62,468 bases of DNA from Clostridia bacterium (GTDB taxonomy: Bacteria > Bacillota > Clostridia > Christensenellales > Borkfalkiaceae), in contig JAGHIT010000048.1 of the NCBI GenBank assembly GCA_017887095.1, positions 73,253-135,720 on the forward strand, given 5' to 3'. The notes beneath the pieces were generated by a model that saw nothing but the letters and a program-made list of their open reading frames with translations, searched no databases and had not been told where the DNA came from. The first letter of the stretch is position 1; each line of letters begins with the position of its first letter. Shown piece after piece: positions 1 to 62,468 of the stretch. The translations under genes and the position numbers were made by a program.

Positions 1-493
1 CACCTTCTTCAAAAGCTCCGAACACGAGCGCCGTACCCTCTTCACGGATATCGAGATAGACGGTATGCTGCGGGGCATGAACATCCACTTTCAGCGCAGG
101 GTTGGCATCTAAAAGCTTCCCGCCGATCGCCGCACTGATTTCAATCGAGGTCATCGGATAGCGCTTATCCGCACGGTGTGTCTCCACCTTAAAAGTCCCG
201 GCCTGCGGACAGACGATCCTTGCCGCAGCAAAGACGCTGTCAAGATCGCTGGGAACACGGTAGCCGATGGAATAGGAATGAACGCCGAACACACGGGAAA
301 TGCGGCTTAAGATTTCCTCAGCATCCAAATCATCAAATGCAGCGATAAGATAGCGCCCGCTCGTGCGGCGCAGTTCATGGCGAATGCCCTTGAGCGCCTT
401 TTCCAGATTGACGCAGAACACGCGCTCAAAATAACCGCGGTTCTTACCCTTTAAGTGAATTTCCGCATAGCGAACAATAATAACTTTTTCCAT
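1..493 (-). CDS. thiI: tRNA 4-thiouridine sulfurtransferase ThiI, N-terminal part (3' end outside window)
   Basis: Reverse-strand translation from ATG at 493: MEKVIIVRYAEIHLKGKNRGYFERVF...; typical ThiI/THUMP N-terminus, next to a cysteine desulfurase. Confidence 0.85.
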   Translation of the reverse strand, partial: MEKVIIVRYAEIHLKGKNRGYFERVFCVNLEKALKGIRHELRRTSGRYLIAAFDDLDAEEILSRISRVFGVHSYSIGYRVPSDLDSVFAAARIVCPQAGTFKVETHRADKRYPMTSIEISAAIGGKLLDANPALKVDVHAPQHTVYLDIREEGTALVFGAFEEG

Positions 494-494
494 C

Positions 495-1613
495 TCAGAG
501 TCCTCCGAATTGTCGTGCGGCCTCATTCATCGCTTCGGCTGCAATGCGTACATCTTCTTCCGTCGTACGGGGAGAAAAGCTTACCCGCAATATGCCGCTG
601 AGCACGTCGTCTTCGTAGCCGCACGCTTCCAGAACGCGGCTGTGGGGTTTTTTTGAATTGCAAGCGCTGCCCGTGCCGACCGCGACGTCCTTATCCCAAA
701 GCATACGCTGCAACGCCTCCCCCCGTTTCCCTCGCGCAGAAACCGTAAGAATGTACGGCGAACCGTCGGATGGAGAAATACGGGAAAAAAGCTTATGATC
801 AAGCTGTTGCCACATCAGTTCTTTCACGTCCGCAAGCCGCGAGCCGTCTTGGGCAAGAGTTGCGAACTTCTCCTCGGCGGCATACCGAAAGCAGGAAATG
901 CCGAACACATTCTCCGTGCCGCTTCGCATTCCGCCCTCCTGACCGCCCCCATACAGATACGGCGGAAGCGTCCCGCATGTCTTGCGACGAAAAAGAGCGC
1001 CCGTCCCCTTCAGCGCACCGATCTTATGCGCGCTGACGGTATAAAGATCGATCTCCTTTGTCAGTCGGACAGGAATCTTCCCGAACGCCTGTACACCGTC
1101 GCTGTGAAAGACAGTGCGTGGATTTTTTTGTTTAACAAGCTTTGCAATAGCGGCAATGTCGTTCACGGCGCCCGTCTCATTGGAGACATGTATGACGCTC
1201 ACAAGCGAGGTCTTATCGTCTACAAGGGATAAAAGCGCCACCACATCAACGCTTCCGTCCGCACGCAGCGGAGCAAAACGCGGCTCCACGCCGCGGTTTT
1301 TCAGTTCCTTACAGCTCTCATAGACCGCCGCATGCTCCCCCGCCGTCGTGACGACGTTCCCGCGCCTGCCCGCACCGAAGATCGCCTGATTATCCGCCTC
1401 CGTTCCACAGGAAGTAAAGATCAGATCATAAGACGACGAATCCGCAATACAGGACAGCAGGACGCGCCTTGCATCGGTAATCATACGATGCGCCTCAATC
1501 CCGCCATGATAGAGTGCGGACGGATTATAGAAACATTGGGTCAAGTAGTGTTCTGCGCGCGCAAGCGCCCCTTCAGAGGGGCGCGTTGTCGCTGCGTTAT
1601 CCAAATAAATCAT
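495..1613 (-). CDS. cysteine desulfurase (NifS/IscS family)
   Basis: MIYLDNAATTRPSEGAL..., PLP Lys motif SAHKIGALKG, GTGSACNSKK active-site Cys loop. Confidence 0.92.
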   Translation of the reverse strand: MIYLDNAATTRPSEGALARAEHYLTQCFYNPSALYHGGIEAHRMITDARRVLLSCIADSSSYDLIFTSCGTEADNQAIFGAGRRGNVVTTAGEHAAVYESCKELKNRGVEPRFAPLRADGSVDVVALLSLVDDKTSLVSVIHVSNETGAVNDIAAIAKLVKQKNPRTVFHSDGVQAFGKIPVRLTKEIDLYTVSAHKIGALKGTGALFRRKTCGTLPPYLYGGGQEGGMRSGTENVFGISCFRYAAEEKFATLAQDGSRLADVKELMWQQLDHKLFSRISPSDGSPYILTVSARGKRGEALQRMLWDKDVAVGTGSACNSKKPHSRVLEACGYEDDVLSGILRVSFSPRTTEEDVRIAAEAMNEAARQFGGL

Positions 1614-2209
1614 TGCGTTTCAAATTTACTTCTGCCCGCCGCCAACACAATGTATTCAAGCATCTGCTGACGGCATTCCATTACATATAACGTCTTTTCG
1701 ATAGAAGAAGAATAGAGAATGTAGATAAACATCTTCCCTTCTGCAGGCTCTCTGTTTGGCGTAAGATAAACCGCTTTTTTGTCTCTGACCCCCTCAAGCG
1801 TGCGCCGAAAAGAATCTCTTTCCACATACCCGATCTTCAGCATCTGCGATGCGGCAAGCGTTCGCTGATATTTTCTGCTTTTTCCGTTAAACACTTTGGT
1901 TATACGCACTTCGTCCGCAACAAACGTATAGTCATAACTGACATTTTTTTTCCGTTTGAAGTGTCGGAACAGAAAAAACATTCCAACCAATGCCAGAACA
2001 GGAGCTATAAACAAGACGATGTTGATGACAAGGTCCAACCCCTCATATACCGTGAACATACTCGGGATATATGTGAGTGAAAGAAAGACGATGATCCCCG
2101 CCAGTACAAGAGCTACGATACCTGCAATATGAAATGCCTGAGCGACTCTTGCTTCTGCCTGCGCATTAATCGGCGTGGCGCTCTCTTCATAAAACGTCGA
2201 ACGCACCAT
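1610..2209 (-). CDS. hypothetical membrane protein
   Basis: 199-aa ORF with two hydrophobic segments; 4-nt/1-nt overlaps with both neighbouring genes. Confidence 0.7.
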   Translation of the reverse strand: MVRSTFYEESATPINAQAEARVAQAFHIAGIVALVLAGIIVFLSLTYIPSMFTVYEGLDLVINIVLFIAPVLALVGMFFLFRHFKRKKNVSYDYTFVADEVRITKVFNGKSRKYQRTLAASQMLKIGYVERDSFRRTLEGVRDKKAVYLTPNREPAEGKMFIYILYSSSIEKTLYVMECRQQMLEYIVLAAGRSKFETQ

Positions 2210-5200
2210 CAGAATTCTACCGTGCCTTCGTAAACTTTTTCCACATTACCCGACAGGATGACATGTCCGTCTTCCGAGCGATAGTGTGCAACAAGATCAC
2301 CGCCCTTTACCTTGACGGTAATATCGGTATCCATCTTGCACAGCCCGTTAAGGACACATGCGACTGCCGCGGCGGCTGCGCCCGTTCCGCACGCCCACGT
2401 CTCGCCGTTACCGCGCTCCCAGACACGCATCTTGATCGTACTCTCGTTGACGACGCGAATAAATTCCACATTGGTCTTAGCAGGAAAATACTCGCTGTTT
2501 TCAATCCTGGGTCCGAGCGTCTCCACGGGAACGTCATCCACCTTGTCGCAGAAGATGATGCAGTGCGGGTTGCCCATGTTGACGAGCGTCACATGATAGA
2601 TCGTCCCGTCGATCTCCATAGGCTGACCGACGACCTTCTCCCCTTTCCATACGGAAGGGATCTTCTCGCCGTCCAGCACCGCCTCCCCGAGGTCCGCGCT
2701 TGCCGACGTCACGATGCCGCCGAAAGAATACACTTTCACTTCTCTGACACCGCTCAAGGTCTCGATCGTCATCGTCTCCTTCCGGACAATGCCCTTTTCA
2801 TAGAGATATTTCGCAACACAGCGGATAGAATTGCCCGCCATCTGTCCCTCGCTGCCGTCCTGATTGAAGATCCGCATTTTGGCGTCGGCAATTTCCGAGC
2901 GCTCAATGAGCACGATACCGTCACCGCCGATACCGTAGTGCCGGTCGACAAAGTTGACTGCAAGCGATTCGGGACAGGTAATTTTGCCGTCCAAATCCTC
3001 AAAGTAGATATAGTCATTGCCGCAGGACTGCATCTTGACGAAGGAGATCTCCGTCTTTTTGGTGCGCAGATTGTTGATATCCACCAACTCGGTGTTGTAT
3101 TCGGTGAACTTGCTCGCAATAATATCGCACAGCGCATTCGCCGTATCCAGGGACGTGAGCACCGTGATACCCAGGAGGATCGCATGATGATGCAGTTCAA
3201 TATAATCGTTGATGGAGTCAACGTCCGTCTTGCCCGTGTAAATGATATAGTCGATCTTGCCGTCATCCATGAGCTTTGAAACCTGTTTGGTCGCCTTGAG
3301 CCGATCGACGATGGTTACGTCGATGCCCAGATCGGAGATGACCTTCGCCGTGCCCGCCGTGGCATAGAGGTTACAGCCGAGGTCGGCGAACTTTTTGGCA
3401 ATGGAGACGATCTCAAATTTATCCTGATCATTGACGGTAAAGTACACGCCGACGGGCTTCTGCGCGGTGGGATGACACATCTTGAAGCCCGCGGAGACAA
3501 GTCCTTTGAAGAGCGCCTCTTCAATGGTCTTGCCGATTCCCAGAACCTCGCCCGTCGACTTCATCTCGGGACCCAACTGGCTGTTGACGTCGTTGAGTTT
3601 TTCAAAGCTGAAAACGGGAACTTTGACCGCGACATAGGGCGAATTTGGATACAGCCCCGTGCCGTAACCGAGCTTTTTCAGCTTTGCGCCCACCATGATC
3701 TTGGTCGCAAGTTCGACCATGGGCACTCCCGTCACCTTGGAGATATAGGGAATGGTGCGCGATGCACGCGGATTAACTTCGATAACGTACAGCTGATTCT
3801 GATAGATGAGGTACTGGATATTGATGAGCCCCTTGGTCTTTAAGGAGAGCGCAAGTTTGGTGGAAATATCCACGATTTTTTCCAGCATCGCATCGCTCAG
3901 ATGATAAGGCGGATATACGGCGATGGAGTCGCCCGAATGCACGCCCGCACGCTCAATATGCTGCATGATGCCGGGAATGAGCACATCCACGCCGTCTGAG
4001 ATCGCGTCCACTTCCAGCTCGCTTCCCATGAGGTATTTGTCGCACAGCACAGGATTTTCGATGTGCTGGGCGAGGATGACGTCCATATACCGCGAAATAT
4101 CGTTTTCGGTAAAGGCGATCGTCATATTCTGACCGCCGATAACATAGGATGGACGCAGCAGAACAGGATATCCCAGCGTCTCTGCGGCACGGATCGCCTC
4201 TTCCTTCGTCATGACCGTAAGTCCCTTCGGGCGGGCAATGTGGAAGCGCTCCAAAAGCTCGTCAAAACGTTCTCTGTCCTCCGCCATGTCGACGGAATCC
4301 GCGCTCGTACCGAGGATGCGCACCCCCTTCTTGGCGAGGTATCCGCACAGCTTGATCGCCGTCTGTCCGCCGAACGTGATGACGACACCGTACGGCTTCT
4401 CCACGTCGATGACGTTCTGAACATCCTCAGGGGTCAGAGATTCAAAGTACAGTCTGTCCGCCGTATCAAAGTCGGTAGAGACCGTCTCGGGGTTATTGTT
4501 GATGATGATGACTTCGTATCCAAGTTCTTTGAGCGTCCAGACGCAGTGAACGGAGGAATAATCGAACTCAATGCCCTGTCCGATGCGGATAGGTCCCGAT
4601 CCGATGACGATGACCCTCTTTTTTGTGCTGTTTTTAACAAAAGGAAGCGCCTCGTCGTGATCGAGCTCGTCATATGTCGAATAAAAGTAAGGCGTCTTTG
4701 CCGAGAACTCTGCCGCGCAGGTATCGACCATCTTAAACACGGCGCGTCTGTGCGCAGGCAGTTTTTCACCCGAGAACCGCTCGAGCGCCTTGTCCGTATA
4801 GCCGATGCGCTTGCCCTCAAGATACTGGGCACGAGTCATTTTCTTACCCGTGATCTCCGCCTCGTAATCGGCAAGGTTTTTCAGCTTGGCAAGAAACCAT
4901 TCGTCAATTTTCGTAATCGAATAAACTTCATCGATCGCGATGCCCTTCTTGAGCGACTGGTAGACGGCAAATAAGCGCTCGTCTGTCATTTTATGCAGTT
5001 CTTCACGGAGCTGTTCGATGCTCATCGGTTCAAACTTGGGATGATTGAGCGTGTCAAGAGAGATCTCCGCGCCGCGCACCGCTTTCATGATCGCCTGCTC
5101 AAAGGAGGTACCGATCGCCATGACCTCACCCGTCGCCTTCATACGCGAACCGAGCGTTCTTCCCGCATACAAAAACTTATCGAAGGGCCATTTGGGAAGC

Positions 5201-6267
5201 TTCACGACAACGTAATCGATCGCAGGCTCAAAACATGCATACGTTTTGCCCGTAACGTCATTCCTGATCTCGTCCAGTGTGTAGCCGAGCGCAATCTTGG
5301 TTGCCACTTTTGCGATGGGATATCCTGTCGCCTTACTTGCAAGTGCCGAGGAACGCGATACACGAGGATTGACCTCGATGACGGCATACTCAAAGCTGTC
5401 CGGATGAAGCGCAAACTGACAGTTGCATCCTCCTTCGATGCCGAGTTCGGTGATGATATTGAGGGATGCCGTACGCAGCATCTGATATTCTTTATCGGAA
5501 AGCGTGACGGCTGGCGCGATGACAATGGAGTCACCCGTATGAATGCCGACCGGATCAAAATTTTCCATCGAGCAGACAGTAATGACGTTGCCGGCGCTGT
5601 CACGCAGCACCTCAAACTCGATCTCTTTCCAGCCGCCGATGTACTTTTCGATGAGCACCTGCGTAATGGGAGAAAGCATGAGTCCGTTGTGGGAAATGAG
5701 GCGAAGCTCTTCTTCATCGTATGCGACGCCGCCGCCCGCGCCGCCCAGCGTGAATGCGGGACGCACGATAACGGGATACCCCAGCTTTTCCGCGATCGAA
5801 ACACATTCGTCTACCGTATAAGCAATATCCGAAGGCACGACGGGCTGCCCGATCTTTTCCATTGTTTCTTTGAACAGCTCGCGGTCTTCCGCCCTGTCGA
5901 TCGCATCCAGCTTAGTCCCGATGAGTTTGACGCCCCATTCATCCAGGAAACCCTCTTTAGCAAGTTTGCATCCCATGGTAAGTCCCGTCTGTCCCCCGAG
6001 CGAGGCAAGCAAAGAATCCGGGCGTTCCTTGATAATAATACGCTTGAGGGAATCGAGCGTCAGCGGCTCCAGATAGATCTCGTCGGCGAGCATCTTGTCC
6101 GTCATAATGGTCGCGGGATTGGAATTGCACAGGACGACGTTGACACCCGCATCCTTTAAAACGCGGCAAGCCTGCGCGCCTGCATAGTCAAACTCCGCCG
6201 CCTGACCGATAACGATGGGACCAGATCCGATGACGAGCACCTTTTTGATATCACTTCTCTTCGGCAT
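2209..6267 (-). CDS. carB-dapF: carbamoyl-phosphate synthase large subunit fused to diaminopimelate epimerase (CarB-DapF)
   Basis: One 1352-aa ORF: N-terminal ~1070 aa full CarB (two ATP-grasp halves plus MGS domain), C-terminal ~280 aa full DapF (KMQSCGNDYIYFED, GNSIRCVAKYL, ETWACGTGAAAAAV). Confidence 0.95.
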   Translation of the reverse strand: MPKRSDIKKVLVIGSGPIVIGQAAEFDYAGAQACRVLKDAGVNVVLCNSNPATIMTDKMLADEIYLEPLTLDSLKRIIIKERPDSLLASLGGQTGLTMGCKLAKEGFLDEWGVKLIGTKLDAIDRAEDRELFKETMEKIGQPVVPSDIAYTVDECVSIAEKLGYPVIVRPAFTLGGAGGGVAYDEEELRLISHNGLMLSPITQVLIEKYIGGWKEIEFEVLRDSAGNVITVCSMENFDPVGIHTGDSIVIAPAVTLSDKEYQMLRTASLNIITELGIEGGCNCQFALHPDSFEYAVIEVNPRVSRSSALASKATGYPIAKVATKIALGYTLDEIRNDVTGKTYACFEPAIDYVVVKLPKWPFDKFLYAGRTLGSRMKATGEVMAIGTSFEQAIMKAVRGAEISLDTLNHPKFEPMSIEQLREELHKMTDERLFAVYQSLKKGIAIDEVYSITKIDEWFLAKLKNLADYEAEITGKKMTRAQYLEGKRIGYTDKALERFSGEKLPAHRRAVFKMVDTCAAEFSAKTPYFYSTYDELDHDEALPFVKNSTKKRVIVIGSGPIRIGQGIEFDYSSVHCVWTLKELGYEVIIINNNPETVSTDFDTADRLYFESLTPEDVQNVIDVEKPYGVVITFGGQTAIKLCGYLAKKGVRILGTSADSVDMAEDRERFDELLERFHIARPKGLTVMTKEEAIRAAETLGYPVLLRPSYVIGGQNMTIAFTENDISRYMDVILAQHIENPVLCDKYLMGSELEVDAISDGVDVLIPGIMQHIERAGVHSGDSIAVYPPYHLSDAMLEKIVDISTKLALSLKTKGLINIQYLIYQNQLYVIEVNPRASRTIPYISKVTGVPMVELATKIMVGAKLKKLGYGTGLYPNSPYVAVKVPVFSFEKLNDVNSQLGPEMKSTGEVLGIGKTIEEALFKGLVSAGFKMCHPTAQKPVGVYFTVNDQDKFEIVSIAKKFADLGCNLYATAGTAKVISDLGIDVTIVDRLKATKQVSKLMDDGKIDYIIYTGKTDVDSINDYIELHHHAILLGITVLTSLDTANALCDIIASKFTEYNTELVDINNLRTKKTEISFVKMQSCGNDYIYFEDLDGKITCPESLAVNFVDRHYGIGGDGIVLIERSEIADAKMRIFNQDGSEGQMAGNSIRCVAKYLYEKGIVRKETMTIETLSGVREVKVYSFGGIVTSASADLGEAVLDGEKIPSVWKGEKVVGQPMEIDGTIYHVTLVNMGNPHCIIFCDKVDDVPVETLGPRIENSEYFPAKTNVEFIRVVNESTIKMRVWERGNGETWACGTGAAAAAVACVLNGLCKMDTDITVKVKGGDLVAHYRSEDGHVILSGNVEKVYEGTVEF

Positions 6268-7330
6268 ATCCTTTCTCCTTTCTCATGTTGGCAATAAAGC
6301 GATCGAACAGGTAATTGGCGTCATGCGGACCGCCGCAGGCTTCAGGATGAAACTGCACCGTCGTCGCATTGACGGCAGGATAGTCCACGCCCTCGCAAGT
6401 ACCGTCGTTGGCGTTGATAAAACTGAGCGTACCGTTTTTAACGGACTCGCTTACGACCTCGTATCCGTGGTTTTGCGAGGTGATAAACACTTTCCCTGTC
6501 GAGAGATCCTTGACCGGTTGGTTGGCGCCACGGTGGCCGTACTTCATCTTGCGCGTCTGTCCGCCCATCGCGAGCGCGAAAAGCTGGTGTCCGAGGCAGA
6601 TGCCGAAAATGGGCTTTTTACCGATAAACTTTCTGACATTCTCGACGATCTCCACATTTTCGGCAGGGTCGCCCGGCCCGTTTGTAAGCATAATGCCGTC
6701 CGGAGCATAGGAAAGCGCCTGCTCTGCCGTCGTCTCCGCAGGCACCTCGATGACATGGCATCCGCGCTTGACGAGTTCACGCACGATATTACCCTTCGCA
6801 CCGAAATCATATACGACAACCCTGAGGTCTTTTTCTTCGCCCCGTTCACGAACCTCATGCGAGGAAACGGATTTCACGGCATCGCGGACACGATACTTTT
6901 TCAATTCCGCAAGATCGGCGAGCGGTTTATAGGTAATGGCTGCGTTCATGACACCCGCTTCGCGCACGATTCGCGTCAATTCCCGGGTATCAACACCGTA
7001 CAGGGCGGGAATATTCTGCTCCTTTAAGAACTGTTCAAGCGTCAGCTCACAGCGAAAGTTCGATGGCGTATCACATTTCTCACGCACGACATATGCCGTA
7101 AGCCAGCATTTCCTGCTCTCCATATCGGCGGGAATGACACCGTAATTACCGATGAGAGGAAAGGTCTGCGTGACGATCTGCCCGTAATAACTCGGGTCTG
7201 TAAGCGTCTCGATATAGCCCGTCATACCGGTGGTAAAGACAAGCTCGCCCACGACCTCCCTGTCTGCGCCGAAGGAATACCCTTCAAACACTTTGCCGTT
7301 TTCCAGCGTGAGATAGACTTTCTTATTCAT
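6251..7330 (-). CDS. carA: carbamoyl-phosphate synthase small subunit
   Basis: Starts MNKKVYLTLENGKVFEGYSFG; class I amidotransferase motif FGICLGHQLFALAMGG; ORF-track N-terminus upstream of 7330 is spurious. Confidence 0.95.
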   Translation of the reverse strand: MNKKVYLTLENGKVFEGYSFGADREVVGELVFTTGMTGYIETLTDPSYYGQIVTQTFPLIGNYGVIPADMESRKCWLTAYVVREKCDTPSNFRCELTLEQFLKEQNIPALYGVDTRELTRIVREAGVMNAAITYKPLADLAELKKYRVRDAVKSVSSHEVRERGEEKDLRVVVYDFGAKGNIVRELVKRGCHVIEVPAETTAEQALSYAPDGIMLTNGPGDPAENVEIVENVRKFIGKKPIFGICLGHQLFALAMGGQTRKMKYGHRGANQPVKDLSTGKVFITSQNHGYEVVSESVKNGTLSFINANDGTCEGVDYPAVNATTVQFHPEACGGPHDANYLFDRFIANMRKEKGYAEEK

Positions 7331-7346
7331 ATGTTCTCCTTCCGCT

Positions 7347-8249
7347 TTATTGCATGACTTTACACAGCACTGCCTTCTGCGCGTGCAGTCTGTTTTCCGC
7401 TTCTTCAAAGATCTCATCCGCATGTGCCTCAAAGACCTCCGCCGTGATCTCCTCGCCGCGGTGTGCGGGCAGACAATGCAGCACCATCGCATCGGAATGC
7501 GCCGCCGCCATCACCGCTTCGTTGACCTGATAGCCAGCAAACGCCTTCTCGCGCTTTGCCTTCTCCTCTTCCTGCCCCATGGAGGCCCAGACATCGGTAT
7601 AGATTACGTCTGCGTCTTCCGCCGCCTTCAGAACATCCGTCGTCATTGTAAACGAGCCGTTTTCTTTCGCCCACGACATAAGCTGTGCATCCGGCTCGTA
7701 CCCTTCGGGGCAAGCAATCGAAAAGGCCATACCCGTCTTAACAGCGCCCACCATCAGGGAATTCGCCATATTATTCCCGTCGCCGATAAAGCACATCTTC
7801 AGTCCCTTGAAAGCCCCCTTCTTTTCACGGATGGTCATAAGGTCGGCGAGCACCTGGCAGGGATGGCAGTAATCCGTCAGCCCGTTAATGACGGGAATGG
7901 AGCCGTATTTCGCAAGATCCTCCACTTCCTGCTGGGCAAAGGTGCGGATCATGATGCAATCGAGATAGCGCGAAAGAACACGCGCCGTGTCCTGCACAGG
8001 CTCGCCGCGTCCGATCTGCAGGTCGCGGTTGGACAAAAACAGCGCATTCCCACCCAATTCGTACATGCCCACCTCAAAGGAGACGCGGGTGCGCGTGGAG
8101 GACTTCTGAAAGATCATGCCCAGTTTTTTCCCCTTAAGATAGTCCTTAAAGACGCCGTGTTTACGCTCATACTTGAGCTGATCGGCAAGGTTGAGGACGG
8201 AGAGAATCTCCTCCCGCGAAAGGTCCGCAAGTTTGAGTAAATGTTTCAT
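7347..8249 (-). CDS. argF: ornithine carbamoyltransferase
   Basis: FQKSSTRTRVSFEVGMYELGG, HCLPAHRGEEIT motifs. Confidence 0.95.
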   Translation of the reverse strand: MKHLLKLADLSREEILSVLNLADQLKYERKHGVFKDYLKGKKLGMIFQKSSTRTRVSFEVGMYELGGNALFLSNRDLQIGRGEPVQDTARVLSRYLDCIMIRTFAQQEVEDLAKYGSIPVINGLTDYCHPCQVLADLMTIREKKGAFKGLKMCFIGDGNNMANSLMVGAVKTGMAFSIACPEGYEPDAQLMSWAKENGSFTMTTDVLKAAEDADVIYTDVWASMGQEEEKAKREKAFAGYQVNEAVMAAAHSDAMVLHCLPAHRGEEITAEVFEAHADEIFEEAENRLHAQKAVLCKVMQ

Positions 8250-9409
8250 TGAAGCACTCCTTTAAGGATGGACAATCCCTCATCCATCTCCGTTTTCGTA
8301 ATTGTGAGCGGCGGAACAAGGCGTACCCGCTCGTGTGCGGTGAGAACGAGAAGTCCCTTTTCCAGGCACTTGGCAGCCACCTCTTTGGAAGGCTTTGCGA
8401 CCGTCAGCCCGATCATCAGACCAAGCCCGGTCACCTCCTTCACGCCGTCAAAATCTTTGAGTTTGGCGCGCATATAGGCGGCCTTGCCCTGTACTTCGAG
8501 CAAGAACTCCTTGGTGAGCCGACCGATGACGTTGCACGCCGCGGCACACGAGACGGGATTACCTCCGAACGTCGAACCGTGATCGCCCGCCAAAAGCACA
8601 TCTTCCGTCTTTTCAAAGAAGAGGCATGCGCCGATGGGAAGCCCGCCCGCAAGCCCCTTTGCCGTCGTGACGATGTCCGGCGTGATGCCGTACTGCTCGT
8701 AGGCGTACAGCGTACCGCATCTGCCGTTGCCGCTCTGCACTTCGTCGCAAATGAGCAGAACGTCGTTCTGCCTGCACCAGCTCTCCAGCGCCGAAACAAA
8801 CGCCTTGGGCAGCGCGTTGACGCCGCTTTCGCCCTGCACACATTCGATGATCACGGCACAGGCGTCCGTGCCCGCTGCTTTCCTGATTTCCGCCATGTCA
8901 GGCGCGGCGTAGGCAACGCCCGGCACGAACGGATCGAAGTACTTATGAAATTCGTCCTGCCCCGTCGCAGTGAGCGTAAAAAGCGTCCTGCCGTGAAAAC
9001 TCCCTTTTAGGGAAACGATTTTATTCCTTCCCGCACCGTATTTCATAAAGGAATACTTTCGCGCCGCCTTCAGAGCACACTCGTTTGCTTCCGCGCCCGA
9101 ATTGGAGAAGAATATGCGCTTTGCGCCCGTCCGTTCGCACAGCATCTGCGCGAGGCGGGACTGCGGCTCTGCGTAGTAGTAGTTGCTGACGTGCTGGATC
9201 TTTCCAAGCTGCTCGATGACCGCCTGCTTCCACGCTTCGTCGTTTGCGCCGAAAATATTGACCGCAATCCCAGAGCCGAAATCGATATACTGCTTCCCGT
9301 TATTGTCCACAAGCGTGGCGTTCTTGCCGCCGACAAGCGCAACGGGATAGCGCGCGTATGTCTTGGCGAGGTATTCCCCGTCAAGCGCCTTTATCTCATT
9401 GAAGTCCAT
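8246..9409 (-). CDS. argD: acetylornithine aminotransferase
   Basis: Class III aminotransferase; ICDEVQSGNGRCGTLYAYE and TTAKGLAGGLPIGA. Confidence 0.93.
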   Translation of the reverse strand: MDFNEIKALDGEYLAKTYARYPVALVGGKNATLVDNNGKQYIDFGSGIAVNIFGANDEAWKQAVIEQLGKIQHVSNYYYAEPQSRLAQMLCERTGAKRIFFSNSGAEANECALKAARKYSFMKYGAGRNKIVSLKGSFHGRTLFTLTATGQDEFHKYFDPFVPGVAYAAPDMAEIRKAAGTDACAVIIECVQGESGVNALPKAFVSALESWCRQNDVLLICDEVQSGNGRCGTLYAYEQYGITPDIVTTAKGLAGGLPIGACLFFEKTEDVLLAGDHGSTFGGNPVSCAAACNVIGRLTKEFLLEVQGKAAYMRAKLKDFDGVKEVTGLGLMIGLTVAKPSKEVAAKCLEKGLLVLTAHERVRLVPPLTITKTEMDEGLSILKGVLQ

Positions 9410-9446
9410 GTTCTCTCCTTATATATCGCAAAAAGGGCGACTGCGA

Positions 9447-10304
9447 TCAGTCACCTTTTACGAACATCGTACCCTGCCCCTCGTTGGAGAGAAGCTCGAG
9501 CAATATGGAATGTTTGACTCTGCCGTCCGTGATGAAAACGCGGTTCACGCCGTTGCGGATGGCGTCTCGGCAGCAATGGATCTTGGGAATCATGCCACCG
9601 GAAATGACACCTTCCTTCACAAGCGACGGAATATCCGAGACATACACCTTTTTAATGAGGCTGCTTTCATCGTCCTTCTGACTCAGAAGCCCGCGCACAT
9701 CCGTCATAAGAATGAGGCTCTCCGCCTTCAGCGCGCCCGCAATGGCAGAAGCCGCCGTATCGGCGTTGACGTTGTAAATATTGCCTGCGTCGTCAAATCC
9801 GACGGAGGAAATAACGGGAAGATATCCGGATTCCAGGCAACTCAGAATAATATGGGTATCGACCTTATCGATCTTGCCGACAAAGCCGAGCGCCTCGCTT
9901 TCCTTGCTGCAAAGAAGCATCCTGCCGTCGATGCCGGAAAGCCCGACTGCCCGCGCGCCCAGTGCGCCGAGCATATGAACAAGTCCTTTATTGACTTTTC
10001 CCGCAAGTACCATGCGCACGACTTCCGCCGTCTCTTCATCGGTATAACGGAGACCGCCCACAAAACGGGATTCGATTCCCATGCGCTTTAGGGTCTGGGA
10101 GATCTCCGGACCGCCGCCGTGTACCAGAACAACTTTGATGCCGACGAACTGCAAAAGGGTCATGTCACGCATGACCAGCTTTTTTAGCGTCTCGTCCGTC
10201 ATGGCGTTGCCGCCGTATTTGACAACGAGGATCTTATTCTGATACTTCTCGATGTAGGGCATCGCCTCAAGAAGGATCTCTGCCTGTGCTTCCTTTTGCG
10301 TCAC
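9447..10304 (-). CDS. argB: acetylglutamate kinase
   Basis: KILVVKYGGNAMTDE, VLVHGGGPEISQTLKRMG, NVNADTAASAIAGAL. Confidence 0.95.
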   Translation of the reverse strand: MTQKEAQAEILLEAMPYIEKYQNKILVVKYGGNAMTDETLKKLVMRDMTLLQFVGIKVVLVHGGGPEISQTLKRMGIESRFVGGLRYTDEETAEVVRMVLAGKVNKGLVHMLGALGARAVGLSGIDGRMLLCSKESEALGFVGKIDKVDTHIILSCLESGYLPVISSVGFDDAGNIYNVNADTAASAIAGALKAESLILMTDVRGLLSQKDDESSLIKKVYVSDIPSLVKEGVISGGMIPKIHCCRDAIRNGVNRVFITDGRVKHSILLELLSNEGQGTMFVKGD

Positions 10305-11515
10305 GTTCTGTAATCTCCGTTGATCTTCACATAGTCATAGGTGAGGTCGCAGCCCCAGGCCGTCGCCTCACAATCGCCGTCCTTGCAGTCCACCGCAATG
10401 ACGATCTCCTTTTCCGAGAGTACCTTTTTTGCCTCTTCTTCGGAAAAGGGCACGCCCCTTCCGTTTTCGCAGACAAGAATACTGCCCGCAACAGACGTGA
10501 ACACGACCTCGATCTTGTCCACATCGAGATCCGCCCCTGCGTAGCCGAGTGCACACAGCACCCTTCCCCAGTTGGCGTCCGCGCCGAACATCGCCGCCTT
10601 GACGAGGTTGGAGTTGATGACCGACTTGGCAGCCAGCCTTGCGTCCCGCTTGGTCTTTGCGCCCTTGACGCGGCACTCGATGAGTTTGGTCGCCCCCTCG
10701 CCGTCGGAAGCAAGCTTTCTGCACATTGCCGTCGTCACGGCGTGCAATACCGCGCAGAAGGTCTTATAGTCCTCATTCTCCTCGGTGATCGCGGCGTTTC
10801 CCGCCAGCCCGCTCGCAAGAATCGCGAGCGTATCGTTGGTGGAGGTATCGCGGTCGACGGAGAGCATGTTGAGCGAATCGCAAACGTCCGCAGAGATTGC
10901 CTTTTGCAGCATGGCGGGGCTGATCGCCGCATCCGTCGTGATGAACATGAGCATGGTCGCCATGTTGGGACAGATCATGCCGACGCCCTTGCAGATCGCG
11001 CCCATTCTGCACGTCACGCCGTCCAGCTCAAAGGAGAACGCGATCTCCTTTCTGACGGTGTCCGTCGTCATGATCGCTTCTGCCGCCGCGCCGCTGTTGT
11101 CGCCAAGCCCCTTTGTAAGCTCCTCCATGCCGCCCGCGATGGGATCGATGGAGAGCGTCTGACCGATGACGCCCGTGCTCGCCACGATGACGTCGCCCGC
11201 CGCAATACCCGTGTGCTGTTCGACGAGCGCGCACATTGCCTCGGCGATCTCCACGCCGTTCGCGTTACAGGTATTGGCGTTACCGCTGTTGACAATGACC
11301 GCCTGCGCATAGCCGTCCGCGACGTTCTTCTGCGTCACGAGGATGGGCGCACCCTTGACGAGGTTGGTCGTGTACACGCACGCCGCCGCGCAACGCACGT
11401 CCGAGACGATGAGCGCCAAATCCTTCTTTCCTTTGTTTTTGCGGATCCCGCAATGTACGCCGTTGGCGCGGAATCCTTTGGGCGCGCATACGCCGCCCGA
11501 AATCTGCTGTACCAT
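10301..11515 (-). CDS. argJ: bifunctional ornithine acetyltransferase/N-acetylglutamate synthase
   Basis: Start MVQQISGGVCAPKGFRANGV; KGVGMICPNMATMLMFITTDA autocleavage region. Confidence 0.94.
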   Translation of the reverse strand: MVQQISGGVCAPKGFRANGVHCGIRKNKGKKDLALIVSDVRCAAACVYTTNLVKGAPILVTQKNVADGYAQAVIVNSGNANTCNANGVEIAEAMCALVEQHTGIAAGDVIVASTGVIGQTLSIDPIAGGMEELTKGLGDNSGAAAEAIMTTDTVRKEIAFSFELDGVTCRMGAICKGVGMICPNMATMLMFITTDAAISPAMLQKAISADVCDSLNMLSVDRDTSTNDTLAILASGLAGNAAITEENEDYKTFCAVLHAVTTAMCRKLASDGEGATKLIECRVKGAKTKRDARLAAKSVINSNLVKAAMFGADANWGRVLCALGYAGADLDVDKIEVVFTSVAGSILVCENGRGVPFSEEEAKKVLSEKEIVIAVDCKDGDCEATAWGCDLTYDYVKINGDYRT

Positions 11516-11540
11516 ATATCTCACTATCCTTACGATTATA

Positions 11541-12464
11541 TCACAAAGAAAGGCATTCGTCAAGCCCAAGCGCAAGATTCATGTTCTGAATCGCTGCCCC
11601 CGAGGCGCCTTTTCCCAAATTATCAAAGCGCGCCGTCAACAAAATCTGCCGTTCGTTGCCGTTGACGAGCAGTTCCATGCGATTGGTGCCGTTCAAAAGA
11701 TTTGCCGAGACGTACCCGCTCGGCTCCTCGCCCACCGTCACGAAATGTGCGCCCGCATAGTGCGCGCGAAGGAGTTCTGTTACGTCCGTGACGCTCACCT
11801 TTTGGGCGAGCATGTCGACAAAGAGCGGGACGTTGACCGTCATGCCGCAGTAATAGTCGCACACATAGGGATTGAAGACTGGCGTCCGCGTCAGACCGCA
11901 CACCGCCTGCATCTCGGGCAGGTGCTTGTGCGCGAGCGTGAGCGCATACAGGCGGGGCGTATCGTAGTTGGCGGGACGGTCTTCTGCCTCGTACTCCGCG
12001 ATCCCCTTCTTGCCCGCCCCCGAATAGCCGCTGACGGCATGGCAGACGAGCGGATAGTCCTTTGGAAGAACGCCAGCCGCGACGAGCGGATAGACGAGCG
12101 CGAGAAATCCCGAGGCATAGCAGCCAGGATTTGCGATGCGCTTGCCGTTCACGATCGCCGCGCGGTGCCCTGCGGAGAGTTCGGGAAAGCCGTATGCCCA
12201 GCCGGGCGAGGTGCGGTGCGCCGTTGAAGCGTCAATGACGACCGTATTCTCGTTTTCGACCAGCCCGACCGCCTCGCGCGCCGCGTCGTCAGGCAAGCAC
12301 AAAAACACGGCATCCGCTCCGTTGATGGCGTCCCTGCGCGCCGCGACATCCTTGCGCAGCTGCTCGGGCAGCGCGATGAGAGAGATGTCCTCCCGTTTTC
12401 CCAGCATTTCACGAATGCGGAGACCGGTGGTCCCCGCACTTCCGTCAATAAATACTTTGATCAT
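11541..12464 (-). CDS. argC: N-acetyl-gamma-glutamyl-phosphate reductase (type 2 ArgC)
   Basis: MIKVFIDGSAGTTGLRIREML..., NPGCYASGFLALVYPLV. Confidence 0.94.
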   Translation of the reverse strand: MIKVFIDGSAGTTGLRIREMLGKREDISLIALPEQLRKDVAARRDAINGADAVFLCLPDDAAREAVGLVENENTVVIDASTAHRTSPGWAYGFPELSAGHRAAIVNGKRIANPGCYASGFLALVYPLVAAGVLPKDYPLVCHAVSGYSGAGKKGIAEYEAEDRPANYDTPRLYALTLAHKHLPEMQAVCGLTRTPVFNPYVCDYYCGMTVNVPLFVDMLAQKVSVTDVTELLRAHYAGAHFVTVGEEPSGYVSANLLNGTNRMELLVNGNERQILLTARFDNLGKGASGAAIQNMNLALGLDECLSL

Positions 12465-12467
12465 GTT

Positions 12468-13697
12468 TTACTTGAGTTTCTTTGCGTCCAGCATCGCCTT
12501 GACCTTGAGGGGAAGCCCGAACAGGTTGATGAAGCCCTCCGCGTCCTTCTGCGAGTACGCGCCGCCGTCGTCCGAGAAGGTCGCGATGTCCTCGCTGTAG
12601 AGGGAGTTGGGTGAGGTGATGCCCGCGCTCGTGACATTGCCCTTGTAGATGCGCAGCTTGACATCGCCCGTGACCGTCTCCTGCGTTTTGGTCACAAACG
12701 CGGAGAGCGCCTCGCGAAGGGGCGTGAACCACTGCCCGTCATACACCATTTCGCCGAACTTGATCGCGATCATCTGCTTGTAGTGCATTGTCGCCTTGTC
12801 GAGCGTGATCGTCTCCAGCAGCCTGTGTGCCTCATAGAGAATGGTGCCGCCGGGCGTCTCGTACACACCGCGCGACTTCATGCCGACGAGGCGGTTTTCA
12901 ACGAGGTCCGCCAGCCCGACGCCGTTTTCGCCGCCGATCTTGTTGAGCGTCTCGACGATCTCGACCGCGCCCATTTCCCTGCCGTCGATCGCGGTGGGAA
13001 CGCCCTTTTCAAAATGGATGCTCACATAGGTGGGCTTGTCGGGCGCCTGCATGGGAGAAACGCCCATTTCCAGGAAACCCTCTTTTTCATACTGCGGCTC
13101 GTTGGCGGGATCCTCCAGATCCAGCCCCTCGTGCGAGAGGTGCCAAAGGTTCTTGTCCTTGGAATAGTTGGTCTCACGGTTGATCTTGAGAGGAATGTTG
13201 TGCGCCTCAGCGTATTCGATCTCTTCTTCGCGGCTCTTGATGTTCCAGATCCTCCAGGGCGCGATGATGGTCATTTCGGGCGCGAACGCCTTGATGGTCA
13301 GCTCGAAGCGCACCTGATCATTGCCCTTTCCGGTACAGCCGTGGCAGATGGCATCCGCCCCCTCTTTCTTCGCGATATCCACGATCGCCTTTGCGATGAC
13401 GGGGCGCGCGAACGACGTGCCGAGCAGATATTTATCCTCATAGACGGCACCCGCCTGCATGGTCGGGAAGATATAGTCCTCAACGAACTCCTTCTTCAAA
13501 TCAAGCACATACAGCTTGGATGCGCCCGTCTTTTTTGCCTTCTCCTCCAAACCGTCCAGCTCGGTTCCCTGCCCGACATCACCCGACACCGCGATCACTT
13601 CGCAGTTGTCGTAGTTCTCTTTCAGCCACGGGATGATGATGGACGTATCCAGTCCGCCCGAATATGCAAGAACGACTTTTTTGATCTTCTTTTCCAT
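12468..13697 (-). CDS. argG: argininosuccinate synthase
   Basis: [40 protein letters not shown]. Confidence 0.96.
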
Positions 13698-13730
13698 GTT
13701 GAATTCCTCTCTCGGATTTTTTCATACGAC

Positions 13731-13759
13731 ATTATACAAACGACGGGAATGCAAGTCAA
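13731..13759 (-). promoter_or_regulatory. sigma-A type promoter of the arg cluster (TTGACT-17-TATAAT)
   Basis: Reverse strand TTGACT(N17)TATAAT, ~35 nt upstream of the argG start. Confidence 0.8.
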
Positions 13760-13817
13760 GCATTTGCACCCCCGTTCTTGAAATAATTTGATTAAATTTT
13801 GCATATTTATTCTATAA

Positions 13818-13844
13818 TATGAATATATTCATTGAATATTCATT
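13818..13844. promoter_or_regulatory. ARG-box-like tandem palindromes (candidate ArgR/AhrC operator)
   Basis: ATATGAATATATTCATTGAATATTCATT: two adjacent TGAAT/ATTCA palindromes upstream of argG; half-site spacing differs from the canonical ARG box. Confidence 0.4.
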
Positions 13845-13856
13845 GATTTTTGTATA

Positions 13857-14327
13857 TTAATCATCTTTATGCACATCATCTATTGCCGGATAGAAGGCTC
13901 GAAGATCCTCCTTGGAAAATGCCGTTTCGTATCGCTTGGTAAACGGAACATGCGTGTAAAAGATAAAAGAATCCTGAGAGTCATGCGTCCGGAAGGTTGC
14001 GACATATTTTCCGTTCTTTGCCTTGAGCCCGACACATCCGCCGTTCACGTCATATGAAAAAGTCTTACGCTTGGTCGTAAGATGAACGACCTGATCGTTG
14101 ATCTCCAATTTTATGACTGTACCCATTGAAACATACATCGCATAATAGCCGTATATAACGAGGTATACAATGATCACCGCAGGGAGAATAAACCAAAATG
14201 CCGCATATCCCAAAAACGCAAAGACGGCGCACACCATCATCACAGGAAAGGCAAAACAACTGAAAATCACAAACGCTTTCTTAACGAGCTTCACATATTT
14301 TTCAAGAAGAGGCGGTTTTCGTATCAT
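13857..14327 (-). CDS. hypothetical membrane protein
   Basis: 156-aa ORF with two strong TM segments. Confidence 0.7.
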   Translation of the reverse strand: MIRKPPLLEKYVKLVKKAFVIFSCFAFPVMMVCAVFAFLGYAAFWFILPAVIIVYLVIYGYYAMYVSMGTVIKLEINDQVVHLTTKRKTFSYDVNGGCVGLKAKNGKYVATFRTHDSQDSFIFYTHVPFTKRYETAFSKEDLRAFYPAIDDVHKDD

Positions 14328-14377
14328 AAAATCTCCTATACCCTATTTCAAACACCGCAGTCAGGCGGACACGACCT

Positions 14378-15109
14378 TCATGCGAACCAGACGCGGAACT
14401 GTGTGAGCGTCTCTCCGTTGCAGCGCACTTCGCAGACTGCGCCGTCCTGCACATCTTCGCGCACGAGAGAAAGCTCGCATCCGGGCTTTGCCTGTTTGCC
14501 GTAGGTGATCTGAAACGCCCTGATCTGCCGCGCACGCAGTTCGTCCATCGTAAAGCAATCAAAAAAGAAGTCCGCATACTTAGTATTGTTTGCATGCAAA
14601 TAGTGATCGCAATGACTGACACCCAAACGCATACGATAGACCTCTCTCCCGTCCTTGACATGCGGAATCTTCCATGTCGGCGGCTGTACCGATTTTACGG
14701 CGCGGTACGGACAACTTACATGCGCCTCCCCCATTGCCTCAGGCGGAAGCAACGAGAAATTTTGCAGATCGACCAGACACCAGCGTGAAGCGATCGCAGC
14801 GACTTCCTCCTCTTCCACCAGCGCACGATAGTGGCGCTCAAAAAAGACATGACGAGGCGGAAGCGGCCATGTCTGCATTGTGATGCGCTCCCCCAGCATG
14901 ACGGGGCGCCTGAATTCGCAATAGCTGTTGACGATAATAAATCCGTAACCCTTGGGCTTTAAATCGGCGTAGCCGAAACCAAGCTCGTCCGCACTCGCCG
15001 TTGCGGATTCCTGTGCAAGATCAAGCAGCGCGGAAGGTTTCAGTTCATCCTTAAAATCAAAAAAAGAATAAGGCAAATAATAAGAAGTTGTATTGCAGTA
15101 ATCACTCAT
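14378..15109 (-). CDS. acyl-ACP thioesterase
   Basis: Double hot-dog fold thioesterase-like sequence: FDFKDELKPSALLDLAQESATASADELGFGYADLK... Confidence 0.85.
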   Translation of the reverse strand: MSDYCNTTSYYLPYSFFDFKDELKPSALLDLAQESATASADELGFGYADLKPKGYGFIIVNSYCEFRRPVMLGERITMQTWPLPPRHVFFERHYRALVEEEEVAAIASRWCLVDLQNFSLLPPEAMGEAHVSCPYRAVKSVQPPTWKIPHVKDGREVYRMRLGVSHCDHYLHANNTKYADFFFDCFTMDELRARQIRAFQITYGKQAKPGCELSLVREDVQDGAVCEVRCNGETLTQFRVWFA

Positions 15110-15161
15110 ACATATTCAGTATATCACTCGCACGCAGGAAAGTCAAACGGATTTTTGCCGA

Positions 15162-15881
15162 TCAGGGCGCATCCCCCAAAGACATTGCAGCAAGATATGC
15201 AAGCGTCCCCGCACAAATGGTTTCAGCGAGCCGTTGGCGGTATTCCTGCGTCAGAAGAAGCGCTTCGTCCGCGGCATTCGTCAGAAACCCGCACTCCACG
15301 ATGACGGAGGGATAATCGCTGCAATTCAACACATAATAATCGCCTTTTAATGCCTCATTTTTTCGGACACATTCCGGCATGGAATTGAGCGCTGTCTGAA
15401 TGGAACAGGCAAGCGTATGAGAGGAATCGCTCGTCTCACGGAAAAAAACCTGCGCACCGCGCCGCGACGACACCGGAAAAGAATTCTGGTGCACGGAAAT
15501 GACGGCGGCCGGCTCGCTCTCCGCGATGATCTGCGCACGCTTTTGCATATCACGCTTTTTATAGCCTGCCGTCGCCGCGCCGTACAGTCCCGCTTCCGTC
15601 GGACGCGTCTGCACGACGAGAAAACCCGCTTCCTCAAACTCTGCCTGCAATAATCTGGAGATCGAAAGATTGATATCGCTCTCTTTTGTCTTTGTCTTCA
15701 CCCCGACCACGCCGCCGTCTATGCCGCCGTGCCCCGCATCAATGACGATCGTCAGCCGTATGCTGACCGCCGCCGTCTGCACAAGAGCATAGAGGCATAC
15801 CCCAACGGTTACGGCAATGGAAAGCAAGATCGCCGCCGCTCCGAACAAAACACGATGACGATAGAAAAAACTTCTCTTCAT
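15162..15881 (-). CDS. N-acetylmuramoyl-L-alanine amidase (CwlD-like)
   Basis: Amidase_3 motifs: IVIDAGHGGIDGG, SVHQNSF, VIVECGFLTN. Confidence 0.88.
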   Translation of the reverse strand: MKRSFFYRHRVLFGAAAILLSIAVTVGVCLYALVQTAAVSIRLTIVIDAGHGGIDGGVVGVKTKTKESDINLSISRLLQAEFEEAGFLVVQTRPTEAGLYGAATAGYKKRDMQKRAQIIAESEPAAVISVHQNSFPVSSRRGAQVFFRETSDSSHTLACSIQTALNSMPECVRKNEALKGDYYVLNCSDYPSVIVECGFLTNAADEALLLTQEYRQRLAETICAGTLAYLAAMSLGDAP

Positions 15882-15928
15882 GCAGTTATTCTATGCGGAC
15901 GAGCCATATGAAATGCCCTAAAACATGC

Positions 15929-15956
15929 AAAAAGGACGGGAAGGTCCCCGTCCTTA
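15929..15956 (-). terminator. rho-independent terminator after hom
   Basis: AAGGACGGGgacctTCCCGTCCTTTTT on reverse strand. Confidence 0.85.
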
Positions 15957-15961
15957 CGAAA

Positions 15962-17245
15962 TTAAGAGATGACGCGCAGAACCGTCTCAACATGTCCGAC
16001 GCCTTCCAGCGCATTGATCTTCGCAACGGCACTGCGGACTGCAAGTTCCCGCGTCTCGTGCGTGATGAGCACAAGCGGCACTCTTCCGTCTATGCCGATA
16101 GGCTTTTGGATCATTTCAACAATAGACACATTGTTCCTGCCGAAAATCGCTGCGATCTTGGCAAGAATCCCCGCCCTGTCCTCTACCATGATACGCAGAT
16201 AATATGCGCTTTTGAAATCGCTGATGAATTTAGTATCTTTATCGGCACCGGCTGTATTTTTGAAGGTGGAATATTTATTCTCACTGTGCGTCGCCGCGTA
16301 AATAATGTCGGAGACGATCGCACTGCCCGTCGGAAGCGCTCCCGCTCCTCTTCCATACAACATGACGTCACCCACCGAGTCGCCCGTGAGATAAACGGCA
16401 TTGAAACTGTCATTGACGGCGGCAAGCGGATGACCCTGACGGACGAACGTGGGATGCACACGCACTTCGATGCCTGCATCCGATTGCTTGCCGATGGCGA
16501 GCAGCTTCAGAACATACCCGAGCGCCTTTCCGTCCAGAATGTCATCCTTGGAGATCCCCGTGATCCCCTCACGGTAAATTTTGGAAAACGGGACTTTTGT
16601 GTGGAACGCGAGCGAAGAAAGAATAGACAGCTTATATGCTGCGTCAAATCCCTCCACATCCGCCGTAGGATCCGCCTCGGCATAACCAAGTCTTTGCGCC
16701 TCTTTCAGGCATTCTTCGTACGAGGACCCCTCGTTTGTCATCTTGGTGAGGATGTAGTTGGTCGTCCCGTTGATGATACCCATCATCGAGGAAATTTTAT
16801 TGCCCTGCACACCGTCCAGAAGGGTGCGGATGATCGGCACGCCGCCCACGCAGCTCGCTTCGAAATAAAGCCCGGCGTTCTGACGCTTCGCCGCGCGCTC
16901 CAGCTCATGAGAATATTTGCAGAACAGCTCCTTATTGGAAGTAACGACCGTTTTGCCCGCATTGAGCGCCGCAAGCACGAACTCACGAGCCGCGGCAATG
17001 CCGCCGATCACTTCGACAACGATATTGACGTCGGGATTGGAAACGATCTCCGCTATATTGGAAGCGATCTTCTCTTCCGGAACACCGAGAGAGAGCGCGC
17101 GTTCCCGATTCAGTTCGAGTACACTTTCAACTACAATATCCACTCCCTGGGTCTTCTGATAAAATTCCCTGTGCTCCGTAAGGATCCGGTAAGTACCGCC
17201 TCCCACCACACCGAGACCGAGAATCGCAACACCGACTTTTTTCAT
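15962..17245 (-). CDS. hom: homoserine dehydrogenase (with ACT domain)
   Basis: VGVAILGLGVVGGGTYRIL, GGIAAAREFVLAALNAGKTVVTSNK, C-terminal ACT region. Confidence 0.94.
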   Translation of the reverse strand: MKKVGVAILGLGVVGGGTYRILTEHREFYQKTQGVDIVVESVLELNRERALSLGVPEEKIASNIAEIVSNPDVNIVVEVIGGIAAAREFVLAALNAGKTVVTSNKELFCKYSHELERAAKRQNAGLYFEASCVGGVPIIRTLLDGVQGNKISSMMGIINGTTNYILTKMTNEGSSYEECLKEAQRLGYAEADPTADVEGFDAAYKLSILSSLAFHTKVPFSKIYREGITGISKDDILDGKALGYVLKLLAIGKQSDAGIEVRVHPTFVRQGHPLAAVNDSFNAVYLTGDSVGDVMLYGRGAGALPTGSAIVSDIIYAATHSENKYSTFKNTAGADKDTKFISDFKSAYYLRIMVEDRAGILAKIAAIFGRNNVSIVEMIQKPIGIDGRVPLVLITHETRELAVRSAVAKINALEGVGHVETVLRVIS

Positions 17246-18030
17246 ACGACTTCCTCCGAACTGTTCAGATCATACAAATATTTTAACCCGTCAAGCGTGA
17301 GCATCCTGTCTATGACATCGATACAATCTGTTTCTTTGGCAATCGTCTCGGAAAAACCGCCCGTTGCCACAGTCAGCACATCGCTTGTCTTCAGTTCTTT
17401 CTTGATCTTTTTAACGATATATTGCACAAGCCCCGCAAATCCAAACACAATTCCTGCCTGCATATTGGTGACAGTATTGGTTGCAATGATGCTCTTGGGC
17501 GCTTCGATCTCCACGCGCGGAAGTTTGGCAGTACCGGAGACCAAACTGTCCAGCGCTCCTTTAATCCCCGGCGCAATGACGCCGCCGATAAACTCCCCAT
17601 CCGATCCAAGAATATTAAACGTCGTAGCCGTCCCGAAATCAATGACGATCATCGGCTTGCCGCATCCGTACTTTCTGAGAGCGGAGACGTTATTGACGAT
17701 GCGATCCGCCCCCACTTCGTGCGCATTGTCCACGCGCATTCTCAGTCCCGTTTTCATACCGGGCGCGATCTGCTTCGGCACGATATTGAAATAGACCCGA
17801 AGCATGTGCTCAATGGTATAGTCGAGCGAAGGCACGACGGAAGAAAAAATCCCGCCCTTGATTTCCATTGCCGATATATGGTTCACAGACAGCATATCCG
17901 TGATTTGCGCACCATACTCATCGGATGTGCGCTTTAGATCGGTAGATACGCGGAAAGAAACCCTTAATTCGCTCCTGTCAAATACGGCATATTTGATGTT
18001 GGTGTTTCCGACGTCGATGCAAAGAATCAT
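17242..18030 (-). CDS. coaX: type III pantothenate kinase
   Basis: MILCIDVGNTNIKYAVFD, NAHEVGADRIVNNVSAL, IDFGTATTFNIL. Confidence 0.93.
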   Translation of the reverse strand: MILCIDVGNTNIKYAVFDRSELRVSFRVSTDLKRTSDEYGAQITDMLSVNHISAMEIKGGIFSSVVPSLDYTIEHMLRVYFNIVPKQIAPGMKTGLRMRVDNAHEVGADRIVNNVSALRKYGCGKPMIVIDFGTATTFNILGSDGEFIGGVIAPGIKGALDSLVSGTAKLPRVEIEAPKSIIATNTVTNMQAGIVFGFAGLVQYIVKKIKKELKTSDVLTVATGGFSETIAKETDCIDVIDRMLTLDGLKYLYDLNSSEEVV

Positions 18031-18743
18031 GCTTTCCTCTTTTTCTTAAATCGTTTTTCCGCGACACGGATCACCGTGGAAAGCGCGGGCGCTAAAACAA
18101 GGTTAATTGCAAACTCAATAAAGAAATTGATTCCTACAAACGAAAAGATTATGATGCTGAATGCCGATGAAGCCGAACCGCCCGTTCCCAGCCACCAGTT
18201 TTCGATCGTTCCGCCGATACACAGGCAACCGAGGATAAACACGCCGGTGTTTACGATCGGCGCCGCCAAAGAAGCGGTAAATACGGCCGCTTTCCCGTTT
18301 TTCCCGGCAATCGCACGATACAGCAATCCGCTCACAAAACCCGCCGCCGTCGTCTTGATAATGCAAATGAGCGCAATCATCACGGGTTGTTCGAGAAACA
18401 GGACAGAAAATACGCCCTGCGCTCCCGCCGCCACCATGATGAGAATGACGATCCCGGAAACCAGTCCGAGAACCATTCCCGCAAAAGGACCCAGAAGGAT
18501 CGCGCCGAGCACAATGGGGAGCAGAGAAAAATTGAGCATCGCGCCGCTCGGGCCTACGGGGATCGCACTGCCCCAGACGAGCAGAATGATCTCCAATGCT
18601 ACGAGAACACCGAAATATGCGACCGATTTTGCGTTAAAAAAACGCCGACGCCGCGGTGTCCGGTCTTCGGCCGCCGCTTCCGCAGGAGAAGCCGCAGCAT
18701 CCGAAACGGATTCGGACGGATCCTGAATCTTGTGATATTTCAT
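18027..18743 (-). CDS. ECF transporter S component, probably pantothenate
   Basis: Multi-TM S-component-like protein (AMLNFSLLPIVLGAILLGPFAGMVLGLVSGIV); overlaps coaX by 4 nt. Confidence 0.75.
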   Translation of the reverse strand: MKYHKIQDPSESVSDAAASPAEAAAEDRTPRRRRFFNAKSVAYFGVLVALEIILLVWGSAIPVGPSGAMLNFSLLPIVLGAILLGPFAGMVLGLVSGIVILIMVAAGAQGVFSVLFLEQPVMIALICIIKTTAAGFVSGLLYRAIAGKNGKAAVFTASLAAPIVNTGVFILGCLCIGGTIENWWLGTGGSASSAFSIIIFSFVGINFFIEFAINLVLAPALSTVIRVAEKRFKKKRKA

Positions 18744-18862
18744 TGTTTTGCCTCCATCGGATTTGCATAAGCAATATCCGCAGAAAAATGTATTTTCGAA
18801 CTTCCCCGCGCAGATACAGCCGCATGCGTACCGTTCCGCCGTCTGACGGAAGTCCGTGTATC

Positions 18863-18891
18863 ATTATAGCAAACTTACCCTGATTTGGCAA
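18863..18891 (-). promoter_or_regulatory. promoter of ECF-coaX-hom operon (TTGCCA-17-TATAAT)
   Basis: Reverse strand TTGCCA(N17)TATAAT with ~110-nt leader. Confidence 0.75.
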
Positions 18892-19071
18892 CCAAATGGA
18901 CCGCAAGTCGGGCAAAAAGATTTGCAAAACCACGCATCGTGCTCGCTACAGAAGCACAAATACATGCAAAAACTCATAATATGTAACATAGACCGCAGAA
19001 ATATCGACCAATACATACCTGCGGCCGTCACCCGCAAGCGCATTGCGGAAATGCTGATAGGAGGAAAAACT

Positions 19072-19287
19072 ATGAATTGCTGTTTTGGCGGCAACAACTG
19101 TCTCTGGATTCTCATCATCCTGCTCATTCTCGGAACATGCGGAAACGTATTTTCTTCGAGCGTGTTCAAAGGATGCGGCTGGCCGATCCTTGCCGCGCTC
19201 GTATACTGCATGTGCAAGAACGGCACGCTTCAGTCGCTGGCTACCAGCGTCTGCGGCGGCGACAGCTGCGGCTGCGGCTGCAACTGA
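19072..19287 (+). CDS. small Cys-rich single-TM protein
   Basis: MNCCFGGNNCLWILIILLILGTCGN...CGGDSCGCGCN, 71 aa, 11 Cys; strong SD AGGAGG just upstream; longer ORF call has a spurious N-terminus. Confidence 0.7.
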   Translation: MNCCFGGNNCLWILIILLILGTCGNVFSSSVFKGCGWPILAALVYCMCKNGTLQSLATSVCGGDSCGCGCN

Positions 19288-19338
19288 CCCCGTGCGGCTG
19301 TGCCGCAAGTTTTGAATCCGATCATCGTACCATACTGC

Positions 19339-19375
19339 AAAAGCCGTCCGCATGGCTGCGGACGGCTTTCCCCTT
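19339..19375. terminator. terminator between convergent genes
   Basis: AAAAGCCGTCCGCatggcTGCGGACGGCTTTCCCC. Confidence 0.8.
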
Positions 19376-19384
19376 ATGAAACGT

Positions 19385-19915
19385 TCAATGTCTTCCCCGG
19401 ATATATTGCAGCATTGCGACGATAGTCTTTGCATCACGGATCTTGCCTTCGTCAATCATTGCAAGAACCTCATTCACAGGGATATACTCCACATTGAGGA
19501 ATTCCCCTTCGTCCAGATGCTGTTCCCCCGGATGCACGCCCATAGCCTCAAAAATATATATTTTTTCATTGGTATACCCCGGCGTCGGATAGAGCACAAA
19601 CATGCACCTGAGCGAATCGGCACAAAGCCCCGTTTCTTCCTCCAATTCCCGTTTTGCCGCAAGCAAGGGATCTTCCCCCGCATCGAGTTTCCCGGCAGGG
19701 ATCTCGTACATTTCTTCCTGATAAGCGTAACGGAACTGCTTGACGAGCGCAACCTTCCCATCTCTGACACACAGAACAGACGCCCCGCCCGGATGCTCGA
19801 TCACCTCTCTCTTGCAAGGTTTCCCATCCGGAAGCACGGCATCGTCGCAGCGCAGATTGATAATCTTTCCCCTGTAAATGAAATTTTTTCTTACAGTTGT
19901 TTCGGTAAGCTTCAT
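19385..19915 (-). CDS. NUDIX hydrolase (ADP-ribose pyrophosphatase-like)
   Basis: Nudix box GKLDAGEDPLLAAKRELEEETGL. Confidence 0.9.
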   Translation of the reverse strand: MKLTETTVRKNFIYRGKIINLRCDDAVLPDGKPCKREVIEHPGGASVLCVRDGKVALVKQFRYAYQEEMYEIPAGKLDAGEDPLLAAKRELEEETGLCADSLRCMFVLYPTPGYTNEKIYIFEAMGVHPGEQHLDEGEFLNVEYIPVNEVLAMIDEGKIRDAKTIVAMLQYIRGRH

Positions 19916-19924
19916 AACTCCTCC

Positions 19925-20644
19925 TTACAAGTCCTGCGCAAGAGCAAAAAGTTTTTCACTCTCTCTGCTCTCGGCGCAGATATAGCGAAGAAAATAACGA
20001 TATCCCGCAAGCAAAGCACGAACCTCCGTAACATCATGACGGGATGCTGCAGCAGACAATTCGGCAAAGATCTCCTCGCCCGCATCTTTTTCTTCTTTCA
20101 TAAGATTACGTTCCATAACACGCTTGCGCTCATTGGGAAGATACTGAATAAAATCGTGCAGGGCGGCCTCGCTCTTTTGCCGCATCACAAGCATCTTTCC
20201 ATGTTTGCTGCATTCCGGGAAACATCCGCGCACGATGTCGCAAAACGGTTTGATCATCCTGCCGGCGAATACGCCGTAACTTGCCGTGTAGCTGCCGTCC
20301 ACATAAAAATAACGGAGAAGGAAATCATTAAGCCGCAGTGCGCCCGCGTCGATCTCGACAAACAGACAAAATACGAACGCCAGGACGTCCGCCCTTTCGG
20401 CAGGCAAGTAAGCCGCGATCCGAGTTGTCCCGCCTTTGTTCGAATTCTCGCGCAGATAGGCTAGTTTGGCTGCGGGGTAATCAAACCCGTCCGTCACCGC
20501 GGCAAACAGATTTGTCAATTCACGGCACGTTGCAATACACTGCAAAGCTTCTGATATCTTATTGTCAGCATTGACGTAAGAGCCGTCCACAAGCTCATCG
20601 CACACCGTAAGAAAGCGTCCGATCTTCTCAATTCTTTCCGTCAT
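19925..20644 (-). CDS. hypothetical protein
   Basis: ORF from MTERIEKIGRFLTVCDEL with upstream GGAGGTA SD. Confidence 0.65.
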   Translation of the reverse strand: MTERIEKIGRFLTVCDELVDGSYVNADNKISEALQCIATCRELTNLFAAVTDGFDYPAAKLAYLRENSNKGGTTRIAAYLPAERADVLAFVFCLFVEIDAGALRLNDFLLRYFYVDGSYTASYGVFAGRMIKPFCDIVRGCFPECSKHGKMLVMRQKSEAALHDFIQYLPNERKRVMERNLMKEEKDAGEEIFAELSAAASRHDVTEVRALLAGYRYFLRYICAESRESEKLFALAQDL

Positions 20645-20730
20645 AATACCTCCTTCGGCATGAGCCGGTACGTCATCCCGTATATTATAGCACAAAACAA
20701 AAAATAGTTAAAGAATTTTTCCGAAATATC

Positions 20731-20759
20731 TTGATTTTATCTCGCATTTTATGTATAAT
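20731..20759 (+). promoter_or_regulatory. promoter (TTGATT-17-TATAAT) of HPr-like gene
   Basis: TTGATT(N17)TATAAT, ~38 nt upstream of ATG 20797. Confidence 0.75.
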
Positions 20760-20796
20760 ATGGGTAAAGTAATATGATTCGGAGGATTGTAGTATT

Positions 20797-21024
20797 ATGA
20801 AGTCCATGACGATTTCTTTGGAAATGGCGCAGCGCGTAAAAGAGTTTGTTGCCGTGACACAGAATTGTGAGTGCGAGATCCTGCTCAAGAGCGGAAAATA
20901 CGTTGTTGACGCGAAGTCTATCCTCGGCATTTTCAGCCTTGACCTTTCCAAACCCCTTACGGTAGAGATCTACAGCGATAATTGCGAAGACGTTGTTGCA
21001 AAGCTTGCAAAGTTTGCAAAGTAA
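20797..21024 (+). CDS. HPr-like protein lacking the phosphorylatable His
   Basis: VVDAKSILGIFSLDLSKPL matches HPr Ser46 region; HARP motif replaced (LEMAQR). Confidence 0.8.
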   Translation: MKSMTISLEMAQRVKEFVAVTQNCECEILLKSGKYVVDAKSILGIFSLDLSKPLTVEIYSDNCEDVVAKLAKFAK

Positions 21025-21132
21025 TTCCGCCGCTCGGTAAATTCGGAAACGAGCCGCTCGAGATTTTGAGCGGCTTGTTTATTCTGTTTTCCGAACTGAC
21101 CGGCACATTGTACGAATGAGGTTGGTACGCCT

Positions 21133-21657
21133 ATGCAAGTCAAAGGAGAAACATCGGTCAACAAACTCATCCTGCTGTTTGTGTTCGATAAAATGGAAAG
21201 TCCGCTGTCAGAAAGAACGCTTGTGGATATGTGCACTTCGTCCAATGACTGGCTGAACTATATGGATTGCACCGTCCTCATTCACAAGCTCAAAAAGGAT
21301 GGTTTTATCTGCGAAATCCCAGGTGGCGACGATCCGCTCTTCTCCCTCACGACCGAAGGACGTGAAGCACTTGCCAGTTACTATATCAGTATTCCCAAAA
21401 GCGCACGCGAAGAGATCTCCCGCTACATCAAGCAAAACGGCGACAAATTCCGTATGCGGCAGGAATGCAAAGCGGATTACTTTCAGAATAAAGACGGTAC
21501 TTATACCGTATTTCTCAAGATTTTGGCAGCCGTCCAACCCATGTTGGAACTCAAGTTTGTCGTTCCCGATAAAAAAACGGCAAATATGATTTACAAAAAA
21601 TGGGAGGACAAGGCCTCCGAACTCTATTCCGTCGTCTATGAAACATTGGTCGACTGA
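21133..21657 (+). CDS. DUF4364-family protein
   Basis: Winged-helix-like N-terminus NKLILLFVFDKMESPLSERTLVDMC... Confidence 0.75.
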   Translation: MQVKGETSVNKLILLFVFDKMESPLSERTLVDMCTSSNDWLNYMDCTVLIHKLKKDGFICEIPGGDDPLFSLTTEGREALASYYISIPKSAREEISRYIKQNGDKFRMRQECKADYFQNKDGTYTVFLKILAAVQPMLELKFVVPDKKTANMIYKKWEDKASELYSVVYETLVD

Positions 21658-21683
21658 ACCGCCCACTCAAAGGAGGGAATCAT

Positions 21684-21938
21684 ATGGTAACGTATTCCAC
21701 AAAAGGCACTTGCTCAAAGCAAATCATCTTTGAACTGGATGAAGAGAACAGAGTACACAACGTAAAATTTATCGGCGGATGCAGCGGGAATCTTCAGGGC
21801 ATCAGCCGCCTCGTGGAGGGAAAAACGGCAGACGAGATCGTCTCACTTCTCTCGGGCATCCGCTGCAAACAGAACACCTCCTGTCCCGACCAGCTCGCGC
21901 AGGCTTTGAAACCCTACACCACAGAAGGAAAGAAGTAA
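21684..21938 (+). CDS. TSCPD domain protein (TIGR03905 family)
   Basis: 84 aa, GGCSGNLQGISRLVEG and C-terminal TSCPDQLA. Confidence 0.85.
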   Translation: MVTYSTKGTCSKQIIFELDEENRVHNVKFIGGCSGNLQGISRLVEGKTADEIVSLLSGIRCKQNTSCPDQLAQALKPYTTEGKK

Positions 21939-21953
21939 ATTTATAGCTTAAAA

Positions 21954-22000
21954 ACAGGTCGAGGACCGCGCTTTTCCAGCCGATCCCGACCTGTTTTTCT
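21954..22000 (+). terminator. rho-independent terminator
   Basis: AACAGGTCGagg...cccGACCTGTTTTTC. Confidence 0.8.
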
Positions 22001-22040
22001 GCTATACAAAATCCTGATTCAAGCGAACGACTGAACGTTC

Positions 22041-22943
22041 TTACTTTAAGAACTTTCCGTAAACTTCGGAGACGGGCGAGAAGGAGGCGAACGTCCCGGG
22101 ATAACGGCGCAGAATGCGCTGCAATTCACCGATCTGACGCTTGCGGATGACACAGACCAGAAGCGCCCTGCCCTCATGCGAATACATGCCCGTCGCATTG
22201 ATTTCGGTAACGCCGTGATGCGTCTTTTCCATGATCTCCTTTGCCAGCTCCTCCGCGCGGTCGGTGATGATCTCAAAGCGGTATGCGACCTTGAAGCCCT
22301 GCAGCACAAAATCACAGATCTTGCTCGTGACCAGTAAAGAGATGAGCGCCAGCAACACGGGATCGAGTTTTGCCGTGAACGGCTCACCCTGATGATAGAC
22401 AAAGAAGGACGCAAATACGACGCAGGCGTCAAATGCCGACGTCATGGCGCTGACGCTCAAATTGCGGAATTTTTTGTTGACGAGGGAGGCAAGCACCGTC
22501 GTGCCGCCGCTCGTGCCACAGCTTCGAAGCATGATCGCAAGCGCCAGTCCCAACAACACGCCGCCCGCAATGGATGCAAGAATGGCATTATATTCAGGCG
22601 CATAGCGGATCTCATTCATTCCCGGAATGTAATCAAAGACGATAAGGAGCCCCGATGTCAACAGCATGGAAAGCGTGGAGATGATTGCCTCCGATTTTCC
22701 GAGCAGAAAAAACGCCACAAAAAACAAAGGCACGTTGAGCGCAATGAGATAATAGCCCGAATTGACGCGTGTAACCGCTTCCAACAGTACGGCAATGCCA
22801 TTGATCCCGCCGGGCGCAAACTCATTCGGCGTGACAAAGATATAGATCGCCAATGCGCGAACAATGCCCGAGGCAAGGATCGCCAAAGTCGCACTGATCA
22901 GAATCCGCCAAAGATGACTGCGTTTCTTCGTTTGTTCCTGCAT
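22041..22943 (-). CDS. YitT family membrane protein
   Basis: VTPNEFAPGGINGIAVLL, CGTSGGTTVLASLVNKK, C-terminal DUF2179-like region. Confidence 0.88.
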   Translation of the reverse strand: MQEQTKKRSHLWRILISATLAILASGIVRALAIYIFVTPNEFAPGGINGIAVLLEAVTRVNSGYYLIALNVPLFFVAFFLLGKSEAIISTLSMLLTSGLLIVFDYIPGMNEIRYAPEYNAILASIAGGVLLGLALAIMLRSCGTSGGTTVLASLVNKKFRNLSVSAMTSAFDACVVFASFFVYHQGEPFTAKLDPVLLALISLLVTSKICDFVLQGFKVAYRFEIITDRAEELAKEIMEKTHHGVTEINATGMYSHEGRALLVCVIRKRQIGELQRILRRYPGTFASFSPVSEVYGKFLK

Positions 22944-23031
22944 AACTCCCCCATCGTACAGTTTTGTACGATGCTATCATACTACAAATGACAAATAATT
23001 TCAAGACGTTTTGCAAAATTTCCAATTAGGA

Positions 23032-23072
23032 AACAGCGGGCGGCGCACCTCTTCAGTCCGCCGCCCGCTGAT
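23032..23072 (-). terminator. GC-rich hairpin, probable terminator
   Basis: CAGCGGGCGGCG...CGCCGCCCGCTG inverted repeat followed on reverse strand by TTTCC. Confidence 0.6.
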
Positions 23073-23090
23073 ATTGTTTATTGCCGTTGT

Positions 23091-23681
23091 TTACTTCTGT
23101 TCTTGTTCCTCTTTTTCCACCTTTCGGTAATCAAGAACCTCTTCGAGATAAATCCCCTCCCGCCACAGCATTGCGCCGCCCTCCGCGCTCCAAAGGAGCA
23201 TGAGCGCCGCTGCCGTCTGGATCGCCGCCGACGCCGTGGGAAATACGCGCGTGAAAAACTGCACGATCATTAAAACACCGACGACAGCAAAGATTGCCGC
23301 ATAAAGCGCATGAAAAACACACTTTGCGCGCTCAGCCCGTCTGATAAACGCTGTAGCCGCCTCCTCCGCTGTACGGAAAGCGAACAGGATGCCAAGTCCC
23401 AGGATGAGCACCGAATAGGAGAAATCCGTACAGGAGATGACTGCCCAAACGCCGACGCAGGCGAGTACCACGCCCGAGAGCATACGAAGAAAATGTACAC
23501 GCTGATCGAGAAAGTATGCGACCGCCGTCACTGCGCCCGCCGCAAGCGCGAACAGACCGACAAGAACGGCAAAGGGCGTCACAGGCATGACCGATACCGT
23601 AAACAGAAATACCGCCATAAGCACAGTACAAACCATGGGGATGAGTCTGCCCCACTGCAGTGTACGTCTGACCGTCTGCAT
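23091..23681 (-). CDS. hypothetical membrane protein
   Basis: 196 aa, multiple TM segments. Confidence 0.65.
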   Translation of the reverse strand: MQTVRRTLQWGRLIPMVCTVLMAVFLFTVSVMPVTPFAVLVGLFALAAGAVTAVAYFLDQRVHFLRMLSGVVLACVGVWAVISCTDFSYSVLILGLGILFAFRTAEEAATAFIRRAERAKCVFHALYAAIFAVVGVLMIVQFFTRVFPTASAAIQTAAALMLLWSAEGGAMLWREGIYLEEVLDYRKVEKEEQEQK

Positions 23682-23690
23682 ATCTCCTCC

Positions 23691-25082
23691 TTACAGGCTG
23701 AACGCCTCGAGTTCACGGATCCTGTGGAAGTCGATGGCATAAATGAGGTTGACGAGCTCGTCGTCCCCGAAGGAGCTGTTGCGACCCTCTTCGTACTCCG
23801 CATCGATCATCTCTTTCATCTTGACGACGAGCGGATCGGTCTTGGCGATGCGATGCTCTTCGGGGAGTTTGTAGTAGTCGTTGATCCAGAACGCAATGCC
23901 CGCAAGCCCGCTCGTCTTATTGACGGAGACACGCGCGGGACGCTTTAAAATCTTCGCGGTATCGAAGATGTTGTAGATCTCCTCGTCTTTTAACAGCCCG
24001 TCCGCATGGATACCCGCGCGGGTGGAGTTGAAGGCGCGCCCTACAAACGGCGTCTTGGGCGGAATGTTATATCCGATCTCCTTTTCAAAGTAATCGGCAA
24101 TATCCGTGATCGCAGTAAAATCCATTCCATCCATTGTACCGCGGAAGGAGGCGTACTCCATCGCCATCGCCTCCAAAGGACAGTTGCCCGTACGTTCGCC
24201 GATGCCCAGAAGCGAACAATTGACCGCCGATGCCCCGTACAGCCATGCCGTGGAAGCATTGGAAACAACCTTATAAAAATCGTTATGGCCGTGCCATTCC
24301 AAAAGCTCGGACGGGATCTCCGCGTAGTGGCGAAGCCCGTAGACGATGCCCTGCACGCTCCGAGGAAGCGCCGCGCCCGGGAATGAGACGCCAAAGCCCA
24401 TCGTATCGCACATTCTGATCTTGATGGGGATTCCGCTCTCCCGTGAGAGACGCATGAGCTGGGTCGCAAACGGCACGACAAAGCCGTAAAAGCTCGCGCG
24501 GGTGATGTCCTCAAAGTGACAGCGCGGACGGATGCCGTGCGAGAGCGCACTCTTGACAATGCCAAGATACTGGTCAAGTGCCTGCCTGCGCGTCAAGTGC
24601 ATCTTTTTGAAGATGTGATAATCCGAACAACTCACAAGAATCCCCGTCTCGGCGACGTTCGCCTGCTTGACAAGCTCAAAATCTTTTTCGTTGGCGCGGA
24701 TCCACGTCGTGATCTCCGGGAATTTCAGTCCCGTATCCTGACATGCCTGCAACGCTTCCTTGTCCTTTTTAGAATAGACAAAGAACTCCGACTGGCGGAC
24801 AAGCCCCTTGGGACCGCCCAGACGGGACATGAGCTTATACAAGTCTACGATCTGTTTGACGGTAAAAGGAGATGTGGACTGCTGCCCGTCGCGGAAGGTC
24901 GTATCCGTCATCCAGATCTCGTCAGGCATACTGATGGGAACGTGACGGTTGTTGAACATAACCTTGGGGATGCTCTCATAGTCAAAAAGTTCGCGGAAGA
25001 GTTCGGGTTCCTTGACATCCTGCAACTCATAATGATAGATGGTATCTTCCAGCAGGTTGGATTTTTTATTGAAATAGATCAT
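23691..25082 (-). CDS. 2-isopropylmalate/homocitrate synthase family protein, Re-citrate-synthase-like
   Basis: TDTTFRDGQQS, LEWHGHNDFYKVVSNAS, GERTGNCPLEAM, GIHADG; recalled similarity to the clostridial Re-citrate synthase subfamily. Confidence 0.75.
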   Translation of the reverse strand: MIYFNKKSNLLEDTIYHYELQDVKEPELFRELFDYESIPKVMFNNRHVPISMPDEIWMTDTTFRDGQQSTSPFTVKQIVDLYKLMSRLGGPKGLVRQSEFFVYSKKDKEALQACQDTGLKFPEITTWIRANEKDFELVKQANVAETGILVSCSDYHIFKKMHLTRRQALDQYLGIVKSALSHGIRPRCHFEDITRASFYGFVVPFATQLMRLSRESGIPIKIRMCDTMGFGVSFPGAALPRSVQGIVYGLRHYAEIPSELLEWHGHNDFYKVVSNASTAWLYGASAVNCSLLGIGERTGNCPLEAMAMEYASFRGTMDGMDFTAITDIADYFEKEIGYNIPPKTPFVGRAFNSTRAGIHADGLLKDEEIYNIFDTAKILKRPARVSVNKTSGLAGIAFWINDYYKLPEEHRIAKTDPLVVKMKEMIDAEYEEGRNSSFGDDELVNLIYAIDFHRIRELEAFSL

Positions 25083-25252
25083 AGCGGCTCCTTTGCGCGC
25101 AAAGATGCGGCGCGCCGTTTTCATTCTATATATTTTACCAAAATGACCGCATTCTGTCAAGCAATGCGCATGTGATCGCCCATGCGCCTTTTGCATTGCA
25201 ATGATTTATCTGACATGCCGCACTTTCATCCCGCATCGTCCTTTGCGGCACA

Positions 25253-25283
25253 GAAAAAGGGAGCCGAACGGCTCCCCTTTTCT
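25253..25283 (-). terminator. terminator of feo operon
   Basis: AAAGGGGAGCCgttCGGCTCCCTTTTTC on reverse strand. Confidence 0.85.
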
Positions 25284-25489
25284 CAAGATTTATGGAGATT
25301 GTTGTGTGTGCTCTGCTGTGTATCATCCTCCGGTTTGGGACGGCATGCGGAACAATCCGAACATCCGCTGCAGCCGCCGCAGCAATCACAGCCGCCCTTC
25401 CCCTGCTTTCTGCGGACGATCGCATAGGCGATGTATCCGACGACAAAAGCGGCGATCAGAACGATAATGAGGATCTCCCACCAGGTCAT
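25283..25489 (-). CDS. FeoB-associated Cys-rich membrane protein
   Basis: Single TM plus GGCDCCGGCSGCSDCSACR; overlaps feoB stop. Confidence 0.85.
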   Translation of the reverse strand: MTWWEILIIVLIAAFVVGYIAYAIVRRKQGKGGCDCCGGCSGCSDCSACRPKPEDDTQQSTHNNLHKS

Positions 25490-27831
25490 TTCTTATCCTC
25501 CGCGGTAGCTGCCTCGGCAAATGCTTCATTCACCTGTTCGGCGACGTCCTCCTGCTTGACGGGGTGCTTCTTATTCCAGATGACGATCCCGACGACCGCC
25601 GCAGCGATGAGCGCCGCAAAGATGAAGCAGGTCCACCACCACGAGCCGATGAGATAGATCATCGTGGAGACGATATATGACGTAGAAAGCCAGAACAGAA
25701 GCGTCCATTTAAACTTGCCCTTGGGAAGTTCCGCCTTCGCCGTCGCGCATGCCGCAAAACAGGGGATCGTGAGCATGTTAAAGGCAATGAAGGAAATCAT
25801 CGCGGGAACGGTAATGCCCGTCGCGTTTGCCATGGCGATCGCTTCGGGAACGCCCTCCGCAAACTCACCCGTGGGCAACGTGAGCGCAAGACAGGTCGCG
25901 ATCGTGCCGAACGTCGAAATGACATTCTCCTTTGCGATCAAACCGTTGATCGCGGCGACCGCGAAGATCCAGCCGTACGTCTGCAGCTGTGACCCAAAAC
26001 CGAGCGGCGTAAAGATGGGCTGAATGAGCATGCCGAGGCTTGCGAGGATGCTCAGATTCATCTGTTCGTCCTCAAGGTACTGCCACGACCAGCTGAAGTG
26101 AGACAGGAACCAGACAAGAATGGTCGAAACCAGAATGATCGTGAACGCCTTCTTGACATAATGCTTGAGTTTATCCCACAAATGCACCATCAGGCTCTGG
26201 AAGCGGGGCGCGTGATATGCGGGAAGTTCCATAATGAAGGGCGGGACTTCGCCGCGCATGGTCGTCGAACGCATGAGAATGACGGTACAGATCGCGACGA
26301 TGATGCCCAGAAGATACATGCCCAGCGTAATAAATTCGGCGTTGCTGATGCCGAGCTGATAGACGATCGCACCGGCGATCGCTGTCAGGATAGGCAGCTT
26401 TGCGCCGCAGGAGAAGAAGGGAATGACACGGATGGTCGAGGTGCGCTCCTTCTCATCGGCGAGTGTTCGCGTGTTGATCATAGCCGGAAGCGAGCAGCCA
26501 AAACCCATGATCATGGGCATGAACGCTCTGCCCGAAAGCCCGAACTTACGGAAGATCCTGTCCAGAATGAACGCAATTCGCGCCATGTATCCCGTATCTT
26601 CCAGAATGGAGAAAAACAGGAAAAGCGTCAGGATCTGCGGGATGAATCCAAGGACAGCGAACACACCGCCTAAGATACCGTCCACAACAAGTCCGGAAAG
26701 CCATGCGGGGGCATTTTCAAATGCCATGCCCGCAAGCACGTTGATCCATTCCAGACACCAGTTGAGCAGGTTGGTCAGGATCACGCCCGGGGAGAACACC
26801 GCGCCGTCATAGAAGCAGGCGAGCAGCGTCGTCGCGCCGTTCTCCTCCATGCCGAGGCCGCCCTCTCCGACGGGATCGAAGAGTGTAGGAAGATTTCCGC
26901 CCGAAATAGCGTTGATATAGAACAGATCCTCCGCAAAGGTCAAATGGAAGATTGCAAACAGAATGACAATAAAGATCGGGATACCCCAGATGCGGTGCGT
27001 GAGGACCTTATCCGCCTTGTCGCTTTTGGAGAGTTTCTCCCCTTTCTTGGCGTCCTTGTGATGATATGCAGGCGAGAAATTGGCGGAGATATACTTGTAT
27101 CGCGCATCCGCGACGACCGCCTCGAGGTCGGTCCCAAAGGTATCGTCCTTGAAGGTCGCCTTGAACTCCTCCACCATTTTGACGAGCTCGGGGTGCATTT
27201 TGGTCTCGATCTCGTCCATTTCGGAGAGCTTGACGGCGTGAAAGAGCGGCGCTTCGACGCCCTGTGCGCGCAGGGCAATATTGACGTCCTGCACAAGGTG
27301 CGCGATGGGCGAATTTTTGAGCACCGTTTCGCCCTGCCGCCCCTTCTTGGAGACGGAGATCGCCTTATCCATCAGTTCCTTAATACCCGTGCCCTTGAGC
27401 GCGGAAATGGCGACGACGGGCAGCCCGATCTTCTCCTCAAGAAGTTTTGCGTCGATGACGTCTCCCGACTTTTCCACCGCGTCCATCATGTTGAGCGCGA
27501 TAATGATGGGAACATCGATCTCCATAAGCTGCGTGGTCAGATAGAGGTTGCGCTCCAAATTGGTCGCATCGACGATGTTGATGACGCACGCAGGCTTTTC
27601 ATCGAGAATGAAGTTGCGCGAAACGACTTCCTCGGGCGTATAGGGCGAGAGCGAATAGATGCCGGGCAGGTCAACGATCTGCACAGGCTCTTCGCCGCGC
27701 TTGTATGTACCCACCTTTTTGTCCACCGTGACGCCGGGCCAGTTGCCGACGTACGCCGTGGAACCGGTGAGAAGGTTAAAGAGCGTGGTTTTGCCGCAGT
27801 TGGGATTTCCCGCCAAAGCAAACTGTTTCAC
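25486..27831 (-). CDS. feoB: ferrous iron transporter B
   Basis: GNPNCGKTTLFNLLTG, TVDKKVG, VDLPGIYSLSPYTPEE; GTG start at 27831 after GGAGGTG SD, GTGA overlap with feoA. Confidence 0.93.
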   Translation of the reverse strand: MKQFALAGNPNCGKTTLFNLLTGSTAYVGNWPGVTVDKKVGTYKRGEEPVQIVDLPGIYSLSPYTPEEVVSRNFILDEKPACVINIVDATNLERNLYLTTQLMEIDVPIIIALNMMDAVEKSGDVIDAKLLEEKIGLPVVAISALKGTGIKELMDKAISVSKKGRQGETVLKNSPIAHLVQDVNIALRAQGVEAPLFHAVKLSEMDEIETKMHPELVKMVEEFKATFKDDTFGTDLEAVVADARYKYISANFSPAYHHKDAKKGEKLSKSDKADKVLTHRIWGIPIFIVILFAIFHLTFAEDLFYINAISGGNLPTLFDPVGEGGLGMEENGATTLLACFYDGAVFSPGVILTNLLNWCLEWINVLAGMAFENAPAWLSGLVVDGILGGVFAVLGFIPQILTLFLFFSILEDTGYMARIAFILDRIFRKFGLSGRAFMPMIMGFGCSLPAMINTRTLADEKERTSTIRVIPFFSCGAKLPILTAIAGAIVYQLGISNAEFITLGMYLLGIIVAICTVILMRSTTMRGEVPPFIMELPAYHAPRFQSLMVHLWDKLKHYVKKAFTIILVSTILVWFLSHFSWSWQYLEDEQMNLSILASLGMLIQPIFTPLGFGSQLQTYGWIFAVAAINGLIAKENVISTFGTIATCLALTLPTGEFAEGVPEAIAMANATGITVPAMISFIAFNMLTIPCFAACATAKAELPKGKFKWTLLFWLSTSYIVSTMIYLIGSWWWTCFIFAALIAAAVVGIVIWNKKHPVKQEDVAEQVNEAFAEAATAEDKK

Positions 27832-28061
27832 TTTCTCACCTCCAGCGTAACGCATGCCGCTTCCGACTTGCGGAGCGTAAGTTCATACCCGCGCAGGGTG
27901 ATCTCGATGGGATCACCAAGCGGCGCCTTTTTGCGCATGACGACTTCTGCCCCGGGCGTAACACCCATATCGAACAGCCGCCGCCGGATACGCCCTTCCC
28001 CGGCGACAGCAGTGATCACACCCTTTTCGCCCGGGACAAATTCCTCCAACGATTTTGTCAT
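27828..28061 (-). CDS. feoA: ferrous iron transport protein A
   Basis: FeoA SH3-like: RRRLFDMGVTPGAEVVMRKKAPLGDPIEITLRGYELTLRKSEA. Confidence 0.9.
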   Translation of the reverse strand: MTKSLEEFVPGEKGVITAVAGEGRIRRRLFDMGVTPGAEVVMRKKAPLGDPIEITLRGYELTLRKSEAACVTLEVRK

Positions 28062-28092
28062 ATCTTACTCCTTACAGCAATGCTGTCAAAAA

Positions 28093-28305
28093 TTAAGCAA
28101 CATAGATGTGCGCCGCGACATTTCTGTCAAGCGCAAGCCGCCCCTCCTTGACGCGGCACACAGTGCTCCCGCCTGCCGAAGAGAGGACCGTCACCGTCGC
28201 GTCAACCAAAAGCCCGAGATTGGCAAGATGTTTCTTTGTCTTTTCGTCTGCGACGATCTTGACGATGCGGACTTCCTGCCCGATGGGCGCCAATACAAGT
28301 GGCAT
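28093..28305 (-). CDS. second FeoA-like protein
   Basis: 70 aa: KKHLANLGLLVDATVTVLSSAGGSTVCRVKEGRLALDRNVA. Confidence 0.85.
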   Translation of the reverse strand: MPLVLAPIGQEVRIVKIVADEKTKKHLANLGLLVDATVTVLSSAGGSTVCRVKEGRLALDRNVAAHIYVA

Positions 28306-28341
28306 AGATACAATCTCCTTTTCGCTGCCTTCCGCAACGTT

Positions 28342-28390
28342 GTTCGCTTTTGCGAACTTATATCCTGAAAAATCGTTCGCATTTGCGAAC
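28342..28390. promoter_or_regulatory. two 16-bp palindromes GTTCGC-N4-GCGAAC (candidate metal-regulator operators of feo)
   Basis: 28342-28357 GTTCGCTTTTGCGAAC and 28375-28390 GTTCGCATTTGCGAAC, 33 bp centre to centre. Confidence 0.75.
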
Positions 28391-28397
28391 TGGCTTT

Positions 28398-28426
28398 ATT
28401 ATATCACATCGCAGGAATACTGTCAA
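28398..28426 (-). promoter_or_regulatory. feo operon promoter (TTGACA-17-TATAAT)
   Basis: Reverse strand TTGACA(N17)TATAAT immediately upstream of the palindromes. Confidence 0.85.
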
Positions 28427-28568
28427 TGGTTTGAATGCACAATTTTCAAATTTTCCGCACAAAATTTTTCTTTCATGCGCAGAACAATACGGAGCGGCAG
28501 ATACCGCCCCGTATTGCAGGGTCAAAATAGCTTAGTTCGCTGCCATATATCGTGTACGGCGTCAGACG

Positions 28569-29744
28569 TTATTTGGCGAGATCGCGGAAATAGGCGTAGA
28601 CCTCTTCCTCGGTCATGAATTTTGCGATATAGCGGTAGTCGCCCATTGCAGGAGCAAGCGCCTTATCCACTTCGCCGTATTCCACGAGGTGCGCGCCATA
28701 CTTTTGCAGGATCTCTTCGTGCGAGAGCGCATAGGTCTTTTCCTTCCTGCGGCCGATGAATGCGCAAAAAGTATGCGGATTTGCGGGGATGTCCGGCGTA
28801 TTGCCCGCGATCATATCTGCCCAGATCTCATAGACATCCACGCCGTTGGCATAGTTCATCATGTCGGGCGAACAGCCGCCCGAGGGGCGCATGTTAACTT
28901 CCAGCGCAACAATGTCCCCTTTCTTTCCGAGGTGACAATCGGCATTCAGGCTGAAGAACTCGAAGTGGATGAAACGGCTTCTGACGCCGAAGCTCTTGAC
29001 CGCAGCCCTGCCCCGCTCGCGCACAGCGTCCGGGAGAGATTTGCGGATAAAAAAGCAGCTGTCCTCCCGCTCGTTGACGACGTCCATCAACGATCCGGGC
29101 GTAACATTGCCCGTTTCAAATACAGGTTCTCCCTTTGCGTCGATGATCGCGTCATACGAACAGACTGTACCGTCCACATACTCTTCCATAATATAGTCCG
29201 TATGTTCCGCATCAAAGAAAGCGCGTAAATCCGCCTCGTTCGCAATGCGATAGGTCGCGTTTGCCCCGACACCGTTATCGGGCTTGACGACGGCGCGCCC
29301 CACCTTCTTTAAAAAGGCGCGGCACTTCTCGAAATCATCCGCCATGCAGTAACGTGCAACGGGGATGCCCGCCCTTTCATAGCACGCCTTCATCTTGGAC
29401 TTATACTTGACGGGCGCCATGTCCGCCGAATGAAAGCCCGTGGAGATATTGAAGTCGTCCCTGAGATGCGCATCCCGCTCCAGCCAATACTCGTTGTTGC
29501 TCTCCAGCCAGTCGCACCTGCCGTACTTGTGTAAGAAGAAGGCGACTGCCCGATACACTTCATCGTAATTTTCCAGCGTCTCCACCTTATAGTATTCCGT
29601 CAGAGCAACCTTAAGCTCGGGCTTGAGTTCTGCGTACGGACAGTCGCCGATGCCGAGCACGCGGAAGCCGCGGCGCTGCAGTGCGGCACAGAACCGCCAG
29701 TAACTCTCGGGAAAGTTAGGTGAAATAAAGATAAAGTTTTTCAT
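28569..29744 (-). CDS. ATP-grasp domain protein
   Basis: MKNFIFISPNFPESYWRFCAALQRRGFRVLGIGD..., VVKPDNGVGANATYRI, ALEVNMRPSGG; ORF-track extension upstream of 29744 overlaps the esterase and is spurious. Confidence 0.85.
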   Translation of the reverse strand: MKNFIFISPNFPESYWRFCAALQRRGFRVLGIGDCPYAELKPELKVALTEYYKVETLENYDEVYRAVAFFLHKYGRCDWLESNNEYWLERDAHLRDDFNISTGFHSADMAPVKYKSKMKACYERAGIPVARYCMADDFEKCRAFLKKVGRAVVKPDNGVGANATYRIANEADLRAFFDAEHTDYIMEEYVDGTVCSYDAIIDAKGEPVFETGNVTPGSLMDVVNEREDSCFFIRKSLPDAVRERGRAAVKSFGVRSRFIHFEFFSLNADCHLGKKGDIVALEVNMRPSGGCSPDMMNYANGVDVYEIWADMIAGNTPDIPANPHTFCAFIGRRKEKTYALSHEEILQKYGAHLVEYGEVDKALAPAMGDYRYIAKFMTEEEVYAYFRDLAK

Positions 29745-29754
29745 TTGATTCTCC

Positions 29755-30495
29755 CTACGGCTCGTTTGCCGTAATCTCCAAAAAAGCAAGAACCTGCGGT
29801 AGCCTCGCACGCCAGGACGCCTCGTCGTGTCGTCCGCCCCCGATGATATGAAATTCACACCCCGCGCGGCGTGCAAGCTTTTCCTCTGCCATACGAAGGG
29901 CGCGCGCCTGATTTTTGCCGTGCTGTCTGAGCTCCACTTCGCCGTAGTCCAGCCAAAGACGGGCATCCGCGGGAAGCGCGTCAAGAAGTTCCTCACAACC
30001 GACGGGGTCCGTCCAGAGACTGGGCGAGAGCGCCGCCGCCCGCGAAAAGATCTGCGGATAGCGCGCAAGCCCGTAGAGCGACATGAGCCCACCCATCGAG
30101 CTGCCCATAAGATAGGTATGTGCACGGTCAGAAAGCGTCGGATATTCACCGTCGATCTGCTGTTTGAACGTACCAGTCATCCAGTCCATGAACTGTTTGC
30201 CCCGTCCCGCCGATCTTCCGAAGCGTGAGGTAAACGCAAAAGGCGAATACTCGCTCAGCCGATCGTGCTTATCGCACTCCACCGTCGCGACGATGAGCGG
30301 TGCGCGCATCGCATCCAGAAGTTCCCCAAGACGCAGACTTGCCCCATATGGCGCACGCTCGTCCCAAAACGCAGTCTGTCCGTCAAAGAGATAGAGTACG
30401 GGAAAGCGGCCGCCGAAATCCGGGCGGTAGACATAAGCGTTTCTTCCCTGCATACCTGAAGGTGCAGGCAATGTTACGGTTAATTCTTCAATCAT
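29755..30495 (-). CDS. alpha/beta-hydrolase, putative esterase (Fes/IroE/YbbA-like)
   Basis: YLMGSSMGGLMSLYGLARYPQIFSRAAALSPSLW. Confidence 0.85.
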   Translation of the reverse strand: MIEELTVTLPAPSGMQGRNAYVYRPDFGGRFPVLYLFDGQTAFWDERAPYGASLRLGELLDAMRAPLIVATVECDKHDRLSEYSPFAFTSRFGRSAGRGKQFMDWMTGTFKQQIDGEYPTLSDRAHTYLMGSSMGGLMSLYGLARYPQIFSRAAALSPSLWTDPVGCEELLDALPADARLWLDYGEVELRQHGKNQARALRMAEEKLARRAGCEFHIIGGGRHDEASWRARLPQVLAFLEITANEP

Positions 30496-30503
30496 TCCCG
30501 TTC

Positions 30504-30532
30504 ATTATACCGCACAAATGTGTAATTGTCAA
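30504..30532 (-). promoter_or_regulatory. promoter of esterase/ATP-grasp pair (TTGACA-17-TATAAT)
   Basis: Reverse strand TTGACA(N17)TATAAT, 9 nt from the predicted start codon. Confidence 0.6.
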
Positions 30533-30573
30533 TCAGTAAAATTAATTTGTCATACGACAATATGACTCCGCCC

Positions 30574-30602
30574 TTGACAAATTTCGCAAACCGTATTATA
30601 CT
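30574..30602 (+). promoter_or_regulatory. promoter of GNAT gene (TTGACA-17-TATACT)
   Basis: TTGACA(N17)TATACT. Confidence 0.75.
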
Positions 30603-30653
30603 GTTAAACAGGTTGATTGTTTCAGATTGCAACACCGACCTCAGGAGAGAACT

Positions 30654-31766
30654 ATGATTGAAATAAAAGAAGTAAAAACTTTCTTTCAGCAAAGACAGTT
30701 CATTACATTTCCGCTCAAACTCTACAAGGGCAACGACTGTTTTGTCCCGCCTCTTTTCGGTGATGAAAAAAAATTATTTCGCAAAAACTATCACTATTAC
30801 GACGACGCCGAGGCAATCTACTATCTTGCCTACAGGAACGGCAAAGTTGTCGGACGTATTTCAGGCATTTTGCACCACAAGAGCAATAAAAAATGGAACC
30901 AGAAACGCGTTCGTTTTACGCGCTTTGACTGCATAGAGGATAAAGAGGTTGCTGCCGCCCTCTTTTCGGCGGTCGAGAACTGGGCAAAGTCCAAAGGCAT
31001 GGAGGAAATGGTCGGGCCGCTCGGGTTCTCCGACCTGGAACGCGAGGGACTGCTCATCGAAGGATTCGACGAGCTATCCACATTTGAAGAACAATACAAT
31101 TATCCGTATTATCAGACGCTCATCGAAGGACTGGGCTATCAGAAGGAAGTCGACTGGCTGGAACACAAGCTCTACCTGCCCGAGAAGTCCGATCCGCGCA
31201 TGCACGAAATGCATGAAAAGATCTTAAAGCGCTATGATCTGCATCTGAGCACAGCAAAGACTGCCGATGAATTCATTCGTTTATATAAAGACGATTTCTT
31301 CGAGTTGCTGGACACGACGTACGCGGAGATCTACGGAACCGTTCCCTTCACCGACAAGATGAAAAATGAGCTGGTAAAATCCTTTAAGCTCATCATTGAC
31401 GTCCGTTTCGTGACAATGATACTCGATAAAAACGAAAAACCGGTGTGTTTCGGACTGTGCTTCCCATCCATTGCGCGCGCCGTGCAAAAATCGGGAGGCA
31501 GACTGACCCTTCCCGCCATCCTGCGCATCCTCAAGGCGGTCAAGGATCCCGAGATCATCGACCTCGCACTCATCGGCGTTCTGCCATCCTACCGCGGCGT
31601 GAGCATCGTCCTCATCGACGAACTTCAGCGCATGCTGCGCGAAGGGAATATCAAGTTTTGCGAAACAAACCTCAATCTTGAGGAGAATCATGACATCCTC
31701 AATTTGTGGAAAAACTTCGGCAACGTTCTGCACAAACGCCGCCGCTGCTATGTAAAAAAAATCTGA
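30654..31766 (+). CDS. GNAT-like N-acetyltransferase family protein
   Basis: MIEIKEVKTFFQQRQFITFPLKLYKGNDCFVPPLFGDEKKLF... Confidence 0.75.
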   Translation: MIEIKEVKTFFQQRQFITFPLKLYKGNDCFVPPLFGDEKKLFRKNYHYYDDAEAIYYLAYRNGKVVGRISGILHHKSNKKWNQKRVRFTRFDCIEDKEVAAALFSAVENWAKSKGMEEMVGPLGFSDLEREGLLIEGFDELSTFEEQYNYPYYQTLIEGLGYQKEVDWLEHKLYLPEKSDPRMHEMHEKILKRYDLHLSTAKTADEFIRLYKDDFFELLDTTYAEIYGTVPFTDKMKNELVKSFKLIIDVRFVTMILDKNEKPVCFGLCFPSIARAVQKSGGRLTLPAILRILKAVKDPEIIDLALIGVLPSYRGVSIVLIDELQRMLREGNIKFCETNLNLEENHDILNLWKNFGNVLHKRRRCYVKKI

Positions 31767-31769
31767 ATA

Positions 31770-31804
31770 CGGAAAGCGCCTTCCCACGGGAAGGCGCTTT
31801 CCGT
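31770..31804. terminator. bidirectional terminator
   Basis: GGAAAGCGCCTTcccacggGAAGGCGCTTTCC. Confidence 0.85.
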
Positions 31805-31811
31805 TCTACGC

Positions 31812-33125
31812 TCAGTTTTTCCTGTAAATACACGCCGTATGCGGCGGCAGATAGATATCGTTCAGATTGCGCACCTGCCCGTCCAAGAGGTTGACGCCCT
31901 CCGCCTCCTCGACGCGCACGGTGCAGTCGCCGTCGCCGATGTTGATCGCGACGATGATTCTCTCCCCCCGATACTCCCGTACAAAGGAGAAATTGGTGTT
32001 CATGCACGTCGCTTTGGTATACGTTCCGTACGCGAGGGCAGATGAACCGTTACGGATCGCGGCAAGCTTTTTAATATGCGCGACTAACTCCGGATGCGAC
32101 GTCTTATCAATATCGCCGATAAACGGACGGAGTTTGTAGTCGAGATCGGACTTATCCCCCTCCGCGCCGAACTCCGATCCGTAATAGACACAAGGGATAC
32201 CGGGCATCGTGAACAGCAGCGTATAGAGATTGCACAGATTCTCCTTATTCCTGAGCGCCGTACAGGCGCGCTCGACATCATGATTGTCCACAAAATTCAG
32301 GAGATTTTTTCCCGGGAAGAGCGCCCACGGCGTAGAGGCAAACAGGCGGGACATGTTGTGCTCGATCTCAAAAAGGTTCCCAGAATTGTACGCCGAGAGC
32401 ATGCTGCGGAACCCCTCATAATTGGTAATGGAGTTAAGGCGCTCGGAGCAGACGTTCTGCTGAAAATTGTTGGTGTGGATAACTTCGCCGACCAGGAAAA
32501 AATCTGGTTTCTTCTCATTGACCGTGCGACGCAGCAGCTCCATAAACCAAGGCGGAAGCAGGTAACTCACATCCAGCCTCAACCCGTCGATCCCGAATTC
32601 ATCGATCCAGAAACGCACAGCATCCATCAAATAGTTCTGCACATCCTGATTATCGAGACGCAGCTTGACCAACTCCGGATGCCCTTCCCAGTTTTCATAG
32701 TTCAACCCGTCGTTATAGGCGGAATTACCGCGGAAATCAATGTTGAACCAAAAACGGTAATCCGTCCCCTCACGCTTTTGCAGAACTTCCCGAAAGGGCG
32801 GGAACGCCCTTCCGACATGATTGAACACGCCGTCAAGCACGACACGAATGCCGACCGCATGAAACGCCGCAACGAGCGCTTTGAATTCTTCGTTGGTCCC
32901 GAGGCGTCTGTCGATCTTGTAAAAATCCACCGTGTCATAGCCGTGACGCTCACTCTCGAAAAGAGGATTGAACAGAACGGCACCGACCCCCAATTCCTTT
33001 AACCGTGGGATTTCCTCCGCGACGAGCGAAAGACGGTGGTGCACTTCGCCAAAATCATTCTGCCGCTCCGCGCCACAGAACCCGAGCGGATAAATCTGAT
33101 AAAATACACTTTCGTCAAACCACAT
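31812..33125 (-). CDS. alpha-amylase (GH13) family glycosidase
   Basis: VVLDGVFNHVG, GLRLDVSYLLP, FVDNHDVERA. Confidence 0.92.
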   Translation of the reverse strand: MWFDESVFYQIYPLGFCGAERQNDFGEVHHRLSLVAEEIPRLKELGVGAVLFNPLFESERHGYDTVDFYKIDRRLGTNEEFKALVAAFHAVGIRVVLDGVFNHVGRAFPPFREVLQKREGTDYRFWFNIDFRGNSAYNDGLNYENWEGHPELVKLRLDNQDVQNYLMDAVRFWIDEFGIDGLRLDVSYLLPPWFMELLRRTVNEKKPDFFLVGEVIHTNNFQQNVCSERLNSITNYEGFRSMLSAYNSGNLFEIEHNMSRLFASTPWALFPGKNLLNFVDNHDVERACTALRNKENLCNLYTLLFTMPGIPCVYYGSEFGAEGDKSDLDYKLRPFIGDIDKTSHPELVAHIKKLAAIRNGSSALAYGTYTKATCMNTNFSFVREYRGERIIVAINIGDGDCTVRVEEAEGVNLLDGQVRNLNDIYLPPHTACIYRKN

Positions 33126-33156
33126 TTTGTGTCATCTCCTATAGGTCACTCCATAA

Positions 33157-33185
33157 ATTGTACCACAATACATCGTATTTGACAA
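33157..33185 (-). promoter_or_regulatory. amylase promoter (TTGTCA-17-TACAAT)
   Basis: Reverse strand TTGTCA(N17)TACAAT. Confidence 0.65.
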
Positions 33186-33216
33186 TACCCTTTTTTCACT
33201 TTTCGCAACATTTATA

Positions 33217-33245
33217 TTGCATTTTGTGCAAAGACGCGCTATAAT
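33217..33245 (+). promoter_or_regulatory. M18 peptidase promoter (TTGCAT-17-TATAAT)
   Basis: TTGCAT(N17)TATAAT. Confidence 0.7.
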
Positions 33246-33275
33246 ACCACAAAAGAAATTTCATCCGAGGCTTTC

Positions 33276-34520
33276 ATGAAAGATCTTCTGCAATTCCTTG
33301 AAACATCTTACACTGCCTATCAGGCAACGGAAAACGCGCGCGCCTTTTTGCTTCAAAACGGATTCACCGAGCTTTCCGAACAGGAGAAATGGTCGCTCTC
33401 AGACCACGGAAAGTATTTCGTCACGCGCGGCGGCAGCGCCCTGATCGCTTTTTGCGTCGGCGATGCCGTTCAGGGCTTTAAAGTCGCCGCAAGCCATACC
33501 GATGCCCCCGCCCTCAAGCTGAAAAGTTCTCCCGCGCTCTCCGATGCAAACTACACCCGTCTCAATACCGAAGCATACGGCGGTGGGCTGTATTACAGCT
33601 ATTTTGACCGTCCGCTGCGCCTTGCGGGACGCGTCATCCGCGAAAAAGGGAACACGCTTGTTTCCGAACCGTTTGTCAGCGACTTTCTCGTCACCCTTCC
33701 TTCCATCGCCATCCACCTCAACCGTGACGCAAACACAGGATTTGCGCCTGATAAACAGACCGATCTTCCCCTGCTCAGTCTCGGCGCAAAAAATTTTGCG
33801 GACATCGTCAGAGATGCGGTAGACTTTGATCTGTTTGCCGTGTGCGCAGAAAAACCTTATCTCTGGGGCGCGGAAAACGAATTGCTCAGCGCGCCGCGCA
33901 TCGACAACCTGGCAAGTGTCTACGCCTCTCTCGTCTCGATTGCCGAACAAGGCACGGGAATGCGTGTCATAGCATGTCTTGACAGCGAGGAAGTGGGCAG
34001 CCTCACCCGCCAGGGCGCAGACAGCGACTTTCTTTCCACGGTTCTGACACGTATCGCGTCAGCACAGGGGCTGGATGCGCAGGGATATTCTCTTGCGCTC
34101 TCACATTCCTTCTGTCTTTCGCTGGACGGCGCACATGGTTTCCACCCCAATCATCCCGAAAAGTACGACCCTCGGGAACGTGCATTTCTCGGCAAAGGTG
34201 CAGCGCTCAAGCGGCATGCAGGCGGAGCATACACGACGGATTCGCTCTCTGCTGCCGCTGTCCGAAAACTCTTCGCGCTGGCAGATGCGCCTTTGCAGAG
34301 TTTTTACAATCGCTCTGACATGCGCAGCGGAGGCACGCTCGGCGCGATCAGCCTGTCACACGCAAGCATGCTCTGCGCCGACCTCGGCATTCCGCAGCTT
34401 GCAATGCACTCCGCTGTAGAAACGATGGCATACTGCGACTACACTGCGCTTGTAGCGGGCGTAAGGAGTTTCTTCTCGCACGAAATTATCGTGATGCATG
34501 ATCAGATCGAGATCAAATAA
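33276..34520 (+). CDS. M18 family aminopeptidase
   Basis: KVAASHTDAPALKLK, CLDSEEVGS, MRSGGTLGAISLSHASM. Confidence 0.93.
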   Translation: MKDLLQFLETSYTAYQATENARAFLLQNGFTELSEQEKWSLSDHGKYFVTRGGSALIAFCVGDAVQGFKVAASHTDAPALKLKSSPALSDANYTRLNTEAYGGGLYYSYFDRPLRLAGRVIREKGNTLVSEPFVSDFLVTLPSIAIHLNRDANTGFAPDKQTDLPLLSLGAKNFADIVRDAVDFDLFAVCAEKPYLWGAENELLSAPRIDNLASVYASLVSIAEQGTGMRVIACLDSEEVGSLTRQGADSDFLSTVLTRIASAQGLDAQGYSLALSHSFCLSLDGAHGFHPNHPEKYDPRERAFLGKGAALKRHAGGAYTTDSLSAAAVRKLFALADAPLQSFYNRSDMRSGGTLGAISLSHASMLCADLGIPQLAMHSAVETMAYCDYTALVAGVRSFFSHEIIVMHDQIEIK

Positions 34521-34529
34521 TCAAGTTGC

Positions 34530-34572
34530 AAAAAAGCGGCGCGCACTCCTGCAAAAGTGCGCGCCGCTTTTT
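34530..34572. terminator. terminator between convergent genes
   Basis: AAAAAGCGGCGCGCACtcctgcaaaaGTGCGCGCCGCTTTTT. Confidence 0.9.
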
Positions 34573-34579
34573 CCCCGAT

Positions 34580-35413
34580 TCAAGCTTCCGATCTCTTATC
34601 CTCGGGTCGGAGAGAAGATTGCTCCATGATCTCTTGATAATATTTATCTTCGCTGAAATCTCTCGGACGGGTGTATTCACCGCCAAGTGCTTCGATGGCA
34701 TATTTCAGTTCCTGATACTCCAAATAGTTGATATCGTCACGGTCGATATATTCGAGAAGCACAGGCAATGCACGCTCATCACCGTAGGCGGCGAGATAAC
34801 TTGCATGCATCGGAACCTCGTCCCCCGTACGGAATTCTCTGATAAGAATATCATAGATCCGATCGTCGCGCTCTTTGCAACGGGACAGGATCTCCAGCAT
34901 CAGTTCACGCTCAACGCCCGCCTCATAACAGAGGAGAGCGCGCTCCTTGGCGGCATCCGCATTGTTTTTAAGCTGTTCGCATGCCGCCTCTTTGACGTCT
35001 TCGCTCACATCACCGGTCAACAGGTCAAAATAGGCGGGAAAAGCTTTGGGGCTGCTTCCTGCAAGATTGACGGCGAGCGTGAGAATCTCCTCGTCTCTGC
35101 GGGAGAGCAAGCTGACCAATGCGTCCGGACAGCCGCGAGCTTCCAGCTCTCGGCACAAAAAGTCCGAAACCGGAACCCCCTCCTCCACATGACGTGCAAG
35201 CATCCCACACAGTTCCTCGTCTGACATTGCGGCATAATAGCCCTTGGGCGTAGCGCCGGCCTTTGCGACGTAGATGTCTCCGAACTGTTGATACAGCTTG
35301 GGAATGATGTTCTCCCACTGCTTTTCGGAATACTTTCCCGCATTCATGCGGATATATTCGGACAGTTTTTCCTCAAACAGTCCGTCAAAATCAATGAGAT
35401 CCCTCTTACTCAT
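34580..35413 (-). CDS. hypothetical HEAT-repeat-like protein
   Basis: 277 aa, all-helical repeat-like sequence; no catalytic motif recognised. Confidence 0.6.
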   Translation of the reverse strand: MSKRDLIDFDGLFEEKLSEYIRMNAGKYSEKQWENIIPKLYQQFGDIYVAKAGATPKGYYAAMSDEELCGMLARHVEEGVPVSDFLCRELEARGCPDALVSLLSRRDEEILTLAVNLAGSSPKAFPAYFDLLTGDVSEDVKEAACEQLKNNADAAKERALLCYEAGVERELMLEILSRCKERDDRIYDILIREFRTGDEVPMHASYLAAYGDERALPVLLEYIDRDDINYLEYQELKYAIEALGGEYTRPRDFSEDKYYQEIMEQSSLRPEDKRSEA

Positions 35414-35423
35414 TATATTCTCC

Positions 35424-37085
35424 TCACATCATAAAATCCAGGATCGCCTGCGTCGTATATCGATTGGCATCAAAGAGCTCCACGATCTTGGCAAGAGAAC
35501 GCTCCCCGCCCTTAATGCGGGCTTCGCGGTAGATCGCCGCCGCAAGCGCCGCGCGTTCATCGCAGTAATCGAGCGCGCCCGCTTCCTCAAGCGTAAGATA
35601 AATATCCTCCGCAGCGGCACAAATCTTTCCTTCGTTCTCATCCCCCAAAAGTGCAAATTTGGCATAGACGTCTGCAAACGCCTTTAAAAACGCTTCCTGT
35701 TTTTTATCACCGACCTCGATCTTATGCGTAAAAAATTCTCGATAAACATTGCACACAACTACGCCGAACGAATCTTCTGCATTGCGCATGGTCAGTTCGT
35801 GCAGAATGGATATCTTGACATATTCTTCCAGCGTGCTGTCCAATAGGACTTCGCGCAGCACTGTATCCATATGAGAACGTACGGCAACCCGCACGGCAAG
35901 TGCCTGTAATTTTTCGTCGCGCCCCTCCATTTCATCGAAAGCGATGCGAAAAAACTCGTCTAATTCAGGCAATGCGGAAATTTTACGCGCATCCTGCTCC
36001 TCCACCGTTGATGCAGCGAGCAGAAAATTGGCGATCGTCGAATATTCTTCCTCCGGAACACGATAATAATAGCTCATGGAAAAACCGTCGCCGCCATCCT
36101 CAAGCCCACGCATGCGTTCCAGGTAATATGAAGCAACTGCTTTGCGCGGATAGATCGTTGTGAGCAGATCCAAGGATTCGATCGCCGCATCGATGCGCCC
36201 CGTCTTATATGCTGCAACTGCATGGAACCAAAGCACATTGTCATCGTATTCCAGCCGCTCTTTCAAAAGCGAAAGTTTCTCATACGCTTCCTCGTCCAGC
36301 CCCGTCTCGCACAGCGCTGTGGCAATCCGATACAGATCGTCCGTCGCATCCGTATGAATCTCGGCAAGTCTCCGCGCCGCCTTTCTGGCGCCCTCCTTAT
36401 CCTCACGCGCGCCAAGAACCGCGCAATACGTCGTAAGCGCCTGCACGTTGTCCGGATGCTCCGTCAACAAAGCTTCACACTCTTTCTGTGCGCCCTCTTC
36501 ATCGCCCAACATGAGAGCACACATTGCGGAAAGCCCTGCCGCGGAAGGGTAATCCGAACTGGTTTCCGGGACTTCGGAAAACTTATCGCGCGCCTTTTTC
36601 AAATCACCCGCCTTTAGACAAGCAAGCCCTTCGGCAAGCAATTCCGGGCAAGGGGCATCATCATCAGGCACAAAATGCAGGTGGGGGGCAGCCATACGAC
36701 GCACAAAGCTTCCGATTCCGGCTAGACCCTCTGAAGAAAACTCACCCTCTTGCGCAAACGCGCGGTGATAATAGAGCGCAGACTGCACATCGTTCCCCAT
36801 GTTCATGAAGGCGACGGCAAGCCCTTCGTACCCTTCCCCGAAATCCGCTTCGTTACAGGTATCCAAAAATCGGAACCATGCGTCTGCCGCCTGCTGCCAC
36901 AAGCCCATCGCTTCATAAATATCCGCCGCAAGCGCCTGTGCATCCGCGCTCGGTCCGTACATCTTATTGCGTTTATTCAGTAGTTTCAGAGCCCCGAGAT
37001 AATTTCCGTCCTGAAATCGCTTCTCCACGCTCTCCAGCATAAACTCATCGCTGAAATCCAGTTTCTGTACGCTTTCGTCCTTCAT
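35424..37085 (-). CDS. tetratricopeptide repeat protein
   Basis: Start MKDESVQKLDFSDEFML; repeated TPR-like helices. Confidence 0.75.
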   Translation of the reverse strand: MKDESVQKLDFSDEFMLESVEKRFQDGNYLGALKLLNKRNKMYGPSADAQALAADIYEAMGLWQQAADAWFRFLDTCNEADFGEGYEGLAVAFMNMGNDVQSALYYHRAFAQEGEFSSEGLAGIGSFVRRMAAPHLHFVPDDDAPCPELLAEGLACLKAGDLKKARDKFSEVPETSSDYPSAAGLSAMCALMLGDEEGAQKECEALLTEHPDNVQALTTYCAVLGAREDKEGARKAARRLAEIHTDATDDLYRIATALCETGLDEEAYEKLSLLKERLEYDDNVLWFHAVAAYKTGRIDAAIESLDLLTTIYPRKAVASYYLERMRGLEDGGDGFSMSYYYRVPEEEYSTIANFLLAASTVEEQDARKISALPELDEFFRIAFDEMEGRDEKLQALAVRVAVRSHMDTVLREVLLDSTLEEYVKISILHELTMRNAEDSFGVVVCNVYREFFTHKIEVGDKKQEAFLKAFADVYAKFALLGDENEGKICAAAEDIYLTLEEAGALDYCDERAALAAAIYREARIKGGERSLAKIVELFDANRYTTQAILDFMM

Positions 37086-37957
37086 TCGTTCTCCCCGAAA
37101 AGGCGTTCCACGTCCTCTTCGCCAAATATATAATCGGTATTGCAGTAATGACAATGCACTGCAATCTCGCCCCGCTCGACAAGAAGTGCATAAGCCTCCT
37201 CCCTTCCCATCGCAAGGACCGCGGCAGAAGCCCGTTCGCGCGAGCAATGGCAGGCAAAACGTGTCTCTCGCACGGAAATATCCCTTGCGCCGAAGTCGGA
37301 CAAGATGCCCTGCGCGCCGCGTGTCTCGATAACATGGGAAAGATCGGTATATATTGCAATCTTCTCCTCGGCAAATCCGATCGCCGCATCACCCGCATAG
37401 GGCATAGGCTGTAAAAAAAGTCCTCCGGCCCCCACGCATGTCCCGTCCGTTCCAATTCTGACGCCCAACGCGATTGCAGTGGGTCGCTGTTCGCTCGTAA
37501 GGAAATAGGCCGAAATATCCTCGGCGATCTCACCGGAAACCAGCGCACTCGTACCGACAAACGGAATTCCTTCCCCGTCATCCCGGACAACGGTAAGCGT
37601 CCCGTTGCTCCCGACACAGCGTCCCACGTCCAGTTTTCCGTCCGCGCGCAGAGGCAACTCCGCTTCCGGATGCTCAATATAACCGCGCACGCGCAGCGCA
37701 CCGTCTGCCGCTACCCCGATTTTACCGCCCGCACCGCCGCCGTCGACGGACAGAGAAAGAGAACTCGTCTCCTCTTTCAGCCAGCCCGCAAGATATACCG
37801 CAGCCGACATGGTCCGTCCCAGCGCCGCCGCTGCGACGGGCGTAAGATGATGGCGTTTGATCGCCTCGTTGACGATGGCGGTACTGTCGAGCACAGCAAG
37901 AGACACCCGTCCGTTAAAAACGAGCGCCCGATATAGTTTACTTACGCTTTCCGGCAT
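37082..37957 (-). CDS. hslO: redox-regulated chaperone Hsp33
   Basis: C-terminal zinc site RFACHCSRE...VHCHYCNTDYIF. Confidence 0.93.
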   Translation of the reverse strand: MPESVSKLYRALVFNGRVSLAVLDSTAIVNEAIKRHHLTPVAAAALGRTMSAAVYLAGWLKEETSSLSLSVDGGGAGGKIGVAADGALRVRGYIEHPEAELPLRADGKLDVGRCVGSNGTLTVVRDDGEGIPFVGTSALVSGEIAEDISAYFLTSEQRPTAIALGVRIGTDGTCVGAGGLFLQPMPYAGDAAIGFAEEKIAIYTDLSHVIETRGAQGILSDFGARDISVRETRFACHCSRERASAAVLAMGREEAYALLVERGEIAVHCHYCNTDYIFGEEDVERLFGENE

Positions 37958-38673
37958 ATAAAATTCACCCTGTCGCTGTTCGCGACTTCTTCACCGAGAT
38001 GCCCTTCGACGCGAAGCACGGTAAATCCTGCTTGTTCCAGCTTCCCGACGACGTCCTGTGTCTCGTGGATATACTGGACATGTTGTTCGTCAAAACGTTC
38101 GAAAGCGCTGTCCGTACGGCGCACGAAGAGCGTGACATCCATCTCAACGCGGTCGGAGAAGAGATGCGTAAAGCAAAGATATGTCACGTCGTCCCTGTCG
38201 TCCGCAAAAATATTATCTGCAATTTTTTCGCGAAGTTTGTATGAGGAGGAAAGATCGAACCAAAAGAGTCCGCCCTTTCTGAGCGCCGCCGCCGCATGAC
38301 GGAACGCAGCAAGCAGTTTTTCCTGCGAGATATAGTTATAGCAATCGTTGGGCGAGAGCAGAAAATCAAACTTATCGCCAAGATTGAGCTTCGCCGCATC
38401 CGCCTGAACATAGCGAATCGAAAGCCCCTCTTCTCTTGCACGACGCATCGCTTCCGAAAGCATGGGGACGGAAAGGTCTGCCCCCGTCATTACATAACCC
38501 GCCTTAGTGAGCACGCGCGTAAACGCACCGCTGCCGCAGCCTACTTCAAGCCCCCTGCTCCCCGCCCCCAAAGCCGCAAGCCCCGAAAGAAAATACTGCG
38601 ACCATTGTTCATAGCCGCAGTCATCATTGAGTCGCTCGAACCATTGGGAAAGGTGTTCGTAAGCCTGTGCCAT
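37942..38673 (-). CDS. class I SAM-dependent methyltransferase
   Basis: GLEVGCGSGAFTRVLTKAGYVMTGADLS. Confidence 0.9.
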   Translation of the reverse strand: MAQAYEHLSQWFERLNDDCGYEQWSQYFLSGLAALGAGSRGLEVGCGSGAFTRVLTKAGYVMTGADLSVPMLSEAMRRAREEGLSIRYVQADAAKLNLGDKFDFLLSPNDCYNYISQEKLLAAFRHAAAALRKGGLFWFDLSSSYKLREKIADNIFADDRDDVTYLCFTHLFSDRVEMDVTLFVRRTDSAFERFDEQHVQYIHETQDVVGKLEQAGFTVLRVEGHLGEEVANSDRVNFICRKA

Positions 38674-38676
38674 ACA

Positions 38677-40002
38677 TCACCGCTTATTGAGCATCTTGGG
38701 AGGTTTTGGCGCCTTCTTTTTCTTCTTTTTGCCGCCGATGTCTTCCTCTTGCAGCGCACGCTCCCGCTCTTCAAACTGACGGTTGTATTCTACATAGCGT
38801 TCGTCATTTCTATGCTCTTCCTCGTAAGCCTTTGTATCCTCTTCGATCACCGTCTTGCTGTCCTTCAGACGCTGCAAGTCATCGCGCGAGAAAGATTCCG
38901 GTAACTGATAGACCTCGAGATCATCGTCAATCGGCTTAATGGGACGACAGACAAGCTTGCTTTTTCCCATAGCCACGATCTGACGGCGATATTCGCGCAT
39001 CGCCTCGCTCTCCGATACCGTAGAGGACGACTCCGCCTTCTTATGGGAAGCATTTTTATCATACAGTCCGCGCCCCGTTGCATATCCCATATTGGGATTG
39101 ACGAACTTATCGAACGCCCACTGCGAATAATCCAGCCACACAAGAAGAAGATAGGATACGCCGATCAAAAGCAAGATCAGAATGCCGATCACACCCAAAA
39201 TCTGACCGCCGAACAGAGCAAGGAAAACAGGCCAGGTCGCAAGCACCGCGAAAAAGATGGTCTGCGGAAACGTACCGATCGTCATGATCACCGCATTGCG
39301 GAAGAGTGCCCAAGGGCCCTGTTTGTAGCTGATGCCGAGCGAGATCATCCAGAGCATCAAGAGCAAAGCAAACGAAACAAGAATATATCCGACGACTTTG
39401 GAAGCCACGAGCCAGCCTGCCAATGTTCCGTTTGAAGCAAACACCGGATCCGCGATCAGCATGTCGGCAAGATTCCCCATCATCCGCGCCACAAACAGCA
39501 CAACAGTAAAGATAAGTACCGCCTCAAGCACATTCAGATAATTCCGCTTGATCCCGCGCAGGAAATCATTTGCGACAAAGATCCCCTCTGTCCAGATAAG
39601 ATTTCGGATGATATAGCCGCCGCCAGAAATACCGAGTGCGGCGATCGCCGCGGCAGGTATCATCAGCGCAAACCAGATAAGATCGGAACGAAAGACCGCG
39701 CTTTCTGCATAACCGCTCAGATCGGGCAAAACCGGATATCCGACGCCCAAACCCGCGCCGTAAGGCCCCGTCGCCCCCGACACGCCGAGATCGAAAGTGC
39801 GCAAGAAAACCAACGCGGCGATCGGAAGTATCGTCGCGACCATAAATAGATTGACGAGAACGAGCTTCCCGAATCTTCCCTTCAAAATGTCCCAAAAAAG
39901 TGACCAACGGCTGGTAGGAAGAGTACTGCGCGCATAATCCTCACTCCGCTCTTTCCCGATCAGCCAACGGGAGATCAATCCTCTTTTTTCCTTATCTGCC
40001 AT
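38677..40002 (-). CDS. YesL/DUF624-like membrane protein
   Basis: Start MADKEKRGLISRWLIGKERSED; multiple TM segments with FRNAVIMTIGTFPQTIFF; Lys-rich tail. Confidence 0.7.
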   Translation of the reverse strand: MADKEKRGLISRWLIGKERSEDYARSTLPTSRWSLFWDILKGRFGKLVLVNLFMVATILPIAALVFLRTFDLGVSGATGPYGAGLGVGYPVLPDLSGYAESAVFRSDLIWFALMIPAAAIAALGISGGGYIIRNLIWTEGIFVANDFLRGIKRNYLNVLEAVLIFTVVLFVARMMGNLADMLIADPVFASNGTLAGWLVASKVVGYILVSFALLLMLWMISLGISYKQGPWALFRNAVIMTIGTFPQTIFFAVLATWPVFLALFGGQILGVIGILILLLIGVSYLLLVWLDYSQWAFDKFVNPNMGYATGRGLYDKNASHKKAESSSTVSESEAMREYRRQIVAMGKSKLVCRPIKPIDDDLEVYQLPESFSRDDLQRLKDSKTVIEEDTKAYEEEHRNDERYVEYNRQFEERERALQEEDIGGKKKKKKAPKPPKMLNKR

Positions 40003-40105
40003 CAACTTACTCCGTATATACACATATTGGACGGACCATGAAACAGCCCATGCGGATATTGTACTACAAAACACAAAATAATTCAATAGAAATCAGGCAA
40101 ATTCC

Positions 40106-40134
40106 TTGATTTTTCTGTGCAGGTATGGTAAAAT
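40106..40134 (+). promoter_or_regulatory. promoter of lysine riboswitch/asd operon (TTGATT-17-TAAAAT)
   Basis: TTGATT(N17)TAAAAT just upstream of the riboswitch. Confidence 0.75.
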
Positions 40135-40144
40135 TATCTCGCTA

Positions 40145-40330
40145 AAAAGAGGAGCGGCAGAACATGAGTACCGCGCGCCGAGAAGATGGTTAAGGGATCT
40201 TTGCACAAAGCGCACGCAAAAGGGTATCGCCGCCGAAGCGCAGCAGGACCTTGGCGCTGCGCTGGGAGTACGGGAGAATACCCGCAGTCCTGTCACCGCC
40301 ACGGTGAAGCGCTTTTTCGGCAGAAGTTAC
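40145..40330 (+). promoter_or_regulatory. lysine riboswitch (L box)
   Basis: Conserved elements AGAGGAGCGG...ATGAGTA and AAAGGGTATCGCCGCCGAAGCGC...GCGCTGGGAGTACGGGAGAATACCCGCAGTCCTGTCACC, upstream of asd-dapA-dapB. Confidence 0.92.
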
Positions 40331-40340
40331 GAAGAAGGCG

Positions 40341-40366
40341 AAGAAGGCGGTCATGCCTTCTTTTTC
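40341..40366 (+). terminator. riboswitch expression-platform terminator
   Basis: AGAAGGCggtcatGCCTTCTTTTTC. Confidence 0.85.
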
Positions 40367-40399
40367 TATAAAACACATCTATTGACAAAGGAGTTTATT

Positions 40400-41482
40400 A
40401 TGCAGAAACAATATAAAGTCGGCGTGATCGGCGCGACCGGCATGGTCGGACAGCGTTTTGTCACTCTGCTCGACGGGCATCCCCTCTTCCGGCCCGTAGC
40501 GCTCGCGGCAAGCGCGCGCTCGGCGGGGAAATCTTATGAGGAAGCCGTTGGCAGCCGCTGGGCAATGAGCGTTCCCATGCCGTCCTATGCAAAGGACATG
40601 ATACTGCTTGACGCGGAGTCGGACGCGGAAAAACTCGCATCTCTCGTGGATTTTGTCTTCTGCGCCGTCAATATGAAAAAGGAGGAGATCAAGGCACTCG
40701 AGGAGAAATACGCAAAACTCGAAGTGCCCGTCGTCTCCAACAATTCGGCGCACCGCGCGACGCCGGATGTACCCATGATCATCCCTGAGATCAACGACGA
40801 TCACCTCTCCGTTATCGCCGCACAGCGCAGACGTCTGGGAACAAAGCGCGGCTTTATCGCCGTCAAGAGCAACTGCTCGTTGCAGTCATATGTCCCTCTC
40901 CTGCACCCTTTAATGAAATTCGGCATCAAGTGCGCCGCCGTCACGACCTATCAGGCGATCTCCGGCGCGGGAAAAACGTTTGAGACCATGCCCGAGATCG
41001 TAGACAACATTATCCCCTATATCGGCGGCGAGGAGCAAAAGAGCGAGGAAGAGCCTCTCAAGATCTGGGGCAGCGTGAAGGGCAATAAGATCGTCAACGC
41101 GACAGGTCCCGTCATCACCTCGCAATGCCTGCGCGTTCCCGTCTCCGACGGTCACACGGCGGCAGTGTTCGTGTCCTTTGAACGCAAACCCTCCAAGGAA
41201 GAAATTCTCTCGGCATGGAAGGAATTTTCGGGCGCGCCGCAGGCGCTCTCCCTGCCCTCCGCACCCAAGCAATTCATTCACTACTTTGAGGAAGATAACC
41301 GCCCGCAGGCAAAGCTTGACCGCATGACGGAGAACGGCATGGCGGTATGCGCGGGGCGCCTCAGAGAGGACGTGTTGTTCGACTACAAATTCATCGGACT
41401 TTCGCACAATACACTGCGCGGCGCAGCGGGCGGTGCTGTACTGTTAGCAGAACTTCTCGCCGCAAAGGGCTATTTTGATTGA
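40400..41482 (+). CDS. asd: aspartate-semialdehyde dehydrogenase
   Basis: MQKQYKVGVIGATGMVGQRFV, KSNCSLQSYVPLL. Confidence 0.95.
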   Translation: MQKQYKVGVIGATGMVGQRFVTLLDGHPLFRPVALAASARSAGKSYEEAVGSRWAMSVPMPSYAKDMILLDAESDAEKLASLVDFVFCAVNMKKEEIKALEEKYAKLEVPVVSNNSAHRATPDVPMIIPEINDDHLSVIAAQRRRLGTKRGFIAVKSNCSLQSYVPLLHPLMKFGIKCAAVTTYQAISGAGKTFETMPEIVDNIIPYIGGEEQKSEEEPLKIWGSVKGNKIVNATGPVITSQCLRVPVSDGHTAAVFVSFERKPSKEEILSAWKEFSGAPQALSLPSAPKQFIHYFEEDNRPQAKLDRMTENGMAVCAGRLREDVLFDYKFIGLSHNTLRGAAGGAVLLAELLAAKGYFD

Positions 41483-41529
41483 CAAAAAAGCGGCGCGCAT
41501 CATAGGATGAAGCGCGGCAAGGAGACGAT

Positions 41530-42417
41530 ATGACCGGATTTTTGCGAGGCAGTGCAACTGCCATGATCACTCCTTTCACCGAGGACGGCATCAACTTTGA
41601 CGTCTTTGGCGAGATGATGGAATATCAGATCGCAGGCGGGACAGATGCGCTCGTCGTGCTCGGCACGACGGGTGAACCTGCCACAATGCCTGAAGATGAA
41701 AAAGAGGCGTTGATGCGCTATTCCGTAAAAAAGAACGCGGGTCGCGTCAAACTTATTTTCGGCACGGGCGGAAACTGTACGCAAAAGGCAGTACATATGA
41801 CGCAGCTTGCGACGGCGCTGGGCGCGGACGGCATCCTCGCCGTAACGCCCTACTACAACAAGTGCACGCAAAACGGGCTTGTGGAGTACTACAAGGCGAT
41901 CTGCGGCGCGACGCATCTTCCCGTCATCTGCTACAATGTTCCGAGCCGTACGGGTGTAAATATTCTGCCGGAAACAATGGAACGCATCGCAGAAATCCCG
42001 AATATAGCCGGAATCAAAGAAGCAAGCGGCAATATGGCACAGGTCCTGGATACAGCACGCCGCATCCGCGGCAAATGCGACTTATATTCAGGCGAGGATG
42101 CGCTCAATCTGCCCATCCTCTGCGTCGGCGGAACGGCAGTCATTTCGGTACTGTCCAACCTCGTCCCCGCGCAGGTAAAGAAGATGGTCGGCTGCGCACT
42201 GAAGGGCGACCTTGCACGGGCAAATGAGCTCAACGACGCGCTCTATGATCTCACGCACGCCTGTTTTATCGAAGTCAATCCCATTCCCGCCAAAGCCGGC
42301 ATGAAAATGCTCGGCTTCGATGCGGGCATTCCCCGCCTGCCCCTCACCCCGCTGGAGAAGCAGCACGAGGACGTTCTGCGTGCGGCACTCGCGCGATTTG
42401 CGGAGGTGAAGGCATGA
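41530..42417 (+). CDS. dapA: 4-hydroxy-tetrahydrodipicolinate synthase
   Basis: GSATAMITPFTEDG, VVLGTTGEPATM, YNVPSRTGVN, GIKEASGN. Confidence 0.95.
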   Translation: MTGFLRGSATAMITPFTEDGINFDVFGEMMEYQIAGGTDALVVLGTTGEPATMPEDEKEALMRYSVKKNAGRVKLIFGTGGNCTQKAVHMTQLATALGADGILAVTPYYNKCTQNGLVEYYKAICGATHLPVICYNVPSRTGVNILPETMERIAEIPNIAGIKEASGNMAQVLDTARRIRGKCDLYSGEDALNLPILCVGGTAVISVLSNLVPAQVKKMVGCALKGDLARANELNDALYDLTHACFIEVNPIPAKAGMKMLGFDAGIPRLPLTPLEKQHEDVLRAALARFAEVKA

Positions 42418-43169
42418 AGATCATTCTCTGCGGTGCGTGCGGACGCATGGGGAAAAACGTGACCGAGGCTGCGGCGGAACGCGGCACAACAATTGTTGCA
42501 GGCGTTGACATTGTGGATGCTCCCCTGCCCTATCCCCTCTATCGCTCCCTTGCCGAAGTCAATGAACAGGCGGACGTCGTGGTAGACTTCTCCTCCGCGG
42601 CGGGGCTGGAAGAGCACCTTGCCTACTGCCTTGCAAACAAACTTCCCATCGTTCTGGCAGCGACGGGATTTTCGCAGGACGATCTTGCAAAAATCGACGA
42701 TGCGGCAAAGGTCATTCCCGTGTTCAAGACGGGCAACTTCTCGCTGGGCATCAACCTCTTGCAGATGCTTGTCAAAAAGGCGGCGCAGGTCCTGGGCGAC
42801 GACTTCGATGCGGAGATCATCGAGCGGCATCATCACACCAAAAAGGATGCCCCCTCCGGCACGGCGCTCATGCTCGCTTCGAGCGTGAACGAGGGGCTGG
42901 GCGGCGGCAAGGAGAACGTCTACGGACGACACGGCATGGTCGGTGAGCGCAAGAAAAGCGAGATCGGCATTCATGCCGTACGCGGCGGCACGATCGTCGG
43001 CGAACACGAGGTCATGTTTGCGGGAGAGGACGAGATCGTCACCCTTTCGCACTCGGCGCGCAGCCGCAAGGTATTCGCCGTCGGTGCGCTCCGCGCGGCG
43101 CAGTGGCTGATCGGACAGCCCGCAGGACTGTACGACATGAATGACCTGCTCGCACAATTTGTAAACTAA
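42414..43169 (+). CDS. dapB: 4-hydroxy-tetrahydrodipicolinate reductase
   Basis: KIILCGACGRMGKNV, EIIERHHHTKKDAPSGTA. Confidence 0.95.
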   Translation: MKIILCGACGRMGKNVTEAAAERGTTIVAGVDIVDAPLPYPLYRSLAEVNEQADVVVDFSSAAGLEEHLAYCLANKLPIVLAATGFSQDDLAKIDDAAKVIPVFKTGNFSLGINLLQMLVKKAAQVLGDDFDAEIIERHHHTKKDAPSGTALMLASSVNEGLGGGKENVYGRHGMVGERKKSEIGIHAVRGGTIVGEHEVMFAGEDEIVTLSHSARSRKVFAVGALRAAQWLIGQPAGLYDMNDLLAQFVN

Positions 43170-43189
43170 ATAGAAGGGATGATATGTAT

Positions 43190-43227
43190 AACCCCGCGCC
43201 CCGCTCAATGAGCGGGGCGCGGGGTTT
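43190..43227 (+). terminator. terminator of asd-dapA-dapB operon
   Basis: AACCCCGCGCCCCGCTcaatgAGCGGGGCGCGGGGTTT. Confidence 0.9.
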
Positions 43228-43231
43228 AAAA

Positions 43232-43263
43232 CAAATGCGCCGCCCGACCGGGCGGCGCATTTC
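43232..43263 (-). terminator. terminator of the convergent gene at 43275-43796
   Basis: AAATGCGCCGCCCgaccGGGCGGCGCATTT. Confidence 0.85.
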
Positions 43264-43274
43264 CTCACTTGCGA

Positions 43275-43796
43275 TTATTTGAGTTTGGACAGAACCAGCG
43301 TTACACCGGAAACAATACCGCCCGCCATCATAAGATAGGCGCCCGCAGCAGCCACAAACGAAGTACTTCCAAGTGAACCGCCGTCCAGATTCAGCGGAGA
43401 CTGCGCGGCATAGGCGACCGCCAGCGACATAACCAATACGGCAAGGACAACCGTCACGACTGCAAAAATCAGCTTTACGATAGCCCCCATACGAATGATG
43501 CCAAGTTTTCCAAGGATAACGAGGACGGAAGCAAAAACAGTGAAAATAAGCGAAATGATCGCAATTGACTGTATAACTACAATCGTGATACCGCCTTCCA
43601 TCAGTGCCTCAAGCGCCTCATAATCCCCGAACAAGCCAACCGTCTGCGTGTTGTCCCCGACAATACTTGTCGTTACCTGCGCAAAGAACGGGACGCAAAG
43701 CCCTACGACTGCCAGCACCAGACCGACCGCTGCCGCTACCATCTTGATCAGATCCAACAGCCCAACTTTTTTTGCTTTGTTTACGCTTTTTGCCAT
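43275..43796 (-). CDS. hypothetical membrane protein
   Basis: 173 aa, 4 predicted TM segments. Confidence 0.7.
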   Translation of the reverse strand: MAKSVNKAKKVGLLDLIKMVAAAVGLVLAVVGLCVPFFAQVTTSIVGDNTQTVGLFGDYEALEALMEGGITIVVIQSIAIISLIFTVFASVLVILGKLGIIRMGAIVKLIFAVVTVVLAVLVMSLAVAYAAQSPLNLDGGSLGSTSFVAAAGAYLMMAGGIVSGVTLVLSKLK

Positions 43797-43909
43797 ATTT
43801 TTCTCTCCTTTTCTGTATTTTTATTTATTATACTATAGATTGCGGAGAATTGGAAGCGGTTTCCGAAAATTTCTTTAAAAAAATTTATTACTTTACAAAA
43901 TGGACAATT

Positions 43910-45013
43910 TCAGCGCCCCAGCTCGGCTTTGACTGCTGCAAGTGCCGCAGCGACTGTATCGTCCATATCATAGTATTTATACTGTCCCAGTCTGCCGCCG
44001 AACAGCACGTTTTTGTCCTGTTCGGCAAGAGCACGGTACTTTTCATAGAGCGCACTGTTCTTATCGTCGTTGACGGGATAATACGGTTCGTCCCCAGGTT
44101 TCCATTCGGCAGAGTACTCGCGTGAAATAACTGTCTTCGGCTGCGTCCCGAATTCGAAATGCTTATGTTCGATGATACGCGTAAACGGCACGTCTGCCGC
44201 CGTGTAATTGATGACCGCGTTTCCCTGATAGTTAGGCATATCCAATAATTCCGTCTCAAAGCGCACAGAGCGATATTCCAATGGGCCGAAGCACTCATCG
44301 TAATATGCATCAATCGGTCCTGTATAGATGATTCGATGCGCCATAGAAAGAAATTTTTCTTTATCACACAAAAAATCGCAATTCAGCTCCACCTCGACAT
44401 TGGCGAGCAATTTTGCTATGATCTTGGTATATCCTCCGATGGGAATGCCCTGATAGGTATCGTTGAAATAGTTGTTGTCGAAGGTGAAGCGCACGGGAAG
44501 CCGCTTGATGATGAAGGCGGGAAGTTCGGTACACTTTCTCCCCCATTGCTTCTCCGTATATCCCTTGACCAATTTTTCATAGATCGTCCTGCCGACGAGA
44601 TTGATCGCCTGCTCTTCAAGGTTCTTCGGCTCCGCGACGTAGTCCTTGCCACGCTCCTCGGCGATACGCGCCTCTGCCTCGGCAGGTGTGAACACGTCCC
44701 GCCAAAGCTTTGTAAAAGTGTTCATGTTGAAAGGAAGATTATAACATTCATCCTTATAGCGCGCGACAGGCTGATTGACATAACGGTTGAATTCGGCAAA
44801 GCGGCTGATATAGTCCCAGACCGCTCTGTCCGACGTATGGAAGATATGTGCACCGTAACGATGTACGTTGATGCCTTCCACGCTCTCCGTATAAATATTT
44901 CCGCCGATATGTTTACGCTTTTCAATGACATACACGCGCTTCCCGGCGCGAGAAAGCTCATAAGCGCATATCGCACCGAACAGACCGTTGCCAACAATCA
45001 GATAATCGTACAT
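43910..45013 (-). CDS. glf: UDP-galactopyranose mutase
   Basis: MYDYLIVGNGLFGAICAYELSRAGKRVYVIEKRKHIGGN; start corrected to 45013. Confidence 0.95.
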   Translation of the reverse strand: MYDYLIVGNGLFGAICAYELSRAGKRVYVIEKRKHIGGNIYTESVEGINVHRYGAHIFHTSDRAVWDYISRFAEFNRYVNQPVARYKDECYNLPFNMNTFTKLWRDVFTPAEAEARIAEERGKDYVAEPKNLEEQAINLVGRTIYEKLVKGYTEKQWGRKCTELPAFIIKRLPVRFTFDNNYFNDTYQGIPIGGYTKIIAKLLANVEVELNCDFLCDKEKFLSMAHRIIYTGPIDAYYDECFGPLEYRSVRFETELLDMPNYQGNAVINYTAADVPFTRIIEHKHFEFGTQPKTVISREYSAEWKPGDEPYYPVNDDKNSALYEKYRALAEQDKNVLFGGRLGQYKYYDMDDTVAAALAAVKAELGR

Positions 45014-45175
45014 ATTTTTTCTCCTTTGTGAATACATTGTAACAGACGATAGGCGCCTTGTCAAGAATCCCCAAAAAATTCATATTGAATTAACCATGCA
45101 TTTTTATTTTTGGGACAAACTTGAAAGAGCGTGTACCGAATTATGATACCCGCATTCCAAAATCGAAGGACATGC

Positions 45176-45207
45176 AAAGAGCGTCCGCATTTTGCGGACG
45201 CTCTTCT
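45176..45207 (-). terminator. phosphoketolase terminator
   Basis: AAGAGCGTCCGCattttGCGGACGCTCTT. Confidence 0.85.
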
Positions 45208-45222
45208 GAATTGTATCGCTGT

Positions 45223-47640
45223 TTACTTCTGCTCAGGCGTATGCCACTTCCAGTTCTGGATCTCGGGCAGATCTTCGCCGTACTCTGCAATGTAGTTGCG
45301 GTGCTCGACGAGCTTATCGTTCATCATCTGAACAAGGAAGCTGCCCTTGTTGCCCAACTGAGGAAGACTCATCATTGCCTCACGGACAAGGTGGAATCTG
45401 TCGATATGGTTCTGAACGCGCATATCGAAGCCTGTGGTAATCGTACCCTCTTCCATGTAACCGAACACCTTGATGTTACGGTTGTGGCGGGTATAGGTCA
45501 GCTCGTGGATGAGCTTGGGATATCCGTGGTAGACAAAGATAACAGGCTTATCCTTGGTGAAGATCGCATCGAAAGCGCTGTCACGCAGACCGTGAGGATG
45601 ATTCTCGTGAGAATCCAATTTCATCAGGTCAACAACATTGACGAAACGGATCTTCAGATCGGGCATATAGTCGCGCAGAATGGTCGTAGCTGCAAGCGCT
45701 TCGATCGTAGGCGTATCGCCGCAGCATGCCATGACAAGATCGGGCTCTTCGCCTGCATCATTGGATGCCCAAGGCCAGACGCCGATACCCTGCGTGCAAT
45801 GCTTGACAGCCTGATCCATCGTAAGCCACTGATATGTGGGATGCTTGGACGCAACGATAACGTTGATATAGCCCTTGCTCTTGACGCAGTGGTCGAAGCA
45901 GGAGAGCAGGCAGTTTGCATCCGGCGGGAGATAGCAGCGCACGACATCCGACTTCTTTGTGGAAACGTGATCGAGGAATCCGGGATCCTGATGCGTGAAA
46001 CCGTTATGATCCTGCTGCCAAACGTTGGAAGTAAGAACGAGGTTCAGGGAGGAAATATCCTGTCTCCAAGGAAGCTCATTGGTGACCTTCAGCCACTTTG
46101 CATGCTGGGAGACCATGGAGTCAACAACACGAATGAAGGACTCATAAGATGCGAAGAAGCCGTGACGACCGGTAAGAATGTAGCCTTCCAGCCAACCTTC
46201 GCACATATGCTCGGAGAGATATGCGTCCATGATTCTGCCCTGAGGCGCGACGTTATCGTCTTCGACAAAGACGCACTCTTCGGGACAAGCCTTATCGTAG
46301 ATCTTCGCCTCAAAAGGACGGGACGAAACCTCAAACGCCGCATACATACGGTTGGACATGGATTCGTCAGGACCGAACATACGGAAGTTGCGGCTCTCCT
46401 CGTTGAGCTTAAGAACATCGCGGATATAGGAGCCGAGGACAAGCATATCCTGCGCTTTGACGGTTCCGGGTGCATTCATCTCGACGCCGTACTTCGTGAA
46501 GTCGGGCAGACGGAGATCTTTGAGGAGCTTGCCGCCGTTGGTATGAGGGTTCGCGGAGATACGTCTGTCTCCCTTGGGCGCAAGTTCACGCAGCTCGGGC
46601 TTGAGTTTGTAATCTTCCGTGAAGAGTTCTTCGGGGCGATACGAGAGCAGCCACTCCTTGAGCAGGTCGAGATGCTCGGGCTTCTCCATCGTGATCGGAA
46701 CCTGATGCGCACGATAGCTGCCTTCGATGTGCTTGCCGTCGACGACCTTGGGACCGGTCCAGCCCTTGGGCGTACGGAGAACGATCATGGGCCAGACAGG
46801 ACGATCGGTGCACCCCTCTTCTCTTGCCTTTCTCTGGATCTCCTTGATCTCCTTGATGCACTTATCAAGCGTTTCCGCCATCTTTCTGTGCATTTCCATC
46901 GGCTCGTAGCCTTCGACGAAATAGGGCTTGTACCCGCAGCCGTGGAAGTAGCTCTTCAGCTCCTCCTTGGGAATACGGGCGAACACCGTAGGATTGTTGA
47001 TCTTAAAGCCGTTAAGGTGAAGGATCGGCAGCACTGCGCCGTCCGTAACGGGATTCAGGAACTTATTGGAATGCCATGCCGTCGCAAGAGGACCGGTCTC
47101 GGCTTCGCCGTCGCCGACAATGGTCGCCGCGATCAGATCGGGATTATCGAAGACCGCGCCGAACGCGTGCGCAAGGGAATAACCAAGCTCACCGCCTTCG
47201 TTAATGGAACCGGGCGTTTCGGGCGCAACGTGCGAGGAGATGCCGCCGGGGAAAGAGAACTGCTTGCACAACCTGGTCATGCCGACTTCATCTTCGGAGA
47301 CATTGGGATAGACCTCGCTGTAAGTGCCTTCGAGGTAAGAGTTCGCGACAAAGAAGTTGCCGCCGTGACCGGGACCGGAAAGAAGGATCAGGTCAAGGTC
47401 AAATTTTTTGATGACGCGATTGAGGTGAACATAGACAAAGTTCTGTCCGGGAACGGTACCCCAGTGACCGACGATCTTCTTCTTGACCTGGTCACGCGTC
47501 AAGGGTTCGCGAAGAAGCGGGTTCTTCAGCATGTAAAGCTGTGCGGCAGCGAGATAATTTGCAGCACGCCAATAAGCATCCATCTTCTTCAGATACTCTT
47601 CCGTCAAAGGCTTCTTTTCGGGAATGATTTCGTTGCTCAT
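45223..47640 (-). CDS. xfp: phosphoketolase (xylulose-5-P/fructose-6-P)
   Basis: [44 protein letters not shown], full-length 805 aa. Confidence 0.95.
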
Positions 47641-47672
47641 GAATTCCTCCTGAACATTATTTTCTGTCTAAC

Positions 47673-47701
47673 ATTATATCCCATCGCGCAAGCGTTGTCA
47701 A
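47673..47701 (-). promoter_or_regulatory. phosphoketolase promoter (TTGACA-17-TATAAT)
   Basis: Reverse strand TTGACA(N17)TATAAT. Confidence 0.85.
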
Positions 47702-47835
47702 TATAATTGCGAAAAAAGCATGTAAATTTTTCTTTACTGACCATTTTTCGGCAAAATTACATTCCTCTGTGCAAAAAAAACGGAAAAAGAACGCGCACCG
47801 GCAGTCTTTTCCCGTTTTTCGGACATTTTTTTGTT

Positions 47836-48756
47836 TCAGCTCAGGAATCCCTTGATGATCTGTTCCTCCGCCTCCTGTTCGGTCAATCCTAACGTCATAA
47901 GCTTCAACAACTGCTCGCCCGCGATCTTCCCGATCGCAGCCTCATGGATGAGTTCCGCATCCACATTGTTTGCCGCAAGCGCAGGAATTGCCACGACGTT
48001 TGCTTCATCCATAATGATGGCGTCGCATTCGCTGTGACCATGACACTTGCCGTTGCCGTCAATACGCAGATAAAACTCCTGCCGCGATGAATCCGCAGCG
48101 ACAGAACGCGACACCACGTCCGCCCCCGCACCGTCGCCGTTCAGTTCGACGGAAAAATCCGTCTTGGCAAACTGTTTGCCGTGCGTATAGATCTTCTCGC
48201 GGATGACAAGTTCCGCGCCCGCCGCAAGTACGCCGCGCGTCGTGCGGACAGTGGAATCCACGCCCTTGATCTGCGTTGTCTCCATTTCCAAACGGGAGTT
48301 CTCTTCCATGCGGATATCCGTTGTCGGATTCATGACATTTTCACCGTTGCCGTCACCGGATGCGTAGTGCTTTTCCACATACTTGACTTTGGCATTCTTC
48401 CCGACGTGGAACGTGTGTATCCCGCTGTGCTCGCTCGTCGCCTGTCCGCAGTTATGAATACCGCAACCTGCAATGATGAGCACATCCGCACCGTCCTCGA
48501 TATAGAAATCGTTATAGACCTGCTCTTTGTAATCCGTCTCGGTAATAACAACGGGGATGTGTACGCTCTCCCCTTTCGTCTCGCCGGAAACAAAGATATC
48601 GATACCTGCCTTTTTGTCCTTTCTGCTCTCGATGCGGATGTGCGGCGTGCTGCGGCGTCCGTCCGCTTCACCGTTTTTTCTGATATTATACGCGCCGTCC
48701 GGCACTTTGTGCAGATCGGCAATCTGCATCAACAGCATTTTTTCCAATTCGTCCAT
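47836..48756 (-). CDS. SufB/SufD-family Fe-S cluster assembly protein
   Basis: SufBD core: VEKHYASGDGNGENVMNPTTDIRMEENSRLEMETTQIKGVDSTVRTTRG...CDAIIMDEANVVAIPALAANNVDAELIHEAAIGKIAGEQLLKLMTLGL. Confidence 0.88.
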   Translation of the reverse strand: MDELEKMLLMQIADLHKVPDGAYNIRKNGEADGRRSTPHIRIESRKDKKAGIDIFVSGETKGESVHIPVVITETDYKEQVYNDFYIEDGADVLIIAGCGIHNCGQATSEHSGIHTFHVGKNAKVKYVEKHYASGDGNGENVMNPTTDIRMEENSRLEMETTQIKGVDSTVRTTRGVLAAGAELVIREKIYTHGKQFAKTDFSVELNGDGAGADVVSRSVAADSSRQEFYLRIDGNGKCHGHSECDAIIMDEANVVAIPALAANNVDAELIHEAAIGKIAGEQLLKLMTLGLTEQEAEEQIIKGFLS

Positions 48757-48763
48757 ATGCTCC

Positions 48764-49477
48764 TCACTTTGCGAGCGCGGGACATGCCCGTGACGCGAGC
48801 AGTCCGGGGAGGATCTCCTCCCGGCTGCCGTTCTTCTGTACTTTTCCGTTTGCAATGACAATGATCCTGTCCGCAATATTGAGAATGCGTTCCTGATGGG
48901 AAATGATGAGAATATTCCCTTGTGTCCGCTCATGCATCTTTTCGAACACCGTGATCAGGCTCTGAAAACTCCATAAATCAATGCCGGCTTCAGGCTCGTC
49001 AAACACGGTAAGACTCTTTTCCCTTGCGAGGACGGTCGCGATCTCAATACGCTTGAGTTCTCCGCCGGAGAGCGAAGCGTTCACTTCGCGGTCAATATAG
49101 TCTCTTGCGCACAGTCCGACCTCAGAGAGATAGGAACAAACTTCACTCACCGTAAGGCGCTTCCCCGCCGCCAAAGAGACGAGATCCTTGACCGTAAGCC
49201 CCTTAAAGCGGACCGGCTGCTGAAAGGCATAAGAGATACCGCGGCGAGCGCGTTCAGTGACGGAAAGCCCGGTAATATCTTCTCCGTCCAAAAGGATCTT
49301 CCCGCCGGAAGGCGTCAGAATGCCCGCGATGATCTTGGCAAGCGTACTTTTACCGCTGCCGTTGGGGCCGGTAATTGCGACAAACGGCTCATCCACACAG
49401 AAAGAGACATCGTCGAGGATTTCTTTATCCGTATCGCCGTCTGCCGCGACAAAACTGATGTGCTGTACTTCTAACAT
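48764..49477 (-). CDS. sufC: Fe-S cluster assembly ATPase SufC
   Basis: ITGPNGSGKSTLAKIIAG, NASLSGGELKRIEIATVLARE; start MLEVQHISFVAADGD. Confidence 0.9.
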   Translation of the reverse strand: MLEVQHISFVAADGDTDKEILDDVSFCVDEPFVAITGPNGSGKSTLAKIIAGILTPSGGKILLDGEDITGLSVTERARRGISYAFQQPVRFKGLTVKDLVSLAAGKRLTVSEVCSYLSEVGLCARDYIDREVNASLSGGELKRIEIATVLAREKSLTVFDEPEAGIDLWSFQSLITVFEKMHERTQGNILIISHQERILNIADRIIVIANGKVQKNGSREEILPGLLASRACPALAK

Positions 49478-49587
49478 ATATGTGCTCCGTGACAGACGTC
49501 CGCGAAGAGCGTCTGTTCTATATCTTGTCTGATTGCTTGGGACATTATAGCACATTTTGCGCAATATGTCCATTAAATTTGCATATA

Positions 49588-49613
49588 TGAAAAAGGGACG
49601 CCGCGCGTCCCTT
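49588..49613 (-). terminator. terminator between the TCS-linked gene and sufC
   Basis: AAAGGGACGCgcgGCGTCCCTTTTTC on reverse strand. Confidence 0.8.
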
Positions 49614-49645
49614 TCTTCAGTATAACTCTTTCGCATCCCGACCAA

Positions 49646-51166
49646 TTATTTCGCATCTTCATCGTTGCCTCGCACGGGAGGATCAATATCCACTTTCCCC
49701 TGCTGCGCATGCATTCCGTCCAAACGGCGCTGCTGTTCTTCGACAGCCTTTCGATTGCGGCGGCGGATGACAAACACGACGACCACCGTAATGACCGCAA
49801 TTCCCGCAACAACGCCCAACAAAATCAGTACGGAATGAAGCGTTGAAACACCGCCCTCATATGGATCGTAGACGGTTGCGCCGTCCTCTGTCTCCACGAG
49901 CGTAAATGAAAGATCGCCCATGGGGAGCCCGTCCATCGTAAACGTGTAACCCCCTTCCCGCTTCGTAAAGGAGAGCGCACTGTCTTCCAACAAATAATCG
50001 GTCTCGATGTGAATGGCGATTTCCCCGAACCCCGCCCAGCACTGATCGGAAGAAAGGTCATAATCGAACGCCCAAAGGCTGCGGCTCCCGCCCATATAGG
50101 TCGGGAAAACAGGCGCGGAAACGGTATTGACAAGGGTTCCGTTTGCGGGAACCGTGATCTCATACTCGCACCAGCATCGCAGGCAATCGACAAACGACTC
50201 TCCTCCCCGATCCGTGACGGGAAGATAACTCAGATACGTTCCGTCCGCCATGATCTCGGAAACAACGTTGTACCAGTCCGTTTCGCTCATCGGCGCCGTT
50301 TCGCACGCCAATTCATACATAGAAAGCGCCCATTCTTCAAAAGTCAGCGTACGGATCTCTTCTGCTACGATCTGAGCACCGGGGACACATTCTCCGTCAT
50401 ACCAAGACAGACATACTTCCGTACGGATATCATCGGGGGCTTCACCAAATGCAACGACGGTAACCTCGCTTTTCGTTCCGGTCGGCAGAGCACATTCGCT
50501 GTATCCACGCCCGTTGCGGATAAAACTGCCCATGCCGGAAAGATTGACCACCTGCGTTTTGCGCGTATTGCAGTCATAAGAAAAATGAAAGTAACCGGTG
50601 GAAGTCTCTGTTTCAGGGATACTGACGGCATAGCGATAGATATACACATTCATATCGTGCGCATATACGCTCTCGTCATAATCGTTTTTGGGAATGGCAT
50701 CCATCACATCGTAGGTACCGTAAAATTTGGCGTTCTCCTCATCCGCACAATAGGTATAGCGCATGATCGTCTCCACACCCTCACCCCCGGCGGTGATCGT
50801 GCAAAGAGAACCGTCCGGCAATGACGAAAGATAGTCCGTTGTGGTTCCGACAGGGAAAAACAAGCGGAGTTTCACATCCTCGGAAGAAACATTCTGCAGC
50901 CGATACTCTGCCGTCATCGTTGCGCCGAAAAAATCCTCCGCCGTACCAAACTCCCCTTTCGGCAGAGAATCGATACGGAAGGTAAGGGTCTCGCTTGCGA
51001 CATTGACGGCAGTCTGCGTCTGCGAGACTATGCCGGAGCCCTGTGCCCCCTGATAATATGGCGGAGCGATTCCGGCAGATGCCGCAACGCGCCCGGATGT
51101 CAGAGATACGCCGCCTGCCGCCGTAATAGGAATCAGCAGCAAAACGGCGCTCAATCTGCGTTTCAT
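49646..51166 (-). CDS. exported protein with C-terminal TM anchor, linked to a two-component system
   Basis: Signal-like N-terminus, large extracytoplasmic region, C-terminal TM LILLGVVAGIAVITVVVVFVIRRRNRK. Confidence 0.75.
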   Translation of the reverse strand: MKRRLSAVLLLIPITAAGGVSLTSGRVAASAGIAPPYYQGAQGSGIVSQTQTAVNVASETLTFRIDSLPKGEFGTAEDFFGATMTAEYRLQNVSSEDVKLRLFFPVGTTTDYLSSLPDGSLCTITAGGEGVETIMRYTYCADEENAKFYGTYDVMDAIPKNDYDESVYAHDMNVYIYRYAVSIPETETSTGYFHFSYDCNTRKTQVVNLSGMGSFIRNGRGYSECALPTGTKSEVTVVAFGEAPDDIRTEVCLSWYDGECVPGAQIVAEEIRTLTFEEWALSMYELACETAPMSETDWYNVVSEIMADGTYLSYLPVTDRGGESFVDCLRCWCEYEITVPANGTLVNTVSAPVFPTYMGGSRSLWAFDYDLSSDQCWAGFGEIAIHIETDYLLEDSALSFTKREGGYTFTMDGLPMGDLSFTLVETEDGATVYDPYEGGVSTLHSVLILLGVVAGIAVITVVVVFVIRRRNRKAVEEQQRRLDGMHAQQGKVDIDPPVRGNDEDAK

Positions 51167-51175
51167 ACTGAGACT

Positions 51176-52651
51176 TCACTCCTCCTTTCTGCACTTATCG
51201 CCGCTGCGCTTTTTTTCCTGTGCGCCCGGCATCGGAAATTCTACCCAAAAGCAGCTTCCCTTCCCCTCTTCGGAAACAACACCAAAAGGGAAATTGTGCT
51301 GCAACAGAATATTCTTGACGATCGACAATCCAAGTCCCGTCCCGTTGACGGCACGCTTATGCGTTTTGCCCGACCGATAATATCGATCCCATATGGTATC
51401 CACTTCATCTGCAGGGATTCCCTTTCCCGTATCGATGACTTCAAAACGCGCACAGCGTTCCTTTCTGAACAGCTTGATCCGGACGCGCTTGTCGTCTTCT
51501 CCCGTATAGTTGACAGCATTGCCGATGAGATTGTACATGACCTGTGCGATCCGCTCCTTGTCGGCATCGACAAAGACATCGTCTTCGATTTCCGTTTCTA
51601 CCGTCAACCCCTCCGTCTCTTTCAAATAAGAGAATCGCTCGGCAACGGCGCGCACCTCCTCGGAAAGATCAAAATGCACGACGTTTTCTTTTACGATGCC
51701 CGCGCGCAACTTGGAAAGATCGAGCATATCGCTGACCAGAAGCGTGAGACGGTCGCACTCATCGATGATGATCTGCGCATGCGCGTCCCGCTTTTGTTTG
51801 TTGTCGCCGGAAATCTCCCTGATCATGGAAGCATATGCCTTGATCATGGTGAGCGGGGTCTTGAAATCATGCGAAACATTGGCAATCAGTTCTTTTTGTA
51901 CGACATCTGCTCTTGATATCTCTGTGCGCGCATAATCGAGCGCCTCCGACAATTCGCTGATTTCCGCACAATAATAATCTTTTTTGAAGTTGATATCGTA
52001 ATTCCCGCGTGCCATCTCCTTTGCGCGTGCGGTAACTTCGGTCAGCGGGCGCGTGATAAAAGGGGTCACAATACCGCTCACGACAAATGCAAGCACCACT
52101 GATGCCAACGCAGTGATCAGAGACATCCAGCGCATCCCCGATTCCAGCGCAGTGTACATCTGTGTGGACGCAGCAAGATATAAAAACGCGGGGCGGCCTT
52201 CCACTTCCGTCGCCTGTGCAAAGATGATCTCGTCATTTTCCGAAATCAAAAAACCGGGAAGATTACCCGCTTCGCGCTGCTCTATCAAAAATCCGGCAAG
52301 ATCGGAAAAGTCCTCTCCCTGAGAGGTAAATTCAAATGCACTCGCACCGTTCTCAAAAAAAAGCTGCACCGTGCAGCCGTTGCTGTTCGCAATGGAAAGC
52401 AGTCGCCTTTCCAGAGACGCCGTATTTTGCCCCGTTCCGATCTCTCGGATCATCTCGGCTCCGGTTTCAACCATATACCGGAGCACATTTTCCCGATACT
52501 GACGGGTCACAAGCACATTCTGCACGAGCGCAAATACCACGACGACCATGAGTGCAAACATGGAAAAAGCAAACCACAGCAAAAAACTTAAACTGATCCC
52601 CGCGGTCTGTTTTTTAGATTTTTCTCTCCCTTTCTTTCTCTCGCTGCCCAT
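51176..52651 (-). CDS. HAMP-domain sensor histidine kinase
   Basis: NVSHDFKTPLTMIKAYASMIREISG H-box, NLIGNAVNYTG N-box, GTGLGLSIVKNIL. Confidence 0.92.
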   Translation of the reverse strand: MGSERKKGREKSKKQTAGISLSFLLWFAFSMFALMVVVVFALVQNVLVTRQYRENVLRYMVETGAEMIREIGTGQNTASLERRLLSIANSNGCTVQLFFENGASAFEFTSQGEDFSDLAGFLIEQREAGNLPGFLISENDEIIFAQATEVEGRPAFLYLAASTQMYTALESGMRWMSLITALASVVLAFVVSGIVTPFITRPLTEVTARAKEMARGNYDINFKKDYYCAEISELSEALDYARTEISRADVVQKELIANVSHDFKTPLTMIKAYASMIREISGDNKQKRDAHAQIIIDECDRLTLLVSDMLDLSKLRAGIVKENVVHFDLSEEVRAVAERFSYLKETEGLTVETEIEDDVFVDADKERIAQVMYNLIGNAVNYTGEDDKRVRIKLFRKERCARFEVIDTGKGIPADEVDTIWDRYYRSGKTHKRAVNGTGLGLSIVKNILLQHNFPFGVVSEEGKGSCFWVEFPMPGAQEKKRSGDKCRKEE

Positions 52652-52670
52652 TGATCTGCCCCGATCAAGT

Positions 52671-53336
52671 TCACGCCTCAAACTTATACCCAAGTCCTCT
52701 GAGCGTCACGATAAATTTACGGTATTCCTTCAGGTTCCCGCGAAGCATTTTGACATGTGTATCCACCGTACGGTCATCCCCGTAGAAATCATATCCCCAG
52801 ACTTTGTTGAGCAGACGCTCCCGCGTCAGCGCAACACCGTTGTGCCGTACAAAATAAAAGAGCAGTTCATACTCTTTTGGGGTCAGTTCCGCTTTGACTC
52901 CGTCTACCGTCACAGTACGCCCTTCCATATCGATGCGCAGCCCTTCGAATTCATAGACCTCCTGCGACTGCTGCGCTCCCTTGCCGCGCTTCATCACGGC
53001 ATGAATGCGCGCCATTACTTCTTTGGGCGAAAACGGTTTCGTGACATAATCGTCCGAGCCGATCTCAAATCCGAACAGTTTGTCATACTCTTCCCCGCGC
53101 GCCGAAAGCATGATCACGGGAGTCTGCTTGAATTTTCTGATCTCTTTCACGGCAGAAAAGCCGTCCAGACGGGGCATCATCACATCCATCAGAATGACGT
53201 CATAATCCCGTTCACGGCAAAGTTTTACCGCTTCCATCCCGTCGCATGCTTCGTCAGCCTCACCGCCTTCAAATTCGATATATTCGCGAAGAACGGCGCG
53301 GATCATCTCCTCGTCGTCAACGATCAATATTTTCAT
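52671..53336 (-). CDS. OmpR-family response regulator
   Basis: MKILIVDDEEMIRAVLREYIE, DVILMDVMMPRLDG, winged-helix C-terminus. Confidence 0.93.
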   Translation of the reverse strand: MKILIVDDEEMIRAVLREYIEFEGGEADEACDGMEAVKLCRERDYDVILMDVMMPRLDGFSAVKEIRKFKQTPVIMLSARGEEYDKLFGFEIGSDDYVTKPFSPKEVMARIHAVMKRGKGAQQSQEVYEFEGLRIDMEGRTVTVDGVKAELTPKEYELLFYFVRHNGVALTRERLLNKVWGYDFYGDDRTVDTHVKMLRGNLKEYRKFIVTLRGLGYKFEA

Positions 53337-53514
53337 GGCACCCTCCTTTGTCTGATCGATCCGATTATACAAAGCTTCCTTTATCCTCTTTTTATCGTTG
53401 CGTGAAATTTTCGTGAAATCCTTGACTTGCTAACGTAAATTTATTATACCACAAATTCAGACCATTTGACAATCTCCTCTAAGACTTTTTTTTGTGGATT
53501 TTTCAAACGAATGT

Positions 53515-53543
53515 TTGACTTTTGTGCTCTCATGTGATATAAT
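53515..53543 (+). promoter_or_regulatory. promoter of the radical-SAM gene (TTGACT-17-TATAAT)
   Basis: TTGACT(N17)TATAAT, 7 nt from ATG 53550. Confidence 0.6.
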
Positions 53544-53549
53544 GATACC

Positions 53550-54830
53550 ATGATCGCGGAAGAGACACTGAAAATACTCACAGAGAGCGCCAAGTATGAC
53601 GTCTCCTGCTCCTCATCAGGCAGCGGAAGAAAAAACACGGGCGGCATCGGGAACGGAATGCCTGACGGATGCTGCCATTCGTTTACGCCTGACGGAAGGT
53701 GCGTTTCGTTACTCAAACTTCTCATGAGCAACGACTGTATATTTGACTGCAAATACTGCATGAGCCGCCGCAGCTGCGATGTGCCGCGCGCCGGCGCAAC
53801 GCCCGAGGAAATCTGCGAACTTACCGTCGACTTTTATAAGCGCAACTATATTGAAGGTTTGTTTCTCTCTTCCGCCGTACAAAAGTCTCCGAATTATGCA
53901 ATGGAACAGCTTGTCCGCACGGTAAAACTGTTGCGCACGAAATACAATTTCCATGGGTACGTCCATCTGAAAGGGATCCCGAAAGCAGATTATGAACTGG
54001 TTACGGAAGCAGCAAAGTACGCCGACCGTATGAGCTATAATGTCGAGCTTCCGAGTGAAAAAAGCCTAAGGCTCCTTGCGCCGCAAAAAAGTAAAGAAAG
54101 TCTGCTCCTGCCCATGAAGCTGCTGCAACGCGAGAAGGCGGAATTCAGCGCAGAAAAACGCAAGGGATTCTTTCTGCCCGCAGGACAGACAACACAGATG
54201 ATCATCGGTGCGTCCCCCGAACGGGACGGTCAGATCCTACGGCTTACTCAGAGTCTTTACCGCGTGACCGGACTCAAACGGGTATATTATTCCTCTTACA
54301 TCCCTGTCGTAGAGGACAGCATGCTGCCCGCGATGCAAAGCCCTGCCCTTAGAGAGCACAGACTGTATCAGGCCGACTGGCTGCTCCGATTTTACGGCTT
54401 CGACGTGGAGGAGCTTGTGCCGGAGGGAGAAGATCTCCCCCTTGACGTCGACCCGAAATGCGCTTGGGCGCTTCGAAACATGCATTTGTTCCCCATTGAG
54501 ATCAACCGAGCCCCTCTCGAAGCGCTGCTGCGCGTCCCCGGGATAGGAGCAAAAAGCGCACAAAAAATTCTTACGGCACGACGGTATACGACACTCAACT
54601 TTGAACATCTTAAAAAAATGCGTGTTGTGCTAAAACGCGCCAGGCATTTCATCACGGCGGGCGGAAAATTTTATGGATCGGACGATACTGCCACAGTACG
54701 CGGTCTGCTGACAGCTGCGGAACAGCCGAAAAACGCCAAACAACTGTCTTTGTTTGACGCTCCTTCCGTGCTTTTTTCCCTGCCGAGCGGACGAGAAGCG
54801 GCGCTCGCTGCTCTCACGGGGGAACTATGA
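53550..54830 (+). CDS. putative DNA modification/repair radical SAM protein (TIGR03916-like)
   Basis: CIFDCKYC (CX3CX2C) cluster motif and C-terminal helix-hairpin-helix LRVPGIGAKSAQKIL. Confidence 0.88.
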   Translation: MIAEETLKILTESAKYDVSCSSSGSGRKNTGGIGNGMPDGCCHSFTPDGRCVSLLKLLMSNDCIFDCKYCMSRRSCDVPRAGATPEEICELTVDFYKRNYIEGLFLSSAVQKSPNYAMEQLVRTVKLLRTKYNFHGYVHLKGIPKADYELVTEAAKYADRMSYNVELPSEKSLRLLAPQKSKESLLLPMKLLQREKAEFSAEKRKGFFLPAGQTTQMIIGASPERDGQILRLTQSLYRVTGLKRVYYSSYIPVVEDSMLPAMQSPALREHRLYQADWLLRFYGFDVEELVPEGEDLPLDVDPKCAWALRNMHLFPIEINRAPLEALLRVPGIGAKSAQKILTARRYTTLNFEHLKKMRVVLKRARHFITAGGKFYGSDDTATVRGLLTAAEQPKNAKQLSLFDAPSVLFSLPSGREAALAALTGEL

Positions 54831-55636
54831 TCTATTTTTTCGACGGAAGCAAAGACGCCTTTCTTACCGCATTCCTTCTCGCCTTCCGGGATGACAGTGC
54901 TGTATTTACCGCCGGGAACCGCCAACTCTCTTTGGGGCAGGAGAGTATCTTTGTGCGCACAGACCCGCAAAAGGCACTGCAATGCGAAAAGAGGCTCATG
55001 GAACTGGATAAAAACTGTATCCGTGAACTGACCCTTCTTCTTCGCAGCGGCGAAGAAGAACGCAGTCAGATTGCATTCGATTATCTGAAGCTCATCGCCA
55101 AGCGCAAGCGGCCCGTACGCTGCGACCTTTCTCAGGACGCCGTAATAGCCGCAACCGAATGCATGCGTCGCGTCACTTACGAAGTACACCGCTTCAAAGG
55201 TTTTGTCCGCTTCATGGAAAGCGAAAGCGGAGCACTCTATGCCCCCGTCTCGCCCGACAATGATATATGCGATCTGCTTCTCCCCCATTTTCGCGAGCGT
55301 ATCCCGGAAATCCCGTTCGTCATCCACGATGTCCGCCGCGCAAAAGCAGCGGTTTGGGACGGTTCGCACAGTTTTACCGCCCCGCTCGAGCAGGCGGAGA
55401 TCGTCCTTTCCGCAGATGAACAGAGCTGGCAGTCACTCTGGCGCAGATACTATGCAAGCGTCAACATCCCGTCACGCAAGCGCCTGAAACAGATGAAAGG
55501 ATATATGCCTGTGCGTTATTGGAAATTCATGCCGGAAAAACCTGCCGCCGCGACAGGCGACCTTCCCGTCAGAGAGCCGCCTGCAAATCATAAAGAATGC
55601 GGAGATGACGTTCTTCATCCGCTCGGATCTTCGTGA
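54827..55636 (+). CDS. TIGR03915-family putative DNA repair/metabolism protein
   Basis: MIYFFDGSKDAFLTAFLLAF..., RHVT/RFMESESGALYAPVSPDNDICDLLLPHF; overlaps the radical SAM gene by 4 nt. Confidence 0.85.
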   Translation: MIYFFDGSKDAFLTAFLLAFRDDSAVFTAGNRQLSLGQESIFVRTDPQKALQCEKRLMELDKNCIRELTLLLRSGEEERSQIAFDYLKLIAKRKRPVRCDLSQDAVIAATECMRRVTYEVHRFKGFVRFMESESGALYAPVSPDNDICDLLLPHFRERIPEIPFVIHDVRRAKAAVWDGSHSFTAPLEQAEIVLSADEQSWQSLWRRYYASVNIPSRKRLKQMKGYMPVRYWKFMPEKPAAATGDLPVREPPANHKECGDDVLHPLGSS

Positions 55637-56024
55637 TCACGGCACAGACTTGTTCGTCTTTCACGCATTCCAACACATGTGAATAAAACGCGATCGCTTC
55701 CTTTTCCGCACAAATATCCGCTGCAAGCATCTGCGGATAGGGTTTGACATAATCAACATTGGATGCCGAATAATATCCTACAGGATAGGGCGGACAGGAA
55801 GTATATATCGGCGGGACTCCGCATGTGACAAGCAAGGAGCCGATCTGTTCAAGATGATGCATCTCTTCCACCGCAATATGAAGCAATTTTTTTGCTTCTT
55901 CGGATTTTCCGCAACCATCCAAAAGAATGCTTTGATAGACATATTGCAAAATTGCCGTCAACTCCCCTTCCCTTCCCGCGTAGGCGGGTGAAATCGCGCG
56001 AATAATCTGTAACCGGTTTTCCAT
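55569..56024 (-). CDS. ferritin-like / rubrerythrin-like diiron protein
   Basis: EXXH pairs: AVEEMHHLEQIG and RADEERHLRILYDL; start MENRLQIIRAISPAYAGREGEL. Confidence 0.8.
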   Translation of the reverse strand: MENRLQIIRAISPAYAGREGELTAILQYVYQSILLDGCGKSEEAKKLLHIAVEEMHHLEQIGSLLVTCGVPPIYTSCPPYPVGYYSASNVDYVKPYPQMLAADICAEKEAIAFYSHVLECVKDEQVCAVITKIRADEERHLRILYDLQAAL

Positions 56025-56138
56025 ATCATGCCCCCTTTTTTCCATGTTATGCTTCAAAGAAGAAATCGGGTGCTTGCAATTGCTTGCATTTTTATTTTCA
56101 CTATGATACAATAGAGCGAAGTTTTATGTGAGAAGGAT

Positions 56139-57173
56139 ATGGCGATGGACGAAAGCACGTTCAAACGGCTTATTGAAAACAAAAGCAGAAAACCTGATCC
56201 GATGCGCTATAAAAATGCAGCCGTCGATTATCGCTGTGCCGGAAACAGCGGTTTAAAACTGCCTGCGATTTCCCTGGGACTTTGGCAGAATTTCGGCAGC
56301 TTCGATAACTTTGAAGTCATGCGAGACATGATCTTCACTGCATTTGACAAAGGCATCTGCGCCTTTGACCTTGCCAACAATTACGGTCCCCGCGGCGGAA
56401 GCGCAGAAGAAAATTTTGGCAAAATTTTAAAACAAAATTTTTCGGCGCACCGCGACGAAATGCTCATCTCCACAAAGGCCGGTTTCCCCATGTGGGGCGG
56501 ACCTTACGGAAAAGGCGGCGGCAGAAAATATCTCGTTGCCTCCCTGGACGCTTCTTTAAAGCGCATGGGAATCGAGTATGCGGACATTTTCTATCATCAT
56601 CGTCCCGATCCCGAAACGCCGATCGAAGAAACTTGCTACGTTCTTCACCAGCTCGTGGAGCGCGGTAAGGCGCTGTATATCGGCATTTCCAATTATAACA
56701 GAGAACAAACAGAGGCGGCGGTGCGCGTATTCCGCGAACTCAGAACGCCCTTCGTCCTCAATCAGGTATGCTATAATCTGCTTGACAGACATATCGAGGA
56801 AGACGGGCTCAAAAACTTTGCCAAAGAAAACGGTTTCGGGCTGATCGCATACTCACCTCTCGCGCAGGGGCTTCTGACCGAACGCTATGTACAAGGCATC
56901 CCGGAAGACAGCCGCATTAAAAAAAGCTTTACCCTCAAAAAAGAGACGTTGACACCCTCTTTCTTTGCAAAACTTGCAAAACTGCGGGACGTGGCAACAG
57001 CACGCGGTCAGTCGCTTCCTGCCCTCGCCCTCTCCTGGGTATTAAAAGACGATATCGTTCCCAGCGTCATTATCGGAGCTTCCTCCTCCGAACAGATTTT
57101 GGAGAATCTTCAGATAAATCCCGTATTTTCCGCCGAAGAACTGGCTGCTATTGAGGAAATCTGCAGATCGTAA
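56139..57173 (+). CDS. aldo/keto reductase (YghZ/L-glyceraldehyde-3-P reductase-like)
   Basis: FDLANNYGPRGGSAEENFGKIL, STKAGFPMWGGPYGKGGGRKYL, GISNYNREQ. Confidence 0.92.
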   Translation: MAMDESTFKRLIENKSRKPDPMRYKNAAVDYRCAGNSGLKLPAISLGLWQNFGSFDNFEVMRDMIFTAFDKGICAFDLANNYGPRGGSAEENFGKILKQNFSAHRDEMLISTKAGFPMWGGPYGKGGGRKYLVASLDASLKRMGIEYADIFYHHRPDPETPIEETCYVLHQLVERGKALYIGISNYNREQTEAAVRVFRELRTPFVLNQVCYNLLDRHIEEDGLKNFAKENGFGLIAYSPLAQGLLTERYVQGIPEDSRIKKSFTLKKETLTPSFFAKLAKLRDVATARGQSLPALALSWVLKDDIVPSVIIGASSSEQILENLQINPVFSAEELAAIEEICRS

Positions 57174-57241
57174 CAACGCCGCAGCGCTGTGTCAGCCGCC
57201 GGAAAAACGGTTTCGCTCTCGGAACGGCGGTCGGAGATACC

Positions 57242-57861
57242 CTGAAATCAAGCAATCAAAATTTTCCTTCAAATATGTAACGGAAACAGACTGTCGGTAG
57301 TTTTGCCTCAAAAACAATTGATTTTATTCTGCGTTTTTGGTAAGATATCTACTGTCAAAGCGGTCGATCGGCAGGTCGGTTCTTCACAAACCATTTGCAA
57401 ACGCCGCAGAATCTAAAAGGTTTTTCACAACATCCAAAACAAGCGATCAAAATTGGTAGAAACAAAAATTTGAAAAGAAAATTGTCGATTTTTCGGCAGT
57501 TTTATCACGGAAAGTTGGCTGAGCGGTCGAAAGCGGCGGTCTTGAAATGCGCTTGAAATCAAGCGGTCTAAACGCGCCCCTTGTTTCTACAACGGAAACG
57601 GAACTTTGGCTGATTTGCCCCGCAAGCGGTTGATTTTATCTCATATCTTGTGGTAAAATAACTACTGTGAAAGCGGTCGATTTGCAAGTCGGTTTTTCTA
57701 CAAACTGTCCATAAACGCCGTAAATTCTACAAACTTTTCTACAAATTGCAAATCAAGCAGTCTAAACTTGTAGAAACGCAAAACTGAATAAAAAATTGCC
57801 GATTTTTCGGCAATTTAAACACGGAAAGTTGGCCGAGTGGTCGATGGCACATGTCTTGAAA
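57242..57861 (+). repeat. ~310-bp imperfect direct tandem repeat (units ~57242-57547 and ~57550-57861)
   Basis: Colinear matches: TGAAATCAAGC, AACGGAAAC, TTGATTTTAT..GGTAA.AT, AAAGCGGTCGAT..GCA.GTCGGTT, AAACGCCG, GATTTTTCGGCA, CACGGAAAGTTGGC.GAG.GGTCG, GTCTTGAAA. Confidence 0.85.
57509..57547 (+). pseudogene. truncated tRNA-Ser copy (5' half up to the anticodon loop)
   Basis: GGAAAGTTGGCTGAGCGGTCGAAAGCGGCGGTCTTGAAA, then no 3' half. Confidence 0.8.
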
Positions 57862-57910
57862 ACATGAGATGTGAGAGCATCCGGGGGTTCGAATCCCTCA
57901 CTTTCCGCCA
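57823..57910 (+). tRNA. tRNA-Ser (anticodon TGA), CCA encoded
   Basis: GGAAAGT...CATGT-CTTGAAA-ACATG...GGGGTTCGAATCCC...ACTTTCCGCCA; long variable arm. Confidence 0.95.
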
Positions 57911-57955
57911 AACAGAGTCGCGTTTGAACCCGCGGCTCTGTTGTTTTTGTTTTTT
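57911..57955 (+). terminator. terminator downstream of tRNA-Ser
   Basis: AACAGAGTCGCGtttgaacCCGCGGCTCTGTTGTTTTTGTTTTTT. Confidence 0.85.
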
Positions 57956-58095
57956 GTATTAAAAGTATTACTGGAGATTTGCCAAAAGCCGAACAAGATA
58001 CTGCACATATTATCCTGCGTGCCTGCAAAAGTGCCGAACCAGTTATTGCAGGTTTAGCACATGGGTGGAAAGAAAATCCTACACGACCATATGAA

Positions 58096-58122
58096 ATTAA
58101 AAAGCCGCTTCCCTGCGGCTTT
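58096..58122. terminator. hairpin terminator
   Basis: AAAAAGCCGCttccctGCGGCTTTTT. Confidence 0.75.
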
Positions 58123-58158
58123 TTATGGTTACCTATTCATCTCTGATTTATCATTAAA

Positions 58159-60975
58159 CTATATATTAGTATATTTGTTTTTTCTTGCTAAAAATGCTTC
58201 CTTTCCTCCTTCAAGTATATTGCAAATATGCTGTTGAATGCCCCTTGAGCCTAAAAAAGTATCTTCTTCTATAATCGTAATGTTTTCAATAGCTCCAGAT
58301 CTATATTCAAACCTAAATGATTTATTATTTGTTTGTGCATTATTCTCAATTTGTTGATTTGCTACTATAATTTCTTCAGCATCACAACCAAGCACTAAAT
58401 TTGCATTGTGAGTAACTAATATAATTTGTCTATCCTTTTTTCTATCCCTTATAAACGAAACCAAATCGGACACTATGGACAAATTATCCAAATCATCCTC
58501 AGGCTGATCTAATAATATTGGACACTTAGATTCGTCGTGACTAATAAGTAGTTTTAATAATACTAACGCTTTTTTCCCTGGTGACATGTTTTCAATTTGA
58601 TCACCATCCATTTCAATAGTATATATAATATTGTCAAAATCACCTAAAAGTTCTTGCAGTGCGTGATTTTTATCATATTTGCTCAATAAAACTTTTTGCG
58701 TATCATTTTCTAAAACTGCGTTAATATAAGCTTTTTTGCAATCTTCATTAAACTCAGATTCTAAAATAAATTGTTCATTATCTAAGTCTTTGAATACGCC
58801 ATTATAAATACTTTTTAAGGCACTTTGTGTAAAAATTTTAGTGATGGTTTCCTTAAACAAGGATCTACGACGACGTTTTATTGCAACAATTTTAAAATTT
58901 TCATCGGTATCTTTAAATTGAATACTCTTAAATTCACTTTCAAATAAATCATATTCCGCCTCGCGTGATGTTGTTAATGAAAGAATTGAATTTATTAAAT
59001 CATCTAATGCTTTTCTTAAATTTTTTAGAATCTCGTATTCATCATTAATTTTTCTTAACTGATCCTCTTCAGTCCGTAAGTCTCCTTCAATCTTTTTAAT
59101 TTCTGCATTATTATCAATCATCGGTTTAAGCCCATTAATAATCTTCAAAACCCCGGCATATTCCACTTGCCGTGCATTTAACCGATCAGATATAAAATCA
59201 ATAATTTTAGTCTTTGATTTTTGCCATACTTGCTTCGCTTCTTCTGAGATAGTTTGATCAACATCTCTTACTTTCTTAGCAATCTCTGGATCCATTAAAC
59301 CCTCGATATTGATTTTAACAAAAACATCTTCACTGTCCTCGATTCGCTTTTTATCCGCAGTAAGTATTTGAATATTTTTTTCTAATAAAATTTTATCTTC
59401 AACAGCTTTGTCAAATCTAGCTATATCATCTGTAGATATGTTTAATGTTTTTGCTAAAGCTTCTTTTCTTTGGCGCAGCAATTCTATATTATTTTTAACA
59501 GATTCTATTCCACCTAAATCCTATATTAATAGAACTTGGGAATCAAATTCTTTCTTTTTATAAACCAATTCCAATATTTTCGAATCAATCTGCTTTTGTA
59601 TATCTATATTTTTTGCATCAAATGATCTACGCAGATCACAAAAATCTTTATTTTGACAAATAATATTTTCAATAATTTGATCTATTTCCGTCTTTTCCGC
59701 ACGGTCATCCATTAATTTATTAAGATATGATTGTGCAATATATACAATTTTCTTATCGTCGCTTGAGCCGTTGTATGAAATAGTCCCATCTTTCCAATGA
59801 ACTTTAACAGGAAATTCTAAAGGCTTTTTTTTACCATTATAAACAGTCTCCAGACGTAAAGAAACTTCTGATGAATCAATAGCTCGCGCTATATTTTGAA
59901 GCAGTATAGATTTTCCCGTAGATTTTAATCCAATTATACAAGTTAAATTTTGATTAATTGGAAGCATTTCGTTGGAGAAACGATGAGGCACAACATTATC
60001 TTCTATAACAACACCATCTATTATCCTATAATTGTCTACCCGATCCGCAGGGCAAAATTCCTGAATACGAACACGCTCAATCGGCTCGAAAAGAATTTGA
60101 CGCAGTCCTTCCCAAGTAGGATCAGCTTTTATCCAACAATATCTTTTTGTAGATCTCCCTTGATTATCAAGAGGTTCAAATATTGCATTATTAGTATGCG
60201 CATCACATCCCCAAACACACGGCATAATTTTACTAGGCTTTTTATCTTTTTCTCCCGAAAAAAACTTGATATCTGATGGATTAGCAGATAATATCAAATC
60301 AGAAGCCTTATAAAGATCTTTTCTATATTCTAATAAATCTACTAAATCCTGGGAAGGACTACTTGGATTACCTACAGCAGAGGCCCCATCAGTACTTTTA
60401 TTGGGCATTAGAACCAATACATTATTCTTGCATTCTGGATAATTATTAAATATTTTGATTATATCATCAAAATTTATATGAAATTCTTCAACTCCTTTTT
60501 TATATGCGCGTTCATCATCTAATCCGGGAACAAGTTCCTTACCATAACGGATCAAGTCATCTTTACGCGCACAATAAGTACTTGTTGCAGACTTGTAGAT
60601 TAAGTTGCTTAAAATAATAGTATCTACTCTATCCACAAAAGAAGGGTTAATTAAAAGATGTACATTCATTTTAACGCCATCTTTTAATGGTAAGCATCTT
60701 AACTCAATATTAGGAAATATAAAATCTATATTTTGATCAAGAATACCATCGGCTTTTATCTTCTTATAGTTTTCAATGGAAAAATAATCGGTAATGCCTA
60801 CTGCAGCAATTTTTCTTTGAGGATCACTTCCATCACCTATGTAATTTTTTATATCTTGATAAAACCTTGTCCATTTTTCATCGTTATCACCATGAAACTG
60901 GTCATTTTTCTTAGTATTCGGTGTATGAAGATGGAAATCCCACCTTCGCCATTCAGATCCCCTTTCAAAACTCAT
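58159..60975 (-). CDS. PHP domain plus SMC/ABC-like ATPase (TrlF-like), interrupted by one in-frame TAG at 59521-59523
   Basis: ORFs 59521-60975 (PHP HLHTP, Walker A GLKSTGKS) and 58159-59481 (MSPGKKA signature, PILLDQPEDDLDN Walker B, THNAN) are in the same frame, separated by ...VLLI-TAG-DLGGIESVKNNIE... Confidence 0.85.
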
Positions 60976-61007
60976 AATATGACCTTCCTCTTAACGTACT
61001 TATAGTA

Positions 61008-61036
61008 ATTATATAATAAAATTACTTGAGATGCAA
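61008..61036 (-). promoter_or_regulatory. promoter of the PHP-ATPase gene (TTGCAT-17-TATAAT)
   Basis: Reverse strand TTGCAT(N17)TATAAT, SD GAGGAAGG before ATG 60975. Confidence 0.75.
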
Positions 61037-61377
61037 GTTAAAGGCATATCACATTTACTCTTTACTGCTTAATTTATTAAAGCCTTAGTCCATCACATAT
61101 CCTTTAGATACGGTAACTCGCCTTGTTACGAGAGCCCAAACACTACACGCCGTCGCGATAAGCACTCGACAAAAAGTCCACCGATGGAAATAGCGTATCG
61201 AATAACGAACGCAAGAATGCAAAGTTTTACTATGCAATACCCATATCTATTTCTATAAAAAGCGGAAAGAAAACCAGCTACATCTTTTAAAGACACAAAC
61301 CAATCTCGAAACAGTAAAAGGAAAATGCGAAGCGTCCACGCTCCGACAAGACCCCAAAGAATTGAACTTCGGGGTTT

Positions 61378-62468
61378 TCACATCTCCATATCCTTTGACT
61401 TATCGCGGCGCTTTTGCAGGCGTTCCTGAAAGTCGAGATATTCAAAGTATTCGTCAAGCGTTTCCAAACCGAGCCGCGACATTTCTTCTTTCGCTTTTTT
61501 GAATACAGATAAATCGTCGGCATCAACGAGCGCGGTATCTTGCGAAACTTCTGCCGCCACGTTTTCCTCAACGGGTTCGTCGTCCTCATCCAACACCTCA
61601 AAAGTCTGCAAATGATTGGCATTTGCAGACTTTTCTATCTCCGCCGTCGAAAATATTTTCTGCATAGTCTCTATCGTATCGGGCGCAGTTTGCCTTTTAA
61701 GAGACGTATTTCCCGCGAGAATGTCCGAAAGCGTATCGGCAATGCCGAGCTTTGACGAGAAATTCAAGTGGCTGTAAATGTCCGCCGTGGTGGAGAACGT
61801 ACTGTGTCCGAGCCATTCCTGTACCGCCTTCATGCTGACACCGCTTGCGATCAGGATACTTGCGCAGCTGTGCCGCAATTCGTGAAAACGAATGACGGGA
61901 AGATTGTTCCGCACAAGGAATGATTTGAAATGCGTCGTCAGGGTGTCGGGGCGGATAAGTTTACCCACTTCATCCACACAAACATAATCTCGGTACTGCC
62001 GATTATAGTATTGTCCGTATTTTTCGGCGCGCTCTTGCTGCTCTCTTTTCAAATTGAGCAGAATATCTTTTACGGCGGGCAACAGCGGCAAAGTGCGCAT
62101 GCTCGATTGGTTTTTCATTTTGTCTTTCGTAACCAAAACTCTCTTTCCGTCAACCTCGCATTGCACTACTGCATGATCAAGCGTTATCGTATTATTTTCA
62201 AAATTGATCGCGCTCCAACGCAAACCGCACACTTCGCTTCTCCGCAGGCCGTATATGGCGGTCAGCTTATAAATGTATTCGTAAGGATCGCCTTGCAATT
62301 TCTGAAAGAGCGTCAGCATTTGTTCTGCCGTATAAAATTTAGCTTTGAACTTCGGGGACTTTGGCCGCTCCACTTTATCGGCGGGATTGGTCAGGATATA
62401 ATCGCTCCGATATGCCACTTCCAAAGCTCTGTGCAAAACGGTATGGCAATGATGAGCCTCTTGTACGC
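61378..62468 (-). CDS. tyrosine recombinase/integrase, 5' end outside window
   Basis: TAIYGLRRSEVCGLRW, RFHELRHSCASILIASG, EWLGHSTFSTTADIYSHLNF; frame stays open to the window edge (VQEAHHCHTVLHRALEVAY). Confidence 0.93.
   Translation of the reverse strand, partial: VQEAHHCHTVLHRALEVAYRSDYILTNPADKVERPKSPKFKAKFYTAEQMLTLFQKLQGDPYEYIYKLTAIYGLRRSEVCGLRWSAINFENNTITLDHAVVQCEVDGKRVLVTKDKMKNQSSMRTLPLLPAVKDILLNLKREQQERAEKYGQYYNRQYRDYVCVDEVGKLIRPDTLTTHFKSFLVRNNLPVIRFHELRHSCASILIASGVSMKAVQEWLGHSTFSTTADIYSHLNFSSKLGIADTLSDILAGNTSLKRQTAPDTIETMQKIFSTAEIEKSANANHLQTFEVLDEDDEPVEENVAAEVSQDTALVDADDLSVFKKAKEEMSRLGLETLDEYFEYLDFQERLQKRRDKSKDMEM

Follow-up and report, generated by a model that had tools for sequence, protein, structure and literature searches.

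A tRNA-Ser(UGA) locus of a Clostridia genome as the very probable left junction of two nested integrative elements that bring a replacement tRNA gene

How a tRNA gene comes to be preceded by repeated fragments of itself is the question raised by the window analysed here, a stretch of 62,468 nucleotides at the right end of a Clostridia contig that stops inside an integrase gene. Two colinear units of approximately 307 and 314 bp precede tRNA-Ser(UGA), the single tRNA identified in the region by ARAGORN. The tandem duplication described in the first-pass annotation is borne out by self-alignment: 57201–57547 aligns with 57509–57861 end to end with a gapped score of 147.5, compared to a maximum of 30 in 200 shuffles, and the direct repeats (D1, 162 nt, 75%; D3, 51 nt, 84%; D4, 49 nt, 71%) exhibit a spacing of 312–314. 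From 5′ to 3′, the region is composed of a decayed tRNA-Ser 5′ half, arm 1, a second tRNA-Ser 5′ half, arm 2 and the full tRNA (Table 1). The 5′ halves terminate in CTTGAAA, the unit boundary that the annotation had proposed. Its suspected third, decayed unit is present in part, as a third decayed tRNA 5′ half that opens unit 1, with no third arm; the total is three tRNA starts and two arms. The two stem-loops it described are stable (−11.8 and −13.5 kcal/mol, z approximately −6.5), and the promoter-like site of copy 2 is located as TTGATT-N18-TAAAAT by consensus match. Two integrative elements, one nested inside the other, very probably have their left junction here; such islands break up tRNA-Ser(UGA) and deliver a complete substitute gene.

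Table 1. Features of the tRNA-Ser(UGA) region in the window; assignments to elements 1 and 2 are those proposed in the text
Feature	Coordinates	Strand	Basis
Decayed tRNA-Ser 5′ half, oldest target (host gene split by element 1)	57201..57238	+	In-register alignment with 57509–57547
Arm 1, left end of element 1, decayed, CTACAA count 0	57239..57508	+	Alignment with arm 2; motif count
5′ half of the tRNA-Ser of element 1, split by element 2 in the anticodon loop	57509..57547	+	BLAST matches to positions 1–39 of tRNA queries; sequence
7-bp core CTTGAAA, anticodon loop, tRNA positions 32–38	57541..57547	+	Sole sequence common to both host halves in six reconstituted empty sites
Arm 2 (275 bp), forming the left end of element 2 and holding the promoter-like site and hairpin	57548..57822	+	Homologous arms at 20 other loci
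CTACAA putative arm-type site 1	57587..57592	+	Fixed offset in 13 arms
CTACAA putative arm-type site 2	57698..57703	+	Fixed-offset comparison of arms
CTACAA putative arm-type site 3	57727..57732	+	Fixed-offset comparison of arms
CTACAA putative arm-type site 4	57739..57744	+	Fixed-offset comparison of arms
Promoter-like TTGATT-N18-TAAAAT	57630..57659	+	Consensus match only
Hairpin before tRNA; terminator-like on the minus strand	57793..57816	+	Folding energy, sequence
Complete tRNA-Ser(UGA) brought by element 2	57823..57910	+	ARAGORN; 88/88 identical in L180 and L190
Terminator-like hairpin after tRNA	57911..57942	+	Sequence
Cargo: TrlF-family AAA-like ATPase in two reading frames (59521–60975, 58159–59481)	58159..60975	-	NCBIfam NF045780, model positions 1–455 and 510–943; each piece below the curated cut-off
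Tyrosine integrase, N-terminus past the contig end	61378..62468	-	PF00589; 95–97% identical to 512-aa integrases of G491 and G503

BLAST analysis of the region against relatives identified tRNA-Ser 5′ halves ahead of full tRNA-Ser genes in several species, with differing spacers, and the junction GGTCTTGAAATGCGNTTGA is present in four genomes from other families of the order. A left-end pattern covering the core through the first arm repeat, CTTGAAATGCGN-N{31,32}-TTTCTACAA, was searched in 84,980 species genomes and gave 21 loci, of which 20 are tRNA-Ser junctions with a host 5′ half and an arm and one is a chance match. Several of these 20 records are apparently the same contigs as contigs of relatives that were searched separately. 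Conservation upstream of tRNA-Ser in related genomes, on which the first-pass annotation had staked its reading, is found at 20 other loci, nearly all in records named Clostridia (including Candidatus Coproplasma and Candidatus Borkfalkia) and from several families. Each junction consists of a host tRNA-Ser 5′ half, a 228–275-bp arm with CTACAA repeats at fixed distances, and tRNA-Ser. A complete tRNA-Ser(UGA) follows the arm at 12 loci and in the window, wherever the stretch is long enough, and the element tRNA is tRNA-Ser(UGA) in every locus with enough sequence. L179, from an archaeon, and L230, in a coding region, are chance pattern matches and not junctions, as are the many genus matches to GGCGGTCTTGWAAB outside tRNA context. 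The type B and D-loop tandem units of relatives were set apart from this phenomenon because they have no arms and no linked far 3′ half.

The 88-nt tRNA of the window is identical at 88/88 positions in L180 and L190, the 5′ halves of which are 82% and 95% identical to that of the window, respectively. L177 and L189 form another pair of this kind, with the same tRNA and differing host 5′ halves. The partial correlation of arm similarity with tRNA similarity is 0.52 given the host 5′ half, and that with the host 5′ half is 0.01 given the tRNA. As judged from these sequence comparisons, the arm tracks the tRNA and not the host, and the two have been transferred together. In L176 and L180 the 5′ half is itself that of an element-type tRNA, which indicates that nesting happened more than once.

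The opposite end of the element is visible in relatives. BLAST with tRNA queries returned partial tRNA matches running from the anticodon loop to the 3′ end, and six genomes (G503, G491, G492, G487, G314 and G417) contain a host 5′ half, a complete element tRNA and a displaced host 3′ half, the last at the far end of the element behind further CTACAA repeats. When the host halves are fused at a single CTTGAAA, ARAGORN calls Ser(UGA) in all six genomes, with acceptor stem pairing of 6–7/7 for the host and 7/7 for the element tRNAs. For G503 the tRNA query was the joined host sequence itself, and its 100% match simply follows from how the query was built; what counts independently in this genome is that the two halves pair and sit at opposite ends of the element. 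In G487 (WSNM01000004.1, L265) the 5′ half, arm, full tRNA, cargo, right arm and 3′ half are encoded on one contig, in an element of 3,110 bp from core to core that lacks an integrase. This is the one complete element on a single contig, with the other five of the six two-ended cases spread over two contigs each. Most of the genomes are metagenome-assembled, and contig joins and binning therefore carry risk. Among 392 genomes of the order, the displaced 3′ half was found in seven convincing cases from five families; neither displaced 3′ halves nor the right end of the window's own element was found in its assembly, which is 83.6% complete and in which the contig ends in the integrase.

These far ends decide between the two origins that the first-pass annotation had offered, and they strongly favour repeated integrase-type events at the anticodon loop. 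Its other suggestion, a simple tandem duplication of the tRNA-Ser locus with loss of the 3′ half from the leading copies, would account for two colinear units of about 310 bp, but families that are far apart show the identical cut point and arm next to 5′ halves specific to each host, and in relatives the 3′ halves that should have been lost are present at the opposite end of the elements. Duplication is therefore rejected as exceedingly improbable; the truncated copy is best read as a split target and the full tRNA as having come with the element. Another candidate is a known kind of integration, the 5′-fragment class, in which attP carries a promoter and a tRNA 5′ half and the tRNA is rebuilt with the host 3′ half; the units would then be left over from elements of this kind. 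Elements of this class do leave 5′ fragments upstream of a full tRNA, and 159 of 3919 islands in Islander have a 5′ fragment (PMC4383910). However, the host 3′ half sits at the far end of the element and not inside the full tRNA, and the acceptor stems of the element tRNAs match within themselves, these tRNAs moving between hosts entire, 3′ half included. Contradicted in six relatives, rebuilding of this type is considered unlikely to a high degree.

Under the preferred reading of nested elements that supply a whole tRNA, a tyrosine integrase is predicted to recombine the 7-bp core CTTGAAA of the tRNA-Ser(UGA) anticodon loop with an attP flanked by CTACAA putative arm-type sites. Strand exchange would most likely occur within CTTGAAA, with the inverted repeat of the anticodon stem serving as the attB flanks; the likeness of a 7-bp anticodon loop and its palindromic stem to a canonical overlap and core site is established (PMC8371274). 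Integration would cut the host tRNA gene in two, with the 5′ half ending up on the left of the element and the 3′ half on the right, and the shared core would be too short for the host tRNA to be rebuilt. The element's own complete tRNA-Ser(UGA), with its leader, promoter-like site and terminator-like hairpin, lies just inside the left arm; it is predicted to take over and so to preserve function, and the host presumably depends on it. Since the element tRNA has the same anticodon loop and attB, it would offer a fresh target for a second element. Element 2 very probably landed in the tRNA of element 1 to give the order 5′ half, arm, 5′ half, arm and full tRNA, and the circular junction of an excised element would read right arm...RRACTTGAAATGCG...left arm. 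Besides the element's UGA gene, only CGA was identified among the serine tRNAs in the 83.6% complete assembly of the window's genome, so the element gene may be its sole tRNA-Ser(UGA).

The left arms of 13 loci contain CTACAA at +38/39, +148–150, +177–179 and +189–191 after the core, and this set is complete in all 13 save for one missing site in L190; approximately 0.1 CTACAA per arm is expected by chance. Arm 1 of the window contains none. In the right arms of most type-A elements there is a pair of sites with 11-bp spacing, roughly 190 and 179 bp ahead of the core; variants such as CTACCA and CCACAA are found in elements of other families, and in G072 the pair is nearer (71 and 60). This layout on both sides of the core fits the arm-type DNA sites of an integrase, which would be expected to bind there. 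Apart from CTACAA sites at fixed spacing, the arm subtypes diverge widely. Between an excisionase-like gene and the right arm, the right end of the G503 element (L221) also contains three or more iteron-like copies of TCATATATCCATGGACAAAA and its variants.

The arms bear on the proposal, made in the first-pass annotation, that the conserved leader may itself act as an RNA, which would here be co-transcribed with the tRNA. This is consistent with the stable hairpin just ahead of the tRNA in both copies and the promoter-like site upstream, but the wide differences between arm subtypes argue against it, as do the similar sites on the far side of the element, where no intact tRNA is near. In L003 a similar hairpin precedes a tRNA-Ser that has no arm, and the hairpin therefore probably came with the tRNA gene. 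No Rfam match besides the tRNA was found in the region. Conservation in the leader resides in the CTACAA repeats, which keep constant distances from the core on either side of it; a functional RNA is a very improbable explanation for this. Elsewhere in the window, at 40139–40322, a lysine riboswitch is predicted (RF00168, 72.7 bits).

A tyrosine integrase (PF00589) is encoded in the window, G491 and G503, and the full 512-aa integrases of the latter two genomes are 95–97% identical to that of the window over the shared part. In G491 the integrase gene is located 0.8 kb from the element tRNA; in G503 it adjoins the right end and is followed by an excisionase-like HTH protein (HTH_17). The cargo of the window includes a TrlF-family ATPase in two pieces, its gene lying in two frames through a frameshift, decay or an assembly error. 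Other cargo comprises Hachiman (G079), Lamassu (G493), AbiL-like and KwaB-like proteins (G314), type I restriction (G009) and, in G487, a Lamassu-like remnant plus Vat-like and CatA-like acetyltransferases; taken together, the cargo is largely phage defence. No phage structural genes were seen in the cargo of the islands, which consists of defence and acetyltransferase genes as read in parts of the integrase-bearing elements and in the G487 element. IMG/VR contains no match to the left-end pattern, the integrases of phage records share less than 60% identity with the island integrase, and the carriers are apparently non-phage islands. Genes next to the G365 element encode a CRESS-type replication protein (PF02407 Viral_Rep) as well as an ATPase (L133, 2110–3138). 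Three fecal 'Bacteriophage sp.' records (L311, L313 and L314) encode integrases approximately 40% identical to this family, each followed immediately by a tRNA-Ser(CGA) gene; this may be a related system that uses a different serine tRNA.

Other repeats are associated with tRNA genes in these genomes. A separate repeat of approximately 60 bp, TAAGGAGC..GCGACGGAAYAGCGATYG..CRATCGCGTCA, lies inside tRNA loops, either in the T-loop region or, in Ser UGA, in the anticodon loop. It is found at tRNA-Trp (L287, L288, L278, L289), tRNA-Thr (L305), tRNA-Ser GGA (L284) and tRNA-Ser UGA (L300, L296, L301), where tandem units of about 147–161 bp duplicate the rest of the tRNA gene and one intact copy remains. 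Its core was matched in 26 of 103 genus genomes, and it has no Rfam match. Downstream of tRNA-Ser in L099 (1300–1900), L098 and L112, there are duplicated tRNA 3′ ends with terminators, and the GC-rich spacers between them start with an inverted copy of the tRNA 3′ end (GGTGAGGGATTCG...CGAATCCCTCACC).

It is tentatively proposed, with slightly more doubt than confidence, that an essential tRNA gene has come into the possession of non-phage defence islands and that the only UCA-reading tRNA-Ser of many gut Clostridia is element-owned. If so, an island would be hard to lose, and islands could stack, each replacing the tRNA of the previous owner, because the new tRNA gene is again a target site. 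The nested-element reading itself provides a route for repeated horizontal replacement of an essential tRNA gene and explains the pile-up of tRNA half-genes at the tRNA-Ser locus. The order host 5′ half, arm, full tRNA ... arm, host 3′ half is an exact search signature for such islands, which tools that assume a rebuilt target may misplace.

The closest counterpart is the tRNA-dependent lysogeny of actinophages, shown by experiment (Guerrero-Bustamante and Hatfull 2024, PMC10865867). The authors of that study raise the question of how widespread it is outside these phages and draw attention to prophage Lj965. No description of such integration in non-phage islands or in Clostridia was found among open-licence papers, and the present islands would extend tRNA-dependent integration, experimentally shown only in actinophages, to defence-carrying islands of Clostridia. 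Both systems feature a tyrosine integrase (in the window, G491 and G503, and absent from the 3.1-kb element of G487), an attB in a host tRNA gene (here the tRNA-Ser(UGA) anticodon loop), putative arm-type sites flanking the core, and a short core (approximately 10 bp there and 7 bp here) with the host tRNA not rebuilt. The actinophage systems are temperate phages of Actinobacteria, whereas the Clostridia islands have mostly defence cargo; in the islands, moreover, the tRNA lies directly behind the attachment arm and is itself a fresh target, and nesting leaves 5′-half fossils. The tDNA islands of Islander (PMC4383910) share the tyrosine integrase, tRNA target, anticodon-loop crossover and tandem arrangement, and are likewise marked by an integrase gene and a tDNA fragment, but their target is restored at one junction, whereas here both host halves stay fragments. 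With the pTN3-like archaeal integrases (PMC8371274), the islands would share a post-integration tRNA expressed from element DNA; those integrases, however, rebuild the tRNA via an attB in its 5′ half, whereas the islands supply the whole gene. Tycheposons, according to a secondary description (PMC10872708), are likewise cargo islands with a border tRNA and a tyrosine recombinase, but are described there with mostly metabolic cargo.
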